From Haemophilus influenzae (GTDB lineage Bacteria; Pseudomonadota; Gammaproteobacteria; Enterobacterales; Pasteurellaceae): 64,000 nucleotides of DNA. The DNA lies in contig NZ_LS483411.1 of the NCBI RefSeq assembly GCF_900475755.1, positions 682,001-746,000 on the forward strand, in the 5' to 3' direction. Of this stretch, positions 1-64,000 are shown piece by piece. The notes under the pieces were generated by a model. That model ran no database searches, was not told the DNA's origin, and worked only from the letters and a program-made list of their open reading frames with translations. How positions within the stretch are numbered: the stretch's first letter is position 1; each line of letters starts with the position of its first letter. Both the position numbers and the translations under genes were made by a program.

Positions 1-876
1 GCTTGGATATTCTGCATAAAATAATTTTAGGACTTGTGCTTCATAGAAACCAATAATTTCATCTAAGGTTTTATTTTCAAATTCATCCAAAGAAATCACC
101 GCACTTTGTGGCAGAGCAAGATTTAAACTTTCGATAGTTAAATGATTATCTTGTACTAACGAACAAGCACGATAAAGAGTGTTATAAAGCTCACGAACAT
201 TCCCTTTCCAATCATATTTCTGTAAATAAAGAAGAAAATCTTTATCGAAAGTTGGTTTTGCAATTTTTAATTCTTCACTGATTTCCTGTAAAAAACCTTG
301 TGCCAGTGGCTCAATATCAGCCATGCGATCTCGTAATGCAGGCACATTAATAGTGAGAACATTTAAGCGATGAAACAAATCAGCACGAACTTTACCTTGC
401 TCAACAAGCAAATGAAGTGGAACCTGTGATGTGCAAATCACTCGCACATTTGCATAATGCTCTTTTTCTTCGCCTACTCGACGGAAAGATCCATCCGTTA
501 AAAAACGTAATAATTTAGCCTGTAAACCCAATGAAAGTTCTGCGATGCCATCTAGTAATACAGTTCCCTCATTTGCGTACTCAAAAAAACCAATGGTTTC
601 ACTGTCTCCGACTTTTCGACCAAACATTTCACTTTCCGCATCTTCATCAGGCAAACCAGCACAGTTTACTGCGATAAATTTTTTATCGCGACGCAAACTC
701 TGATAATGGCAGGCTTTCGCTAACAAATCTTTTCCACTCCCCGTTTCGCCTTGAATTAACAAAGGCGCATCAAACATAGCAAAACGTTTCGCGTTTTCTA
801 CCGCACTTTTCATCGCTTCACTTTGTACAATAAAACACTCGAAAGGTTTTTGAGGATTAAATTTAGAAATCGGCAT
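1..876 (-). CDS. tyrR: TyrR-type transcriptional regulator, 3' end cut by window edge
   Basis: Regulator of aromatic amino acid genes. The visible 292 codons start at ATG 874-876 (MPISKFNPQ) and run off the window before the C-terminal helix-turn-helix is complete. An AAA+ ATPase core is present: Walker A GETGSGKD at residues 43-50, then a Walker B-like segment VLLDGIAEL in which the second acidic residue of the usual LLDEI is glycine. The GAFTGA loop of sigma-54 activators is absent. The protein begins right at the AAA+ domain, so it lacks the N-terminal ACT and PAS domains of E. coli TyrR (513 residues). The family in Haemophilus is known to be this short form of about 318 residues. A perfect TyrR box lies 56 bases upstream, suggesting autoregulation. 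The identification is firm; whether it can hydrolyse ATP is doubtful. Confidence 0.93.
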   Translation of the reverse strand, partial: MPISKFNPQKPFECFIVQSEAMKSAVENAKRFAMFDAPLLIQGETGSGKDLLAKACHYQSLRRDKKFIAVNCAGLPDEDAESEMFGRKVGDSETIGFFEYANEGTVLLDGIAELSLGLQAKLLRFLTDGSFRRVGEEKEHYANVRVICTSQVPLHLLVEQGKVRADLFHRLNVLTINVPALRDRMADIEPLAQGFLQEISEELKIAKPTFDKDFLLYLQKYDWKGNVRELYNTLYRACSLVQDNHLTIESLNLALPQSAVISLDEFENKTLDEIIGFYEAQVLKLFYAEYPS

Positions 877-931
877 ATTCAGGGAATGGAAATAATTAAG
901 ATATGGCTATGATAATTTCTTTACAACAAAG

Positions 932-949
932 TGTAAATATTATTTTACA
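932..949. promoter_or_regulatory. TyrR box (TGTAAA-N6-TTTACA)
   Basis: The sequence TGTAAATATTATTTTACA matches the TyrR consensus TGTAAA-N6-TTTACA exactly. A further TTTACA at 920-925, six bases before it, gives three alternating half-sites at regular spacing. It lies 56 bases upstream of the tyrR start codon, so it is most likely an autoregulatory operator. Confidence 0.75.
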
Positions 950-990
950 TAAGGTAAAAATGCGACCATTTTTGACCGCACTTTATATCG

Positions 991-2418
991 CTAAGGTTTT
1001 AACATTTTTTCAGCTTCACGAACACGAACAAGGAATTGTTTCCGTTCAGCTGAAGTCATACCACTGCTAGTACCGGGTAATTTAACAGTAAGAGGATTCA
1101 CTGCTCGACCGTTAATATGAAATTCATAATGTAAATGCGGCCCCGTAGAAATCCCCGTATTACCAGAAAGTGCAATACGTTCGCCTTTTTTAACTGTTTG
1201 CCCTGCTTTTACTAGGGATTTGCTCAAATGCATATAAACAGTTTGATATTCACGCCCGTGACGTAACATAACATAACGTCCTGCACCGCCAGCCTGATAA
1301 GCAACTTTTTCAACTGTGCCATCTGCTGGTGCAATAACTGGTGTGCCTTGAGAAACGGAGAAATCCACACCTTTATGCGGACGAATACGTCCTGTTACTG
1401 GATGACGACGATTTGGATTAAAAGGGGAGGAAACGCGTGCTTGGCGTTGCAATGGATAACGAGCAAAACCTTTGCCTAAGGTTTCTCCTTGCTGATTATA
1501 ATAACGACCATTTGCAGCTTGCACAGCATAATAATTTTTACCACCAGATGAAATACGTAACGCCTCAACATTACCTTGACCAGTGAGTTTATCGCCTAAA
1601 TATTCACGAGAAACTAAAATGGCAAATTGAGTTCCTTTTTTTAGTTTTCGTAAACTCACTTGCCATTGTAAGGCGTTACTAAGTTGGCTAATTTGTCGCG
1701 TATCAAGACCTTGTTCTCTTAAACTACTATTTAAAGAATTTTGAATCTCGCCTTTTAATACTTCTTTTCGCCAAATACTTTTCTTTTCAATAACTTGGCG
1801 TTTAAATTTCCCATCTTCGAGACGTTCATAAATACGTTCTTCTTTTTCAGAAACCAGCCAATTTAAATATTCCAAGTTATCATTTTTATTTAAAATCCAG
1901 TAAAATTGCTGACCTGCTTTTAAGTGGGCTAATTCGGGATCAAGCTTAATCAACGGTTGTACTGATGAATCATCTAAACCAGATAAAACTAAAACATCTT
2001 TTAACGTATCTCCTTCGGTTACCGTATAGCTAAATTGATCAGTAATTCTTATGGCTTGATCGGCTGCGTCTAATAAACCATTGAGTGCGTCTTGTGCGTG
2101 TTGAGGTAAAGTACCGAGATCATCTGAAGATAGTTTTACTTCATCAACTTCATCATCTTTTGCTTGTAGTTCATCATCATAAGAGGTGGCATCTTCATAA
2201 GGTTGAAGTGCGGTGGAATTTTTATTTGGCGATGTATTTAACTCGTGATATTCCCCACTGTCAGAGGTGGAAAATATGGGATTTTCTTCAGATTTGTCTT
2301 TTATTGTAAGTAAAATGCCTGTCAAAATAAGCAGAATAGCAACAAAAAACACGCCTACTTTTATATATGCGCGTTTTTTTCTTCTATCTCGAGCTAATTT
2401 TACGTGTTGCACTGGCAT
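991..2418 (-). CDS. mepM: M23-family murein DD-endopeptidase (MepM/YebA-like)
   Basis: Predicted periplasmic zinc endopeptidase that cleaves peptidoglycan cross-links, 475 residues. A cytoplasmic N-terminus rich in Lys/Arg is followed by one membrane segment at about residues 20-40. Then come a low-complexity acidic stretch, a LysM/OapA-like region near 125-175 ([13 protein letters not shown]), and the M23 peptidase domain near 330-440. The zinc-site motifs HKGVDFS and HLHYEFH are both present, so the enzyme looks active. The gene lies divergently from znuC, the same pairing as yebA-znuC in E. coli. The start ATG at 2416-2418 leaves about 170 bases to znuC for divergent promoters. I see no clear Zur palindrome there. 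Confidence 0.92.
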
Positions 2419-2589
2419 CCCTAAAATAAAAAAGTTTTCAGCATTCAGACTACAGATTATAAAGAAAATTCATTCCTATGGAAAAAGCATTATTCAAATG
2501 CTTAAATATTCGACATTGGATAGAAAATCTTGAGAATTCTATAAAAATGCGTTATTTTCCCCAACCATTGTTGAAAACACGGCGATTTT

Positions 2590-3396
2590 ATGAATATCAC
2601 AGCCATTCGCAACGAGCAAAACCCACAACCGCTCATTCAATTAAAAAATATCAATGTGGTTTTCGCACAAAAAACCGCTCTGCAAGATATTAATTTAAAT
2701 ATCTATCCCAATTCTATTATTACCATTGTGGGGCCAAATGGTGGTGGCAAATCAACGTTGTTAAAAACCTTATTAAAACTACAAATGCCCACTTCTGGCG
2801 AAGTCATTTATAGTAAAAATGTTCGCATTGGTTATGTACCACAAAAAATCCATTTGGATCATAGTTTGCCTATTACGGTTGAGCGATTTCTTTCGCTAAA
2901 AAAAGGCATTAAAACCCAAGAAATACTCACCGCACTTGAGCAACTTTCGATTTCACATTTACGCAAAAGCAATATGCAAAAACTTTCTGGTGGCGAAATG
3001 CAACGTGTATTATTGACACGTGCAATTTTAAATAAACCGAATTTACTTGTGCTAGACGAACCCACTCAAGGCGTAGATATTACTGGGCAGGCAGAACTTT
3101 ATCAGCTCATTCATCAAACCCAACAAAAATTAAATTGTGCCGTATTGATGGTATCACACGATTTACATATTGTGATGGCGGATAGTAAAGAAGTATTGTG
3201 TATTAACCAACATATTTGTTGTGCAGGTACGCCCGATGTTCTCTCAAATGATCCAACATTTATGCGTTTATGGGGAAATCAGATCGCACAAAATGTCGGC
3301 TTTTATACCCATCATCACAATCATCATCACACCTTGCACGGCGATGTGTGCGGTTGTAATTCATCAGCAGTGCATTGTCAAAATAAGGATAAATAA
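2590..3396 (+). CDS. znuC: Zinc ABC importer, ATP-binding subunit
   Basis: ATPase of the ZnuABC high-affinity zinc importer, on the cytoplasmic face. It has 268 residues: Walker [10 protein letters not shown] at 48-56, ABC signature LSGGEMQR near 136, Walker B LLVLDEPT near 155 and H-loop VSHD. The C-terminus is a His/Cys-rich tail near 240-263 (HHHNHHHT followed by CGC). Its stop overlaps the start of znuB by one base, indicating translational coupling. znuA is not in the window. The His tail and the mepM neighbour favour zinc over manganese as substrate. Confidence 0.93.
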
Positions 3397-4181
3397 TGTT
3401 TGAAATTTTATTTCCTGCCCTTTTAACAGGCATTGTGCTTTCGCTTATTACCGCACCACTTGGCGTATTTGTGGTATGGCGGAAAATGGCTTATTTTGGC
3501 GACACCCTTTCTCACTCTGCGTTGCTCGGCGTGGCGTTAGGTATTTTCTTACAAGTCAATCCTTACATTGCAATTGTGGTGCTTACCTTAATTCTTGCTA
3601 TTGCAATGGTGTGGTTAGAAAGCAATACGCAATTTTCTATTGATACCTTGCTCGGCATTATCGCTCATAGCTGTTTATCTCTTGGCGTTGTGACAGTAGG
3701 ATTATTACGGAATGTACGGGTAGATTTAATGAATTATTTATTTGGGGATTTACTCGCAATTAATTATACGGATTTAATTTATATCGGCATTGGCGTGATA
3801 ATTGTGCTTTCAACATTAATTTACTTTTGGCAATCCTTACTTTCCACCACCGTATCGCCAGAACTCGCGCAAGTTGAAGGCATTAATATCAAAAAAATGC
3901 GTTTTATTTTAATGATATTAACCGCATTGACGATTGCCTTGAGTATGAAATTTGTCGGGGCATTAATTATCACATCATTATTAATAATCCCTGCGGCAAC
4001 CGCTCGTCGCTTTGCGAGAACGCCTGAATCTATGGTGGGCTGGGCGATTGTAGTCAGTATGTTGTCAATTATAGGCGGGCTAATATTATCAGCCTTTTAT
4101 GATACCGCTGCTGGGCCTTCCGTTGTGATTTGTTCAGCGTTTTTATTTGTCTTATCACTCTTCAAAAAAGAGCGATTATAA
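3396..4181 (+). CDS. znuB: Zinc ABC importer, permease subunit
   Basis: Inner membrane permease of the zinc importer, 261 residues with about eight hydrophobic helices (ABC-3 permease family). The family-typical segment [15 protein letters not shown] is near residues 35-50 and [18 protein letters not shown] near 185-205. It starts in the overlap with the znuC stop, so the two form one operon. The transcript probably ends before accA, where an uptake signal lies at about 4229; I see no strong hairpin terminator. Confidence 0.93.
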
Positions 4182-4269
4182 GTTTGCCCAACCAGTGAAA
4201 ACCATTTGCGCCACAGTTTAATTCTTGATAAAGTGCGGTCAATTTTTACGGTCTTTTTAGGATAACAAA

Positions 4270-5217
4270 ATGAACCAAGAATATTTAGATTTTGAATTGC
4301 CGATTGCAGAATTAGAAGCAAAAATTGAAGCATTACATGCAGCATCGGATGATAAAGTTGATTTAACTGATGAAATCAAACGCTTACAAAAGAAAAGTAA
4401 CGAACTCACTAAAAAAACCTTTGCTAACCTTGATGCTTGGCAAGTTTCACGTATGGCGCGTCATCCAAACCGCCCTTATACATTAGATTATATCGAACAT
4501 ATTTTTACGGAATTTGAAGAACTTGCTGGCGATCGCGCTTTTGCTGATGATAAAGCGATTGTTGGTGGCTTGGCACGTTTAGATGGTCGCCCAGTGATGG
4601 TTATCGGTCATCAAAAAGGCCGTACTGTAAAAGATAAAGTGAGTCGTAATTTTGGTATGCCTGCACCTGAAGGCTATCGTAAAGCGTTACGTTTAATGGA
4701 AATGGCTGAACGTTTTAAATTGCCAATTATCACATTTATTGATACTCCAGGGGCTTATCCAGGTATTGGTGCAGAAGAACGCGGTCAAGCGGAAGCTATT
4801 GCTCGCAACTTACGCGAAATGGCACAACTTACCGTTCCTGTTATTTGTACCGTTATCGGTGAAGGCGGTTCGGGCGGTGCGTTAGCTATCGGCGTGGGCG
4901 ATAAAGTGAATATGTTGCAGTATTCCACTTATTCTGTTATCTCGCCTGAAGGCTGTGCGTCTATTCTTTGGAAAAGTGCGGAAAAAGCATCGACTGCAGC
5001 GGAAGTAATGGGATTAACCGCAAGCCGTTTAAAAGAATTAAATCTCATCGATAGCATTGTGCAAGAACCTTTGGGCGGTGCACATCGCAATTATGCAAAA
5101 ATAGCTGAAAACTTAAAACTTCGCTTAAAAGAAGATTTATCAGAACTTGACGGACTAAGCAAAGAAGAATTATTAAATAGACGCTATGAACGTTTAATGT
5201 CTTACGGTTATTGCTAA
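4270..5217 (+). CDS. accA: Acetyl-CoA carboxylase, carboxyltransferase subunit alpha
   Basis: Alpha half of the carboxyltransferase that moves CO2 from biotin to acetyl-CoA to give malonyl-CoA, the first step of fatty acid synthesis. At 315 residues it is close to the E. coli length (319). It has an N-terminal coiled region (residues 10-60), then a crotonase-fold domain with the Gly-rich segments [15 protein letters not shown] and [15 protein letters not shown]. The beta partner accD is not in this window, as usual for gammaproteobacteria. It is followed by a rho-independent hairpin at 5228-5258. Confidence 0.96.
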
Positions 5218-5227
5218 CTAACATTCT

Positions 5228-5258
5228 AAAAGAGCGGTGATTTTTGCCGCTCTTTTTT
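5228..5258 (+). terminator. Rho-independent terminator after accA
   Basis: Stem AAAAGAGCGG pairs with CCGCTCTTTT and runs into a T tract. It begins 10 bases after the accA stop. Confidence 0.85.
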
Positions 5259-5289
5259 GATCTAAATATACAACAAAGGAGAAAACACA

Positions 5290-6156
5290 ATGAAAAACGT
5301 ACTTTCAATCCAATCCCACGTGGTCTATGGTTTTGCAGGTAACAAATCCGCGACTTTTCCAATGCAGTTATTAGGCGTCGATGTATGGGCATTAAATACC
5401 GTGCAATTCTCTAACCATACTCAATATGGCAAATGGACAGGCATGGTAATCCCACAAGAACAAATCCGAGAAATTGTGACTGGGCTTGATAATATTGAAA
5501 AACTACAAGAATGTGATGCCTTGTTATCTGGTTATTTAGGTTCTGCGGAACAAGTCGATCAAATTCTTTTTGCTTTAGAGCAAATCAAACTGCGTAATCC
5601 AAATGCGCTTTATTTATGCGACCCTGTAATGCCACATCCGAAAAAAATCTGCGTGGTTGCCAATGGTGTTCGCGAAGCACTTATTGAAAAAGCGATTCCA
5701 GTGGCGGACATTATGACGCCAAACTTACACGAATTGCGTCAGTTCACAAAATTCCCAATTAATACCTTTGACGATGTATTAAAAGCGGTGAATGCGTTGA
5801 TTGCAAAAGGCGTGAAGAAAGTTCTCGTTAAACATTTAGGCAGCGCGGGTAAAATTAACGATCCTGATACATTTGAAATTATTATGGCAACCCCTGAAGG
5901 TGTTTGGCATTTAAGCCGTCCACTTTATCAATTCAATTTTGAACCAGTGGGCGTGGGCGATTTAATCGCAGGGACATTCTTAGCAAATTTACTCAATGGA
6001 AAATCTGATGTTGAAGCTTTTGAAGCGATGAATAACGAAGTAGCAGGCGTAATGAAAACCACCTTTGAACTGGGTTCTTACGAATTACAAACCATTGCCG
6101 CACGTTTTGAAATTCTCAATCCAAGCAGCAACTATAAAGCTGAAAAAGTTGCCTAA
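5290..6156 (+). CDS. pdxY: Pyridoxal kinase
   Basis: Phosphorylates pyridoxal to pyridoxal 5'-phosphate in the B6 salvage pathway; cytosolic, 288 residues, ribokinase superfamily. Visible signatures are the N-terminal [16 protein letters not shown] substrate segment and the C-terminal anion-hole motif [12 protein letters not shown] near residue 220. A good ribosome site (AAAGGAGAA) precedes the ATG at 5290. Its stop overlaps the ATG of tilS (TAATG arrangement), so the two are co-translated. PdxK is a possible alternative name, but the N-terminal motif and length fit PdxY better. Confidence 0.9.
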
Positions 6157-7448
6157 TGGATTTACTTTCAGACATTGAAAAACAACTCAAAAAAACCACC
6201 GCTCAAGGGTTTCTTATCGCCTTGAGTGGTGGTTTGGACTCCACTGTACTTCTTTCTTTATTTGCAAAACTTTGTCAAAAACAACCGCACTTACCGCCTT
6301 TATCAGTACGAGCTATCCATATCCATCACGGCTTAAGCCCCAATGCAGACAGTTGGGCTAAACACTGCCAAGACTTGTGCGATCAATTACAAATTCCGTT
6401 GATTATCGAGCGCGTACAAGTAGATAAAACCAATGGCATTGAGGCTGGGGCGCGTGAAGCACGCTATCAAGCCATAAAAAAACATCTTCAAACACAAGAA
6501 ATGCTGGTTACAGCACATCATCTAAACGATCAAACTGAAACCTTTTTCTTAGCCCTAAAACGTGGCAGTGGGCTACAAGGCTTAGGCGCAATGCAACAAC
6601 AAAGTGTATTGTTCGGCATGCCAATTTTACGCCCTTTGTTAGGCTTTACTCGCACCCAGTTAGAAAATTACGCGCAAAAAGAAAAACTCAACTGGATTAC
6701 AGATGAAAGTAATGAGGATAACCGATACGATCGTAATTTCTTACGCAATGAAATTTTGCCAGAATTACGTGCACGCTGGGCTTATTTTGATTTAGCCGTG
6801 CAACGTTCCGCACAACATTGTTTTGAGCAACAACAGCTAATTAATGATTTATTGAGCGAAATTTTTGCACAACATTGTCAAATTAAAAACCAATTTAAAC
6901 TGTGTCTGTTCCGCAAATATTCTCTCGCAAAACAGACCGCACTTTTGCGTATGTGGCTTGCCAAAAACCAACTTGAAATGCCAAGTAAACGCCAGCTTAC
7001 ACAACTTATTAATGATGTCATTTTTGCAAAAGAAGAGGCAAATCCTCAGTTTCAGCTTGTAAATAAAGTCATTCGACGTTATCAAGATAGTTTATATTTA
7101 ACTAAACGGTTTTCTGATCTAACCAAATACTGCCTAAAATTAGAACAAAACATGCTAAGTTTACCTGATAATTTAGGCAATCTCACTGTTCAAGAAAATG
7201 AAAATAATCTGATTTTCTACTGGCAGGATTACTCTGTTACGCTGGAAAAAACGAACTTGCCTATTTCTATTCGTTTTGGCTATTCGGGCAAAGTGAAACA
7301 TCATCCGAAACGACCAAGAGAAGATATAAAAAAAATCTGGCAAGAATTAAGCGTACCACCTTGGGAACGAAATCGGATTCCTTTAATTTTTTATGGCGAT
7401 AAGCTAAAAAGTGCGGTCGGTTTTTTCCGTGTTTTTGACGCGTTTTAA
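6156..7448 (+). CDS. tilS: tRNA(Ile)-lysidine synthetase
   Basis: Converts cytidine 34 of tRNA-Ile(CAU) to lysidine so that it reads AUA codons and accepts isoleucine. The PP-loop SGGLDST near residues 24-30 is the ATP pyrophosphatase signature. The N-terminal catalytic half is followed by a tRNA-binding C-terminal domain, 430 residues in all, as in E. coli. It begins inside the pdxY stop codon and faces mutH, with only 7 bases between the two stop codons. Confidence 0.95.
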
Positions 7449-7455
7449 AATCAAG

Positions 7456-8127
7456 TTAAAGTGGCTTTACATCTAAAAATGCGTTCAAAATTTGAGCGGT
7501 GAATTCTTTTCTTAGATAAAAACCTAAAGGCAAGGTATCTATAATTTCGCCATTTTTTCCTATGCCTTTTGTCACAGCGCGACTATTTGCACCCTTCGGG
7601 CGAAGTTGCATAACCTCACCAATTCGAGCGGTAATTTGCTCCAATTTGCCAAGTACAATTAAATCCATCAATTCTTCCCAATCTTGTTTTAATTGACGTT
7701 CTTGCTCAGCGGTTGGCTTCCAGAAAATTGGCGCGCCGATATGGCGTTCACGTAATGGAATATGGCGGCTGCCTTCAATCGGCATCCAAAGTACACAAGA
7801 AAGTTTATGACGAACGTGAGAATTTTCCCATTTAACCCCTGAATTTTGTACCAATGGAGCAAGGCTCACAAAGGTGGTTTCAAGAGGATAACCCTCCGCA
7901 TTAATCGGTAACGTTTTAAGTTCAACACCTAAATGAGAAAAATCCTGTTCAGCTTTACTCCCTGCCGTTGCGCCTAAAGCACGCTCTAATAACATGCCGA
8001 CCCAGCCTTTATCACGTTTTAAATCAATCGGGACAGGAATATGCAGTTCATCAGCTAACTCCCCAAAAGTTAAGCCAGCAATGGATTGCGCTTGGGAAAG
8101 TAATTGTTCAAGGGTTTGTGGAATCAT
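7456..8127 (-). CDS. mutH: Mismatch repair GATC endonuclease
   Basis: Nicks the unmethylated strand at hemimethylated GATC sites in MutLS-directed mismatch repair. The 223-residue protein has the catalytic D-x6-E-x-K arrangement, here D62, E69 and K71 in [10 protein letters not shown]. Length is close to E. coli MutH (229). Its ATG overlaps the ogt stop by four bases, so the two DNA repair genes form a coupled pair. Confidence 0.95.
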
Positions 8128-8663
8128 TCGTGATATTTCTTAAAAAAGCGAGGCTTCGTGTTTTCAGTGCCTTTATCAATATAGGGAATTTTCTCTAACT
8201 GTAATAAAAAACGTTTTGCCTCTAAGCCACCGCCAAAACCAGTTAAAGTACGATCTTTACCTAAAATGCGGTGACAAGGAATAATAATGCTAATCGGATT
8301 ACTGCCTACCGCGCCGCCCACGGCACGAACAGCTTTAGGATTATTAATACGTAACGCCAGCTCTCCATAAGTTGAAAGCTTGCCATAATCAATTTCTCGC
8401 AAGGCTTGCCAAATGGCTTGTTGAAACGCGGTGCCTTCTGGTTTTAAGGGAATGTCTGAAAAATACTCAACTTCCCCATTAAAATATCGTTCAAAAGCTA
8501 ACCGCACTTTTTGAAAAACAGGCAATTCATCTTGCTTGTGCCATTTTGGATTAGGCGCATATTGCTCTTTTTCAAAATCAATATGCGTAATGCTCTCGCC
8601 GTCAGATAAAATCAAAAGCCGTCCCACTGGCGAGGGGTAATAAGTGTAATAAAGTGCGGTCAT
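8124..8663 (-). CDS. ogt: Methylated-DNA--protein-cysteine methyltransferase
   Basis: Suicide repair protein that removes O6-alkyl groups from guanine. The 179-residue form has the active-site motif IPCHR with the acceptor cysteine at residue 130. I chose ATG 8661-8663 (MTALYYTY), preceded by AAGGCG, over an in-frame ATG at 8717. The longer form would begin inside the fadL terminator hairpin. The first codons are part of an uptake signal (ATGACCGCACTT). The 3' end overlaps mutH. Confidence 0.92.
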
Positions 8664-8687
8664 TTTTCGCCTTGTTTTATAAAAGAA

Positions 8688-8714
8688 AAGCACACTTGGT
8701 GTGGAAGTGTGCTT
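8688..8714 (-). terminator. fadL terminator hairpin
   Basis: Perfect 10-base arms AAGCACACTT and AAGTGTGCTT around a 7-base loop. Read on the minus strand the hairpin is followed by TTCTTTT, just after the fadL stop codon. Confidence 0.8.
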
Positions 8715-8738
8715 CATTATGCTAAATTTTTTAACGGA

Positions 8739-10088
8739 TTAGAAACTATAATTTAAGTTTAAGCCGTAAAGATTTGCGTGTGCTTGAGAAGTGTAATTTG
8801 CGGTTGTTGTTATGAAGCCACCTACAGCTTTTTGTACTTCTTTAAAGTGAACTTTTTTGCCTTTTAAGTAAGCATAGCCAAGATCAACAGATAAATTCGG
8901 CGTGAATTTATAGGTTGCCCCTAAACTATACCAAGTGCGATCGGTATCTGGAATTGCAGCACTACGGTGATGACGAGATGCAGCTTGATCGTAAGCAATA
9001 CCCGCACGTAAGGTTAATTTTTCATCAAGATTATAACTTGCCCCTAATGCAACACGAGAGTTATTACTGTATTGCAATTCTTTATCAAAAGCTTTCTTAC
9101 CATCTTCGAAGCTAGCATGTAATTTTGTTAAACGACTCCAATGGGTATATTTATAACTATAATGCACTGCAAATTTGTCAGTTAATTGATGGAAACCAGA
9201 AAGTTCTAAGTAATCTGGCAATGTAAGGGTTAAATTACCTTTTTTCCCTGCCTCAATAACCTCTGCTTCTAAACTAGTGGCAGTGCGGTCAGTAAAATCA
9301 ATGTCCACTTTAGAATGATAGGCTAAACCAATTCGGTTAGCTTCATTAAATTGATACATTACACCTGCATTCCAGCCAAACCCCCAAGCTGCTCTATCTT
9401 GTAATGACACAACAGATTTGTCTTTAGAGGTCAAATAGTCAGTAGCTTTATCTTTAGGATTTACTGTTTTGATTGCGTTTTGTGCAATCTTAACACTCTC
9501 CGCAATAATACCCGCATTCCGTTCAACTTGGGCTTTAGCATAAACTGCATTTACCCCTAAACCTAGGCTCAAGCCTTCTGTTACTCGATAAGCACCACTT
9601 AAATTTAAGTTGATAGCAGTCAAGTCAGTTTTTCCACCAAATACACCAGCATCATAACTATCGTCATATTTACTTTTTAAACCGAAATTGACATTCATTC
9701 CTGCGCCCAGCGCGAATTTATCATTCACTGGCGCAACGAAATAAAGATTTGGCACAAAAGCACCAGGAATAACATTACGCGCTGAAGCTGAGCCGTACTT
9801 TGTTGTTCTCATTGTAGTAGCTGTTATAGAAGAATCTACATCACCATTCATATTAATTCTAGAATCAACATAAACGCCACCCGTGGAAAACTGTGCAGTT
9901 TTAAATAAACTCATCAAAGCTGGGTTAGTTGCCACGACAGAAGCATTATCTGCAATCGCCGCTTCACCCGCATAGGCACGACCAAGCCCAGAAGTAGAAA
10001 CTTCCGCCAATTGGAAAGCCGCCGCATTTGCACCACCTGCAGCCAACAACATTGCCGTTGCTAATATAGATTGATTAAATTTTTTCAT
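8739..10088 (-). CDS. fadL: Outer membrane long-chain fatty acid porin (OmpP1/FadL)
   Basis: FadL-family beta-barrel of 449 residues, known in Haemophilus as outer membrane protein P1. It takes up long-chain fatty acids and is a surface antigen. ATG 10086-10088 starts a typical signal peptide (MKKFNQSILATAMLLAAGG) with cleavage expected after ANA, giving mature AAFQLAEVS. FadL hallmarks: NPALMSLF in the plug region, TLPDYLELSGF, and the C-terminal aromatic residue of a barrel (NLNYSF). An in-frame start 63 bases upstream would put residues in front of the signal peptide and is unlikely. A yfcZ-like gene is divergent, as at E. coli fadL. The fadD gene elsewhere in the window would activate the imported acids. 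Confidence 0.93.
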   Translation of the reverse strand: MKKFNQSILATAMLLAAGGANAAAFQLAEVSTSGLGRAYAGEAAIADNASVVATNPALMSLFKTAQFSTGGVYVDSRINMNGDVDSSITATTMRTTKYGSASARNVIPGAFVPNLYFVAPVNDKFALGAGMNVNFGLKSKYDDSYDAGVFGGKTDLTAINLNLSGAYRVTEGLSLGLGVNAVYAKAQVERNAGIIAESVKIAQNAIKTVNPKDKATDYLTSKDKSVVSLQDRAAWGFGWNAGVMYQFNEANRIGLAYHSKVDIDFTDRTATSLEAEVIEAGKKGNLTLTLPDYLELSGFHQLTDKFAVHYSYKYTHWSRLTKLHASFEDGKKAFDKELQYSNNSRVALGASYNLDEKLTLRAGIAYDQAASRHHRSAAIPDTDRTWYSLGATYKFTPNLSVDLGYAYLKGKKVHFKEVQKAVGGFITTTANYTSQAHANLYGLNLNYSF

Positions 10089-10285
10089 TTGGAACCCTTT
10101 GTTATAAATAAAAATTTGGGCAATTGTAAAGCCAGAATCTATTGAGTGCAACTATTTTTATTAGAGCTACGATCAGTTAGCAGGAGTTTTTTGCATTTAA
10201 TGGATTGTTTTGTTCAATTTTTGTCATTTATGGGGAACAAGAAAAATGATAAAATGTGCCAAAATATTCATATAAGGAAAAGAAA

Positions 10286-10573
10286 ATGACCGTAAAATGC
10301 AAAGCAGAAGAATCCTTAACTTGTAGCTGTGTTGATGTAGGCACAATTATTGATGGCTCTGACTGTACCGTAGAAGTACATCAAGTTTATAACACAGAAG
10401 CTGATGCCAATGCAGCGCTTGAACGATTAACAAAGAAAGCGCGCAATACAGAAAGCGATCCTTGCGAAATTAAAAGCGAAATCGTGGCAGTTGAAAACGG
10501 CGTTCAACTAAATGCTTCTTTCACTTTTAGTTGCCAAGCAGAAGCGATGATTTTTGAACTGGCGAATCGTTAA
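10286..10573 (+). CDS. YfcZ/YiiS family (DUF406) small protein
   Basis: A 95-residue soluble protein with a Cys-containing N-terminus (SLTCSCVDVGTIID) and the segment NTEADANAALERLTKKAR, matching the YfcZ/YiiS family as I know it. Function is not established. The start ATG at 10286-10288 is preceded by AAGGAAAAG. The divergent position next to fadL is shared with E. coli yfcZ, which supports the assignment but says nothing about mechanism. Confidence 0.8.
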   Translation: MTVKCKAEESLTCSCVDVGTIIDGSDCTVEVHQVYNTEADANAALERLTKKARNTESDPCEIKSEIVAVENGVQLNASFTFSCQAEAMIFELANR

Positions 10574-10615
10574 AAACAATTAAAAATTTGACCGCACTTT
10601 TATTGAATTAGAATA

Positions 10616-10665
10616 GTGGACGTTTTAAAAATACGCACTATGAAAACGATTTTTAAAACGTCCAC
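10616..10665. terminator. 17-bp perfect inverted repeat between converging genes
   Basis: Arms 10616-10632 (GTGGACGTTTTAAAAAT) and 10649-10665 are perfect complements around a 16-base loop. It sits between the stop codons of the yfcZ-like gene and cpdA, so it probably ends transcription from both sides. The long loop and perfect arms are also compatible with a small dispersed repeat. Confidence 0.6.
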
Positions 10666-10670
10666 AAAAT

Positions 10671-11495
10671 TTAATATCCCTCTTCTTGCATATTCGGCAA
10701 AAATTCCGCTTGCTGAATACGCTTTACTTCCGTACGAATTGAACCATCTGAATATAGCTCAATTTCACGCCAACCAGGCTGTAAGGTATCAAGAGAAAAA
10801 TACTGGCAATCAGGTTTAAATTGAATACAAGTTGCTGGCGTTGCCATCACTTGATAACCATTCCATTCACTGTTTACTTCTTGATGAATATGCCCATACA
10901 AAATAGCTTTCACATTAGTAAAAGGCGAAAGCACTTCTGCCAATTCGTGAGAATTACGAAGATTATGTTGATCAAGCCATGCGGAATTAGTTGGTAATAA
11001 ATGATGGTGTAATACAACCAACGTATAGCGTTCAGGATTTTTTTCTAAGGTTTCTTTTAATAAATCGAGTTGATGTTGGCTTAGTTGTCCGTGCGGTACA
11101 CCGTAAACTTGGCTATCTAACAATACAGCTTGCCAATGTTCGCCCAATAGAAGATGTTTTGCCGCGTTCATTGGTGGTTGATTTAAAAATTCTGCCATTT
11201 TAGGCTGAAAATCGTGATTTCCTGGAATCCAAAATACGGGTTTATTGAAAGGCTTCATCATTTCTACAAAACGAGTGTAACCTTCATCACTACTATCCTG
11301 CACCAGATCGCCTGTAGCAAGAATCACATCAAATTGGTTATTTTCTTGCTGAATTTCCTTTAATACTTGAGCAAAACTTGCTTGTGTATTTACCCCCAAT
11401 AATTCCGCACTTTCATCTTTAAATAAATGGGGATCCGTAATTTGTAATAATTTAATAACAGGCTTTTCCGCCTGATAAACAAACGTATTTTTCAT
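10671..11495 (-). CDS. cpdA: 3',5'-cyclic AMP phosphodiesterase
   Basis: Calcineurin-like metallophosphoesterase, 274 residues, which hydrolyses cAMP and in Haemophilus affects competence through CRP. Metal-binding motifs appear in order: DPHLF near 21, GDLVQDSS near 62, GNHDF near 93, VLHHHLLP near 160 and YGHIHQE near 199. Ten bases separate it from nudF upstream on the same strand, as in the E. coli nudF-cpdA cluster. Function by family is well supported. Confidence 0.93.
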   Translation of the reverse strand: MKNTFVYQAEKPVIKLLQITDPHLFKDESAELLGVNTQASFAQVLKEIQQENNQFDVILATGDLVQDSSDEGYTRFVEMMKPFNKPVFWIPGNHDFQPKMAEFLNQPPMNAAKHLLLGEHWQAVLLDSQVYGVPHGQLSQHQLDLLKETLEKNPERYTLVVLHHHLLPTNSAWLDQHNLRNSHELAEVLSPFTNVKAILYGHIHQEVNSEWNGYQVMATPATCIQFKPDCQYFSLDTLQPGWREIELYSDGSIRTEVKRIQQAEFLPNMQEEGY

Positions 11496-11504
11496 TAATG
11501 CCCC

Positions 11505-12137
11505 CTAACTACATTTCCAACTTTGTTGTAACTGAGCATAATTTAATTGAAGCCACTGCAATCCAATCACTGCAATGCCATTATCAATTTTCCCCTCGCA
11601 CATCCATTGATACGCCTGTTCACGTTTTACTACCTGTACTCGAATATCTTCATTTTCTTCAGCCAAACCGTGAATACCTTTTGCTTGTGAGCTATCCACT
11701 TCGCCTGCAAATAAATGAATCCGCTCCACTATGCCACCTGGGCTATCCCACACACTTAAACAATGCGTTAAATTTTTGACTTGAATTCCCGCTTCTTCTT
11801 CACTCTCACGCAAAGCAACTTCTTCTGGCTTTTCGCCTTTTTCCACCATACCCGCAATTAGTTCAAGTAACCAAGGCGAACGATTAGATTCTGGATGATA
11901 AGCCGCACCAATACGAACTTGTTCGACTAAAATCACAGAATCTTCTTTTGGATCATAAGCGATAACTGCTGAGGCGGCACCTTTAATCAGTAATTCTCGG
12001 GTTACGATGCCACTTTGCCCTCCAGCAAAAAGTTTATGTTTAAATTGGATTTGTTTAAGTGTGAAAAAACCTTCATACAAAGTTTGTTCGCCCAATATTT
12101 CTATATCTTGTTGGCTAAAATGTTGAATTTCTGACAT
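11505..12137 (-). CDS. nudF: ADP-ribose pyrophosphatase (Nudix hydrolase)
   Basis: Hydrolyses ADP-ribose to AMP and ribose 5-phosphate. It has 210 residues with a complete Nudix box, G-x5-E-x7-REUxEEx(G), seen in GMVEKGEKPEEVALRESEEE. Upstream of the box is the conserved LLELIAG segment. It begins at ATG 12135-12137 with TTTTCTCC on the plus strand giving a GGAGAAAA ribosome site, and is co-oriented with cpdA. Confidence 0.93.
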   Translation of the reverse strand: MSEIQHFSQQDIEILGEQTLYEGFFTLKQIQFKHKLFAGGQSGIVTRELLIKGAASAVIAYDPKEDSVILVEQVRIGAAYHPESNRSPWLLELIAGMVEKGEKPEEVALRESEEEAGIQVKNLTHCLSVWDSPGGIVERIHLFAGEVDSSQAKGIHGLAEENEDIRVQVVKREQAYQWMCEGKIDNGIAVIGLQWLQLNYAQLQQSWKCS

Positions 12138-12240
12138 CTGTTTTCTCCAAAACTGAACGCAAAATCATACGCTTAAAAGACTACAAAAAAATAGAAGGTT
12201 TCCACTTTTTGTTGAAAGTTTGAAGTGAGTCACAAAATAA

Positions 12241-12274
12241 AATACCGTGATAATTTATCAATAATCACGGCATT
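12241..12274. terminator. Terminator after xseA
   Basis: Arms AATACCGTGAT and ATCACGGCATT (one mismatch) around a 12-base loop, with T-rich tracts on both outer sides. It lies downstream of the xseA stop on the minus strand. Confidence 0.65.
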
Positions 12275-12330
12275 CTTTTTTCAGAAGTATGTAAGATAAT
12301 GTTTTACTCCATTTTTACAAAACAGATATT

Positions 12331-13650
12331 CTACAAAACCTTACTCACAATTTTTCCATCAGCCACTTGAGTTGTAATGAAATCCCCTTGATTGACATCT
12401 TTCACACTAACAATGGCTTTACCTTGTGGGTTTTCCGCAATGGAATAACCTCTTGCCAATACTTTCAACGGGCTTAAGCTATCCAGTTTTCCGCATAACG
12501 TTGCCAGTTTATTTTGACGCTCCGTCACTTGGCGATTTACGCAAAAATTTAACCGCACTTTTAGCTGCTCTAAGCGTTGTTGATGACGTTGCACTCGATA
12601 TGGCAATGGATTTTGTTTTAAACGAACAGAAAGTGCGGTGAATTTTTGTTGTGTATTTTCAAACTGACGCAACATTGCAAGTTGCAAGCGATGCGTAAGC
12701 TGTGCATTTTTCGCTTGTTGAACACGTAACTGATTCTGTGGATGCTGATTGTGTAATCTTAAGGTTAGCTGTTTCAAACACTGGCTTTTTCGCGTAAATA
12801 AACGATCAAATGCCATATCTAAACGTTGCTGTTGATGGCGAAGTTGTTGCAATAATTCATCTTGATTACGACTAACTAACTCAGCCGCTGCGGAAGGGGT
12901 CGGCGCACGAAGATCTGCCACAAAATCGGCAATCGTCACATCTGTTTCGTGTCCCACCGCACTGATAATGGGTAAGGTTGAACGAAAAATCGCTCGCGCC
13001 ACGTTTTCTTCATTAAAACACCAAAGATCTTCTAATGAACCACCACCACGCCCAACAATTAATACATCCACTTCTTGTCGCACATTAGCAAGTTCAATCA
13101 TTTGCACAATTTCTGCTGTCGCCTCTTTACCTTGAACTGCAGTGGGATAAATAACAACTTTTAAACTTGGATCACGGCGTGCCAAAATATGCAAAATATC
13201 TTGCAATGCCGCACCTGTAGAAGAAGTTATAATCCCAACGGCTTTACTAAAGTGCGGTAGATTTTTCTTGAGATTTTGAGCAAACAATCCCTCCGTAGCC
13301 AACTTCATTTTTAACGCTTCAAATTGCTGTTGCAATAATCCCTCGCCAGCTGGGTGCATAGAATCAATAATAAGTTGATAATCGCCGCGAGGCTCATATA
13401 AACTCACATTGGCACGCACAAGCACTTGCATTCCATTTTGTGGACGAAAAGCAACACGCAAATTTTTCATACGAAACATCGCACAACGCACCTGTGCATT
13501 TTTATCTTTCAGCGTTAAATACCAATGCCCAGACACAGGTTGGGTAAAATTGGAAATTTCCCCCGTCAGCCAAATTTGGGAAAAATGCCCCTCCAACATC
13601 TGACGTGCGGCAGAGTTGAGTTGAGAGACGGAATAAATATTGTCTGACAT
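12331..13650 (-). CDS. xseA: Exodeoxyribonuclease VII large subunit
   Basis: Large subunit of the single-strand nuclease ExoVII, 439 residues from ATG 13648-13650 ([11 protein letters not shown]). The N-terminal OB-fold domain (residues 1-100, [23 protein letters not shown]) is followed by the catalytic domain with [14 protein letters not shown] and [17 protein letters not shown], then a long coiled coil. An alternative ATG three codons earlier overlaps the end of roxA. The small subunit xseB is not here. Confidence 0.94.
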
Positions 13651-13651
13651 A

Positions 13652-14866
13652 TTATTCAATTAACACCCAACCATCATCAACCCAGTTACAAATTGAATCT
13701 AACAGCAAATCCATTGAGGTTTTAGGATCTTCGGTTTTATTCACTAAACTTGATAAAAATGCCCAATCTAAACTTTCGCCGTCAGATAAGCGTTTTAATA
13801 CTTCGCTCTCAATTACATTAAGTTCATCTAACCATTCGCCATTCGCATAAATTCGCAGCGGATTTTCGGTGTAAAGCAATTTACAATTGTTGTCTTGAGA
13901 AAGGAACGCGCCATCTTCTTCTAAAATTGACCGCACTTCATCTGGATCGCACATTTCATCAGAAACCAATAACTCATAACGACGAGAACTCACCGCACTT
14001 GCCACAGCTTGTTTAAATAACGTATCAAAAGCTTTTGAATTAGCCAATTTATCTAATAAAAGCTGTTTCATTGCTTGAATATTTTCATCTGCCAGTTTAC
14101 CTGTACGTTGTTCAGATTGGCTTAAACGTAGCGGCAAATCAAATTCACTTAAATTCAAATCAGGATCTTGATGACAGAAACCTTTGCTTACGCTATCAAT
14201 CAAATTGCTTAAATTTGGATAACGCAAGCCAAAAGAAAAGGTTAAACAATCATCTTCAGCCACGCCATAATGTGCCATACGGGCTGGAATATACAAAATA
14301 TCGCCTGGATTCATTACTTCATCAATGACTAATTCGCCCATATCATCAAAAATTCGGATCGATTGATTTGGTTTAAATTCAGTGCTTGCATCACACCATT
14401 TACCCACTTGCCAACGACGATGACCATAGCCTTGCACTAAAAATACATCATATTCATCATAATGCTTGCCGACAGAGCCACCTTTCGGGGCGTAAGACAC
14501 CATAATGTCGTCACGTTGCCATTGAGGAATAAAGCCAAATTTGTTCCAAAGTTGCCCTAATTCAGGCGACCATTGCTCCAAATTTTGAACTAATACCGAC
14601 CATTTTTCTGGTAACTTTTGGAAATCCTTTTCGCTTAAAGGGCTAAAAAAAACTTTCCAATTATCATCAGAAAATGTCTTTACTAAACGAGCAGTAACAT
14701 CTTCATTTTGTGCAAGTTCAATAATATCTTGTGGCTCAAACTGCCCAACAATTTCAGGTAAACCGTTACGAATTACAAGTGGCTTTTTCTGCCAATAATC
14801 ACGTAGAAAAATTTCTGGCGTGATATGTTCAGGTAAACAAAAATCAACAGATGAAAGTGCGGTCAT
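13652..14866 (-). CDS. roxA: JmjC ribosomal oxygenase (YcfD/RoxA)
   Basis: 2-oxoglutarate/Fe(II) dioxygenase; the E. coli homolog hydroxylates an arginine of ribosomal protein L16. It has 404 residues. The iron triad is visible as H135 and D137 in GKHYDEYD and H199 in ARMAHYGV, at the spacing expected for E. coli YcfD. A C-terminal winged-helix region follows. Its first codons, ATGACCGCACTT, are an uptake signal. It sits two bases after the rnfH stop and reaches the xseA start, suggesting one transcript rnfH-roxA-xseA. Confidence 0.92.
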
Positions 14867-14868
14867 TT

Positions 14869-15177
14869 TTAAGCTCCTTTTTCTTTATTTTTAGCGGCAG
14901 CTTGTTCTGCTGCACGTTTACGGCGAATTTCTTTCGGATCAGCAAGTAATGGACGATAAATTTCAATACGATCGCCCTCTTTTAATACATCAGTCAATTT
15001 TATTGGACGACTGAAAATCCCAATTTTATTTGTACTCAAATCAATCTCTGGAAATTGGCTTAAAATCCCCGATTGCGTAATCGCCGTTTGCACGGTGATT
15101 CCTTCATCAACTTGAAAAGATTTCAAATAATAACGTTCGGGAAAAGCATAAGCGATTTCAATGTTAATCTGATTCAT
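14869..15177 (-). CDS. rnfH: RnfH-family ubiquitin-like protein
   Basis: A 102-residue protein with a beta-grasp fold typical of the RnfH/UPF0125 family: INIEIAYAFPERYYLKSF at the N-terminus and LKEGDRIEIYRPLLADPKEIRRKRA near the C-terminus. Most family members are next to ratA and smpB; here it is followed by roxA. Its molecular role is unclear. Confidence 0.88.
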   Translation of the reverse strand: MNQINIEIAYAFPERYYLKSFQVDEGITVQTAITQSGILSQFPEIDLSTNKIGIFSRPIKLTDVLKEGDRIEIYRPLLADPKEIRRKRAAEQAAAKNKEKGA

Positions 15178-15343
15178 TTTTACTTCTTCATTAAAAAATT
15201 TTAACCATTATAACGGAAAAGTGCGGTGACTTTTAATGATAAATCACGTGCAATAAATTACCCCTTTGTTTCCGCCTTATAGATTGAGAATTTAAGGCTT
15301 TTTCGCTACAATACGCCACTATTTTTTACATCATCAAATAAAA

Positions 15344-15928
15344 ATGTCAGAAATAAAACTCATTGTTGGTTTAGGCAATCCTGGCGAAAAATATGCCGAT
15401 ACACGCCATAATGCAGGCGAATGGCTTATTGAACGCTTGGCACGTCGTTTTAATGTTTCGCTAAATCCTGAAAATAAATTCTTTGGAAAAACTGTCCGCA
15501 CTTTATTGAATGGAAAAGAAGTACGCCTTTTAGTGCCAACAACTTTTATGAATTTAAGCGGTAAAGCAGTTGGCGCATTGGCAAGTTTTTATCGTATTAA
15601 ACCTGAAGAAATTTTGGTTATTCACGATGAACTAGATTTGCCTGCTGGCACAGCAAAACTCAAACAAGGCGGTGGGCATGGAGGGCATAACGGCTTAAAA
15701 GATATTGTGGCTCAATTAGGCAATAACAATAATTTCTACCGTTTACGTATTGGCATTGGGCATCCTGGCCATCGTGATTTAGTGGCAGGTTACGTCTTAA
15801 ATAAACCATCTCCAGCAGATCGCGATGCACTTGAAAAAGTGCTAGATGAAGCCACTGATTGTGTGGAAATGATTTTCAAAGATGGAATGGTCAAAGCGAC
15901 CAATCGTTTAAACAGTTTTAAAATTTAA
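15344..15928 (+). CDS. pth: Peptidyl-tRNA hydrolase
   Basis: Releases tRNA from peptidyl-tRNA that has dropped off ribosomes; 194 residues, same length as in E. coli. Signatures: [17 protein letters not shown] with the catalytic His near 22, [10 protein letters not shown], and the [26 protein letters not shown] block. The pth-ychF pair is conserved in E. coli. An uptake signal lies in the short gap to ychF. Confidence 0.96.
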
Positions 15929-15976
15929 AAGTGCGGTTAGTTTTACAACCGTTTTACTCAAAATAAGGGAAAAATT

Positions 15977-17068
15977 ATGGGATTCAAATGTGGTATTGTG
16001 GGATTGCCAAATGTGGGCAAATCTACTCTTTTTAACGCACTCACTGAAGCAGGTATTGAAGCCGCAAACTATCCATTCTGTACTATCGAGCCAAATACGG
16101 GTGTCGTGCCAATGCCAGATCCGCGTTTAGATGCATTGGCAGAAATCGTTAAACCTGAACGCGTATTACCAACCACGATGGAATTTGTGGACATTGCAGG
16201 CTTAGTTGCGGGAGCAAGTAAAGGCGAAGGCCTGGGTAACAAATTCCTCGCTAATATTCGCGAAACCGATGCGATCGGTCACGTCGTACGTTGCTTTGAA
16301 AACGACGATATTGTACACGTTGCAGGGAAAATTGACCCACTTGATGATATTGATACCATCAATACCGAATTAGCTTTAGCTGACTTAGACAGCTGTGAAC
16401 GAGCGATCCAACGTTTACAAAAACGTGCTAAAGGTGGCGACAAAGAGGCTAAATTTGAACTTTCCGTTATGGAAAAAATCCTCCCAGTGCTTGAAAATGC
16501 AGGAATGATTCGCTCAGTTGGATTAGACAAAGAAGAATTGCAAGCAATCAAGAGTTACAACTTCTTAACTTTAAAACCAACAATGTATATCGCAAACGTA
16601 AATGAAGATGGTTTTGAAAATAATCCATATTTAGATCGCGTTCGTGAAATTGCCGCAAAAGAAGGGGCGGTGGTTGTTCCTGTATGTGCAGCGATTGAAT
16701 CTGAAATTGCAGAACTTGATGATGAAGAAAAAGTCGAGTTTTTACAAGATTTAGGCATTGAAGAACCGGGATTGAACCGCGTAATTCGTGCGGGTTACGC
16801 ACTTTTAAATCTTCAAACTTATTTCACTGCTGGCGTAAAAGAAGTACGAGCTTGGACTGTTTCAGTTGGCGCAACCGCACCAAAAGCAGCCGCTGTAATC
16901 CACACCGACTTTGAAAAAGGCTTTATCCGAGCAGAAGTTATTGCTTATGAAGACTTTATCCAATTCAACGGTGAAAACGGTGCAAAAGAAGCAGGTAAAT
17001 GGCGTTTAGAAGGTAAAGATTACATCGTACAAGATGGCGATGTAATGCACTTCCGATTCAACGTGTAA
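15977..17068 (+). CDS. ychF: Redox-sensitive ribosome-binding P-loop ATPase YchF
   Basis: OBG-family nucleotide hydrolase of 363 residues that prefers ATP and binds ribosomes. Walker [10 protein letters not shown] near 8-16, [20 protein letters not shown] as switch II region, the altered G4 segment YIANVNED, and a C-terminal TGS domain ending in [17 protein letters not shown] clear AAGGGAAAA ribosome site precedes ATG 15977. Confidence 0.95.
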
Positions 17069-17084
17069 AAATATATAAAAAAAT

Positions 17085-17124
17085 AACCGCACTTTTGACG
17101 CATAAATCAAGGTGCGGTTTATAT
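17085..17124 (+). terminator. USS-based terminator between ychF and oafA
   Basis: AACCGCAC at 17085-17092 pairs with GTGCGGTT at 17112-17119, followed by a T/A-rich run. One arm is a full uptake signal and the other is a one-mismatch copy. Confidence 0.6.
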
Positions 17125-17141
17125 TTTATAAAAGGAATATT

Positions 17142-19025
17142 ATGTCATCTATTAAATATCGTCCAGAAATTGATGGACTACGTGCAATTGCTGTTATTTC
17201 AGTCATTATTTATCATCTTAATGAAAACTGGTTATCTGGTGGTTTTCTTGGGGTGGATATTTTCTTTGTTATTTCTGGTTTTCTGATTACGGGTATTATT
17301 ATCACAGAAATTCAACAGAATTCTTTTTCGTTTAAACAATTTTATACTCGACGTATTAAACGAATTTATCCTGCTTTTATTACAGTGATGGCATTAGTGT
17401 CTTTCATTGCGTCTGTTATTTTCATTTATAATGATTTTAATCAATTAAGAAAAACCATTGAATTAGCTACAGCTTTCTTATCTAATTTCTATTTAGGTTT
17501 AACACAAGGTTATTTTGATTTAAGCGCAAATGAAAATCCTGTGTTACATATTTGGTCATTAGCCGTAGAAGAACAATACTATCTTATTTTTCCACTTATC
17601 CTAATTTTAGCTTATAAAAAATTTAGAGAAATTAAAGTATTATTTATTATAACGCTAATTTTGTTTTTTATTTTACTTGCCACCTCTTTTATTCCAGCTA
17701 ATTTTTACAAAGAAGTATTGCATCAGCCTAATATTTATTATCTCTCTAACCTAAGATTTCCAGAATTACTTGTAGGATCTTTGTTGGCAATTTATCATAA
17801 TCTTTCAAACAAGGTTCAATTGAGTAAGCAAGTAAATAATATTCTGGCTATCTTAAGTACATTACTATTATTTTCCTGCTTATTTTTAATGAATAATAAT
17901 ATTGCATATATTCCAGGTATTACTTTAATTCTTCCTTGTATTTTTACAGCATTAATTATTCATACCACATCACAAAATAACATCATTAAATTATGTTTAT
18001 CTAATAAAGCAATAGTGTTTATTGGGAAAATCTCTTATTCCCTTTATTTATACCATTGGATTTTTATTGCTTTTGCTTATTACATTACTGGAAGCAAGCA
18101 GATTCAAGGCATTACAGTTTTAATTGTTGTTATATTAACTATTATTTTTTCTATCACAAGTTATTATTTAATTGAGCAACCTATAAGAAAATCAAAATTA
18201 AACTTTAAACAGGCATTTATCTATTTTTATCTAATTCCATCTCTTTTTATTATTGGTTATAACACTTATGAAAGAAAACAGATTAGAAAAGAAAAAGAAC
18301 ATATTGAACAAGATGTTTTATCTGTTAATTTAGAGAATAACTTCCCAACTACAGTTTTAACAATAGGGGATTCTCATGCTGGTCATCTTACTTATTTTTT
18401 AAAATATCTTGGTAAGCAAGAAGGATGGAAGTCAACTATTTTAAGCATAACTGATGGGAAGGATTGTTTTGTTTTAGTGGATAAAAGCAATAGAATAACA
18501 TCTGAGTGTCAAGAGTTATTTGATGAGATTAATTCACCTAAATATAAAGCTATTTTTATTTCTGGATTTTATGATTTAAGAATGGGAGGACAACCTGTTC
18601 CAAGATTTAACGCAGAATCAGCTATTATTCCTAACTTCAAAATAAGATTTAGGGAAACAATAAAATTACTTGCTAAATCAAAATCGGTTTATATCTTTGC
18701 AAATAACAGTTCTATTAGCAGATCACCTATTCGTGGATATTTACTAGAGAAATATGGACTTGAAAAGTATTTAGAACCAATTCGTAGAATGGGCGATATT
18801 GATGCGAGTAACAAAATCATTCACGATTTAATCAAAGATATTCCTAATGTTTATTGGGTAGATGCTCAACAGTATTTACCAAAAGATAGCGTTATGGCAG
18901 AAGGAAAATACTTATATGGAGATCAAGATCACTTAACAAATTTTGGTGCTTACTATATGGCAAAAGAATTTAGTAAATATCAACGAGTGATGACACCTGA
19001 ACAAGTGAAAAAACTCTACGAGTAG
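17142..19025 (+). CDS. oafA: Acyltransferase-3/SGNH fusion O-acetyltransferase (OafA-like)
   Basis: Inner membrane O-acetyltransferase of 627 residues. Residues 1-370 are an acyltransferase-3 domain with about ten membrane helices, starting [17 protein letters not shown] and containing [13 protein letters not shown] and SYSLYLYHW. The C-terminal periplasmic part is an SGNH domain with GDSHAGHL near 400 and the catalytic [10 protein letters not shown] block near the end. In H. influenzae OafA acetylates lipooligosaccharide, as I recall. I chose ATG 17142 behind AAAGGAA rather than an in-frame ATG 30 bases earlier. The gene looks AT-richer than its neighbours and is flanked by two terminators, so it is a single-gene unit and may be acquired. 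Confidence 0.88.
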
Positions 19026-19030
19026 AAACT

Positions 19031-19063
19031 AAAAGCGTTGAGCTATTTGCCCAACGCTTTTTT
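19031..19063. terminator. Terminator between oafA and rnd
   Basis: AAAAGCGTTG pairs with CAACGCTTTT followed by TT; A/T tracts on both sides suit termination of both converging genes. Confidence 0.85.
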
Positions 19064-19067
19064 ATAT

Positions 19068-20210
19068 TTACCTAAGTTCATCAACTAACTTCTCACCAAT
19101 AGGTTTTCGCCATCCAATCAGCAATTCTGGTAGTTTATCTTGAGAACAATCATATTTCCAAACCCATTTAATTAATTCATCCAAAGTGCGTTTACTCGCA
19201 ACAATTTCAGGGGATAAACCTGCTGGTGTTAAGCTATTCACTTTTTCTTGTAACAATCGAATTGTTTTTTTATAACGAGGATCTTCAGAAATACGTTCAA
19301 TAGGTTTTGGGTAATCATTAGGCGAAACACGTCTTACTTGAGCAAGTAATTGTAAAATCTTTTTACCACGCACGCGTACTTCATTTTCAGTTAATCCCAT
19401 TTCCAACATTTCAGATGTATTACGTGGATTATTTTTTGCCACTTTCCAAAGATTATCGGATTTCACAATATAAGAAAGTGCTAAATCACGCTCTATTGCG
19501 ACGTTTTGTCGCCACTGAGCCAAAATTCTTAAACGAGACAATTCAAATGGATTTAATTTCCAAGCATTTGGAATATCTAAATACGCTTTTTCTGAATCTC
19601 GCTCTTGTAATTTATGTGTTTTAGCAAGAGCCAGTTCGCAATCATCTCTTACTGCTTGTTCCCAAGGTGTTTTCGCTAACTCTTTTTCAAGAATATGATA
19701 AAGCGGTAACAAATACCAAACATCGCCTGCGGCATACTGAAGTTGAATATCAGAAAGGGGGCGTTTAATCCAATTGGTGCGAGTTGCACCTTTATCGATT
19801 TCTACATTTAAGTATTGTTGTGCTAATTTTGCCAAGCCTGCTGATGTGCCCAGCCCAATAAAGCGTGCCATAATTTGCGTATCAATCATTGGGCGTGGAA
19901 GCTGATCAAATTCTTGTAAGAAAACCAATAAATCTTCACTACAAGAATGTAAGATTTTTAATACCTTAGGGTTGGATAACAATGCGACAAAAGGCGAAAA
20001 ATCCGTAATCGCTAAAGGATCAATTAAAGAGACGCGCTCGCCATCATAAAGTTGGATTAATCCCAACTTAGGAAAATAAGTGGAAACACGCATAAATTCA
20101 GTATCTAAGGCGACCGCACTTTGCTGCTGAGCCAAATTACAAATTTCCAATAGCGAAGTATTATCCGTAATGACTGTAAAGTGCGGTGGATTTTGACATT
20201 CTTTTATCAT
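19068..20210 (-). CDS. rnd: Ribonuclease D
   Basis: 3'-5' exoribonuclease that trims tRNA 3' ends; 380 residues versus 375 in E. coli. DEDDy motifs: ALDTEFMRVSTYFP near 35, the HSCSEDL block near 90 and QYAAGDVWYLLPLY near 160. A C-terminal HRDC domain follows. Gene order rnd next to fadD on the same strand is as in E. coli. Confidence 0.95.
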   Translation of the reverse strand: MIKECQNPPHFTVITDNTSLLEICNLAQQQSAVALDTEFMRVSTYFPKLGLIQLYDGERVSLIDPLAITDFSPFVALLSNPKVLKILHSCSEDLLVFLQEFDQLPRPMIDTQIMARFIGLGTSAGLAKLAQQYLNVEIDKGATRTNWIKRPLSDIQLQYAAGDVWYLLPLYHILEKELAKTPWEQAVRDDCELALAKTHKLQERDSEKAYLDIPNAWKLNPFELSRLRILAQWRQNVAIERDLALSYIVKSDNLWKVAKNNPRNTSEMLEMGLTENEVRVRGKKILQLLAQVRRVSPNDYPKPIERISEDPRYKKTIRLLQEKVNSLTPAGLSPEIVASKRTLDELIKWVWKYDCSQDKLPELLIGWRKPIGEKLVDELR

Positions 20211-20265
20211 AGTGATTTTTTATTTGAAAAGAACAAAAATGGGATATTGCTATCCCATTTTGACA

Positions 20266-21954
20266 TTAATGTTTTGGACGTTTTGCGATCTCTTCATCGC
20301 GTAAAACCCGACGTAAAATCTTGCCAACATTAGTTTTTGGTAGTTCGTCTCGGAACTCAATTTCTTTTGGCACTTTATAGCCTGTGAGATATTGACGACA
20401 ATGGTTGCGAAGTTCATCACGAGTTAAACTATCGTCCTTTTTCACCACAAAGATTTTTATCGTTTCGCCAGAAACTGCGTGAGGAACACCAATTGCCACA
20501 GCCTCAGCCACTTTGTAATTCAGCATAACGACATCTTCAATTTCATTTGGATAGACATTAAAGCCAGAAACCAAAATCATATCTTTTTTACGATCCACAA
20601 TGCGTAAACTATATGATTCATCCATAATGACAATATCGCCAGTTGCCATCCAACCGTCTTTTAACACTTCACTGGTTGCTTCAGGTCGTTGCCAATAACC
20701 TCGCATTACTTGATCGCCTTTCACCCATAATTCGCCAGCTTCGCCAATTTTTGCATCAGAGCCATCATCTTTAATGATTTTTATATCTGTATTTGGCACT
20801 GGCACACCAATAGTGCCATTATGTTTCACAACATTAATCGGACAAGCAGAGATCAATGGCGAACACTCCGTCATTCCATAACCTTCAATGATGTTACAGC
20901 CCGTTAATTCGTGCCAACGTGTTGCTACAGACTGTTGAATAGCCATACCACCACCAACAGAAAGTTTCAACGCAGAAAAATCAACTTCTTTGAAATTTTC
21001 ATTATTTAACAAGGCATTAAATAAGGTATTTACACCAGTGATTGCTTCAAAACGGTATTTTTTCAACTCTTTCACAAATCCTTCAATATCTCTCGGATTA
21101 GTAATTAAGATCGCCGTGACGCCTAATTCCAAAAATAATAAGCAGTTTACCGTTAAGGCAAATACGTGATAAAGAGGCAAGGCTAAAATAGCTGAACGAG
21201 TGCGAGAATGATCGCCAATAAATGGCTCTGCAATCCATTTTGCTTGGAATACATTGGTTATAATATTTCCGTGCGTCAGCATTGCACCTTTCGCCACGCC
21301 TGTTGTGCCGCCTGTGTATTGTAAAAAGGCTAAATCCTCACGCGATATTTCTGGACGAACATATTGGCGATATTTACCAATACTCAATACTTCACGGAAT
21401 GTTACTGCGTGCGGTAATTTGTATTTCGGCACGAGTTTTTTCACATATTTCACAACAAAATTAACCAAAGTACGTTTACCAAATGAAAGTTGATCGCCCA
21501 TTCTGGTAAGAATAACGTGTTTGACATTAGTATTGAAAACAACTTTTTCTAAGGTAGAAGCAAAATTTGATACCACGACAATCGCCACCGCACCACTATC
21601 TTGCAACTGATGTTCTAATTCTCTCGGTGTATAAAGAGGATTGACATTTACTGCAATTAAGCCAGCACGCAAAATACCAAAAAGTGCGATGGGATATTGC
21701 AGTAAATTTGGCATCATTAATGCCACGCGATCGCCACGTTGAAGTTTAAATTCATTTTGCAAATACGCGGCAAATGCACGACTGCGTTCTTCTAATTTAC
21801 GGAAAGTAAGTACTTGCCCCATATTAATGTAAGCGGGGCGATCTGGATGTTCACGCACTGCTTTGTCGAACATATCCAAAATAGATTCATATTTTGAGGT
21901 ATCCAAAAATTTTTCAGAACCTTCTGGATAATTTTGAAACCAAATTTTTTCCAT
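20266..21954 (-). CDS. fadD: Long-chain fatty acid--CoA ligase
   Basis: Activates fatty acids with ATP and CoA at the inner membrane; 562 residues (E. coli FadD 561). AMP-binding motif [12 protein letters not shown] near 213, [10 protein letters not shown] near 358, the FACS motif [13 protein letters not shown] near 430 and the C-terminal lysine segment [12 protein letters not shown]. It works with fadL. Haemophilus lacks a full beta-oxidation pathway as far as I know, so imported acids probably feed phospholipid synthesis. Confidence 0.95.
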
Positions 21955-21996
21955 TTTTTATCCTAATTTGTTGGAAAATCTTTAAGATTTTATCAT

Positions 21997-22548
21997 TTAA
22001 TTCAAATAATAGTGAATTTCAGGCTGAACATACCAAGGGCGATGTCTCCATCTAAAAAATCCCCAATCATCGTCTTCATCCCAATCATCTGTTGGATACT
22101 CATAGATGGTACTGAGTGTCCAAATACGGTATTTATCCGCTTGAACAACAGGATAAGTATAATCAGCTTGTTCTATTTTGCCTTTCTCTGTTCCTGCTAA
22201 TTGACCACCCACCGTAATATAGCGTTCTTTTAAATTTTCAGGCTCCACAAAACCGTTGAAATAGACGATAAAGCGACCATCGGATTGAAATTCAACAAAT
22301 GGTTTACCTGAAATTGATGATACGGGTAAACTTAACACTTCAATTTTTGTTTGATTTGCTAAAACGGTAGTATTGACAATTTTTCCTCCAAGTCGAACCG
22401 TTTTACAATGGCAGGTTAAATCCTGAGGAGAAATCTCGCGATAGGAATTAATAGAGAATCGCTCTTTTTCTAACCCTTTTGGTGGTGCAATACAGCCCGT
22501 TAATCCGAAACAAAGTGCGGTAAAAAATAAGGTTATTTTTCCTTTCAT
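21997..22548 (-). CDS. Slp/YeaY-family outer membrane lipoprotein
   Basis: A 183-residue lipoprotein: signal peptide with lipobox LTGC at residues 16-19, then the Slp-type domain with RLGGKIVNT, FIVYFNGFVEPENLKERYITVGGQLAGTEKGKIEQADYTYPVV. It resembles E. coli YeaY/Slp, which also lies near fadD, tsaB and yoaA. Its function is not known beyond starvation association in E. coli. Gaps to tsaB and fadD are short, suggesting an operon. Confidence 0.85.
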   Translation of the reverse strand: MKGKITLFFTALCFGLTGCIAPPKGLEKERFSINSYREISPQDLTCHCKTVRLGGKIVNTTVLANQTKIEVLSLPVSSISGKPFVEFQSDGRFIVYFNGFVEPENLKERYITVGGQLAGTEKGKIEQADYTYPVVQADKYRIWTLSTIYEYPTDDWDEDDDWGFFRWRHRPWYVQPEIHYYLN

Positions 22549-22572
22549 TTTCTATTCTCCTATTATTTAAAC

Positions 22573-23283
22573 TTATTCACGTCCTGGTAATTTTTTCCAA
22601 GTAACCTCGTTTCGCAAATAAATCGGTTTAATCTCTAAAGCTGAAATTGTGCGTTTTTGCAAAAATTCTACTCGCGCAAGTTCTAACATATATAAGGCAT
22701 TAGGTAATTCTATATCTGAGCCAGTTAGATTTTTTTCAGTAAATTGAGAATAAGCAGCCCAACCAGTCCCAACTCTAAATGCGTTATCATTTTGAAGCTG
22801 GTTAATTGCTTGTTCTGGGGAACAAACTTGTTCGCTAATGATTTCTCGCCATTGAAAAAACTCTGCGAAATCTGACCGCACTTTTTCTCTCACTAATTGA
22901 GAAAAATAGACTTCATTCATTCTGGCATCAATTGCGGCAACAACATTTTCTGCTTGATGTAATTCAAATGCCGCCTGTGCCATTGCGGTTAAATTTGAAA
23001 CTGGAATCACAGGTAAACCCGCCCCAAACGCTAAACCTTGTGCAATCCCAGCACCAACACGAACTCCAGTAAAACTACCTGGGCCACGCCCAAAGGCAAG
23101 CGCATCAACTTGATTTAAACCGACCCCCGAATTTGCCAAAATTTCATCAATCATAGGCAAAATTCGTTTAGTATGAGTGCGTTGTGCAAGTTCATTAATA
23201 TGTGTTTTTTCGCCACGATGAAATAAGGCGACTGAACAGGCTTCAGTAGAAGTGTCCAACGCCAATAAAGTTAAATTTTGCAT
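22573..23283 (-). CDS. tsaB: tRNA threonylcarbamoyladenosine biosynthesis protein TsaB
   Basis: ASKHA-fold partner of TsaD in the t6A37 modification complex; 236 residues. The N-terminal LALDTSTEACSVALF and the block VDALAFGRGPGSFTGVRVGAGIAQGLAFG are diagnostic. It is a pseudo-enzyme that dimerises with TsaD rather than catalysing. It lies between the Slp-type gene and the helicase gene. Confidence 0.95.
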   Translation of the reverse strand: MQNLTLLALDTSTEACSVALFHRGEKTHINELAQRTHTKRILPMIDEILANSGVGLNQVDALAFGRGPGSFTGVRVGAGIAQGLAFGAGLPVIPVSNLTAMAQAAFELHQAENVVAAIDARMNEVYFSQLVREKVRSDFAEFFQWREIISEQVCSPEQAINQLQNDNAFRVGTGWAAYSQFTEKNLTGSDIELPNALYMLELARVEFLQKRTISALEIKPIYLRNEVTWKKLPGRE

Positions 23284-23296
23284 TATTTATTCTCGT

Positions 23297-25219
23297 TTAT
23301 TTATTTTGTAAGAATTGTATCACTTTGTTGAGATCACGGGTACGACTTGAGTTAGGTAAACTTTTCAAAAAAGTTTCGCCATAATTCCGCATTACTAATC
23401 GATTATCACAAATAATTACAACGCCACGATCTGTAACATCACGAATTAAACGTCCTACGCCTTGTTTCAAGGCAATTACCGCTTCAGGAATTTGAATGTC
23501 GTTGAATGGATCGCCACCTTGTAAACGACAATCCTCAATGCGAGCTTTCAACAAAGGTTCATCTGGCGCAGTAAAAGGAAGTTTATCAATAATGACTAAA
23601 GAAAGTGCATCGCCGCGTACATCTACACCTTCCCAAAAGCTAGAAGTTGCCACCAAAACGCTATGCGTTTCTTTTATAAATTGCTCGAGTAATTTGCCTT
23701 TTGAGGTTTCGCCTTGTAATAAAATCGAAAGATGACTTTTTTCACGGAAGTATTCTGCTAAACCACGCATCATTGAATAAGAAGTGCAAAGAACAAAGCA
23801 ACGCCCTTTGTTTGCTTCAATCACGGGTAATAACATTTCGCCTAGTGAATTTAATGTATTCACTTGATTAGTATTTGGCAAATATCGAGGCACACAAAGC
23901 AAAGATTGTTCAGGATAATTAAAGGGACTATATAAAATTTTTTGTGTCGCGTTTTCAATGCCTAAACGTTGGCAGAAATGATTAAAAGTTCCCCCCACTT
24001 CTAATGTCGCAGATGTGAATATCCAAGCGGCTTCTTTCGCTTCAAGCTGAGCACCAAATTTATCTGCTACTGTCAATGGCGTAATATGTAAACCAAACTG
24101 GCGACCATTTCCTTCATACCAATAACAATAACCCACAATATTTGTTTCAGATAAACGCTTAAGCTGAATTTTAATGGATTCAACACGCTCAAAAATACTG
24201 TCTAAAGTTTGAGAACGACCAAGCGATAATTTAATTACCTCAGCTAAAAAATCTATTTTCTCTTGTAATAATTCAAAGGCTTTTTTCACCGCACTTTGCC
24301 TGTAAAGCTCACGCCAATTTCCTCGAACATTACTCCCATTACCCAGTAATAAGCGAAAATCTTGTACAACCTTCAGTAAGGTATCAGATGTTGTGCCAAG
24401 CTGTTGCATATCTTTGAGTTCTGTGCGATAGACAATATTAATATCTTTGCATAAATCAAAAAGCTGGCGTGATGTTAAAGATTGACCAAAATATTGACTG
24501 GCAATATCTGGTAACTGATGAGCTTCGTCAAAAATAATCACTTCTGCATTTGGAATAAGTTCGCCAAAACCACTTTCTTTCACAGCCATATCTGCAAAAA
24601 ATAAGTGATGATTAACCACAACCAAATCAGCATTTAATGCTTTTTTACGTGCATTTGCCACATAACATTCTGAATAATTAGGACAATCTGTTCCTAAACA
24701 GCTTTCCGCCGTACTCGTCAGTTGTGGAATAATAGGACTATCTTCTGCAAGCTCAATACATTCTGTGAAATCGCCTGTTTTAGTACTATTGTTCCATTTT
24801 CGTACTTTACTTAGTTCAGCTAAAACAGACTTATCGCCAAGCACACCTTGAGCAATTACTTGATCTAAACGCTCTAAACAAAGATAGTTTGCTCGACCTT
24901 TTAGCAACGCAATTTTTCCCGTGAAATTAAGGGCTTTTTTAATAGCAGGCAGATCTCGATTAAAAAGCTGATCTTGAAGATTTTTAGATCCTGTAGAAAT
25001 AATGGTTTTTTTACCAAAAACTAAAGCAGGCGCAAGATATGCAAAGGTTTTTCCTGTACCCGTTCCTGCTTCAATAACAAGGGAAGATTTATTTTGAATT
25101 GCTTTACCAACAGCATATGCCATTTCAAGTTGTTCAGTTCGAGGACGAAAACCTTTGATATTTTGGCTTAATTCGCCATTTAGTGAGAAAATATTGGCAA
25201 TTTGATTTTCGTAATCCAT
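23297..25219 (-). CDS. yoaA: DinG/XPD-family ATP-dependent helicase (YoaA-like)
   Basis: Superfamily 2 iron-sulfur helicase of 640 residues. Walker A EAGTGTGKT near 50-58, four-cysteine Fe-S region including CLGTDCPNYSEC near 172-184, DEAH box IFDEAHQ near 230, and the C-terminal motif QGVGRLIRDVTDRG. E. coli YoaA acts with HolC in damage repair. The position beside tsaB and fadD matches E. coli yoaA and argues against DinG itself. Confidence 0.9.
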   Translation of the reverse strand: MDYENQIANIFSLNGELSQNIKGFRPRTEQLEMAYAVGKAIQNKSSLVIEAGTGTGKTFAYLAPALVFGKKTIISTGSKNLQDQLFNRDLPAIKKALNFTGKIALLKGRANYLCLERLDQVIAQGVLGDKSVLAELSKVRKWNNSTKTGDFTECIELAEDSPIIPQLTSTAESCLGTDCPNYSECYVANARKKALNADLVVVNHHLFFADMAVKESGFGELIPNAEVIIFDEAHQLPDIASQYFGQSLTSRQLFDLCKDINIVYRTELKDMQQLGTTSDTLLKVVQDFRLLLGNGSNVRGNWRELYRQSAVKKAFELLQEKIDFLAEVIKLSLGRSQTLDSIFERVESIKIQLKRLSETNIVGYCYWYEGNGRQFGLHITPLTVADKFGAQLEAKEAAWIFTSATLEVGGTFNHFCQRLGIENATQKILYSPFNYPEQSLLCVPRYLPNTNQVNTLNSLGEMLLPVIEANKGRCFVLCTSYSMMRGLAEYFREKSHLSILLQGETSKGKLLEQFIKETHSVLVATSSFWEGVDVRGDALSLVIIDKLPFTAPDEPLLKARIEDCRLQGGDPFNDIQIPEAVIALKQGVGRLIRDVTDRGVVIICDNRLVMRNYGETFLKSLPNSSRTRDLNKVIQFLQNK

Positions 25220-25544
25220 TTAGTAAAACATATTTTTAAAGTCAATAACCGTTAAGATTGTCGCATAGAAACGCTAAATATCAAGAATAAAAATACTGCT
25301 GGTTTAAGATTACATAGAGGCTATTTTTAAAGAACGGTTATGCTTTGAATGGTTTTTGCTCAATTCAAAAGGTTAAAAATGATTTGCCATTACCTTATCT
25401 TTTGCTAGTCAGGCTAAAAGTGCGGTAAAAATTTTGGATGTTTTAAAATGAATAAAATCTTATTGAGTTTTTTCATAGATATCTTGCTTATCCCAAAAAC
25501 TGGTTCTAGAATACATGGTTTATTGCAATCAATCGGGTAAGAAT
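25220..25544. other. Gene-poor gap upstream of ybgC
   Basis: About 325 bases between the divergent yoaA and ybgC starts. It holds one uptake signal near 25419 and presumably the promoters for both directions, but I see no confident -35/-10 pair. A 30-codon open frame at 25448-25540 has a GGATG upstream and ends four bases before the ybgC start. Confidence 0.5.
25448..25540 (+). CDS. Possible 30-residue peptide upstream of ybgC
   Basis: ATG 25448 to TAA 25540 would give a peptide with a hydrophobic first half (MNKILLSFFIDILLIPKTG). GGATG lies 10 bases before the ATG, and the stop is four bases before the ybgC ATG, which would suit translational coupling. I recognise no family. In E. coli this position is occupied by cydX and ybgE, which this does not convincingly resemble. 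It may be a leader, a decayed gene or chance. Confidence 0.2.
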   Translation: MNKILLSFFIDILLIPKTGSRIHGLLQSIG

Positions 25545-25955
25545 ATGCTGGGAAATTGCTTTTCTTTTCCTGTTCGTGTGTATTATGAAGATACTGATGC
25601 AGGTGGTGTGGTGTATCACGCTCGTTATTTGCATTTTTTTGAACGAGCAAGAACAGAATATTTGCGTATATTAAATTTTACGCAACAAACCTTACTAGAG
25701 GAACAACAACTCGCATTTGTTGTCAAATCACTCGCCATTGATTATTGCGTGGCAGCAAAATTGGATGATTTACTTATGGTGGAAACAGAAGTTTCAGAGG
25801 TAAAAGGGGCTACAATCCTTTTTGAACAGAGACTGATGCGCAACACCCTGATGTTATCAAAGGCTACTGTTAAAGTAGCCTGTGTTGATCTAGGCAAGAT
25901 GAAACCTGTGGCGCTTCCCAAAGAAGTTAAAGCTGCATTTAATCACTTAAAATAA
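25545..25955 (+). CDS. ybgC: Acyl-CoA thioester hydrolase of the tol-pal cluster
   Basis: Hot-dog thioesterase of 136 residues; the Haemophilus enzyme acts on short-chain acyl-CoAs in vitro. The 4-hydroxybenzoyl-CoA thioesterase signature [25 protein letters not shown] occupies residues 14-38 with the catalytic Asp. I chose ATG 25545 (MLGNCFSF), since an upstream in-frame ATG adds ten residues not typical of the family. First gene of the tol-pal operon. Confidence 0.93.
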
Positions 25956-25971
25956 CTTTTCGGAGTATGCA

Positions 25972-26658
25972 ATGACTGCAGAATTGAATTTTTTAGATCT
26001 TTTTCTAAAAGCAAGTATTGTTGTGCAACTGGTAATTGTGATTTTGATTTCTTTCTCAATCATATCTTGGGCAATTATCATTCAACGTAGCCGTATTTTA
26101 ACGAATGCCTTAAAAGAAGCGCATACATTTGAAGATCGTTTTTGGTCAGGAGAAGATTTAAATAAACTTTATGAAGGGCTATCTAATCGTCGCGATGGAT
26201 TAACGGGAAGCGAACAAATTTTTTGCGTGGGATTTAAAGAATTTTCACGTTTAAAACAAGTAAATCCAGACGCTCCTGAAGCGATTATTAAAGGCACAAC
26301 GCGCGCGATGAATCTTGCGATGAACCGTGAGATTGAAAGCTTGGAAAATCGAGTTCCATTCTTAGCCACAGTGGCATCTGTTAGCCCTTATATTGGTTTA
26401 TTTGGTACTGTTTGGGGAATTATGCACGCTTTTATGGCATTAAGTGGTGCAAAACAAGCAACATTACAGATGGTAGCACCAGGTATCGCCGAGGCCTTGA
26501 TTGCCACTGCAATTGGTTTATTTGCCGCAATTCCAGCGGTAATGGCTTATAACCGTTTAAGCTTACGAGTGAACGCAATTGAGCAAGATTACGTTAACTT
26601 TATTGATGAATTTACGACGATTTTACACCGTCAAGCCTTTGGTAAAGCCCCTCACTAA
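25972..26658 (+). CDS. tolQ: Tol-Pal system proton channel subunit TolQ
   Basis: Inner membrane component that with TolR uses the proton motive force to energise TolA during envelope constriction. 228 residues with three membrane helices: near 15-38, then two in the region 125-195 ([25 protein letters not shown] and [23 protein letters not shown]). ExbB/MotA homolog. Seventeen bases after ybgC; 70 bases before tolR, a gap that contains an inverted pair of uptake signals. Confidence 0.96.
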
Positions 26659-26673
26659 AAATAGGGAAAATTG

Positions 26674-26699
26674 ACCGCACTTTAAAGAAAAAGTGCGGT
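26674..26699. repeat. Inverted uptake-signal pair between tolQ and tolR
   Basis: ACCGCACTTT at 26674-26683 and AAAGTGCGGT at 26690-26699 form a perfect 10-base stem with a 6-base loop. No T run follows on the plus strand, so it is a poor terminator; it could stabilise or partly attenuate the tol transcript. Confidence 0.8.
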
Positions 26700-26728
26700 A
26701 AAAATAAGTTAAAATTTTAGAGGAATAT

Positions 26729-27148
26729 ATGGCTCGTCGTCAGCGTAAAGCAATTAAATCTGAAATTAATATTGTGCCTTTTTTAGATGTGCTTTTAGTT
26801 TTAGTGTTAATTTTTATGGCAACCGCCCCTATTATTAGTCAAAGCGTTCAAGTTGAATTGCCTGATTCTGTGCAAAGCCAAGAGGTTTCTAATGAAGATA
26901 AAGTGCCTGTAATTCTTGAAGTGGCAGGCATTGGAAAATATGCGATTTCTATTGGCGGAGAACGTCAAGAAGGTTTAACAGAAGAAATGGTTACTCAATT
27001 ATCTAGACAGGAATTTGATAAGGATAATAATACGCTATTTTTAGTAGGCGGAGCTAAAGAAGTGCCTTATGAAGAAGTGATTAAGGCATTGAATTTACTT
27101 CATCTTGCAGGCATTAAATCTGTAGGTTTAATGACAAATCCCATTTAG
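26729..27148 (+). CDS. tolR: Tol-Pal system protein TolR
   Basis: ExbD/TolR family, 139 residues: short basic N-terminus, one membrane helix at about 16-38 (INIVPFLDVLLVLVLIFMATAP) with the conserved proton-handling Asp in FLDVLLV, then a periplasmic domain. It forms the stator with TolQ. GAGGAA ribosome site before ATG 26729. Confidence 0.96.
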   Translation: MARRQRKAIKSEINIVPFLDVLLVLVLIFMATAPIISQSVQVELPDSVQSQEVSNEDKVPVILEVAGIGKYAISIGGERQEGLTEEMVTQLSRQEFDKDNNTLFLVGGAKEVPYEEVIKALNLLHLAGIKSVGLMTNPI

Positions 27149-27163
27149 CTAAGTAGGTAACAC

Positions 27164-28324
27164 GTGCAAAATAATCGACAAAAGAAAGGAATCAATGCTT
27201 TTGCTATTTCTATCCTTTTGCACTTTATCTTGTTTGGCTTATTGATTTTAAGTTCACTTTATCACACCGTTGAAATTATGGGTGGTGGAGAAGGTGAAGG
27301 AGATGTAATAGGGGCAGTGATTGTTGATACGGGTACGGCTGCTCAGGAATGGGGGCGTATTCAACAACAAAAAAAAGGGCAAGCGGATAAACAAAAACGC
27401 CCAGAACCTGTTGTGGAAGAAAAACCACCTGAGCCTAATCAAGAAGAGATTAAGCATCAACAAGAAGTTCAACGACAAGAAGAGTTAAAACGTCAGCAAG
27501 AACAACAACGTCAGCAAGAACAGCAACGTCAGCAAGAAATCAAAAAACAACAAGAGCAAGCTCGTCAAGAAGCGTTGGAAAAACAGAAGCAAGCTGAAGA
27601 GGCTAGGGCTAAACAAGCTGCTGAAGCTGCAAAATTAAAAGCAGATGCAGAGGCTAAACGTTTAGCTGCTGCGGCAAAACAAGCTGAAGAAGAGGCTAAA
27701 GCGAAAGCAGCAGAAATTGCTGCTCAAAAAGCAAAACAAGAGGCGGAAGCTAAGGCGAAACTAGAAGCCGAAGCCAAGGCAAAAGCCGCTGCTGAAGCTA
27801 AAGCAAAGGCTGAAGCTGAGGCAAAAGCGAAAGCAGAAGCTAAAGCAAAGGCTGAAGCTGAGGCAAAAGCAAAAGCTGATGCAGAAGCTAAAGCGAAAGC
27901 CGCTGCGGAAGCAAAACGTAAAGCAGATCAAGCAAGCCTAGATGATTTCTTTAACGGCGGGGATGTTGGTGGCGGCAGTGCATCTAAAGGGGGAAACACT
28001 AATAAAGGTGGAACTCAAGGTAGCGGTGCTGCACTTGGCTCTGGCGATGGTGGTAAGGTTGGGGATCAATACGCAGGCGTAATTAAGAAAGAGATTCAAC
28101 GTCGTTTCTTAAAAGATCCAAGTTTTGCAGGAAAGGTTTGTCGTATTAAAATTCAATTAGGTCGAGATGGCACGATCTTGGGCTATCAAAAAATTTCAGG
28201 CCCTGATGATATTTGTTCAGCGGCATTAAGTGCGGTGGCTAGAACGAAAAAAGTTCCAGCTGCGCCATCAGATGAAATTTATGAAAAATATAAATCGCCA
28301 ATTATTGACTTTGATATTCGATAA
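27164..28324 (+). CDS. tolA: Tol-Pal envelope protein TolA (GTG start)
   Basis: Links the inner membrane TolQR motor to Pal and TolB. 386 residues starting with GTG at 27164 ([12 protein letters not shown] after Met), one membrane helix near 14-34, and a very long Gln/Lys then Ala/Lys/Glu-rich helical domain (about 85-255). A Gly-rich linker and the C-terminal globular domain with two cysteines ([16 protein letters not shown]) follow. The helical domain consists of degenerate [14 protein letters not shown] repeats encoded by near-identical DNA at about 27740-27910, so length may vary between strains. Confidence 0.95.
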
Positions 28325-28365
28325 TTCTTTATAAAAATTTATTGTTAAATTTTAAAGGTAACAAA

Positions 28366-29649
28366 ATGAAATTATTAAAACATTTAGTGGGCGTATTCGC
28401 GATTATACTTGCTATTACTCATAATGTATTCGCTGGTGATGAAGTACGCATTGTCATTGATGAAGGGGTTGATGGTGCGCGCCCTATAGCTGTCGTACCA
28501 TTTGTTGGTTCTGCACCAGAAGATATTAGTAAAATTGTTGCAGATGATTTACGTAACAGTGGTAAGTTTAATCCTATTGCAGTGTCTCAAATGCCTCAAC
28601 ACCCAACTTCAGCAGCTGAAGTAAATCCTGAAGCTTGGTCGAATATTGGAATTGACGCAATTGTAATTGGACAAGTGATTCCATCGGGTAACGGTTATAG
28701 TATTACTTATCAATTAATTGATACGGTTGGTGCATCAGGTACGCCAGGGGCTGTATTAATGCAAAATAGCTATACGGTGACAAATAAATGGTTACGCTAT
28801 GGTGCGCATACTGTGAGTGATGAAGTTTTTGAAAAATTAACTGGGATCCGTGGTGCCTTTAGAACTCGTATCGCTTATGTTGTGCAAAAAAATGGCGGTT
28901 CGCAACCTTATGAAGTTCGTGTAGCAGATTATGATGGCTATAATCAATTTATCGTCAATCGTAGTGCTCAACCAATTATGTCTCCAGCTTGGTCTCCAGA
29001 CGGCCAGCGTTTGGCTTATGTATCGTTTGAAAATAAAAAATCACAACTTGTTGTACAGGATTTGAATTCTGGTACGCGTAAAGTAGTGGCATCTTTTCAA
29101 GGGCATAATGGCGCGCCAGCCTTTTCGCCAGATGGTTCTCGTTTAGCTTTTGCTTCTTCTCGTGATGGCGTTCTGAATATTTACGTTATGGGAGCAAATG
29201 GCGGTACGCCTACTCAATTGACGAGTGGTGCGGGTAATAATACTGAACCAGCGTGGTCGCCAGACGGAAATTCAATTTTATTTACATCCGATAGAAGTGG
29301 CTCGCCACAGGTTTATCGAATGGATGCAAACGGTGGTAGCGTAACCGCAGTGGGTGGTCGCGGTAGCGCACAAATTAGTGCAGATGGAAAAACACTTGTG
29401 ATGATTAATGGTAACAATAATGTAGTTAAACAAGATCTCACAACGGGCGTTTCAGAGGTACTTAGTACATCTTTTCTAGGCGAAAGCCCAAGCCTTTCTC
29501 CAAATGGAATTATGATTATTTATAGTTCTACACAGGGCTTAGGAAAGGTGCTACAATTGGTTTCTGCAGATGGTCGCTTTAAGGCGAGCCTTCCAGGAAG
29601 TGATGGCCAAGTGAAATTTCCAGCTTGGTCTCCATACTTAACTAAATAA
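28366..29649 (+). CDS. tolB: Tol-Pal system periplasmic protein TolB
   Basis: Periplasmic beta-propeller protein that binds Pal and TolA; 427 residues from ATG 28366 (MKLLKHLVG) with a cleavable signal ending HNVFA. An N-terminal alpha/beta domain precedes six-bladed propeller repeats with the recurrent [26 protein letters not shown] and [13 protein letters not shown] motifs. A longer in-frame start eight codons upstream would precede the signal and lacks the AAAGGTAAC ribosome site. Confidence 0.95.
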
Positions 29650-29672
29650 AAAACTCATTTAGGAGAAATCTA

Positions 29673-30134
29673 ATGAACAAATTTGTTAAATCATTATTAG
29701 TTGCAGGTTCTGTAGCTGCATTAGCGGCTTGTAGTTCCTCTAACAACGATGCTGCAGGCAATGGTGCTGCTCAAACTTTTGGCGGATACTCTGTTGCTGA
29801 TCTTCAACAACGTTACAACACCGTATATTTTGGTTTTGATAAATACGACATCACCGGTGAATACGTTCAAATCTTAGATGCGCACGCAGCATATTTAAAT
29901 GCAACGCCAGCTGCTAAAGTATTAGTAGAAGGTAATACTGATGAACGTGGTACACCAGAATACAACATCGCATTAGGTCAACGTCGTGCAGATGCAGTTA
30001 AAGGTTATTTAACTGGTAAAGGTGTTGATGCTGGTAAATTAGGCACAGTATCTTACGGTGAAGAAAAACCTGCAGTATTAGGTCACGATGAAGCTGCATA
30101 TTCTAAAAACCGTCGTGCAGTGTTAGCGTACTAA
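29673..30134 (+). CDS. pal: Peptidoglycan-associated lipoprotein Pal (OMP P6)
   Basis: Outer membrane lipoprotein anchored to peptidoglycan, 153 residues, known in Haemophilus as P6, a conserved surface antigen. Lipobox LAAC with the acylated Cys at residue 20, then an OmpA-like domain with [13 protein letters not shown] and the peptidoglycan-binding block [25 protein letters not shown]. Last gene of the operon; a strong hairpin terminator follows. Confidence 0.97.
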
Positions 30135-30157
30135 TTCTTGGTATTTCTAATACTTGA

Positions 30158-30191
30158 AAAACAGGATCCATTTTTTATTGGATCCTGTTTT
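30158..30191 (+). terminator. Terminator of the tol-pal operon
   Basis: Perfect 13-base arms AAAACAGGATCCA and TGGATCCTGTTTT around an 8-base loop; T-rich sequence follows. Confidence 0.9.
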
Positions 30192-30288
30192 GTTTTCATC
30201 GTTTGTAATTTAACCAATTAGCTTGAAAGAATGAATTTATTCTTTTGATTCTAAAATAAATGCGTTATCATTAACTCATCGACACAGT

Positions 30289-30364
30289 GGGTCGTTAGCT
30301 CAGTCGGTAGAGCAGCGGACTTTTAATCCGTTGGTCGAAGGTTCGAATCCTTCACGACCCACCA
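30289..30364 (+). tRNA. tRNA-Lys (UUU)
   Basis: 76 bases including encoded CCA. Acceptor arms GGGTCGT and ACGACCC pair fully; the anticodon loop TTTTAAT gives anticodon UUU; T arm GAAGGTTCGAATCCTTC. Close to E. coli tRNA-Lys. Confidence 0.97.
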
Positions 30365-30387
30365 CTCTCTGATTTAGTTGTCCAGTT

Positions 30388-30463
30388 GGGTTGTTAGCTC
30401 AGTTGGTAGAGCAGCGGACTCTTAATCCGTCGGTCGAGAGTTCGAGCCTCTCACAACCTACCA
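30388..30463 (+). tRNA. tRNA-Lys (CUU)
   Basis: 76 bases with encoded CCA. Anticodon loop TCTTAAT gives CUU. T stem GAGAG/CTCTC is perfect. Acceptor arms GGGTTGT and ACAACCT leave a G1-U72 wobble at the end of the stem. It lies 23 bases after the UUU gene, almost certainly in the same transcript. Confidence 0.93.
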
Positions 30464-30576
30464 TTCTTATTTCTATTCTTCATCTCTAATTTAAATTTCT
30501 TTAATTTACTTAAATTCTTGACTATTTTTAGCGGTTATTATGGTAGAATATCCCTAAATTTTAGTCGGGCATCATT

Positions 30577-31302
30577 ATGTTGGAAAATATTCGTATTGTT
30601 TTAATTGAAACTTCTCATAGCGGTAATATTGGTTCTGCGGCTAGAGCAATGAAAACGATGGGATTGAATCAACTTTGTCTTGTATCGCCAAAATCTATTG
30701 ACGAGCAATCTTATGCACTTTCTGCAGGTGCGGAGGATATAGTCAAAAATGCAATGATTGTAAATAGTTTTGATGATGCAGTAAAAAATTGTTCGTTAGT
30801 TATTGGAACAAGTGCGCGTTTACGTCATTTGCAAAATACCTTAATTGAGCCGAGAGAATGTGCAGATAAAGTGATCGCACATAAAGGCAAGATAGCTATT
30901 GTGTTTGGTCGTGAACGTATTGGATTAACCAATGAAGAATTGTTGAAATGTCATTATCATTTGAATATTCCAGCTAATCCTGATTATTCTTCTTTAAATT
31001 TAGCAATGGCTGTGCAGTTGGTAAGTTATGAATTGCGTATGGCTTTCTTAGTTCAAAATAATAAGAAAAATTCACTTTCTTTAATAGAGAAAAACTATCC
31101 AACAGCAGATCAGTTAGCTTATTTTTTTGACCACACAGAACGTATATATCAATCTCTTGGATTTATTCAAAATCAAGGAGTTATGCGTAAATTAAAGCGT
31201 TTATACTATCGTGCGAAATTAGAGAAAAACGAATTAAATATTTTAAATGGCATGCTAAGTGCGGTTGAAAAACGAATTGATTTAACAAATGAGGATAATT
31301 GA
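30577..31302 (+). CDS. trmJ: tRNA (cytidine/uridine-2'-O-)-methyltransferase TrmJ
   Basis: SPOUT-class methyltransferase that 2'-O-methylates position 32 of several tRNAs; 241 residues. The knot motifs are ETSHSGNIGSAARAMKTMG near 10-28, VFGRERIGLTNEEL near 110 and PANPDYSSLNLAMAVQLVSYE near 130-150. The gene precedes iscR, as in E. coli; the IscR operator overlaps its stop codon. Confidence 0.95.
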   Translation: MLENIRIVLIETSHSGNIGSAARAMKTMGLNQLCLVSPKSIDEQSYALSAGAEDIVKNAMIVNSFDDAVKNCSLVIGTSARLRHLQNTLIEPRECADKVIAHKGKIAIVFGRERIGLTNEELLKCHYHLNIPANPDYSSLNLAMAVQLVSYELRMAFLVQNNKKNSLSLIEKNYPTADQLAYFFDHTERIYQSLGFIQNQGVMRKLKRLYYRAKLEKNELNILNGMLSAVEKRIDLTNEDN

Positions 31303-31319
31303 CTCAATTAGTCAGATAT
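31295..31319. promoter_or_regulatory. IscR type 1 operator
   Basis: A 25-base element with the core GACT-N5-AGTC flanked by ATA on the left and TAT on the right. It fits the type 1 IscR consensus at nearly every position. It overlaps the trmJ stop and lies about 35 bases before iscR; a TTGACT -35-like hexamer is inside it. Implies [2Fe-2S]-IscR repression of the operon. Confidence 0.8.
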
Positions 31320-31354
31320 GTAAGTATTGCACCATTAATTTTTAGGGATTCTTT

Positions 31355-31807
31355 ATGAAACTTACTTCAAAAGGTCGTTATGCAGTTACAGCCGTTTTGG
31401 ATATTGCTTTAAATGCAGATGGCGGGCCTGTAAGCCTTGCGGATATTTCTGAACGCCAACATATTTCCTTATCTTATTTAGAGCAACTTTTTGCTAAATT
31501 ACGTAAAGACGGTTTAGTCAAAAGTGTTCGCGGACCCGGAGGGGGTTATCAGTTAGGGCTACCAAGTGAACAAATTTCTGTAGGAATGATTATTGCAGCA
31601 GTAAATGAAAATATTCACGTAACGAAATGTTTGGGGCGTGAAAATTGTAAAAATGGTGTGGAATGTTTAACTCACGAACTTTGGGAAGATTTAAGTTTAC
31701 GTATTGAAAGTTTTTTAAACGAGATTACCTTAGCTGAGCTGGTAAATAAGCGTAATGTAAAGCGTCAATCTCATCGTGATTTTAACAATTTGTTAGTTAA
31801 TCAATAA
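31355..31807 (+). CDS. iscR: Rrf2-family iron-sulfur regulator IscR
   Basis: Winged-helix regulator of 150 residues that senses the cell's Fe-S status. DNA-binding helices around residues 25-60 ([27 protein letters not shown] wing). The cluster ligands are the three cysteines in [13 protein letters not shown] with a nearby His in LTHELW. First gene of the isc operon and probably self-repressed through the site at 31295-31319. Confidence 0.96.
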
Positions 31808-31875
31808 AAAGGATAAGCCGGATATTTTTCAAATAAAAAAAGTGCGGTTATATTTAGCATAATTTAGGAGTGAAA

Positions 31876-33090
31876 ATGAAATTACCTATTTATTTAGACT
31901 ACGCAGCGACCTGTCCAGTCGATGAACGTGTTGCGAAAAAAATGATGGCGTTTCTAACCATCGATGGCACATTTGGCAATCCAGCCTCTCGCTCACATAA
32001 ATTTGGTTGGCAAGCAGAAGAAGCTGTTGATATTGCACGTAATCAAATCGCTGATCTCATTGGCGCAGATTCTCGTGAAATTGTCTTTACTTCTGGCGCA
32101 ACAGAATCTGACAACCTCGCAATTAAAGGTGCGGCACATTTCTATCAAACTAAAGGTAAACACATTATTACCTGTAAAACTGAACATAAAGCAGTGTTAG
32201 ATACTTGCCGTCAATTAGAAAGAGAAGGTTTTGAAGTAACTTATTTGTCTCCAGAAGCTGATGGTTTAATTGATTTAGAAAAATTCAAAGCTGCGCTTCG
32301 TCCAGATACAATTCTAGCTTCAATTATGCACGCTAATAATGAAATTGGTGTGTTACAAGATATTAAAGCTATTGGTGAGCTTTGTCGTGCAAATAAAACA
32401 ATTTTCCATGTGGATGCAACGCAAAGTGTTGGTAAAGTTGAAATTAATTTGGAAGAATTAGCTGTTGATTTAATGTCGATGTCTAGCCATAAACTTTACG
32501 GGCCAAAAGGTATTGGTGCATTGTATGTTCGTCGTAAACCTCGTGTACGTTTAGAGGCGATTATTCATGGTGGTGGTCACGAACGTGGTATGCGTTCAGG
32601 TACATTACCTGTTCATCAAATCGTAGGAATGGGAGAGGCATATCGAATTGCAAAAGAAGAAATGGCATCAGAAATGCCGCGCTTAAAAGCACTTCGTGAT
32701 CGTTTATATAATGGCTTAAAAGATATTGAAGAAACTTATGTAAATGGTTCAATGGAACATCGTTTAGATAGCAATTTAAATATTAGCTTTAACTATGTTG
32801 AGGGCGAATCCTTAATGATGGCGTTGCGCGATATTGCAGTATCTTCTGGTTCTGCTTGTACATCTGCTAGTTTAGAGCCATCTTATGTATTGCGCGCACT
32901 TGGCTTAAATGATGAATTGGCGCACAGTTCAATTCGTTTCACATTAGGTCGTTATACTACTGAAGAAGAAATTGATTACACAATTAATTTAATGAAAGGT
33001 GCGGTAGAAAAACTTCGTGCATTATCGCCATTATGGGATATGTTTAAAGAAGGTATTGATTTAAATACCATTGAGTGGTCTGCTCACTAA
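31876..33090 (+). CDS. iscS: Cysteine desulfurase
   Basis: PLP enzyme supplying sulfur for Fe-S clusters and tRNA thiolation; 404 residues from ATG 31876 behind TAGGAG. PLP lysine in [11 protein letters not shown] near 206 and the persulfide cysteine in [21 protein letters not shown] near 328, both as in E. coli IscS. Second gene of the isc operon, preceded by a single uptake signal. Confidence 0.97.
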
Positions 33091-33149
33091 TATTTAGTTG
33101 CCATTATCTGACAATGGCATTTGCTAGAATTGAAAAAAGGAAAGTTAAA

Positions 33150-33533
33150 ATGGCTTATAGCGAAAAAGTAATTGATCATTATGAAAATCCACGTAATGTG
33201 GGATCATTAGACAAAAAAGATAGCAATGTTGGTACTGGAATGGTCGGTGCGCCAGCTTGTGGTGATGTTATGCAACTACAAATCAAAGTAGATGATAATG
33301 GCATTATTGAAGATGCAAAATTCAAAACTTATGGTTGTGGTTCTGCGATTGCATCTAGTTCATTAATTACTGAGTGGGTAAAAGGCAAATCTTTAGAAGA
33401 AGCAGGGGCTATTAAAAATAGCCAAATTGCTGAAGAATTAGAATTACCGCCAGTGAAAGTGCATTGCTCTATTTTAGCAGAAGATGCAATTAAAGCAGCA
33501 ATTGCTGATTATAAAGCAAAACAAGGCGAATAA
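33150..33533 (+). CDS. iscU: Fe-S cluster assembly scaffold IscU
   Basis: Scaffold on which clusters are built; 127 residues from ATG 33150 (MAYSEKVIDHYENPRN). Three conserved cysteines (PACGD, YGCGSAIASS, VHCSILAEDAI) plus the aspartate of ACGD, and the HscA-recognition motif LPPVK. AAAGGAAAG precedes this ATG, and a longer GTG-started frame would add 25 atypical residues. Confidence 0.97.
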   Translation: MAYSEKVIDHYENPRNVGSLDKKDSNVGTGMVGAPACGDVMQLQIKVDDNGIIEDAKFKTYGCGSAIASSSLITEWVKGKSLEEAGAIKNSQIAEELELPPVKVHCSILAEDAIKAAIADYKAKQGE

Positions 33534-33538
33534 TGTGA

Positions 33539-33568
33539 AAAAGTGCGGTCAATTTTGACCGCACTTTT
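33539..33568. terminator. Inverted uptake-signal hairpin between iscU and iscA
   Basis: AAAAGTGCGGTCAA and its perfect complement form a 14-base stem ending in TTTT. Its position inside the isc operon suggests partial termination or 3'-end protection of the iscRSU message rather than a full stop. Confidence 0.7.
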
Positions 33569-33587
33569 AGCGGTGTTTGGGGGATAG

Positions 33588-33911
33588 ATGGGTATTACAT
33601 TAACAGAAAAAGCAGCTCAGCGAGTGAAAGCCTTTTTGGATAATCGTGGTAAAGGTATTGGATTACGTTTAGGTGTGAAAACATCAGGTTGTTCTGGCTT
33701 AGCTTATGTACTTGAGTTTGTAGATGTTTTAAATTCAGAAGATCAAGTTTTTGAGCAGCACGGTGTTAATATTATTGTCGATCCAAAAAGTCTCGTTTAT
33801 CTCAATGGCATTGAACTGGATTATGTAAAAGAAGGCCTAAATGAAGGCTTTAAATATAATAATCCAAATGTAAAAGAATCTTGTGGTTGTGGCGAAAGTT
33901 TCCACGTTTAA
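33588..33911 (+). CDS. iscA: A-type Fe-S carrier IscA
   Basis: Carries clusters to apo-proteins; 107 residues with the three conserved cysteines in TSGCSGLAY and ESCGCGESF. The ATG follows GGGGGATAG. Fourth gene of the operon. Confidence 0.96.
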
Positions 33912-33923
33912 GGTAATAATCTG

Positions 33924-34448
33924 ATGTTAAATCCTTTTCAAATTTTTGATTTACCCGTTGATTTTCAGCTGGATGAAAAAGCACTAAATGCACATTATTT
34001 AAAATTACAAAAGGCTCTACATCCAGATAATTTTGTCTCAAGTAGTGCGTTAGAACAACGCGTTGCGATGCAAAAATCAACCGAAGTGAATGATGCCTTA
34101 AAAACGTTAAAAGACCCAATTTTGCGAGCTGAAGCGATCATTGCTCTTAATACTGGTGAGCAGTTAGATCTTGAACAAAAAAGCACGCAAGATGTGGCGT
34201 TTTTAATGCAACAGTTACAGTGGCGAGAACAATTAGAAGAAGTTGAAAGCCAGCAAGATGAAAGAGCATTAAATGCTTTTGCGAAAGAAATTAAACAAGA
34301 AACTCAATTATTATTGACCGCACTTTTTGAGAGTTTGAAATCTCAAGAATGGGCGAGAGCATCTCAATACTGTGATAAATTACGTTTTACCCGTAAACTT
34401 TCTGAAGAAATTGAGCGTGTGGAAGAACGAATTTTTGAATTAGATTAA
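33924..34448 (+). CDS. hscB: Co-chaperone HscB
   Basis: J-domain protein that brings IscU to HscA; 174 residues. J domain at residues 1-70 with the HPD motif in LQKALHPDNF, then a three-helix bundle that binds IscU. Twelve bases after iscA. Followed by a perfect palindrome, then an additional gene before hscA. Confidence 0.95.
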   Translation: MLNPFQIFDLPVDFQLDEKALNAHYLKLQKALHPDNFVSSSALEQRVAMQKSTEVNDALKTLKDPILRAEAIIALNTGEQLDLEQKSTQDVAFLMQQLQWREQLEEVESQQDERALNAFAKEIKQETQLLLTALFESLKSQEWARASQYCDKLRFTRKLSEEIERVEERIFELD

Positions 34449-34450
34449 AT

Positions 34451-34477
34451 GTAGGGGCAAATGTAATTTGCCCCTAC
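34451..34477. repeat. 12-bp perfect palindrome downstream of hscB
   Basis: GTAGGGGCAAAT and ATTTGCCCCTAC around the loop GTA. It is immediately after the hscB stop; no T run follows. GC-rich arms of this type look like small dispersed repeats. Confidence 0.8.
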
Positions 34478-34498
34478 GAGATGTGAATAAATAACACT

Positions 34499-35185
34499 AT
34501 GCAAACTCTTGAACAGCTCACTAGTCCAGAACATTCTGCTTGGATAATCATTTCCCAATGGATTGATAACGCTCGCAATCATTGTGAAGTAATTAAAAAA
34601 GATCAATCCAGTGCGGAGCGTGAGCTTTTTACTATGCAAATGCCAACATCCTCGCCAATGGGCGCAGTAATCTATGAAACAGGTGGAATTTTAATTCATT
34701 ATGGTTGGTTACGTATTTTAGGTTCTGGAAGTTTTAAATTACCGCGTGGCTTGATGGATTGGAATTTCAGTAAATCTTTTAGTGAGTCAGGCGAAAAACC
34801 AAAATATTTATTAGTTGCAGATGATGTGATTGGTGGTTATTTTGCGTTAAATGGTGGTTCGTTAGGCGATAATATTGGCAAAATTTATTACTATTCGTCA
34901 AAAGATCTTACTTGGCATAATTTAAATTTTACTTACACAGAATTTTTAGCTTGGGCATTGAATGGCGATTTAGAGGCCTTTTATCAAGGACTATTTTGGC
35001 AAAATTGGCAAGATGATGTAAAACAATTAGATGGTAATCAAATTTTTGTATTCACGCCTGATTTAAACCAAGACAGAAAAATAGCAATTGATGAACGCCA
35101 AAAACAGGAAGTCAATATTGAAACCCATTACCAAGCAAGCTTTGCAGAAAAAAATAAATTTGATTTGGCGTATTCCGCCGCATAA
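34499..35185 (+). CDS. DUF2625-type protein inside the isc operon
   Basis: A soluble 228-residue protein without signal peptide or membrane helix. It has features I associate with DUF2625: [22 protein letters not shown] near 55-80, [39 protein letters not shown] near 100-138, and [23 protein letters not shown] near 145-168. The layout recalls the SMI1/KNR4 superfamily, but I cannot prove that link. It sits between hscB and hscA, 17 bases before hscA, so it must be co-transcribed. E. coli has no such gene there. The link to Fe-S assembly is by position only. Confidence 0.7.
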
Positions 35186-35202
35186 CTAGTAGAAAAAAGT
35201 AT

Positions 35203-37062
35203 ATGGCATTATTACAAATTGCAGAACCCGGACAAACAGCGGCTCCACACCAACATCGTTTGGCGGTAGGAATTGATTTGGGAACAACTAATTCTTTAGT
35301 AGCATCTGTGCGTAGTGGAAAATCCGTGATTCTTAATGATGAACAAGATCGTAGTCTTGTACCATCAGTTGTTCATTATGGCGTTGCAGAAAAGAAAGTT
35401 GGTTTGGAAGCTTTTGAACAAGCATCACTTGATCCCCAAAATACAGTGATTTCAGTCAAACGCTTAATTGGTCGAAGTCTTGCAGATGTGCAATCTCGTT
35501 ATCCTAGTTTGCCTTATGAATTTGTAGCAAGTGAAAATGGATTACCTTTAATTGTTACAGCACAAGGGCAGAAAAGTCCAATTGAAGTGTCTTCAGATAT
35601 TTTGTCGCGTTTAAATCATATTGCCGAACAACGCCTTGGCGGAGAACTTTCTGGTGTTGTGATTACAGTTCCTGCTTATTTTGATGATGCTCAACGTCAA
35701 AGCACTAAAGATGCTGCGCGTTTAGTAGGGCTAAATGTATTACGTTTATTGAATGAACCTACTGCAGCTGCACTCGCTTATGGATTAGATAGTGGGCAGG
35801 AAGGCATTATTGCGGTTTATGATTTAGGCGGTGGCACATTTGATATTTCAATTTTACGCTTATCAAAAGGTATCTTTGAAGTTTTAGCAACGGGGGGAGA
35901 CACTGCATTAGGTGGAGATGATTTTGATCATTTAATTGCAGATTGGGTAATAGAACAAACTAAGCTAAAACCACAAACAGCAAATCAACAGCGTGAGTTA
36001 ATAACCCTTGCTAACCAAGCTAAAATTACTTTGACTAATGAAAAAAGTGCGGTTATTTCTTGGCAAGATTTTTCAGTAGAAATTTCGCGGGAACAATTCA
36101 ATGAATTAATTTATCCGCTTGTAAAACGTTCATTGCTAACTTGTCGTCGGGCATTGAAAGATGCCAATGTGGAATCCGAAGAAGTGCAAGCGGTGGTAAT
36201 GGTTGGCGGTTCAACTCGTGTGCCTTATGTAAGAGAACAAGTTGGCGAGTTTTTTGGTAAAACACCATTAACCTCAATCGATCCTGATAAAGTTGTGGCA
36301 CTTGGTGCTGCAATTCAAGCAGATATTTTAGTCGGGAATAAAACTGATTCTGATATGTTATTGCTTGATGTTGTACCACTTTCTTTAGGCATTGAGACGA
36401 TGGGCGGATTAGTGGAAAAAATTATTCCACGTAATACAACAATTCCTGTAGCTCGTGCGCAAGAGTTTACTACTTTCAAAGATGGACAAACGGCAATGAC
36501 TGTTCATGTGCTACAAGGCGAACGAGAGCTAGTGGATGATTGTCGTTCTTTAGGACGCTTTACTCTACGAGGTATTCCGCCAATGGCAGCGGGTGCAGCC
36601 CATATTAGAGTGACTTATCAAGTGGATGCAGATGGTTTATTAAGCGTTACAGCGATGGAAAAATCGACAAAAGTACAGTCTTCAATACAAATTAAACCAT
36701 CTTATGGCTTAACTGATGAAGAAGTAACCGCAATGATTAAATCCTCTTTTGATAATGCGCAAGAAGATTTGCAAGCACGTGAATTAGCCGAGCAGCGTGT
36801 GGAAGCAGATCGTGTTATTGAAAGCGTAATTGTTGCGTTACAAGCAGATGGGGCTGAATTGCTTAGCACAGATGAATTTCATCATATTGAAACTGTGTTA
36901 AAACAATTAATGGATGTAAAACAAGGTTCAGATCGCGATGCAATTGCACAAGGAATTAAAGCCTTGGATACTGCTACCCAAGAATTTGCAGCACGTCGAA
37001 TGAATGCATCGATTAATAAAGCTTTGACAGGCAAAAATTTGTCAGATATTGAAAAACCGTAA
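35203..37062 (+). CDS. hscA: Fe-S assembly Hsp70 chaperone HscA
   Basis: Specialised Hsp70 that drives cluster release from IscU; 619 residues. The ATPase domain carries [16 protein letters not shown] near 23, [13 protein letters not shown] near 205 and [15 protein letters not shown] near 330. The substrate-binding domain begins near 390 ([13 protein letters not shown]). It differs from DnaK in lacking the long acidic tail. Confidence 0.97.
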
Positions 37063-37101
37063 AACTGCGGTCAGATATTAAATAATTTTGAGGAAAGTAT
37101 T

Positions 37102-37443
37102 ATGCCAAAAGTGATTTTTTTACCTAATGAAGATTTTTGTCCTGAAGGTATGGTCGTTGATGCTGCAACAGGAGATAACTTATTAGAAGTTGCTCACAAT
37201 GCGGGAGTAGAAATTCATCATGCTTGTGATGGTTCTTGTGCTTGTACAACTTGCCACGTGATTGTTCGTGAAGGGTTTGATTCTTTAAATGAAACGAGTG
37301 ATCAAGAAGAAGATATGCTAGATAAGGCTTGGGGATTAGAAATGGATAGCCGTTTATCTTGTCAATGTGTCGTGGGAAATGAAGATCTTGTGGTAGAAAT
37401 TCCAAAATATAACCTTAATCACGCAAATGAGGCTGCTCACTAA
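37102..37443 (+). CDS. fdx: [2Fe-2S] ferredoxin of the isc system
   Basis: Electron donor for cluster assembly, 113 residues. Cluster ligands C42, C48, C51 and C87 are present in the adrenodoxin-type spacing ([10 protein letters not shown], then SCQC), with an extra Cys at 46. Its stop codon shares its last base with the ATG of iscX. Confidence 0.96.
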
Positions 37444-37637
37444 TGAAATGGACAGACGCCCAATTAATTGCAGAAGAACTTTACGATCGTAATCCAGATT
37501 TAGATCCAAAAACCGTTCGTTTTACTGATTTACATAAATGGATTTGTGAACTTGAAGATTTTGACGATGATCCGAATAAATCAAATGAATCAATTCTTGA
37601 GGCTATTTTATTAAAATGGTTAGATGAATTTGAATAA
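37443..37637 (+). CDS. iscX: Fe-S assembly protein IscX
   Basis: Small acidic protein (64 residues) that binds IscS and iron and tunes cluster assembly. Family motif: [33 protein letters not shown]. Last gene of the isc operon, one-base overlap with fdx. Confidence 0.95.
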
Positions 37638-37656
37638 TCAGAAATTTGATTGAAAA

Positions 37657-37688
37657 AATACCCGCACTTTGATGCGGGTATTATTTTT
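37657..37688. terminator. Terminator of the isc operon
   Basis: AATACCCGCA and TGCGGGTATT around CTTTGA, followed by ATTTTTT. It overlaps the 3' end of the converging yfgM gene by one base. Confidence 0.9.
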
Positions 37689-38302
37689 TAAAGGTTGTTT
37701 AATTTCATTTTTGCCATTTGTTGTTCTAATTGGCTACCACTTTGTTGTGCTTGCTCAAAGCTGTTTTTCGCCGCAACTTTATCTCCTTTTGCAATTTGGA
37801 TATCGCCAGTTAAAATCGCTTTGCGAGCATTAAAACTTTCGCCTTTCACTTGGTTTAATGTGCTTAAAGCATTATCTAATTGACCCAATTGAAATTGCAC
37901 CGCACTTAGACGTAATGCAACAATAGATGTTAATACTTCATCTTGAGATTGGGTTAATGCTTGGTTTAAATTTGCTTCTGCTGCTGAAAAATCTTGTTTT
38001 TCAGTGGCTTTTTTCGCTTCATCTAACAAAGCAAAGACAGCGTATGCCGTTTTGCTGTTAGCTTGCACAAATTGTTCTATATTTGCTTTTTTAGCCTGTT
38101 CGTCTTGTTGCACAGAATTAATTAAAGCATCATATTGTGCGGAGGCTTGAGCGATTTGTTCTGCTTGGTGGGCTTGCCAATAACGCCATCCAAACATACC
38201 GCCCACACCTAAGATAAAGGCGACAATAATTGTTTTGCCATTCTCTTTCCACCACTCTTTCAACTGGTTAATCTCTTGTTCTTCTTCAATGGAATAAGCC
38301 AT
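37688..38302 (-). CDS. yfgM: YfgM-family ancillary SecYEG translocon subunit
   Basis: 204 residues with one membrane segment near 23-43 (TIIVAFILGVGGMFGWRYW) and a periplasmic TPR-like domain. In E. coli YfgM works with PpiD at the Sec translocon. It is directly downstream of hisS, as in E. coli. The two lie 17 bases apart in the rodZ-ispG-hisS-yfgM operon. Confidence 0.9.
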   Translation of the reverse strand: MAYSIEEEQEINQLKEWWKENGKTIIVAFILGVGGMFGWRYWQAHQAEQIAQASAQYDALINSVQQDEQAKKANIEQFVQANSKTAYAVFALLDEAKKATEKQDFSAAEANLNQALTQSQDEVLTSIVALRLSAVQFQLGQLDNALSTLNQVKGESFNARKAILTGDIQIAKGDKVAAKNSFEQAQQSGSQLEQQMAKMKLNNL

Positions 38303-38319
38303 ATTTTTCCCCTTTTAAA

Positions 38320-39591
38320 TTAAAATTGAGTTTGAATATAGTCGATTATATTCACTAAATCTAAGGTTTGCTGATCTGCACCACCTTGTAAGTGTTTAAC
38401 AACGACTTGTTTATTTTGGACTTCGCTTTCGCCGATAACTAATGCTAATGTTGCACCAGATTTATCTGCACGTTTAAATTGTTTTTTAAAATTGCCACCA
38501 GAGCAGTGCAACATAGTATTTAAGTGCGGTAATTCTGAGCGTACTTTTTCCGCTAATTCAAAAGCGGCTAATGTTGTGCCTTCGCCTTGATAAACAACAT
38601 AAATATCCACCGCACTTTTAACAGGAACATTTGGATTAACTTCTTGTACCAACAAGACTAAACGCTCTAATCCCATCGCAAATCCGATGCTTGGCGTTGC
38701 GTGTCCGCCAAGTTGTTCCACTAAACCGTCATAACGACCGCCGCCACACACGGTACCTTGTGCACCAAGAGCAGAGGTTACCCACTCAAATACAGTTTTG
38801 TTGTAATAATCTAAACCACGCACGAGTTTAGGATTAATTTCATATTGAATATCAACAGCATCTAATAATGAACATAATTGTTCAAAATGCTCACGGCTTT
38901 CATCATCTAGATAATCAAGTAATTTTGGCGCGTTATCCAATACTTTTTGTAATTCTGGATTTTTGGTATCCAAAATACGCAATGGATTTTTTACCAAGCG
39001 ATCTTTTTCTTCATCGCTCATTAAATCTTGATGGTTTTCTAAGAATCCAACCAACGCAGAACGATAATTTGCTCGTGCTTCTAAAGAACCAATAGAGTTA
39101 AGTTGAAGTGTAACATATTGATCGATACCTAATGCTTTCCATAAACGATAGGTAAGCATGATTAATTCTGCATCGATTTCTGGATTTGCAATACCGAATA
39201 CCTCAACACCTGCTTGATGGAATTGACGGTAACGCCCTTTTTGTGGACGTTCATGACGGAACATTGGCCCGATATACCATAAGCGTTGTTCATTATTATA
39301 GATCCAACCGTGTTCAATGGCTGCTCGCACACAACCTGCTGTGCCTTCAGGGCGTAAGGTTAATTGTTCATTGTTATCCCAAAATGTGTACATTTCTTTT
39401 GAGACAACATCAGTTACTTCGCCGATTGCGCGCGCAAATAATGGCGTGCTTTCTACAATTGGCATACGCACTTCCGAATAGCCATAACTATTTAATACAT
39501 TGCGTACTTGTGCTTCAATCCATTGCCATAATGGAGATTCTGTTGGGGCGCAATCGTTCATACCACGAATTGCTTGAATTGTTTTTGCCAC
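38320..39591 (-). CDS. hisS: Histidyl-tRNA synthetase
   Basis: Class II synthetase of 423 residues (E. coli 424). Motif 2 [17 protein letters not shown] near 112-128, histidine-binding [15 protein letters not shown] near 258, GGGRYDGL near 285 and motif 3 GFAMGLERL near 310. C-terminal anticodon-binding domain. Operon with ispG upstream and yfgM downstream. Confidence 0.97.
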
Positions 39592-39600
39592 GAGCTTTCC

Positions 39601-40707
39601 TTAAATAATTCTGTTTTTTGGATCTTGTCGTGCGATTTTCGCACGAATTTTTGCTTCTAATTGGTTCACTATATCTTCGTTATCAAAACGCTCTTTTTGA
39701 CGTTCGCCGTCAAGATAATAACCGCTTTTTTTGTTACCACCCGTTACGCCGAGATCGGAGACGAGTGCCTCGCCAGGACCATTCACTACACAGCCGATAA
39801 TCGATACATCCATTGGTGTAATAATATCTTCAAGGCGTTGTTCTAGTGCATTTACTGTGCCGATCACATCAAATTCTTGGCGAGAACAAGTTGGGCAAGC
39901 AATAAAATTAATGCCACGAGAGCGAATTCTTAAAGATTTCAAAATATCAAAACCGACTTTGATTTCCTCTATAGGATCTGCCGCCAAAGAAACGCGCAGC
40001 GTATCGCCAATGCCCTCAGCTAATAACATTCCTAAACCCACCGCAGATTTTACTGCACCAGCGCGTGCGCCACCTGCTTCTGTAATGCCTAAATGTAAAG
40101 GTTGTTTAATTGCTTTAGCCAGTAAACGATAAGATTCGACCGCTAAGAATACATCGGAGGCTTTTACGCTCACTTTAAATTGGTTGAAATTTAGGCGATC
40201 TAAAATTTCTACATGACGTAATGCGGACTCTAATAATGCTTCTGGTGTTGGTTCGCCGTATTTTTCTTGCAGATCTTTTTCCAAAGAGCCAGCGTTTACG
40301 CCAATACGAATCGGAATATTTTTGTCACGAGCACAATCAACAACGGCACGGATGCGATCTTCACGACCAATATTGCCAGGATTAATACGTAAACAATCCA
40401 CGCCATATTCTGCGACTTTTAACGCAATACGATAGTCGAAATGAATATCTGCTACGAGCGGGACATTCACTTGTTGTTTAATTTGTTTAAATGCTTCTGC
40501 AGCATCCATTGTTGGAACAGATACACGAACAATATCTGCACCAACACGTTCTAATGATTTAATTTGAGCAACTGTCGCTTCCACATCAGTAGTGCGAGTA
40601 TTTGTCATTGATTGCACGGCAATCGGTGCATCCCCACCAATTGGTACATTTCCCACATAAATTTTTGTCGATTCACGACGCTTAATAGTTGGCTGAAAAG
40701 CTGACAT
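39601..40707 (-). CDS. ispG: (E)-4-hydroxy-3-methylbut-2-enyl-diphosphate synthase
   Basis: Seventh step of the MEP isoprenoid pathway, a [4Fe-4S] enzyme of 368 residues. TIM-barrel half followed by the cluster domain with [10 protein letters not shown] near 270 and [15 protein letters not shown] near 305. It depends on the Fe-S machinery encoded a few kilobases away. Nine-base gaps to hisS and to rodZ indicate one operon. Confidence 0.97.
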
Positions 40708-40715
40708 TATTTTTC

Positions 40716-41627
40716 CTAAGGTTGTGAAAGTTTGAATTTTGCTACGCGACCATCCACTTTAAGAGGATAATTCTCGCCTTTGTAAGTGATGCGCACATTG
40801 CTTGGTGCGCCTACAATTAATGAAAATTCATTGCCATTAAAGGTTAATATTTCGCCTTGTTTATATTCTTTTTGTGCTAATACGTGACGGGCGTTATCTT
40901 TTACACTAATCCAACTGCTATTTGTCAAAATTTCAATCATTAAATCGCCTTTTGCTATAGGTAACGTTGGAGAAATACTTGGATTTTCGACCGCACTTTG
41001 AATGTCTGAAACTGATTTTTCATCGTTTTTGAGTAGTGAAACGCTATTTTCTTGTGCTATTTCTGGTAACACATTATTTGTTATTTCTACTGGTTGTGAG
41101 ACTGGTGCTGCTGTTTCTGGTGCAGATTTATTACTTTCTTCTGTTGTCACAAGAGCGGTGGCAGGCTGATTGTTTTCGGTAGAGGCAACATAGCTTTGCA
41201 CTAAATCATCGCGTTCTTGAGTATTTTGTTGATAACTTTGCCACCACCAAAGCCCAGTCATACCAATTACAATCACGAATACTATTGCGGTTAAACGCCC
41301 GATCCAACGATTGTGAGAAGAATATTGATTAACGGCACGGGTTGAACGTGCATTTTTCCCTAAATCATTTTTTTCGGTTTCAGCAAAAACAATATTTTCC
41401 CACACAGAATCTGGCAAACGTAAGAATTTTGCATAGCTGCGAACATAACCTTTGACAAATATAGAAGGCGTTGATTTTTGAATAAATTCATTATTTTCAA
41501 GTTGCTCTAATATAGAAGGGCGTAGCGTGATTTCTTTAGCGACATCTTCAAGAGAAAGATTTAAGGCTTCGCGTGTTTGACGAAAAATCTCACCAGGAGA
41601 AAGCACTTGCTCAGTAGTTGGATTCAT
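40716..41627 (-). CDS. rodZ: Cytoskeletal protein RodZ
   Basis: Bitopic cell-shape protein that tethers MreB. 303 residues from ATG 41625-41627: N-terminal helix-turn-helix of the HTH_25 type ([36 protein letters not shown]), one membrane helix near 115-135, a Thr/Pro/Ser-rich linker and a C-terminal DUF4115 beta domain. A TTG four codons upstream is a less likely start. rodZ-ispG-hisS order is as in E. coli. Confidence 0.92.
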
Positions 41628-41698
41628 AAATTTAATCAAATAATTAGGCGGTAAATAAGGGCTAAATTTTAAAGTCCAATACTTGATTTGGCAATGCT

Positions 41699-42238
41699 TT
41701 ATTTTAGGCTATTGAATTTTTCCGCACGTTTTCCATCGATTTGACGTAATTTTTCTAATGTTTGCTGATAAATATCCATTTTTTTCGCGGAATAAGCACA
41801 AAGCGCGATATTTTCAAATGTATCTGCTTGATGATAATAATTCGGCGAATTAAGGGCTAATTCAAATTGTTGCTGGGCTTGCTCAAATTTCTTTTGACTA
41901 CATAGAAACGTACCAAAATTATTATGTACATCGCCTTGTTTATGATTAAGTTTTACGGCTATTTCATACTCACGAAAGGCATTTTCTATTTGCCCTTGTT
42001 GTTGATAATAATGTGCAAGTGCTGAATGTACGAGATAGTAATTTTTATCGTGTTGAAGTGCTTTGTCTAAATTGATTTTAGCCAGTTGAGGATTATTTTG
42101 CTGAAGATAGCTCAAAGCGAGTTCCACTCGCGCTTTGGCGGCAGCTTGATGATCTAAGCTAGACGCAGATTGTGAAACGCAGGCAGAAAAAATGAAAGGG
42201 AAAATAACCGCACTTAGTTGTTTACTTATTGTTTGCAT
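41699..42238 (-). CDS. pilF: PilF/PilW-type pilotin lipoprotein with TPRs
   Basis: 179-residue lipoprotein (lipobox FSAC, Cys at residue 20) with about three tetratricopeptide repeats, including SYLQQNNPQLAKINLDKALQHD and FREYEIAVKLNHKQGDVHNNFGTFLC. Pilotins of this family help the type IV pilus secretin PilQ assemble. In Haemophilus the homolog is needed for DNA uptake. It is shorter than the 250-residue Pseudomonas PilF. Upstream rlmN is co-oriented; a hairpin lies between them. Confidence 0.85.
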   Translation of the reverse strand: MQTISKQLSAVIFPFIFSACVSQSASSLDHQAAAKARVELALSYLQQNNPQLAKINLDKALQHDKNYYLVHSALAHYYQQQGQIENAFREYEIAVKLNHKQGDVHNNFGTFLCSQKKFEQAQQQFELALNSPNYYHQADTFENIALCAYSAKKMDIYQQTLEKLRQIDGKRAEKFNSLK

Positions 42239-42301
42239 TTTTCTCCTTTTAACAGGGGCAGTCGAAATATTTAATATGCTTTAATTTGTATGAAAACATA
42301 G

Positions 42302-42330
42302 GGCATGTGAACTTGATTAATTCACATGCC
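42302..42330. terminator. Hairpin between rlmN and pilF
   Basis: Perfect 10-base arms GGCATGTGAA and TTCACATGCC with a 9-base loop. On the minus strand the following TATGTTTTC is only weakly T-rich, so attenuation rather than complete termination is likely. Confidence 0.55.
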
Positions 42331-42337
42331 TAGAATA

Positions 42338-43489
42338 TTAATTAACTTCTGTTACCCCAATATTTTGTCCAAATTGGCGTTTCATTGCCGTACGTTTAGT
42401 ACGATCGATCACATCTCCAGCTAGCTGTCCGCAAGCCGCATCAATATCATCGCCACGGGTTTTACGGATAATCACGGTAAAGCCATATTCCATTAATGTT
42501 TTTTGGAAGCGGTCGATACGCGTATTCGAGCTTTTTGCATAAGGTGCCTCTGGGAACGGATTCCACGGAATTAAATTAATTTTACAAGGTGTATTTTTTA
42601 ATACTTCTGCAAGTTGATGAGCGTGTTCAATGCCATCATTTACATGATCGAGCATCACATACTCAATCGTCACTTTGCCGTGGTTTGCATTTGATACATT
42701 TAAATAACGATTTACTGAGTCAATCAAGGTTTTGATATTATATTTTTTGTTGATTGGCACAATTTCATCACGTAATTCATCATTTGGTGCATGTAATGAA
42801 ATTGCCAGTGCCACATCGATCATTTTGCTCAAATTATCTAGTGCTGGCACAACCCCAGAAGTTGATAAAGTGACACGACGTTTTGATAAACCGTAAGCAA
42901 AGTCATCTAACATAATTTCCATTGCAGGAACAACGTTTGCGACATTTAATAAGGGTTCGCCCATTCCCATCATTACCACATTTGTAATGGGTCTAACGCC
43001 AGTTACGCCAAAGTTACCAATAATTTTAGAGGCTCGCCATACTTGACCGATAATTTCTGAAACCGTTAAATTGCGATTAAATCCTTGTTGTGCTGTTGAA
43101 CAAAATGTACAAGCTAAGGCACAGCCAACTTGGGAAGATACACAAAGCGTCGCGCGATCTGCTTCGGGAATATACACAGTTTCAACTTGCTGCTCGCCCA
43201 CTTGCATTGCCCATTTTATCGTGCCATCGGCTGAACGCTGTTCAACGGCAACTTCTGGGGCTTTAATTTCTGCAACCGCCTTAAGTTTTTCACGTAATTT
43301 TTTATTAATGTTTGTCATATTGTCGAAGTTATCTTCGCCAAAATGATAAATCCATTTAACTAACTGATCTGCTCGAAATGGTTTTTCGCCGAGTTCTTTA
43401 AAAAATTCGCGCATTTGTTGGCGCGTTAAATCCATTAGATTAATTTTTTTAGCGGGTGCATCTGATTGCACTGACAATAATTCTGACAT
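42338..43489 (-). CDS. rlmN: Dual-specificity 23S rRNA/tRNA C2 adenosine methyltransferase RlmN
   Basis: Radical SAM enzyme methylating A2503 of 23S rRNA and A37 of some tRNAs; 383 residues. The Fe-S motif [15 protein letters not shown] has CxxxCxxC, followed by [10 protein letters not shown]; the C-terminal catalytic cysteine is in [12 protein letters not shown] 43487-43489 (MSELLSV) follows GAGGC; an ATG seven codons earlier is possible. Gene order rlmN-pilF-rodZ-ispG-hisS is conserved in gammaproteobacteria. Confidence 0.95.
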
Positions 43490-43652
43490 TTTAGCCTCGT
43501 TATTACACATTGTGGCGATAGCATTGTGCAGGTGTTTTTATCAAAAACTCACAACGAAAAATTCGCAATTAAAAAATGAACGGCGATTGTACAGATTTGT
43601 CGCCGCATAATCTAGCGGAATTGAAAAACGATGGAAAATCTTACCGCACTTT

Positions 43653-43672
43653 TTTGCGATCTAGATCGCAAA
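43653..43672. promoter_or_regulatory. CRP-S (competence regulatory element) palindrome
   Basis: TTTGCGATCTAGATCGCAAA is a perfect 20-base palindrome. It differs from the standard CRP site (TGTGA...TCACA) by C in place of T in both half-sites, the hallmark of Sxy-dependent CRP-S sites in Haemophilus. On the plus strand a TAAAAT -10 element at 43692-43697 puts its centre at about -41.5 for pbpG. On the minus strand a TAGATT at 43614-43609 would put it at about -60 for rlmN-pilF. It is flanked by two uptake signals in inverted orientation. Confidence 0.85.
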
Positions 43673-43735
43673 TATTTTCAATTACAGCGGAAAAAGTGCG
43701 GTAAAATATCAGCCTATTTTTTAAGGTGACCAATA

Positions 43736-44614
43736 ATGTTTAAAAAAGCTTTATTTATTTTATCTTTGTGTCCTTCTTTTGCGCTGGCACAGTCTTATGT
43801 TGTGTATGATTTTACCCATAATCGAGTGTTGGAAAGCCATGCGCCTGATAGTATTCAGCCTATTGCCTCTGTAACAAAATTAATGACGGCTAATGTATTT
43901 TTAGAGAATAATAAAAATCCTAATTGTCGAATCGCAATCACAAAAGAGGATACGGATCGAATTAAAGGTACAGGAACAAAATTACCTAAAAATATTCCTA
44001 TCTCTTGTAACGAATTATTGAAAGCAATGCTTGTCCATTCTGATAACTATGCTGCCCACGCGCTTTCTCGTGCAGCGGGAATAAGTCGTCGCCAATTTAT
44101 TAATAAAATGAACGAAAAAGCCCATCAACTTGGCATGTATTCTACTCGTTTTCACGATAGTTCAGGGTTATCTAGCTATAATATTTCCAGCCCGATGGAT
44201 TTGGTTAAACTCGCTAAATATTCATTAAATAAATCGGACATTAAACGTTTATCTAATCTTAATGCAACTTATATCCAAGCAGGGAAACACAAACTTTATA
44301 TTAAAAATACTAATAAGTTAGTGCGTGATGAAATCTTTGATGCGGCAGTGAATAAAACGGGCTACATTCAAGAGTCTGGTTATAATCTCGTTTTCATTAA
44401 TAAACACCTATGCAAAAATGCAACTATTGGCGTAATTAGTTTAAATAACACTTCCTCTGCGTATCGTTCTAGCTTTACTAAAAGCAAATTAGAAAAATTC
44501 GGCTGCACAGCATTAAATGGAAGAACAATTCGTGATGTAGCTGGAGAAGCTCAATATGAAGATGGCTATGATGAAGTGGGATTTAATACGCTAATTCAGC
44601 AATTATCAAAATAA
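43736..44614 (+). CDS. pbpG: Penicillin-binding protein 7-like DD-endopeptidase
   Basis: Periplasmic serine peptidase (family S11) that cuts peptidoglycan cross-links; 292 residues with signal peptide ending FALAQ. Active-site motifs: S45-V-T-K48, S102-D-N104 and KTG near 205. Length fits E. coli PbpG (PBP7, 310). The CRP-S site 64 bases upstream suggests induction during competence, which would fit local cell wall opening for pilus or DNA passage; that role is inference. Confidence 0.9.
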   Translation: MFKKALFILSLCPSFALAQSYVVYDFTHNRVLESHAPDSIQPIASVTKLMTANVFLENNKNPNCRIAITKEDTDRIKGTGTKLPKNIPISCNELLKAMLVHSDNYAAHALSRAAGISRRQFINKMNEKAHQLGMYSTRFHDSSGLSSYNISSPMDLVKLAKYSLNKSDIKRLSNLNATYIQAGKHKLYIKNTNKLVRDEIFDAAVNKTGYIQESGYNLVFINKHLCKNATIGVISLNNTSSAYRSSFTKSKLEKFGCTALNGRTIRDVAGEAQYEDGYDEVGFNTLIQQLSK

Positions 44615-44628
44615 TGTTCATAAACATA

Positions 44629-44667
44629 AAAAACGCGAGATAACAGTTTGTTTTATCTCGCGTTTTT
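44629..44667 (+). terminator. Terminator after pbpG
   Basis: Perfect 15-base arms AAAAACGCGAGATAA and TTATCTCGCGTTTTT around a 9-base loop. Confidence 0.92.
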
Positions 44668-44848
44668 CATATTTTATTCTCAAAAGGTAAATCTATAATA
44701 ATTTCAATATTCTAGACTTAATTTGATAAAAAGTCATTCTAATGACAGAAAATACCTTTATTGCTTGTATGATTAAGAAAATTTTTTGTTTTATGCTTTT
44801 TTCATAAAAGCAATACATTTTGTATGAAATAATTATAAATAAATTTAT

Positions 44849-44867
44849 CATTTTGATAATCATTTCC
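44849..44867. promoter_or_regulatory. Fur-like box
   Basis: CATTTTGATAATCATTTCC matches 14 of 19 positions of the Fur consensus, including an uninterrupted TGATAATCATT core. It is about 110 bases before the substrate-binding protein gene of a YfeABCD/Sit-type importer, a family commonly repressed by Fur. Confidence 0.65.
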
Positions 44868-44907
44868 ATTCCAAAACAACATAAAAAGTAGTACTATTAT
44901 TTCCGAT

Positions 44908-44938
44908 GAATAATTGTTGTGCTGTTGAACAATTATTC
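44908..44938 (+). other. Leader hairpin before yfeA-like gene
   Basis: GAATAATTGTT and AACAATTATTC are perfect complements around a 9-base loop, 38 bases upstream of the ATG. It could be an mRNA leader structure or a dyad operator. Confidence 0.55.
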
Positions 44939-44975
44939 AGGCATTCAATCTATCTTTTTTAAATAAGGACATCTT

Positions 44976-45857
44976 ATGCGAAATTCATTCAAAATTATGA
45001 CCGCACTTGCACTTGGTTTATTTGCAATGCAAGCTAACGCAAAATTTAAAGTCGTCACCACTTTTACCGTGATTCAAGATATTGCGCAAAATGTGGCAGG
45101 CAATGCAGCAACAGTGGAATCTATTACCAAACCAGGTGCTGAAATTCACGAATATGAACCAACGCCAAAAGACATTGTAAAAGCACAATCTGCCGATTTA
45201 ATTTTATGGAACGGCTTAAATTTGGAACGTTGGTTTGAGCGTTTCTTCCAAAATGTTAAAGATAAACCTGCTGTGGTAGTAACAGAAGGTATTCAACCAT
45301 TATCTATTTATGAAGGCCCGTATAAAGATGCGCCTAATCCACACGCTTGGATGTCGCCATCTAATGCTTTAATTTATATTGAAAATATTAAGAATGCGTT
45401 AGTGAAATACGATCCACAAAATGCAGCTGTGTATGAAAAAAATGCCGCTGACTATGCTCAAAAAATTAAACAACTTGATGAACCGCTTCGTGCAAAATTA
45501 GCACAAATTCCTGAAGAGCAACGCTGGCTTGTAACAAGTGAGGGTGCTTTCAGTTATTTGGCGAAAGATTACAATTTAAAAGAAGGTTATTTATGGCCAA
45601 TCAATGCTGAACAACAAGGCACACCACAACAAGTGCGTAAAGTGATTGATTTAGTTCGTAAAAACAATATTCCTGTTGTGTTTAGTGAAAGTACAATTTC
45701 AGCCAAACCTGCACAACAAGTAGCCAAAGAAAGTGGCGCAAAATACGGCGGTGTGTTGTATGTTGATTCACTTTCTGCGAAAAACGGCCCTGTGCCAACT
45801 TATATTGATTTGCTTAACGTTACTGTATCAACCATTGTTAAAGGATTCGGAAAATAA
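44976..45857 (+). CDS. yfeA: Iron/manganese ABC importer, substrate-binding protein (YfeA/SitA-like)
   Basis: Cluster A-I (ZnuA/PsaA/YfeA) binding protein of 293 residues with signal peptide ending QANA. Metal ligands are expected in [20 protein letters not shown], the [11 protein letters not shown] block and the Asp in LYVDSL. The lack of a His-rich loop argues against zinc. USS codons ATGACCGCACTT lie within the signal peptide. Its stop shares one base with the next gene. First of four genes forming a complete chelated-iron/Mn importer. Confidence 0.88.
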
Positions 45858-46777
45858 TGGACTCTTTCTCGACATCAATTTGGGTTAATGATGTAACTGT
45901 TCGTTACAACAATGGTCATACTGCAATTCACAATATGACGTTCTCACTCAATAGTGGAACTATTTGTGCATTAGTGGGTGTGAATGGCAGTGGCAAGTCC
46001 ACATTATTTAAAAGCATAATGGGGCTTGTGAAGCCACAACAAGGTGAAATTAAACTTTGTGATTTGCCAATTTCCCAAGCACTGAAACGTAATTTGGTTG
46101 CTTATGTACCACAATCAGAAGAAGTGGACTGGCAATTTCCAGTGTCAGTGTATGATGTCGTGATGATGGGGCGTTATGGGTATATGAATTTTCTTCGTAT
46201 CCCCAAAGCGATTGATAAACAAAAAGTTCAAGAGGCGATGCAGCGAGTAAATATTGAGCATCTTGCGCATCGTCAAATTGGCGAGTTATCTGGCGGGCAG
46301 AAAAAACGCGTGTTTTTAGCCCGCGCTTTAGCACAACAAAGTCCAATTATTTTATTGGATGAACCTTTCACTGGCGTTGATGTGAAAACTGAAAATGCCA
46401 TAGTTGATCTTCTTCAACAGCTTCGAGAAGAAGGTCATCTGATTCTTGTCTCAACTCATAACTTAGGTTCTGTTCCTGATTTTTGTGATCAAGTGGTAAT
46501 GATTAATCGCACGGTCATCGCCGCAGGAAAAACAGAAGATACCTTTAACCAACATAATTTGGAAATTGTATTTGGTGGGGTGTTACGTCATATTAAATTA
46601 TTGGGCGAAAATTTACATAATGATGAAGATAAACGTTCTGTTACCGTCTTAACAGATGATGAAAAAGCCGTTGTATTCTATGGCGAAACTAAGCAAGATC
46701 CACCTGCGCCAACAACACAGGATTGCCATTTTGAAGATTGCCCTTATAAAAGTGCGGTTAAAAATAAGAGGGATTAG
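45857..46777 (+). CDS. yfeB: Iron/manganese ABC importer ATP-binding protein
   Basis: ATPase subunit, 306 residues. Walker [10 protein letters not shown] at 41-49, signature [15 protein letters not shown] near 138, Walker [14 protein letters not shown] near 158. A C-terminal extension of about 80 residues ends in a short Cys/His-containing tail ([12 protein letters not shown]). It overlaps yfeA by one base and lies 3 bases before the first permease gene. Confidence 0.9.
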
Positions 46778-46780
46778 GTA

Positions 46781-47629
46781 ATGTTAGATTTATTGCTCGA
46801 ACCTTTTTCCTATGATTATATGCTCAAGGCGATGATTTTGAGTACCGCAGTGGGTGGCATTTGTGCTTTTTTGTCTTCATATTTAATGCTTAAAGGCTGG
46901 TCTTTGATTGGCGATGCGCTTTCTCATTCCGTTGTGCCTGGTGTTGCAATTGCCTATGCTTTTGCGTTGCCTTATGCACTTGGTGCATTTTTTGCAGGTA
47001 TTTTTGCCGCACTTTCTATTCTTTGGATTAAATCCATTTCTAAACTGAAAGAAGATGCCATTATCGGGTTTATTTTCAGTACTTTCTTTGCATTAGGTCT
47101 ATTGCTCATTTCTTTAAATCCAACCGCAGTAAATGTGCACAATATCATTTTAGGTAATATTTTAGGCATTGCTGATGAAGATATTTACCAAGTCGCAATT
47201 ATTATCGGTGTTTGTTTAGTATTGCTTTTATTGTTCTGGAAAGACTTATTACTGATCTTTTTTGATGAAACACAGGCAAGAACAGTAGGGCTTTCGCCAT
47301 TATTTTATAAGGTTTTATTTTTTACTTTATTAAGTGCTTGTGTGGTAGCTGCATTGCAAACTGTGGGTGCTATTTTAGTGATTGCGATGGTTATTACCCC
47401 TGGCGCAACGGCATATTTACTCACTGATAAATTCAAAACTTTGTCAATCATCGCTATTATTTTAGGCGCAGTGACAAATTTTGTTGGGGTCTATATTAGC
47501 TATTATTTAGACGGTGCCACTGGCGGTGTGATTGTGACATTGCAAACATTATTGTTTTTAGTCGCTTTCTTATTTTCACCAAAATATGGCTTACTCACAC
47601 GTAATAAAAAGGCGGTAGAAAATGTTTGA
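46781..47629 (+). CDS. yfeC: Iron/manganese ABC importer permease 1
   Basis: ABC-3 family permease, 282 residues with eight or nine membrane helices. Family segments: LMLKGWSLIGDALSHSVVPGVAIAY near 35-60 and VGAILVIAMVITPGATAYLL near 195-215. Overlaps the second permease gene by eight bases. Confidence 0.9.
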   Translation: MLDLLLEPFSYDYMLKAMILSTAVGGICAFLSSYLMLKGWSLIGDALSHSVVPGVAIAYAFALPYALGAFFAGIFAALSILWIKSISKLKEDAIIGFIFSTFFALGLLLISLNPTAVNVHNIILGNILGIADEDIYQVAIIIGVCLVLLLLFWKDLLLIFFDETQARTVGLSPLFYKVLFFTLLSACVVAALQTVGAILVIAMVITPGATAYLLTDKFKTLSIIAIILGAVTNFVGVYISYYLDGATGGVIVTLQTLLFLVAFLFSPKYGLLTRNKKAVENV

Positions 47630-48437
47630 TTGGCTTTTAGAACCGCTACAATTTGAGTTTATGCAAAATGCCTTATTGACCGCATTGATTGTTTCGATTA
47701 TCTGTGCATTACTTTCTTGCTATTTAGTCTTGAAAGGTTGGTCATTAATGGGCGATGCAATTTCTCACGCTGTATTACCTGGTATTGTACTCGCTTATTT
47801 GGCAGGAATTCCTTTAGCCATTGGTGCATTTTTCTCAGGCATTTTTTGCTCCCTTGGTGTGGGATATTTAAAAGAAAATAGTCGCATAAAAGAAGATACT
47901 GCAATGGGCATTGTATTTTCTGGAATGTTTGCCATTGGTCTTGTTATGTTCACCAAAATTCAAACAGAACAGCATTTAACCCATATTTTGTTTGGTAATG
48001 TGTTGGGTGTAAGTCATCAAGAGGTTATTCAAAGTGCGGTCATTTCTGCGATAATTTTTTGTCTGATTGTTTTCAAACGTAAAGACTTTCTGCTTTATTG
48101 TTTTGACCCAAGCCACGCCCGTGTTGCAGGGCTTTCTCCAAAAGTTTTACATTATGGTTTATTAATTCTACTTGCTTTAACCATTGTAAGCACGATGCAA
48201 GTGGTAGGTGTTATTTTGGTGGTGGCAATGTTAATTGCGCCAGGAATTACCGCACTTACGCTTACTAAATCTTTTGATAAAATGCTATGGATTGCTATTG
48301 TCAGCTCCATCACATCAAGTCTAATTGGCGTAATATTGAGCTATCATTTTGATGCCTCAACTGGTGCTTGTATCATTCTTCTGCAAGCCGCATTTTTTGT
48401 TATAGCGTTAGCTTATAGCAAGATTAGAACAATATGA
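47622..48437 (+). CDS. yfeD: Iron/manganese ABC importer permease 2
   Basis: Second ABC-3 permease, 271 residues, clearly a paralog of the preceding protein (LVLKGWSLMGDAISHAVLPGIVLAY and VGVILVVAMLIAPGITALTLT). Two distinct permeases are typical of YfeCD/SitCD systems. Last gene; a hairpin terminator follows 14 bases later. Confidence 0.9.
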   Translation: MFDWLLEPLQFEFMQNALLTALIVSIICALLSCYLVLKGWSLMGDAISHAVLPGIVLAYLAGIPLAIGAFFSGIFCSLGVGYLKENSRIKEDTAMGIVFSGMFAIGLVMFTKIQTEQHLTHILFGNVLGVSHQEVIQSAVISAIIFCLIVFKRKDFLLYCFDPSHARVAGLSPKVLHYGLLILLALTIVSTMQVVGVILVVAMLIAPGITALTLTKSFDKMLWIAIVSSITSSLIGVILSYHFDASTGACIILLQAAFFVIALAYSKIRTI

Positions 48438-48451
48438 TTTCCTATCTTTTG

Positions 48452-48485
48452 AAAACGGTGCAAGCTTAATGTTTGTGCCGTTTTT
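48452..48485 (+). terminator. Terminator of the yfeABCD-like operon
   Basis: AAAACGG pairs with CCGTTTT, extended by G-U-containing pairs TGCAA/TTGTG, followed by TTTTTATT. Confidence 0.8.
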
Positions 48486-48721
48486 ATTCGATGAAATATT
48501 CTTTCAACTTCCACAAGGTATTTATTTTATATAAGCCATTCTTTATCTTATTTGATATTCCTAATATTAAATCCTTATAGTAAACCCTCACAAAAATTTT
48601 GCTTAAAAGAGAAACATCAAAATTAATAACGATAAACTCAACGCAGTGTACTTTTTAATATCTACTGTTTTAACTATTTTAAAAAAGACTTTAGATTGTT
48701 TTATTCGATTTTAGAACAAAC
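48486..48721. other. AT-rich non-coding DNA at a probable rearrangement junction
   Basis: No gene, RNA or repeat is evident in these 236 bases apart from the flanking terminators. The gene blocks on either side are far apart in the Rd KW20 order as I recall it. Confidence 0.5.
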
Positions 48722-48751
48722 AAAAAAGCGAATCTTTCGATTCGCTTTTTT
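48722..48751. terminator. Bidirectional terminator at ompP2 3' end
   Basis: AAAAAAGCGAATC pairs with GATTCGCTTTTTT; A and T tracts on both sides suit termination of ompP2 from the minus strand. Confidence 0.9.
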
Positions 48752-48773
48752 AAGTATGCCTTCTAACAAATAA

Positions 48774-49895
48774 TTAGAAGTAAACGCGTAAACCTACACC
48801 AACTGATTTTTCTTTTTCAGTTCTTACTTGACTCTTATTAGCATCCTTTGTAGTTGTTCTAGTTCTAGAGTAAGCACCTTCAATATAGGTTAATACTTGT
48901 TTGTGAAGTTTATGATCTATACCGAATAACACTGCGTGTTCACGTTCTTTCTCACCTTGATCTACTTTATGTTCATATTTGAAGTTACCATAGAAATTAG
49001 TATCTTCCATTAATTCATATTGGAAACCTGGAGATACGAAATAGCTTTTTTCGTGTTTAGCTTTATACTTTTTAGTTTTTGCATAGCCGCTATCTAGAGA
49101 GACTAATAAGCCTAAATCACTAAAACGGTAACCTAAACTAGCTAAAGCACCATTTACTTCTTGTTTTTTACCTTGGTAGTCGTAAGTTGTTGTTGTTGTT
49201 GTTGTTGTTGTCTTATCAGTGTCTTTATAATTTGTAAGACCGTAAGCAATAGCTACAATAATGTTGTTAGCATCATATTTTGCACCAACTTGAATTCCGT
49301 TACTGACTTCACCTACAGTTACTTCACCAGAGTTCAACCCAATACGAGGAGCCGTCTGTACATCACGTTCTTGTGCTAATAAATAATTAGCGCCTAATAC
49401 TAAACCATCAATACCATTAAAAGTATAGCCAACGGTGTTACCATTAGTAGGGATATATTTTTTAGAGTTGAGAAGACCATATTCTTTATCTTCTGCGGTT
49501 GTAATTTCATCAGCAATAGTTTTTGCGCGACCAAGTTTTACTTCACCGAATGTGTTATTTCCTAAAGTAACATAAGCATATTTGGTTGCAATATCAGCGA
49601 AGTGATCTGACTTCTTTTTAGTGTAATCTGAAACAAAACGAGTTTCTAAATAACCTTGTGCATAGAAGCCGTCACCAAGGTTATGCGTTGCTTTAATATG
49701 GAAACGTGAACCCTGATTACGTAATGTACCGTGTTGCTGTTTTTGATCATCTTCAGTGCTAGTGCTTTGTTCCGCAATAACGCTTAAACGACCGCCTAAT
49801 TCTACTTTAGTCCCTTCGTTGTTATAAACAACAACTGCGTTTGCTGCTGAAGCTGCGAATGCACCAACGATTAATGCTGCAAGTGTTTTTTTCAT
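48774..49895 (-). CDS. ompP2: Major porin, outer membrane protein P2
   Basis: Trimeric general porin of Haemophilus and the most abundant surface protein; it also lets NAD-type nucleotides pass. 373 residues, signal peptide [20 protein letters not shown], then mature [20 protein letters not shown] and a C-terminal barrel strand ending VGVGLRVYF. The loop near residues 235-243 is a run of nine threonines encoded by eight ACA triplets plus ACT. Strain-variable loops are typical of P2. A CRP-like site and a TTGACA -35 lie upstream. Confidence 0.93.
49186..49209. repeat. Trinucleotide repeat (GTT)8 in ompP2
   Basis: Eight GTT units on the plus strand, read as ACA (Thr) in ompP2. Because the unit is three bases, slippage would change loop length without breaking the frame. 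Confidence 0.95.
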
Positions 49896-50003
49896 AATTT
49901 GTATTCCTTATGCTTGTTTACTATCTATGATTGAACTTTTCTCCAATAGAATTGTCCAATCGCCAAAATAGACGAGCTGCATCTTTGCAAAAAAAATTTT
50001 TGA

Positions 50004-50009
50004 TGTCAA
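50004..50009 (-). promoter_or_regulatory. Probable -35 element of ompP2 promoter
   Basis: TTGACA on the minus strand, 109 bases before the ompP2 start. With a 17-base spacer the -10 would be AAAGAT at 49986-49981, a weak match. Confidence 0.45.
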
Positions 50010-50036
50010 TACTCCAAAATTTTAATTTTCTTGAAA

Positions 50037-50052
50037 TCTGATCGAGATCACA
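50037..50052. promoter_or_regulatory. CRP-type site upstream of ompP2
   Basis: TCTGATCGAGATCACA matches 14 of 16 positions of the CRP consensus TGTGATCTAGATCACA. Its centre is about 70 bases upstream of the inferred ompP2 transcription start, a class I position. Confidence 0.6.
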
Positions 50053-50151
50053 CTTTTCAAATGAATTTGATTGTTTTTTATTCTGTTTTAGGTTTAAGTA
50101 TTACCTATAAATATTTTAGGTATCGAAAAATATGACGTTATATCAGTTGTA

Positions 50152-50616
50152 TTATTCTTCTATGTACCCCATATCTTCCTCCGTGGGATTTTCTGCCCCT
50201 TTTTTTGCTAATTCATCGCAAATTTCATTTTCTCTATGCCCTGCGTGTCCTTTCACCCATTGCCAATTAATTTTATGACGTTGGATGGATTCATCTAAGG
50301 CTTTCCACAAATCTTGGTTTTTTACAGGCTTTCCAGAACTTGCTTTCCAATTATTTTTTTTCCAATTAAAGATCCATTTTGTGATGCCATTTTTCATATA
50401 TTGGCTATCACTATAAAGCGTGATCAAGCAAGGTTCTTTTAATGCATTTAATGCTTCAATGACAGCGCGTAATTCCATTCGATTATTGGTGGTTTTGAAA
50501 TAACCTTTGGAGAGCATTTTTTCATGTTGTTTATAGCGTAATACGGCGCCAATTCCCCCCGCCCCTGGATTACCTAAGCAAGAGCCATCAGTAAAAATTT
50601 CAATCTGTTTTTGCAT
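50152..50616 (-). CDS. rnhA: Ribonuclease HI
   Basis: Degrades RNA in RNA-DNA hybrids; 154 residues from ATG 50614-50616 ([18 protein letters not shown]). Catalytic D10, E48 ([12 protein letters not shown]) and D70 (LYSDSQYM) in the usual spacing, and the handle region [16 protein letters not shown]. The divergent rnhA/dnaQ arrangement with a 60-base gap is the same as in E. coli. A longer in-frame start would overlap dnaQ. Confidence 0.96.
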
Positions 50617-50676
50617 AACAAAAAGGTTGTTGTGTAGAATGACAAGTATTTTAATGGAAAGAGATAGGTTGAACAA

Positions 50677-51447
50677 ATGATTAATCCCAATCGCCAAATT
50701 GTATTAGATACTGAAACTACAGGTATGAATCAGCTTGGCGCGCATTATGAAGGACACTGCATTATTGAAATTGGTGCAGTTGAATTAATAAATCGTCGTT
50801 ACACAGGTAATAATTTCCATATTTACATTAAGCCAGATCGCTCTGTTGATCCTGATGCGATTAAAGTTCATGGCATAACCGATGAAATGTTAGCGGATAA
50901 ACCTGAATTCAAAGAAATTGCCCAAGATTTTTTGGATTATATTAATGGTGCGGAATTGCTTATTCATAATGCGCCCTTTGATGTTGGATTTATGGATTAT
51001 GAATTTCGTAAACTTGACCTCAATGTGAAAACTGACGATATTTGTTTGGTGACAGATACGCTACAAATGGCGCGTCAAATGTATCCTGGAAAACGTAATA
51101 ATTTGGACGCACTTTGTGATCGTTTAGGTATTGATAATAGCAAACGTACTTTGCACGGTGCGTTACTGGATGCCGAGATCTTGGCGGATGTTTATTTGAT
51201 GATGACGGGGGGGCAAACAAATTTATTCGATGAAGAAGAATCGATTGAGTCTGAAGTTATCCATGTTGTGCAAGAAACAGTGGCAGAAGAAATAAAAAGT
51301 GCGGTAGATTTTGCACACAATTTAAAATTACTTCAACCTACTGATGATGAGCTACAAGCGCATTTAGAATTATTAAAGATGATTAATAAAAAAAGTGGAA
51401 ATAATTGTCTTTGGGATAAACGATTTGGCAATGACAATGTTCATTAA
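50677..51447 (+). CDS. dnaQ: DNA polymerase III epsilon subunit (proofreading exonuclease)
   Basis: 3'-5' exonuclease of the replicase, 256 residues. DEDDh motifs: Exo[10 protein letters not shown] near 10-18, Exo[17 protein letters not shown] near 96, Exo[23 protein letters not shown] near 160. The clamp-binding segment QTNLFDEEE follows near 182 and a C-terminal alpha-binding region completes it. Confidence 0.97.
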
Positions 51448-51491
51448 TCGTTTGGAATTTAAGCAGGTAAGTAAAATTTAATAAAAAAAGA

Positions 51492-51520
51492 TTGACGAGA
51501 TTTGTGTTCATCATTAAGAT
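51492..51520 (+). promoter_or_regulatory. Promoter of the tRNA-Asp pair
   Basis: TTGACG (51492-51497), 17-base spacer, TAAGAT (51515-51520), about 15 bases before the first tRNA-Asp. Confidence 0.7.
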
Positions 51521-51534
51521 ACGCACCACTTAGC

Positions 51535-51611
51535 GGAGTGGTAGTTCAGCTGGTTAGAATACCTGCCTGTCACGCAGGGGGTCGCGGGTTCGAGTCCCGT
51601 CCATTCCGCCA
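51535..51611 (+). tRNA. tRNA-Asp (GUC), copy 1
   Basis: 77 bases with encoded CCA; anticodon loop CTGTCAC gives GUC; acceptor arms GGAGTGG and CCATTCC. Nearly identical to E. coli tRNA-Asp. Confidence 0.97.
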
Positions 51612-51634
51612 ATTTAAAATTAATATCTTATCTC

Positions 51635-51711
51635 GGAGTGGTAGTTCAGCTGGTTAGAATACCTGCCTGTCACGCAGGGGGTCGCGGGTTCGAGTCCCGT
51701 CCATTCCGCCA
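51635..51711 (+). tRNA. tRNA-Asp (GUC), copy 2
   Basis: Identical in sequence to copy 1, separated by 23 bases, so a tandem duplication in one transcript. Confidence 0.97.
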
Positions 51712-51729
51712 ATTAAGATAAATAAAGAT

Positions 51730-51750
51730 AGCACCTAATGGTGCTTTTTT
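51730..51750 (+). terminator. Terminator of the tRNA-Asp transcript
   Basis: AGCACC and GGTGCT around TAAT, followed by a T run. Confidence 0.85.
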
Positions 51751-51772
51751 GTATCTGAAATTTGCTTCATCC

Positions 51773-51801
51773 TTGACAAAAATAAAGTAAACTTTTAAGA
51801 T
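51773..51801 (+). promoter_or_regulatory. Promoter of the antisense RNA opposite the Ibs-like peptide
   Basis: Perfect -35 TTGACA (51773-51778), 17-base spacer, -10 TAAGAT (51796-51801). The expected start is near 51808. There is no plus-strand gene before der (52130), so the transcript would run antisense through the 19-codon peptide gene. It shares its -10 sequence with the tRNA-Asp promoter. Confidence 0.7.
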
Positions 51802-51844
51802 TTGAAGAACTAGGGAGCTGCATACTCCCTAGTATGTTGTCTTA

Positions 51845-51904
51845 TTAGTAAGCGTGCTGGCTCACTAATAATAAAACGACAACAAGGATAATGAGTTTAA
51901 TCAT
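51845..51904 (-). CDS. Ibs-like type I toxin peptide, 19 residues
   Basis: ATG at 51904-51902 to TAA, with Shine-Dalgarno GAGGAT eight bases upstream. The peptide MIKLIILVVVLLLVSQHAY has one charged residue (Lys3), a solid hydrophobic core and a short polar tail ending AY. From memory, E. coli Ibs toxins are 18-19 residues with the same plan (M-(M)-(R/K)-L-V-I-I-L-...-L-L-L-I-S-x-x-A-Y). They depolarise the membrane when not silenced by cis-antisense Sib RNA. Upstream on the minus strand is TATAAT at 51982-51977 and a leader with two stable hairpins. A strong plus-strand promoter lies opposite. Too small for standard gene callers; family assignment rests on pattern, not a search. Confidence 0.7.
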   Translation of the reverse strand: MIKLIILVVVLLLVSQHAY

Positions 51905-51923
51905 TTTCTTATCCTCTTCAAAC

Positions 51924-51941
51924 GTTGCGAAAAAGCGCAAC
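51924..51941. other. Leader hairpin 1 of the Ibs-like gene
   Basis: GTTGCG and CGCAAC around AAAAAG; perfect 6-base stem just upstream of the ribosome site, present in both sense and antisense transcripts. Confidence 0.7.
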
Positions 51942-51942
51942 A

Positions 51943-51973
51943 CTCGCTTTCAAGTTGTATTCTTGAAAGCGAG
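51943..51973. other. Leader hairpin 2 of the Ibs-like gene
   Basis: CTCGCTTTCAAG and CTTGAAAGCGAG, perfect 12-base arms with a 7-base loop. On the minus strand it would be at the very 5' end of the peptide mRNA. On the plus strand it is a possible terminator of the antisense RNA, though followed by ATTATTAT rather than a pure T run. Confidence 0.75.
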
Positions 51974-51976
51974 ATT

Positions 51977-51982
51977 ATTATA
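51977..51982 (-). promoter_or_regulatory. -10 element (TATAAT) for the Ibs-like mRNA
   Basis: Consensus TATAAT on the minus strand, with a poor -35 (TTTATT) 17 bases upstream. Start expected near 51970. Confidence 0.5.
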
Positions 51983-52015
51983 ACGTTAAGTTATAGATAA
52001 ATAAACAGTGTTTAG

Positions 52016-52050
52016 AAAGCCATAGGATTGTATCCTGTGGCTTTTTCTTT
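52016..52050 (+). terminator. Strong terminator upstream of der
   Basis: AAAGCCATAGGAT and ATCCTGTGGCTTT pair (one G-U) around TGT and run into TTCTTTT. No plus-strand gene lies between the tRNA-Asp terminator and here, so it needs another transcript to terminate. The antisense RNA is the obvious candidate. Confidence 0.85.
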
Positions 52051-52129
52051 TCTTTATGAAATCATTTTTTACCAATCCTTTAACTTCCGATATAATAGCC
52101 GCCATTTTTGACAAAATAAGAGATTTTTT

Positions 52130-53644
52130 ATGGCAACTCCAGTCGTCGCCCTTGTTGGTCGCCCGAATGTGGGAAAATCCACATTATTTAATCGCCTTAC
52201 TCGTACACGAGATGCGTTAGTCGCTGATTTTCCAGGTTTAACTCGTGATAGAAAATATGGTCACGCACATATTGCTGGCTATGATTTTATTGTTATTGAT
52301 ACTGGCGGTATTGATGGAACGGAAGAGGGCGTAGAAGAAAAAATGGCGGAGCAATCTTTGCTTGCTATTGATGAAGCGGATATTGTTCTTTTCCTTGTGG
52401 ATGCTCGTGCAGGTTTAACGGCAGCTGATATGGGTATTGCTAATTATTTACGCCAACGTCAAAACAAAATTACTGTGGTGGTGGCAAATAAAACTGATGG
52501 TATCGATGCGGATTCTCATTGTGCTGAATTTTATCAGTTAGGTTTAGGGGAAATTGAGCAAATCGCAGCTTCACAAGGCCGTGGTGTCACTCAATTAATG
52601 GAACAAGTGCTTGCGCCTTTTGCGGAACAAATGGAAAACGTTGATGAAAATGACCGCACTTCTGAGGAAGAACAAGACGAATGGGAACAAGAATTCGATT
52701 TTGATTCAGAAGAAGATACGGCATTAATTGATGATGTGTTAGACGAAGAACTTGAAGAAGAACAAGATAAAAATATCAAAATTGCCATTGTTGGTCGTCC
52801 AAATGTGGGTAAATCTACTTTAACCAATCGTATTTTAGGTGAAGATCGTGTGGTGGTTTTTGATATGCCAGGTACGACACGCGATAGTATTTATATTCCA
52901 ATGGAGCGTGATGGGCAGCAATATACCTTGATTGATACGGCGGGTGTGCGTAAACGCGGTAAGGTGCATTTGGCAGTGGAAAAATTCTCCGTGATTAAAA
53001 CCTTGCAAGCGATTCAAGATGCTAATGTTGTGTTATTGACTATTGACGCGAGAGAGAACATTTCTGATCAGGATTTATCTTTGCTCGGCTTTATTTTAAA
53101 TGCAGGTCGTTCTTTAGTGATCGTCGTGAATAAATGGGATGGTTTGGATCAAGATGTGAAAGATCGTGTGAAATCTGAGCTTGATCGTCGTTTAGATTTT
53201 ATTGATTTTGCTCGCGTGCATTTTATTTCCGCCTTGCACGGCAGTGGTGTAGGTAATCTTTTTGATTCGATTAAAGAAGCCTATGCTTGTGCAACTCAAA
53301 AAATGACGACCTCGCTTTTAACTCGTATTTTACAAATGGCAACGGACGAGCACCAACCCCCGATGATTGGCGGTCGTCGAATTAAATTAAAATATGCCCA
53401 TCCAGGTGGTTATAATCCGCCGATTATAGTGGTTCACGGTAACCAAATGGATAAATTACCAGATTCTTATAAACGTTATTTATCTAATTATTATCGTAAG
53501 AGTTTGAAAATTATTGGTTCACCGATTCGTCTTCTTTTCCAAGAAGGCTCAAACCCATTTGCAGGACGCAAAAATAAACTCACTCCGAACCAATTGCGTA
53601 AACGTAAACGTTTGATGAAGTTTATTAAGAAAGCGAAACGTTAA
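52130..53644 (+). CDS. der: Ribosome assembly GTPase Der (EngA)
   Basis: Essential double GTPase for 50S subunit maturation, 504 residues. G domain 1 has GRPNVGKST near 10, DTGGIDG near 60 and NKTDG near 120. An acidic linker near 168-206 precedes G domain 2 with GRPNVGKST near 222, DTAGVRKRG near 270 and NKWDG near 335. The C-terminal KH-like domain ends in a basic tail. Single-gene unit ended by a USS-pair terminator. Confidence 0.97.
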
Positions 53645-53674
53645 ATTCGAGATAGATAAAACTTAGACAGATTT

Positions 53675-53727
53675 AACCGCACTTTTAAAACTCTTTTTGG
53701 AGAACTAAAGTGCGGTTATTTTTTTAT
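53675..53727. terminator. USS-pair terminator between der and the MFS gene
   Basis: AACCGCACTTT (53675-53685) and AAAGTGCGGTT (53707-53717) are perfect complements and are followed by a T tract. Typical inverted uptake-signal terminator between converging genes. Confidence 0.85.
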
Positions 53728-54914
53728 TTGTTTTGCAGAAGAAAGGTATGGCGATATTTTAAGTGCGTTGTAATAAAAATGATGAAACCGATTAAACCTA
53801 ATGCTGCGCCCGTATAACCGATTTCGTTTAATCCTAAATAGGTTGTCGCAAGATTTCCAAATAATGCGCCTGCACCAATTCCTGCATTGAAAATTCCCGA
53901 GTAAATAGCCGTAGCAATATCGGTTGCATCTGGTGCAAGTTTTAGTACGCGCATTTGTAGGGATAGTCCGATACAAGAAATGCCAATCCCCCAAATAAAC
54001 ACAAGACAGAACATTGCTATCATTGTTTCGGTTGAAAATAACAGGAGTAATAGAGAGAACACTAATAAACCCATTGAAAAAACAATAAATTTTGTCGGCG
54101 CAAATCGGTAGAATCTGTTAAATAATAGACTTGCGGCAATACCTGAGAAACCAAAAACTAATAAAACCACAGTGGCAAAATTTGGATCTAAATGCCCTAC
54201 ATCAATCATGAATGGTTCGATATAAGTATAAGCGGTAAAGTGTGCTGAAATGACGATTGCCGTTGTTACATAAAGCCAAAGTAATAATGGGCGTTTTGCA
54301 AGCAAGGGTAAACTTGCAATAGAGCCAGCATTTTTACTGGGTAAATTTGGCAATAATCGAATAATTAAAAACATGATGGATAATGCCAGTGCGGCAATGA
54401 TTCCAAAAGTGACCCGCCAACCGACGAGTTGCCCGACAATGCGTCCAATAGGTAAGCCTAAGATGGTGGCAAGTGCGGTGCCAATAGCGAGCATTCCTAA
54501 TGCTTGAGTTTTCTTGTGTTTAGGTGCGATGCGCATCACAAGTGAAGCGGTAATTGACCAAAACACTGAATGGGCTAATGCAATACACATTCGAGCGAGA
54601 AGTAATATCCAGAAATTCCAAGCAATGACCGATAAAATATGCCCAACGATAAATATAATGAAAAGTTTGATTAGCAGGCTTTTACGTTCCATATTGCCGG
54701 TGGCAAGCATGGCTGGTAAAGACATAATTAGCACCGTCCACGCATAAACTGTCATCATTAAACCAGTATTGGCGGTTTGCATATTAAAACTTTGTGCAAT
54801 ATCGCTTAACATTGCAACGGGTACAAATTCTGTAGTATTAAAAATAAATCCTGCGCAAGCCATAATAAACACGCGCCACGATTGAATTTTTTCAGCTTTT
54901 AAATATAACGACAT
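53724..54914 (-). CDS. MFS transporter, SotB-like sugar efflux family
   Basis: 396 residues with twelve membrane helices. The N-terminal NTTEFVPVAMLSDIAQSF and the motif-A-like region near 70 (GNMERKSLL) match the SotB/YdhP branch of major facilitators, which export arabinose-like sugars or small molecules. The real substrate cannot be told from sequence. Its start overlaps the end of the AsmA-like gene by one base, indicating one operon. Confidence 0.8.
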   Translation of the reverse strand: MSLYLKAEKIQSWRVFIMACAGFIFNTTEFVPVAMLSDIAQSFNMQTANTGLMMTVYAWTVLIMSLPAMLATGNMERKSLLIKLFIIFIVGHILSVIAWNFWILLLARMCIALAHSVFWSITASLVMRIAPKHKKTQALGMLAIGTALATILGLPIGRIVGQLVGWRVTFGIIAALALSIMFLIIRLLPNLPSKNAGSIASLPLLAKRPLLLWLYVTTAIVISAHFTAYTYIEPFMIDVGHLDPNFATVVLLVFGFSGIAASLLFNRFYRFAPTKFIVFSMGLLVFSLLLLLFSTETMIAMFCLVFIWGIGISCIGLSLQMRVLKLAPDATDIATAIYSGIFNAGIGAGALFGNLATTYLGLNEIGYTGAALGLIGFIIFITTHLKYRHTFLLQNK

Positions 54915-56089
54915 TAACGTAACTTTTCTTTAATCGCATCAATTAATTGATGGCGGAATTTTTTCGTAAAATTAATTTTATATTGTGGAGAATTGCAGTT
55001 ACCAAAAAAATTGATTGGCAGGGTTAAATTTTGATAGCGTTGATCCGTAGAATTTAAATTAATATCCACATTGCATTCCATTCGATTTAAATCAATGATT
55101 CCTTTCCCTTGCCCCAAAAGTGCGGGTGTTTTTAATTCAATTTTTTCAGCAATAAGTTGATTTTGTTGGAGAAATAATTGTAAGTGAAATTGTTCAAAGC
55201 GAGTGTTTAACTCTTTGTTTTTTAACAAATCATTGTTGTAATTAATCGGGAAATATTGCGCTACCATATCCAATAGATTTACACCAAGAATTTCGCCATT
55301 TTGCGCTAAAAAATTTAATTTGCCTTGAATAAGCGAGGAAGATGAAAAGCTGAAATCAAGATCAAAATCAGCGTGTCCACTTAACACTTCTGGCAAATTT
55401 AATAGTGCGAACAAGCGTTTAACGGGGAAAGTTTTGCCTGAAAAATTGACCGCACTTTGGTTGCCAATTTGTTGATATTTCAATACAGCTAAACAATCGT
55501 TATCGCATTGTGGTTTTATATAGGTCACTATTTGTTGGTGGGCTGTGTGGGTTTCAATATAACCGATAGGCTGATTATTTAGGTTTGCATCTACAAATTG
55601 AAGTAGGGCTGATTCTGATGTTGAGAAGTCTAAATTTGCTTTATGGAAAGAAAAATGGAAAGTTTTTGTTTTTCCATAAATAGGTTTATTAAATTCAATG
55701 CGAATATGGTTTTCGCCATTCAATATTACTTTTTTTGATAAAAGCTGTTTTAACGAAAAAGGCGAAACCTCTATGGATACATTGGCAGGATTTTGTGTGT
55801 TTTGAGTTAATTTGAGCTGTTGAATATTCAGTGAATGAAGTGCGGTATTACCATACAAAAGAGGCAAAAAATTAAATTTAGCTTCAATTTTTTGAGCTGA
55901 AAATTGCGTAGTTTTTATATTTTCAAGGGAAAGTGCGGGAGAAAATAATGATAAATTGACGGATTGAACGGCAATGTTTTGTTGTGCCAGTTGTTCACTA
56001 ATGGAACTTTGCACTCGATAAAGTTGAATATATAAAAAAGAAAAGATCGCCAAAGCGACGATCCCTACGACAAGCACGAACTTTTTCAT
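54914..56089 (-). CDS. AsmA-like envelope protein
   Basis: 391 residues: N-terminal membrane anchor near 5-25 and a large periplasmic beta-rich region. The AsmA-type entry segment is QNIAVQSVNLSLFSPALSLENIKTTQFSAQKIEAKF, and the C-terminal IDLNRMECNVDINLNSTDQRY block resembles AsmA/TamB repeats. Proteins of this superfamily move or organise phospholipids between membranes, but this short member is not characterised to my knowledge. Located between dcd and the MFS gene; E. coli also has asmA next to dcd and udk. Confidence 0.78.
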   Translation of the reverse strand: MKKFVLVVGIVALAIFSFLYIQLYRVQSSISEQLAQQNIAVQSVNLSLFSPALSLENIKTTQFSAQKIEAKFNFLPLLYGNTALHSLNIQQLKLTQNTQNPANVSIEVSPFSLKQLLSKKVILNGENHIRIEFNKPIYGKTKTFHFSFHKANLDFSTSESALLQFVDANLNNQPIGYIETHTAHQQIVTYIKPQCDNDCLAVLKYQQIGNQSAVNFSGKTFPVKRLFALLNLPEVLSGHADFDLDFSFSSSSLIQGKLNFLAQNGEILGVNLLDMVAQYFPINYNNDLLKNKELNTRFEQFHLQLFLQQNQLIAEKIELKTPALLGQGKGIIDLNRMECNVDINLNSTDQRYQNLTLPINFFGNCNSPQYKINFTKKFRHQLIDAIKEKLR

Positions 56090-56092
56090 TGA

Positions 56093-56680
56093 TTATTCCT
56101 TGTCTTCGTCAATTCGACTGGCTACCGCACTTTGTTGATTTTTATATTTTGCATCTTTGCGGCTACTGTATGGTCGTTTTGCTTCGCCACTTAATACTTC
56201 AAAACTTAACGCACCAATGACCATATTTGGGCGTAATGCTAATGGTAATTTCCCTGAATTATAAAATTCCAGCACGATTTTTCCTTCCCAACCTGGGTCA
56301 ATGCGGTGTGCTGTGACGTGTACCATTAAGCCTAAACGGGCTAAAGAAGAACGACCATCTAACCAACCGATAATATTGGCGGGTAATTTCACGGATTCAA
56401 GTGTTGTTGCTAACGCTAAAGTACCAGGATGCAAGAAAAATGCTTCCCCCTCTGGAATAATAATTTCATCGCTCATTACCGATTCAAGCTGGGCGGATAC
56501 TTCTTCTTTCGGGCCACTTAAATCAATAAAAGGCGCAGAATGTTCACGAAATACACGGAAAGAATTACCCAAGCGAACATCAATCGTCGCACCGTTGATT
56601 TTGTCATTATTTGGACGAGGTGTTAAAGAAATAATGCCATCATCGAGATAGCGTTCAATATCAGTATCGCAAAGACGCAT
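56093..56680 (-). CDS. dcd: dCTP deaminase
   Basis: Produces dUTP for thymidylate synthesis; 195 residues (E. coli 193). Signature segments: [42 protein letters not shown] with the catalytic Glu in [10 protein letters not shown]. Eight bases after udk. Confidence 0.96.
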
Positions 56681-56688
56681 AAGATTTC

Positions 56689-57330
56689 CTATTTTTGATT
56701 CAATAAATGAAGAATTTGAGCTTTTAACATATTGATTGCAATGCGGTTTTTGCCACCGCGAGGAATGACAATATCCGCATATTGTTTAGACGGCTCAATA
56801 AATTGTAAGAACATTGGACGCACGGTTGCACGATATTGATCAATCACCGATTGTAGAGAGCGACCACGTTCTTCCATATCGCGTTGTAAACGGCGGATGA
56901 AGCAAATATCAAGTGGTGTGTCTACGAATACAGAAATATCGGCTAATTGACGTACTCTTTCGTCTGTGAGCAATAAAATCCCTTCTAAAATTACGATTCG
57001 TTTTGGTGTGAAATGCGTTGTTTCGTTGGTGCGAGTATGTTCTACATAGCTATAAACAGGCACATCTACGGCACTGCCATTTTTTAGATTTTTTAAATGT
57101 TGGATAAGTAAATCGCGATCCATAGAGTTTGGATGATCGTAATTCGTTTTTACGCGCTCAGTCATTTCTAAATGACTTTGATCTTTATAGTAACTGTCTT
57201 CAGTAATGATACCAATTTCTTGGCAGCCTAATTCATTGCAGAGTTCTTTGTGAACGGTGGAAGCGATAGAACTTTTGCCTGATGCAGATGCACCTGTGAT
57301 GGCGATAATGATACAAGAGGGATTTGACAT
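56689..57330 (-). CDS. udk: Uridine kinase
   Basis: Phosphorylates uridine and cytidine in pyrimidine salvage; 213 residues, same as E. coli, from ATG 57328-57330 ([13 protein letters not shown]). P-loop GASASGKSS near 14-22, YDHPNSMD near 67, [17 protein letters not shown] near 130. A start 11 codons earlier is less likely. First gene of the udk-dcd-asmA-like-MFS operon, preceded by an uptake signal. Confidence 0.95.
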
Positions 57331-57495
57331 AATCGTGTTTCGATGTAAGGAAAATTCGTGCAATTATAAAGAAAAGTGCGGTGAATTTCACGTTTATTTT
57401 TTTATCCAAATTTCAAAAAGTGTGAGCTTCATCACGGTATTATTTCTATTTTTCAAGTAGGATTCGAGCATCCTATCCAATAAGGAGTATGTATT

Positions 57496-58536
57496 ATGAA
57501 ATTCAACAAAATTTCTCTTTCTGTTTCTACCGCACTTTTAGCAGCAGGATTGGCTATTTCTGGTTCTGCTAACGCTAAAGGTCGTTTAGTTGTTTACTGT
57601 AGTGCCACCAATATTTTGTGCGAAACCACCACGAAAGCGTTCGGCGAAAAATATGATGTGAAAACATCCTTTATTCGTAATGGTTCAGGCAGTACTTTTG
57701 CCAAAGTTGAAGCTGAAAAAAATAACCCTCAAGCGGATGTTTGGTTCGGCGGTACTTTTGACCCTCAAGCTCAAGCTGCAGAATTAGGCTTAATTGAGCC
57801 TTATAAATCCAAACACATTGATGAAATCGTAGAACGTTTCCGTGATCCTGCGAAAACCAAAGGTCACTATGTTTCCTCAATCTATATGGGAATCTTAGGT
57901 TTCGGTGTGAATACTGAACGTTTGGCAAAATTAGGCATTAAAGAAGTGCCAAAATGCTGGAAAGACCTAACAGATCCGCGCTTAAAAGGCGAAGTTCAAA
58001 TTGCAGACCCTCAAAGTGCGGGTACTGCTTATACCGCATTGGCAACTTTCGTCCAATTATGGGGCGAAAAAGAGGCATTCGATTTCCTAAAAGCGTTACA
58101 TCCTAATGTTTCTCAATATACCAAATCGGGTATCACGCCATCACGTAACTCTGCGCGTGGCGAAGCGACAATTGGGGTAGGTTTCTTACACGATTATGCT
58201 TTAGAAAAACGCAATGGTGCGCCATTAGAATTAGTTGTGCCGTGTGAAGGAACGGGCTATGAATTAGGTGGTGTGAGTATCTTAAAAGGTGCGCGTAATA
58301 TTGATAATGCAAAATTATTCGTCGATTGGGCGTTATCAAAAGAAGGTCAAGAATTAGCTTGGAAACAAGGGGATTCGTTACAAATCTTAACTAACACGAC
58401 TGCAGAACAATCGCCAACTGCATTTGATCCAAATAAACTTAAATTAATCAATTATGACTTTGAAAAATACGGTGCAACAGAACAACGCAAAGCCTTAATT
58501 GAAAAATGGGTACAAGAAGTTAAATTAGCGAAATAG
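57496..58536 (+). CDS. afuA: Periplasmic binding protein of Fe3+/phosphosugar-type ABC importer (AfuA)
   Basis: 346 residues, signal peptide with the USS-encoded segment STALLAAGLAISGSANA. It is an iron-binding-protein-like member of the type II periplasmic proteins (VVYCSATNILCETTTKAFGEKYDVKTSFIRNGSGSTFAKVEAEK, WFGGTFDPQAQAAELGLIEPY). The Actinobacillus AfuABC was first called an iron transporter and later shown to carry sugar phosphates. The lack of an obvious Tyr-Tyr iron pair fits the sugar-phosphate view. Downstream lies a hairpin-rich region before afuB. Confidence 0.85.
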   Translation: MKFNKISLSVSTALLAAGLAISGSANAKGRLVVYCSATNILCETTTKAFGEKYDVKTSFIRNGSGSTFAKVEAEKNNPQADVWFGGTFDPQAQAAELGLIEPYKSKHIDEIVERFRDPAKTKGHYVSSIYMGILGFGVNTERLAKLGIKEVPKCWKDLTDPRLKGEVQIADPQSAGTAYTALATFVQLWGEKEAFDFLKALHPNVSQYTKSGITPSRNSARGEATIGVGFLHDYALEKRNGAPLELVVPCEGTGYELGGVSILKGARNIDNAKLFVDWALSKEGQELAWKQGDSLQILTNTTAEQSPTAFDPNKLKLINYDFEKYGATEQRKALIEKWVQEVKLAK

Positions 58537-58552
58537 TTTTCGTGATAATCAT

Positions 58553-58578
58553 AGCCGTGGGTAAGTATACCCACGGCT
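58553..58578 (+). other. Intercistronic hairpin 1 (afuA-afuB)
   Basis: Perfect 11-base arms AGCCGTGGGTA and TACCCACGGCT around AGTA, with no T run. The 9-base segment GGGTAAGTA in its left arm and loop is also complementary to TACTTACCC in hairpin 4. Confidence 0.85.
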
Positions 58579-58594
58579 AATTATCGTAATAGTA

Positions 58595-58611
58595 GTTCCC
58601 CTTTGGGGAAC
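58595..58611 (+). terminator. Intercistronic hairpin 2, terminator-like
   Basis: GTTCCCC and GGGGAAC around TTT, followed by AGCTTTTT. Probable partial terminator lowering afuBC relative to afuA. Confidence 0.65.
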
Positions 58612-58620
58612 AGCTTTTTA

Positions 58621-58636
58621 CTCCCCGATAGGGGAG
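58621..58636 (+). other. Intercistronic hairpin 3
   Basis: CTCCCC and GGGGAG around GATA, ten bases after hairpin 2. Confidence 0.7.
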
Positions 58637-58649
58637 TTTCTGTAATTAT

Positions 58650-58671
58650 CCTAGGGCCTACTTACCCTAGG
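58650..58671 (+). other. Intercistronic hairpin 4
   Basis: CCTAGGG and CCCTAGG around CCTACTTA, ending 32 bases before the preferred afuB start. It contains TACTTACCC, complementary to part of hairpin 1. Confidence 0.7.
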
Positions 58672-58703
58672 CGAAAGTCGTGTTTTCTTTACTGCGAGGT
58701 TGT

Positions 58704-60761
58704 ATGAACGCAAAAAAACTTTCCATAATGCATTCCGCTTATTTTTGGATTATTTTATCCTTGTTGGCGTTTGCGCTTCTGCCCTCCAATGCACTTGATT
58801 ACGGTTTGTTTGAAAGTACTTCAGATGAATATTTAGAGGCAATGGGTTGGGCTTCTTTCAATTTAACTTGGGCTTGGTTTCTGCCTGTTATTGTGTATGG
58901 TGCTTTGCCGTTATTGAGATTGCCACGGCAAACCCAAGCAAAAACAGAGCTATTTTTGACCGCACTTTCTGTACTGTTTATGTTTATCAGTGCGACGCTG
59001 TACAAAATTAGTATGGGCTATTCTGTGATTGTGTTGCTTGTGGGATATACCGCATTGGCGACACTTTCATTGGCAAAACTGAAAGTAATGCAAGGGGATA
59101 AGTTTATTATTGCTTCTTTACTTTGCATTATTTTGTTGATTTTCTTCTTTATTGTTTATCCAACATTGGCAATTTTCGTTTCAATGTTTTATGACGGCGA
59201 TACCTTTTCGCCACAGCAAGTGATGCGTATTTTAACGCAGAGCTATATTGTTCGTGTAATTACCAATTCGCTTTTCTTATCAGGCTTTGTGGGCATCGTT
59301 TCTACTGTATTTGGTTTAGCCTTTGCACTTTATACCACACGTATCGCTCGTAGAACGGCATTTATCGGAAAAATTTTCTCTATTTTGCCAATTGTTACGC
59401 CCCCATTTGTTGTAGGACTTGGGGTTACTTTAATGCTCGGACGTTCTGGTTATGTAACAGAATTTTTAAGTGAATATTTTGGTTTTTCTAGTCATAACTG
59501 GCTTTATGGTTTTAATGGGATTGCGATTGCGCAAATTCTCGCATTTACCCCGATTTCTTTTATGATTTTAGACGGTGCATTAAAATCAGTTCATCCTTCT
59601 ATTGAAGAAGCCTCTTATACGTTGCGTGCTAATCGTTATCAAACTTTCTATCAGATTATTTTTCCGTTACTGCGTCCAGCATTAGCAAATTCTTTCTTAA
59701 TTGTATTCATTCAATCATTGGCGGACTTTAGTAATCCTTTAGTGTTGGGTGGCAGTTTTGATGTAATTGCCACACAAATTTATTTCTATATTGCGGGTTC
59801 ACAACTTGATTATGCTTCAGCCAGTACTTTAGGTTCGATGTTGTTAATTTTCTCGTTGGCGATTTTTATCATTCAATATCTTTGGATTGGTAACCGCTCT
59901 TATGTCACTGTTTCGGGGAAATCTTATCGTGGAGATGTGCAAGAGCTGCCAAACGGCTTGAAATATACTATCATCGGTATGCTTGGCTTCTGGGTAATCT
60001 TTAATATGGCACTTTACGGTAGCATTTTCTATGGAAGCTTCACTGTAAACTGGGGCGTAGATTACACTTTAACCTTGAAAAACTATGCCATGTTATTCGG
60101 GCAAGGATTGAGCGATGGGGCGTGGCCGTCACTAATCAATACCTTAATTTATGCAGGTATTGCTGCGCCATTAACCGCATTCTTTGGATTATTAATTGCC
60201 TATATTGTGGTGCGTAAAGATTTCCAAGGTAAAAAATCCCTTGAGTTCTTAACCATGCTTTGCTTTGCCGTGCCTGGGACTGTGGCAGGGGTATCTTATA
60301 TTTTAGCGTTCAACAATGCACCGCTTTATATTACGGGTACGGGCATTATCGTGATTATTTCAATGGTAATGCGTGATTTACCAATTGGTATGCGAGCAGC
60401 GATTGCAGGGCTAGGACAACTTGATAAATCCCTTGATGAAGCATCGCTTTCTTTAAAAGGGAGTTCGTGGAAAACATTGTGCTTTATCGTCTTGCCATTA
60501 TTAAAACCAGCGTTGCTTTCAGCGCTTGTGACTAGTTTCGTTCGTGCAATGACGACAGTAAGTGCAATTATATTCTTAGTGACAGCAGACACTCGCGTTG
60601 CTACCGCATATATTTTAAATCGTGTGGAAGACGGAGAATACGGCATCGCAATTGCATACGGTTCTATTTTAATTGTTGTGATGATGGCAATTATTTTATT
60701 CTTCGACTGGATTGTAGGCGATACGCGTATCTCTCGTTCTAAAGCGAAAAAAATGAATTAA
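58704..60761 (+). CDS. afuB: Duplicated ABC permease AfuB
   Basis: Inner membrane permease of 685 residues with two binding-protein-dependent transport domains in tandem, each with an EAA loop (SIEEASYTLRANRYQTFYQIIFPLLRP and SLDEASLSLKGSSWKTLCFIVLPLLKP). An N-terminal extra helical region (residues 1-140) precedes them. I prefer ATG 58704 (MNAKKLSIM), five bases after GAGG, over a GTG eight codons earlier. The fused double permease is typical of the AfuB/FbpB group, and it is intact here. Confidence 0.88.
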   Translation: MNAKKLSIMHSAYFWIILSLLAFALLPSNALDYGLFESTSDEYLEAMGWASFNLTWAWFLPVIVYGALPLLRLPRQTQAKTELFLTALSVLFMFISATLYKISMGYSVIVLLVGYTALATLSLAKLKVMQGDKFIIASLLCIILLIFFFIVYPTLAIFVSMFYDGDTFSPQQVMRILTQSYIVRVITNSLFLSGFVGIVSTVFGLAFALYTTRIARRTAFIGKIFSILPIVTPPFVVGLGVTLMLGRSGYVTEFLSEYFGFSSHNWLYGFNGIAIAQILAFTPISFMILDGALKSVHPSIEEASYTLRANRYQTFYQIIFPLLRPALANSFLIVFIQSLADFSNPLVLGGSFDVIATQIYFYIAGSQLDYASASTLGSMLLIFSLAIFIIQYLWIGNRSYVTVSGKSYRGDVQELPNGLKYTIIGMLGFWVIFNMALYGSIFYGSFTVNWGVDYTLTLKNYAMLFGQGLSDGAWPSLINTLIYAGIAAPLTAFFGLLIAYIVVRKDFQGKKSLEFLTMLCFAVPGTVAGVSYILAFNNAPLYITGTGIIVIISMVMRDLPIGMRAAIAGLGQLDKSLDEASLSLKGSSWKTLCFIVLPLLKPALLSALVTSFVRAMTTVSAIIFLVTADTRVATAYILNRVEDGEYGIAIAYGSILIVVMMAIILFFDWIVGDTRISRSKAKKMN

Positions 60762-60785
60762 CTCGTTAAGTTGTAGGTAAAAATT

Positions 60786-61835
60786 ATGAGTAATAATGAT
60801 TTCTTAGTATTAAAAAATATCACAAAAGCATTTGGTAAAGCGGTCGTCATTGATAATTTAGATTTAACGATCAAACGTGGCACGATGGTAACATTGTTAG
60901 GGCCATCAGGCTGTGGTAAAACCACCGTATTACGTTTAGTGGCAGGGTTAGAAAATCCAACTTCAGGTCAAATTTTTATTGATGGCGAAGACGTAACAAA
61001 ATCCTCTATTCAAAATCGAGATATTTGCATTGTCTTCCAATCTTACGCACTTTTCCCGCATATGAGCATTGGCGATAACGTTGGCTACGGCTTAAAAATG
61101 CAGGGCATTAGCAAAGAAGAACGCGCCCAACGTGTAAAAGAGGCTTTAGAATTGGTGGATTTAGCAGGCTTTGAAGATCGTTTCGTGGATCAAATTTCGG
61201 GTGGGCAACAACAACGTGTCGCATTGGCTCGTGCTTTGGTATTGAAACCAAAAGTCCTATTGTTTGATGAACCATTAAGTAATTTAGATGCAAATTTACG
61301 CCGTTCAATGCGTGAAAAAATCCGTGAATTGCAACAACGTTTAGGCATTACCTCGCTTTATGTGACACACGACCAAACAGAGGCCTTTGCGGTATCTGAT
61401 GAAGTTATCGTTATGCATAAAGGTAAAATTATGCAAAAAGCGCCAGCGAAAGAGCTTTATTTACGACCAAATTCTCTGTTCTTAGCAAACTTTATGGGCG
61501 AATCCAGTATTTTCGATGGAAAATTAGAAAATGGCGTGGTGGATATTAATGGCTATCATGTACCTTTAAAAGACGCTGCACAGTTTAATTTACCCGATGG
61601 CGAATGCTTAGTTGGTATTCGTCCAGAAGCAATTTATCTTGCTGCAGAGGGCAATGATGCTCAACGTTGCGAGATTAAAAGTGCGGTCTATATGGGCAAC
61701 CATTGGGAAGTGGTTGCAAACTGGGCAGGAAAAGATTTATTGGTAAATTGTAAACCAGAAGATTTTAATGCCGATTTAAAACAAGCTTATGTCAATTTAT
61801 CTGATCATGGAATTTTCTTATTGAAGAAAGAGTAG
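60786..61835 (+). CDS. afuC: ABC importer ATP-binding protein AfuC
   Basis: 349-residue ATPase: Walker [10 protein letters not shown] at 39-47, signature [16 protein letters not shown] near 138, Walker [12 protein letters not shown] near 160, H-loop VTHDQTEA, then a C-terminal TOBE regulatory domain. It completes afuABC, 24 bases after afuB, and is closed by a perfect palindromic terminator. Confidence 0.92.
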
Positions 61836-61845
61836 TATGGAATAT

Positions 61846-61873
61846 AAAGAGCGGTGAAATTTCACCGCTCTTT
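61846..61873. terminator. Palindromic terminator between afuC and the permease gene
   Basis: AAAGAGCGGTGAAA and TTTCACCGCTCTTT form a 28-base perfect palindrome. It serves the converging afuC and purine permease genes. Confidence 0.85.
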
Positions 61874-61921
61874 TGAGATTACAATTAAGGGGAAGGATTT
61901 TCCCCTTTTTTATTTCTGTTA

Positions 61922-63238
61922 TTAAATCGCCCAACCGGCTGCATAGAATGCAACGAGTACGATTGCAATAATCACAGTGCCTACATTTAAGCGTTTAATA
62001 TCGCCACTCACAATTCTTCCAATCACTAATGCCGCAAAACCTAACATAATACCAGTTACGATGTTAGCGGTAAGCACGATAAATACTGCGCAGATTAATC
62101 CGCTCATCGCGCCAACGAAATCATCGAAATCTAATTTGCTTACGTTACTCAACATTAATAGACCAACGTACATTAATGCTGGGGCAGTTGCGTAGCCTGG
62201 CACTAAGAAAGCTAATGGTTGGAAGAAAAGCATTAATAGGAATAACACACCAACAACGATAGCGGTAATACCTGTTTTACCGCCAGCAGCTGTTCCTGCT
62301 GCTGACTCAATATAAACGGCAGCTGGTGCTGTACCGAATAAACCTGAGAATAAGCTACTGATTGAGTCTGAAGTTAGGGCTTTACCGCCATTGATAATTT
62401 GACCATCCTTATCAAGCAAGTCGGCTTGACCTGCCACTGCACGAATTGTACCAGTCGCGTCAAATACTGCGGTCATCACGAGAGCAAATACCACTGGCAA
62501 GATTGCAGGTTGTAATGCGCCTATAAAGTCTAATTGTAAGAAAAGAGAGTTTTCGCCAAAAGTTGGCATTTTGAAAATTTCTCCGCCAAATTTTACATTT
62601 GGATCAAAAATTAAACCGACGATAGTAATAGCGATAATGACCCATAAAATACCGCCTTTAATTTTCATTTTTTCAAGACCAATAATTAACGCTAAACCAA
62701 TTAAGGACATCATTACTGGGAATGAAGTAAAATCGCCTAATTTTACTGGCAAGCCAGCTTGGTTGCTGACAACTAAACCAACGCCGTTTGCCGCAATTAA
62801 AAGTAAAAAAAGTCCGATACCAATGCCTGCTCCGTGAGCGATACTGGCTGGTAAATTACGCAAAATCCATGCACGGATACCTGTGGCAGAAATTAAGGTA
62901 AACACAACCCCCATTAAGAATACTGCGCCTAGGGCAACAGGAATGGCGACCTTTTGACCGATTACTAAGCTAAATGCTGTAAAAGCAGTAAGAGAAATTG
63001 CACAACCAATTGCCATTGGTGCATTTGCCCATAAGCCAATTAAGATAGAGCCTAATCCTGCAACTAAACAGGTGGCAATAAAGACAGATTCCGCAGGAAA
63101 ACCTGCAGCACCGAGCATATTGGGTACCACAATTACAGAATAAACCATTGCTAAGAACGTGGTTAAACCCGCGATAATTTCTTGACGAACAGTTGAACCA
63201 CGTTGTTTGAGTTCAAATGTTTTTTCTAAAGTTGGCAT
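61922..63238 (-). CDS. NCS2/AzgA-type purine permease
   Basis: 438 residues with 12-14 membrane segments. The AzgA-branch features are [25 protein letters not shown] near 18-42, the substrate region [27 protein letters not shown] near 248-275 and [30 protein letters not shown] near 290-320. Relatives in E. coli (AdeP, AdeQ, GhxP, GhxQ) import adenine or guanine/hypoxanthine by proton symport. Which base is carried is not decidable here. A PurR box lies 69 bases upstream of the ATG. Confidence 0.88.
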
Positions 63239-63306
63239 AGTGTTCCTTGAAGTTAAGTAAAAAATTGGAAGTAATAAGGTGCGCTATTCTACATCATAAA
63301 AATAAG

Positions 63307-63322
63307 AAGTAAACGTTTGCGT
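63307..63322. promoter_or_regulatory. PurR operator
   Basis: On the minus strand ACGCAAACGTTTACTT matches the PurR consensus ACGCAAACGTTTTCGT at the first twelve positions without a break. It stands upstream of the purine permease, a sensible regulon member. Confidence 0.75.
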
Positions 63323-63471
63323 AAGTTTTATTTAGGGGAAAGTGCGGTCAAAATTATGAATAGTTATAAAATAATCTATTTGCTGATTTTCTCTACAAAT
63401 GAGACTGCGAGTCAGCAGAAAAACTGCTATACTTGTTGCGTTTTTTAACTTGATAAAATGAAGGAAACAAA

Positions 63472-63999
63472 ATGGCTGATTTTAATCAAATTTTAACGCC
63501 AGGCGATGTAGATGCTGGCATTATCAATGTAGTAAACGAAATTCCAGAAGGTAGCTGCCATAAAATCGAATGGAATCGTAAAGTTGCGGCATTCCAATTA
63601 GATCGTGTTGAGCCAGCAATTTTCGCAAAACCAACTAACTATGGTTTTATTCCACAAACTTTAGATGAAGATGGCGATGAGTTAGATGTGTTATTAATCA
63701 CTCGCCAACCATTAGCAACGGGTGTATTCCTTGAAGCTAAAGTAATTGGTGTCATGAAATTTGTTGATGATGGCGAAGTGGATGACAAAATCGTTTGTGT
63801 TCCAGCAGATGATCGTGATACAGGCAATGCCTACAATTCATTAGCAGATTTACCTGCGAATTTAATTAAACAAATTGAATTCCACTTCAATAACTACAAA
63901 GCACTTAAAAAACCAGGTTCAACTAAAGTGACCCATTGGGGCGATGTAGAAGAAGCGAAAGAAGTGATTCGTGAGTCTATTAAACGTTGGAATGAGCGT
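63472..63999 (+). CDS. ppa: Inorganic pyrophosphatase, stop just beyond window
   Basis: Family I soluble pyrophosphatase that pulls biosynthetic reactions by hydrolysing PPi. 176 codons are visible from ATG 63472 (MADFNQILTPGDVD); this is the usual length, so the next base (T, 64000) is probably the first of the stop codon. Active-site block EDGDELDVLLI near 65 with the Mg-binding aspartates, and KPTNYGFIPQT near 51. AAGGAAAC ribosome site. Confidence 0.95.
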   Translation, partial: MADFNQILTPGDVDAGIINVVNEIPEGSCHKIEWNRKVAAFQLDRVEPAIFAKPTNYGFIPQTLDEDGDELDVLLITRQPLATGVFLEAKVIGVMKFVDDGEVDDKIVCVPADDRDTGNAYNSLADLPANLIKQIEFHFNNYKALKKPGSTKVTHWGDVEEAKEVIRESIKRWNER

Positions 64000-64000
64000 T

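Follow-up and report, generated by a model that had tools for sequence, protein, structure and literature searches.

The Ibs/Sib family of type I toxin-antitoxin loci is known chiefly from E. coli and its relatives. In another system, hok/sok, the toxin is larger and there is a second frame in the leader, and the locus studied here can be likened to it by description only. What is common in principle is the concealment of the Shine-Dalgarno (SD) sequence by a far-downstream anti-SD, as cited for hok/sok in a passage of PMC6733600. The same passage describes a comparable arrangement for aapA/IsoA of Helicobacter pylori, where 5'-3' long-distance pairing in the toxin mRNA hides the SD; this likeness, too, concerns the working principle only. 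For the E. coli system itself, the parts of the literature consulted describe membrane depolarisation caused by IbsC (PMC8309996), a longer and a shorter form of Sib, and likely blocking of ribosome binding by Sib pairing at the start region (PMC4147584).

An Ibs/Sib-like locus next to tRNA-Asp

The window, i.e., the whole stretch of 64,000 nucleotides analysed, covers positions 682001-746000 of a single-contig Haemophilus influenzae genome of 1,834,484 bases. A sequence-only reading had placed a candidate Ibs/Sib locus between tRNA-Asp and der. This placement holds: a tandem pair of identical tRNA-Asp genes (51535-51611 and 51635-51711) adjoins the locus on one side, and a frame starting at 52130 lies on the other. 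We take this frame to be der from the earlier reading and from its own sequence rather than from a profile search. The minus-strand 19-codon frame with its SD and upstream TATAAT, as well as the opposing plus-strand promoter, are all present, and the coordinates and letters given earlier for the frame, the SD and the plus-strand promoter proved correct (Table 1).

Table 1. Features of the Ibs/Sib-like locus (positions within the window)
Feature	Position	Strand	Basis or remark
19-codon Ibs-like toxin frame MIKLIILVVVLLLVSQHAY	51848..51904	-	frame, conservation, PF13956, pN/pS
Shine-Dalgarno GAGGAT of the toxin frame	51911..51916	-	identical in 10/10 genomes of the genus
-10 TATAAT, presumed toxin mRNA	51977..51982	-	weak -35
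Hairpin HP1, presumed 5' end of toxin mRNA	51943..51973	-	fold, variation
Hairpin HP2 (GTTGCGC...GCAAC), immediately upstream of SD	51924..51941	-	fold, variation
SD-side arm GTTTGAAGAG of predicted long-range lock	51914..51923	-	fold, covariation
3'UTR arm TTCTTCAAAT (anti-SD) of predicted lock	51800..51809	-	35-44 nt past stop
Hairpin HP3 over C-terminal codons and stop, TTATTAGTGAGC...GCTTACTAATAA	51842..51871	both	fold
Hairpin HP4, ACTAGGGAG...CTCCCTAGT	51809..51833	both	near putative antisense 5' end; toxin 3'UTR
RF00113 SIB_RNA match, promoter included in model	51773..51919	+	49.1 bits, 1-147 of 147
Promoter TTGACA-17-TAAGAT of Sib-like antisense RNA	51773..51801	+	consensus, conservation, SIB_RNA
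Putative Sib-like antisense RNA	51808..52046	+	start ~51808; end 52014-52046 or earlier 51943-51973
Terminator-like hairpin followed by CTTTTCTTTA	52014..52046	+	suits antisense RNA

The toxin frame starts with ATG at 51904-51902 and ends with TAC (51850-51848) and the stop codon TAA (51847-51845), directly followed by a second TAA (51844-51842). An upstream GTG extension (MLRFFATFEEDKK) was rejected as the start: it is open in the genus, yet missing from most other loci compared. At 17-nt spacing the -35 of the toxin promoter has only three of six matches; the toxin mRNA would start near 51970.

The antisense promoter has 10 of 12 consensus matches, and the distance from the toxin stop to the end of its -10 is 43 nt. 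The region 51400-52500 contains six promoter-like sites (2.7 expected) and five terminator-like sites (1.0 expected). Since the tRNA operon has a terminator-like site of its own (51730-51745), the strong one further downstream suits the antisense RNA; between the two, no other plus-strand gene needing that terminator was seen. The antisense RNA would be about 240 nt long, with a shorter end being possible. Unlike E. coli Sib, it may thus extend to a terminator some 240 nt from its start.

The plus strand matches the Rfam SIB_RNA model over its full length (E 7.9e-9), with the antisense promoter in register, and all 19 residues of the peptide match the Pfam Ibs_toxin profile PF13956 (E 0.0083). 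These two matches support the membership in Ibs/Sib that the earlier reading had proposed. As the scores lie under both curated cut-offs (16.5 bits versus 27 for PF13956 and 49.1 versus a gathering score of 56 for SIB_RNA), a cut-off being the curators' annotation convention rather than a biological definition, we consider the locus a divergent homologue of E. coli ibs/sib, as supported by sequence homology. Rfam at the gathering score reports just the two tRNAs over 45000-58000, with SIB_RNA below threshold, and NCBIfam profiles give no Ibs match to the peptide. SIB_RNA also weakly matches the minus strand (20.5 bits, E 0.08), which we attribute to a palindromic hairpin within the frame. With PF13956 at E 10 the locus is the sole match in the window's genome, a search which is unspecific because 11 of 14 control genomes also have matches at this level; this locus was matched in all 10 genomes of the genus, in none over the cut-off. 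Weak matches to SNARE, RC1041, trpB, HrrF, snR3 and ctRNA were set aside.

Like E. coli ibs/sib, the locus has a hydrophobic peptide of 19 residues whose short tail ends in Y, an antisense promoter just past the toxin stop and an antisense sequence spanning the frame and SD. In contrast to the frames of the high-scoring family f18 (see below), which begin with MM, the Haemophilus peptide begins with MIK.

Taken as a whole, the locus is very probably a chromosomal type I toxin-antitoxin locus and a divergent ibs/sib homologue, comprising a structured toxin mRNA, a silencing antisense RNA and a predicted self-lock; its transcripts, toxicity, silencing and lock function are what we infer from these comparisons. 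By analogy with IbsC/Sib, the minus strand would give a structured mRNA encoding a hydrophobic peptide of 19 residues which, if made, would insert into the inner membrane and depolarise it. The plus strand would give an antisense RNA covering the whole frame, the SD and the leader, whose pairing would stop translation and probably lead to duplex decay. The toxin mRNA would also be self-locked, its SD bases pairing with the anti-SD past the stop and with its own frame start.

A 296-base query found a single match in every one of the 10 genomes of the genus. Loss of the frame where its flanks align, named in the sequence-only reading as the outcome that would speak against it, is not observed in these 10 genomes: frame and SD are intact, the ATG, 19 codons, double stop and GAGGAT being kept in every one (alignment in one orientation). 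Over the eight distinct frames pN/pS is 0.26 (pS 0.297, pN 0.077), only a rough guide because the antisense RNA overlaps the frame. Variable positions number 15 of 57 in the frame (6, 2 and 7 of 19 at codon positions 1, 2 and 3), none of 24 in the HP1 arms, 6 of 7 in the HP1 loop, none of 18 in HP2, 2 of 29 in the antisense promoter, 2 of 18 in the HP4 arms and 4 of 7 in the HP4 loop. The position adjoining tRNA-Asp is stable across the genus; the tandem tRNA-Asp pair is also found beside three named Haemophilus loci. By blastn, the window's genome has one copy of this locus type. A further blastn match, at G000:C1:905248, was discarded, as by eye it contains no such locus and resembles coding sequence.

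Related loci in the same genome and beyond the genus

Two further Ibs-like loci lie in the same genome outside the window. The first (1554299-1554559; L108, L197) has a 22-codon frame MPKLCIYIIIFVLLMLLSSPAY; homologous DNA with the frame is present in all 10 genomes of the genus, as is an antisense TTGAAG-17-TATAAT, and one copy ends with PAH. The second (1022839-1023089; L109, L207) encodes MIKIILMIIIGFLLLFFSSPAW and is matched at the DNA level in 7 of the 10 genomes, with two adjacent copies in one of them (G002). Four of its eight copies have a frame of this form, the others have MKIIFIIVIIFIVLLYSSPAW, one with T for I; no clear antisense promoter was found here by consensus. The SIB_RNA scores of the two loci are 28.0 bits (E 0.0014) and 24.0 bits (E 0.014), and since both stay short of E 0.01 when scanned separately with cmscan, we regard them as leads and not as settled members. 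Five genomes of the genus (L119, L121, L122, L123 and L125) contain another small frame, MIKLVIIILLCLLLKSSTGY, under weak SIB_RNA matches; the SIB_RNA list for the window's genome has no match of this kind.

With a threshold of E 0.1, SIB_RNA has 101 matches in the family, spread over 46 of 140 genomes and 20 of 43 genera. None of the 140 has a match over the gathering score, and 94 have none at E 0.1, stricter filters losing weak matches. The model is specific, as E. coli is the only one of 14 control genomes with a match. As a weak control, blastn at E 0.01 found 40 of the 140 genomes, fewer than SIB_RNA. In 394 genomes of the order, SIB_RNA at E 1e-4 matched 22: 11 of the window's family, five of family f18, whose matches are all over the gathering score, and six of family f27. 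In the latter, a third family of the order (genus g83, L093-L098), frames such as MKFKILILILLLLISSPAF and MK.KILILILLLLISSPAF lie under the SIB_RNA matches. A DNA pattern of the family, built for one subtype, matches 18 stretches in named genomes, including H. influenzae, H. aegyptius and H. haemolyticus, and also Actinobacillus, Mannheimia, Rodentibacter, Gallibacterium and Avibacterium. Three tandem Ibs-like frames about 500 bases apart were seen at one locus (L134, G082:C8:30000-32600).

An antisense hydrophobic mini-ORF in register accompanies 97 of the 101 SIB_RNA matches (all except L135, L150, L158 and L172), versus none of 101 on the same strand and one of at most 505 at random places. 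The rule (16-25 codons, hydrophobic, a G-rich site upstream, a start between 15 nt beyond the match end and 45 nt within it) was fixed after the frames had been inspected, and match and frame are not independent because the frame's antisense is part of the model. The 69 distinct 19-codon frames have S15 in 60, P17 in 60, A18 in 55 and Y19 in 61 cases, the last count being partly built in because frames were chosen for hydrophobicity and for ending in Y, F, W or C.

These data bear on what else the locus could be. It is improbable that it is an ibs/sib descendant which has ceased to act as a toxin, with another use for the structured RNA and with a peptide that is a relic or is benign in the membrane: the single copy of this type in the genome, its stable place beside tRNA-Asp and a passage reporting IbsB tested in Salmonella without clear effect (PMC4366850) would fit, but the frame, SD and double stop kept throughout the genus, the low pN/pS (rough as it is) and the recurrence of S15 and P17 argue against it. 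A plain intergenic sRNA or terminator pair with a chance frame opposite, to which the strong hairpins and the excess of terminator-like sites could point, is very unlikely given homology on both strands, the conserved frame and the in-register frames elsewhere. A leader peptide or attenuator of der can be dismissed almost entirely, for although the locus directly precedes der in the genus, its frame is on the opposite strand and it has homologues elsewhere, with tRNA-Asp within 8 kb of none of 15 named loci outside Haemophilus. L077, from another genus, is an exception to this absence, with an adjoining tRNA-Asp-like sequence recognised by eye.

The antisense promoter recurs with the frame. 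In the 80 non-redundant loci, the -10 of the best antisense promoter ends 38-56 nt past the stop in 73, versus 17.6 (sd 3.5, maximum 23) when the 3' regions were shuffled in 20 rounds, the 38-56 nt range having been chosen after data inspection. An exact antisense TTGACA occurs in 44 of them, versus 1.8 (sd 1.5, maximum 6).

In titles and abstract beginnings of the literature searched, Ibs/Sib is unreported from Haemophilus or Pasteurellaceae, and the main-text passages of related literature that we consulted assign ibs/sib solely to E. coli or Salmonella. The word Sib is absent from the main text of the sRNA literature found on Histophilus, Actinobacillus and Haemophilus; the Haemophilus study has a supplement with 86 intergenic transcripts. 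The sole text found with both Ibs and Pasteurella is a review on Hfq (PMC11858733). An earlier report of the Haemophilus locus is quite possible. What is added here, in part by inference, is the plus-strand terminator, the covarying SD complement and the two further Ibs-like loci. The toxin-antitoxin family is extended to Haemophilus and 20 of 43 sampled genera of its family, including multi-copy and tandem loci which fall below current profile cut-offs and probably escape gene callers too. The approximately 80 non-redundant loci can be used for comparative tests of Sib/ibs pairing, specificity and the long-range lock.

Predicted folding of the toxin mRNA and its long-range lock

The presumed toxin mRNA (51973-51795, minus strand) has a predicted folding energy of -74.3 kcal/mol versus -34.6 (sd 3.7) in 200 shuffles (z -10.8); the plus-strand RNA is likewise strongly structured (z -9.6 and -9.5). 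In the predicted mRNA fold, the SD is paired to the frame start and the bases preceding it to the 3'UTR. As a family-wide feature, the pairing of SD and frame start is not supported, since it is without covariation between groups (6,042 of 20,000 permutations).

The pairing with the 3'UTR recurs. A Watson-Crick partner of at least five bases for the SD region (-20 to -4) is found in the 3'UTR of 74 of the 80 loci versus 31.9 (sd 4.3) after shuffling, and a core of at least six in 59 versus 9.4 (sd 2.8) with shuffled 3'UTRs. The letters of the lock differ by group, e.g., GTTTGAAGAG/TTCTTCAAAT, AGGAACTG/CAGTTCCT and TGGAGCT/AGCTCCA. Over 22 SD groups, pairing of the SD with its own 3'UTR averages 15.1 versus 12.6 (sd 0.42) when 3'UTRs are reassigned among the groups, a value reached in none of 20,000 permutations, which serves as a guide only because the loci are related. 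In 18 of these groups own pairing is above the mean of the others, in one it ties and in three it is lower; it ranks first in only six. Both fold and covariation speak for a predicted SD/anti-SD lock.

Without the 3' arm, the SD region is predicted to be more open in 72 of 80 loci (mean openness 0.46, versus 0.23 with the arm). In the window's locus this measure rises from 0.03 to 0.42, but local pairing is predicted to keep GAGGAT itself largely closed (0.02 at full length, 0.04-0.17 when shortened). Of the 80 loci, 53 have a better fold on the mRNA strand than on the antisense strand. As to the strand on which the lock is selected, wobble counts of GU 6 and AC 10 favour neither; a looser count (GU 23, AC 55) leans to the antisense strand.

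As a drawing, the lock is not new, because in large part it is the Rfam model's closing stem seen on the other strand; pairing of the SD region with the 3'UTR is thereby also common to E. coli ibs/sib. A long-distance interaction of such kind is credited to the Sib paper, Han 2010, in a passage of PMC6733600. Seen from the plus strand, the 3' arm of the Haemophilus lock lies between the -10 and the putative antisense start, whereas at several other loci it lies inside the putative antisense RNA; an anti-SD mostly upstream of the putative antisense start is a difference from E. coli ibs/sib. Because the antisense RNA would start at the edge of the lock, the lock could act mainly on the toxin mRNA in Haemophilus.

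We tentatively suggest, at somewhat less than even confidence, that Ibs mRNAs are inert family-wide through this covarying lock, that its 3' arm is the start region of the antisense promoter and that promoter, lock and toxin start co-evolve as a module, the Haemophilus lock acting mainly on the toxin mRNA. Release might occur by 3' trimming, which a passage of PMC6733600 proposes for aapA, or by leader refolding.

The loop of HP3 contains codons 16-18, which are variable in the genus. In a suggestive reading of this variation, the variable hairpin loops might serve as target recognition domains, TRD1 in the frame and TRD2 in the start region.
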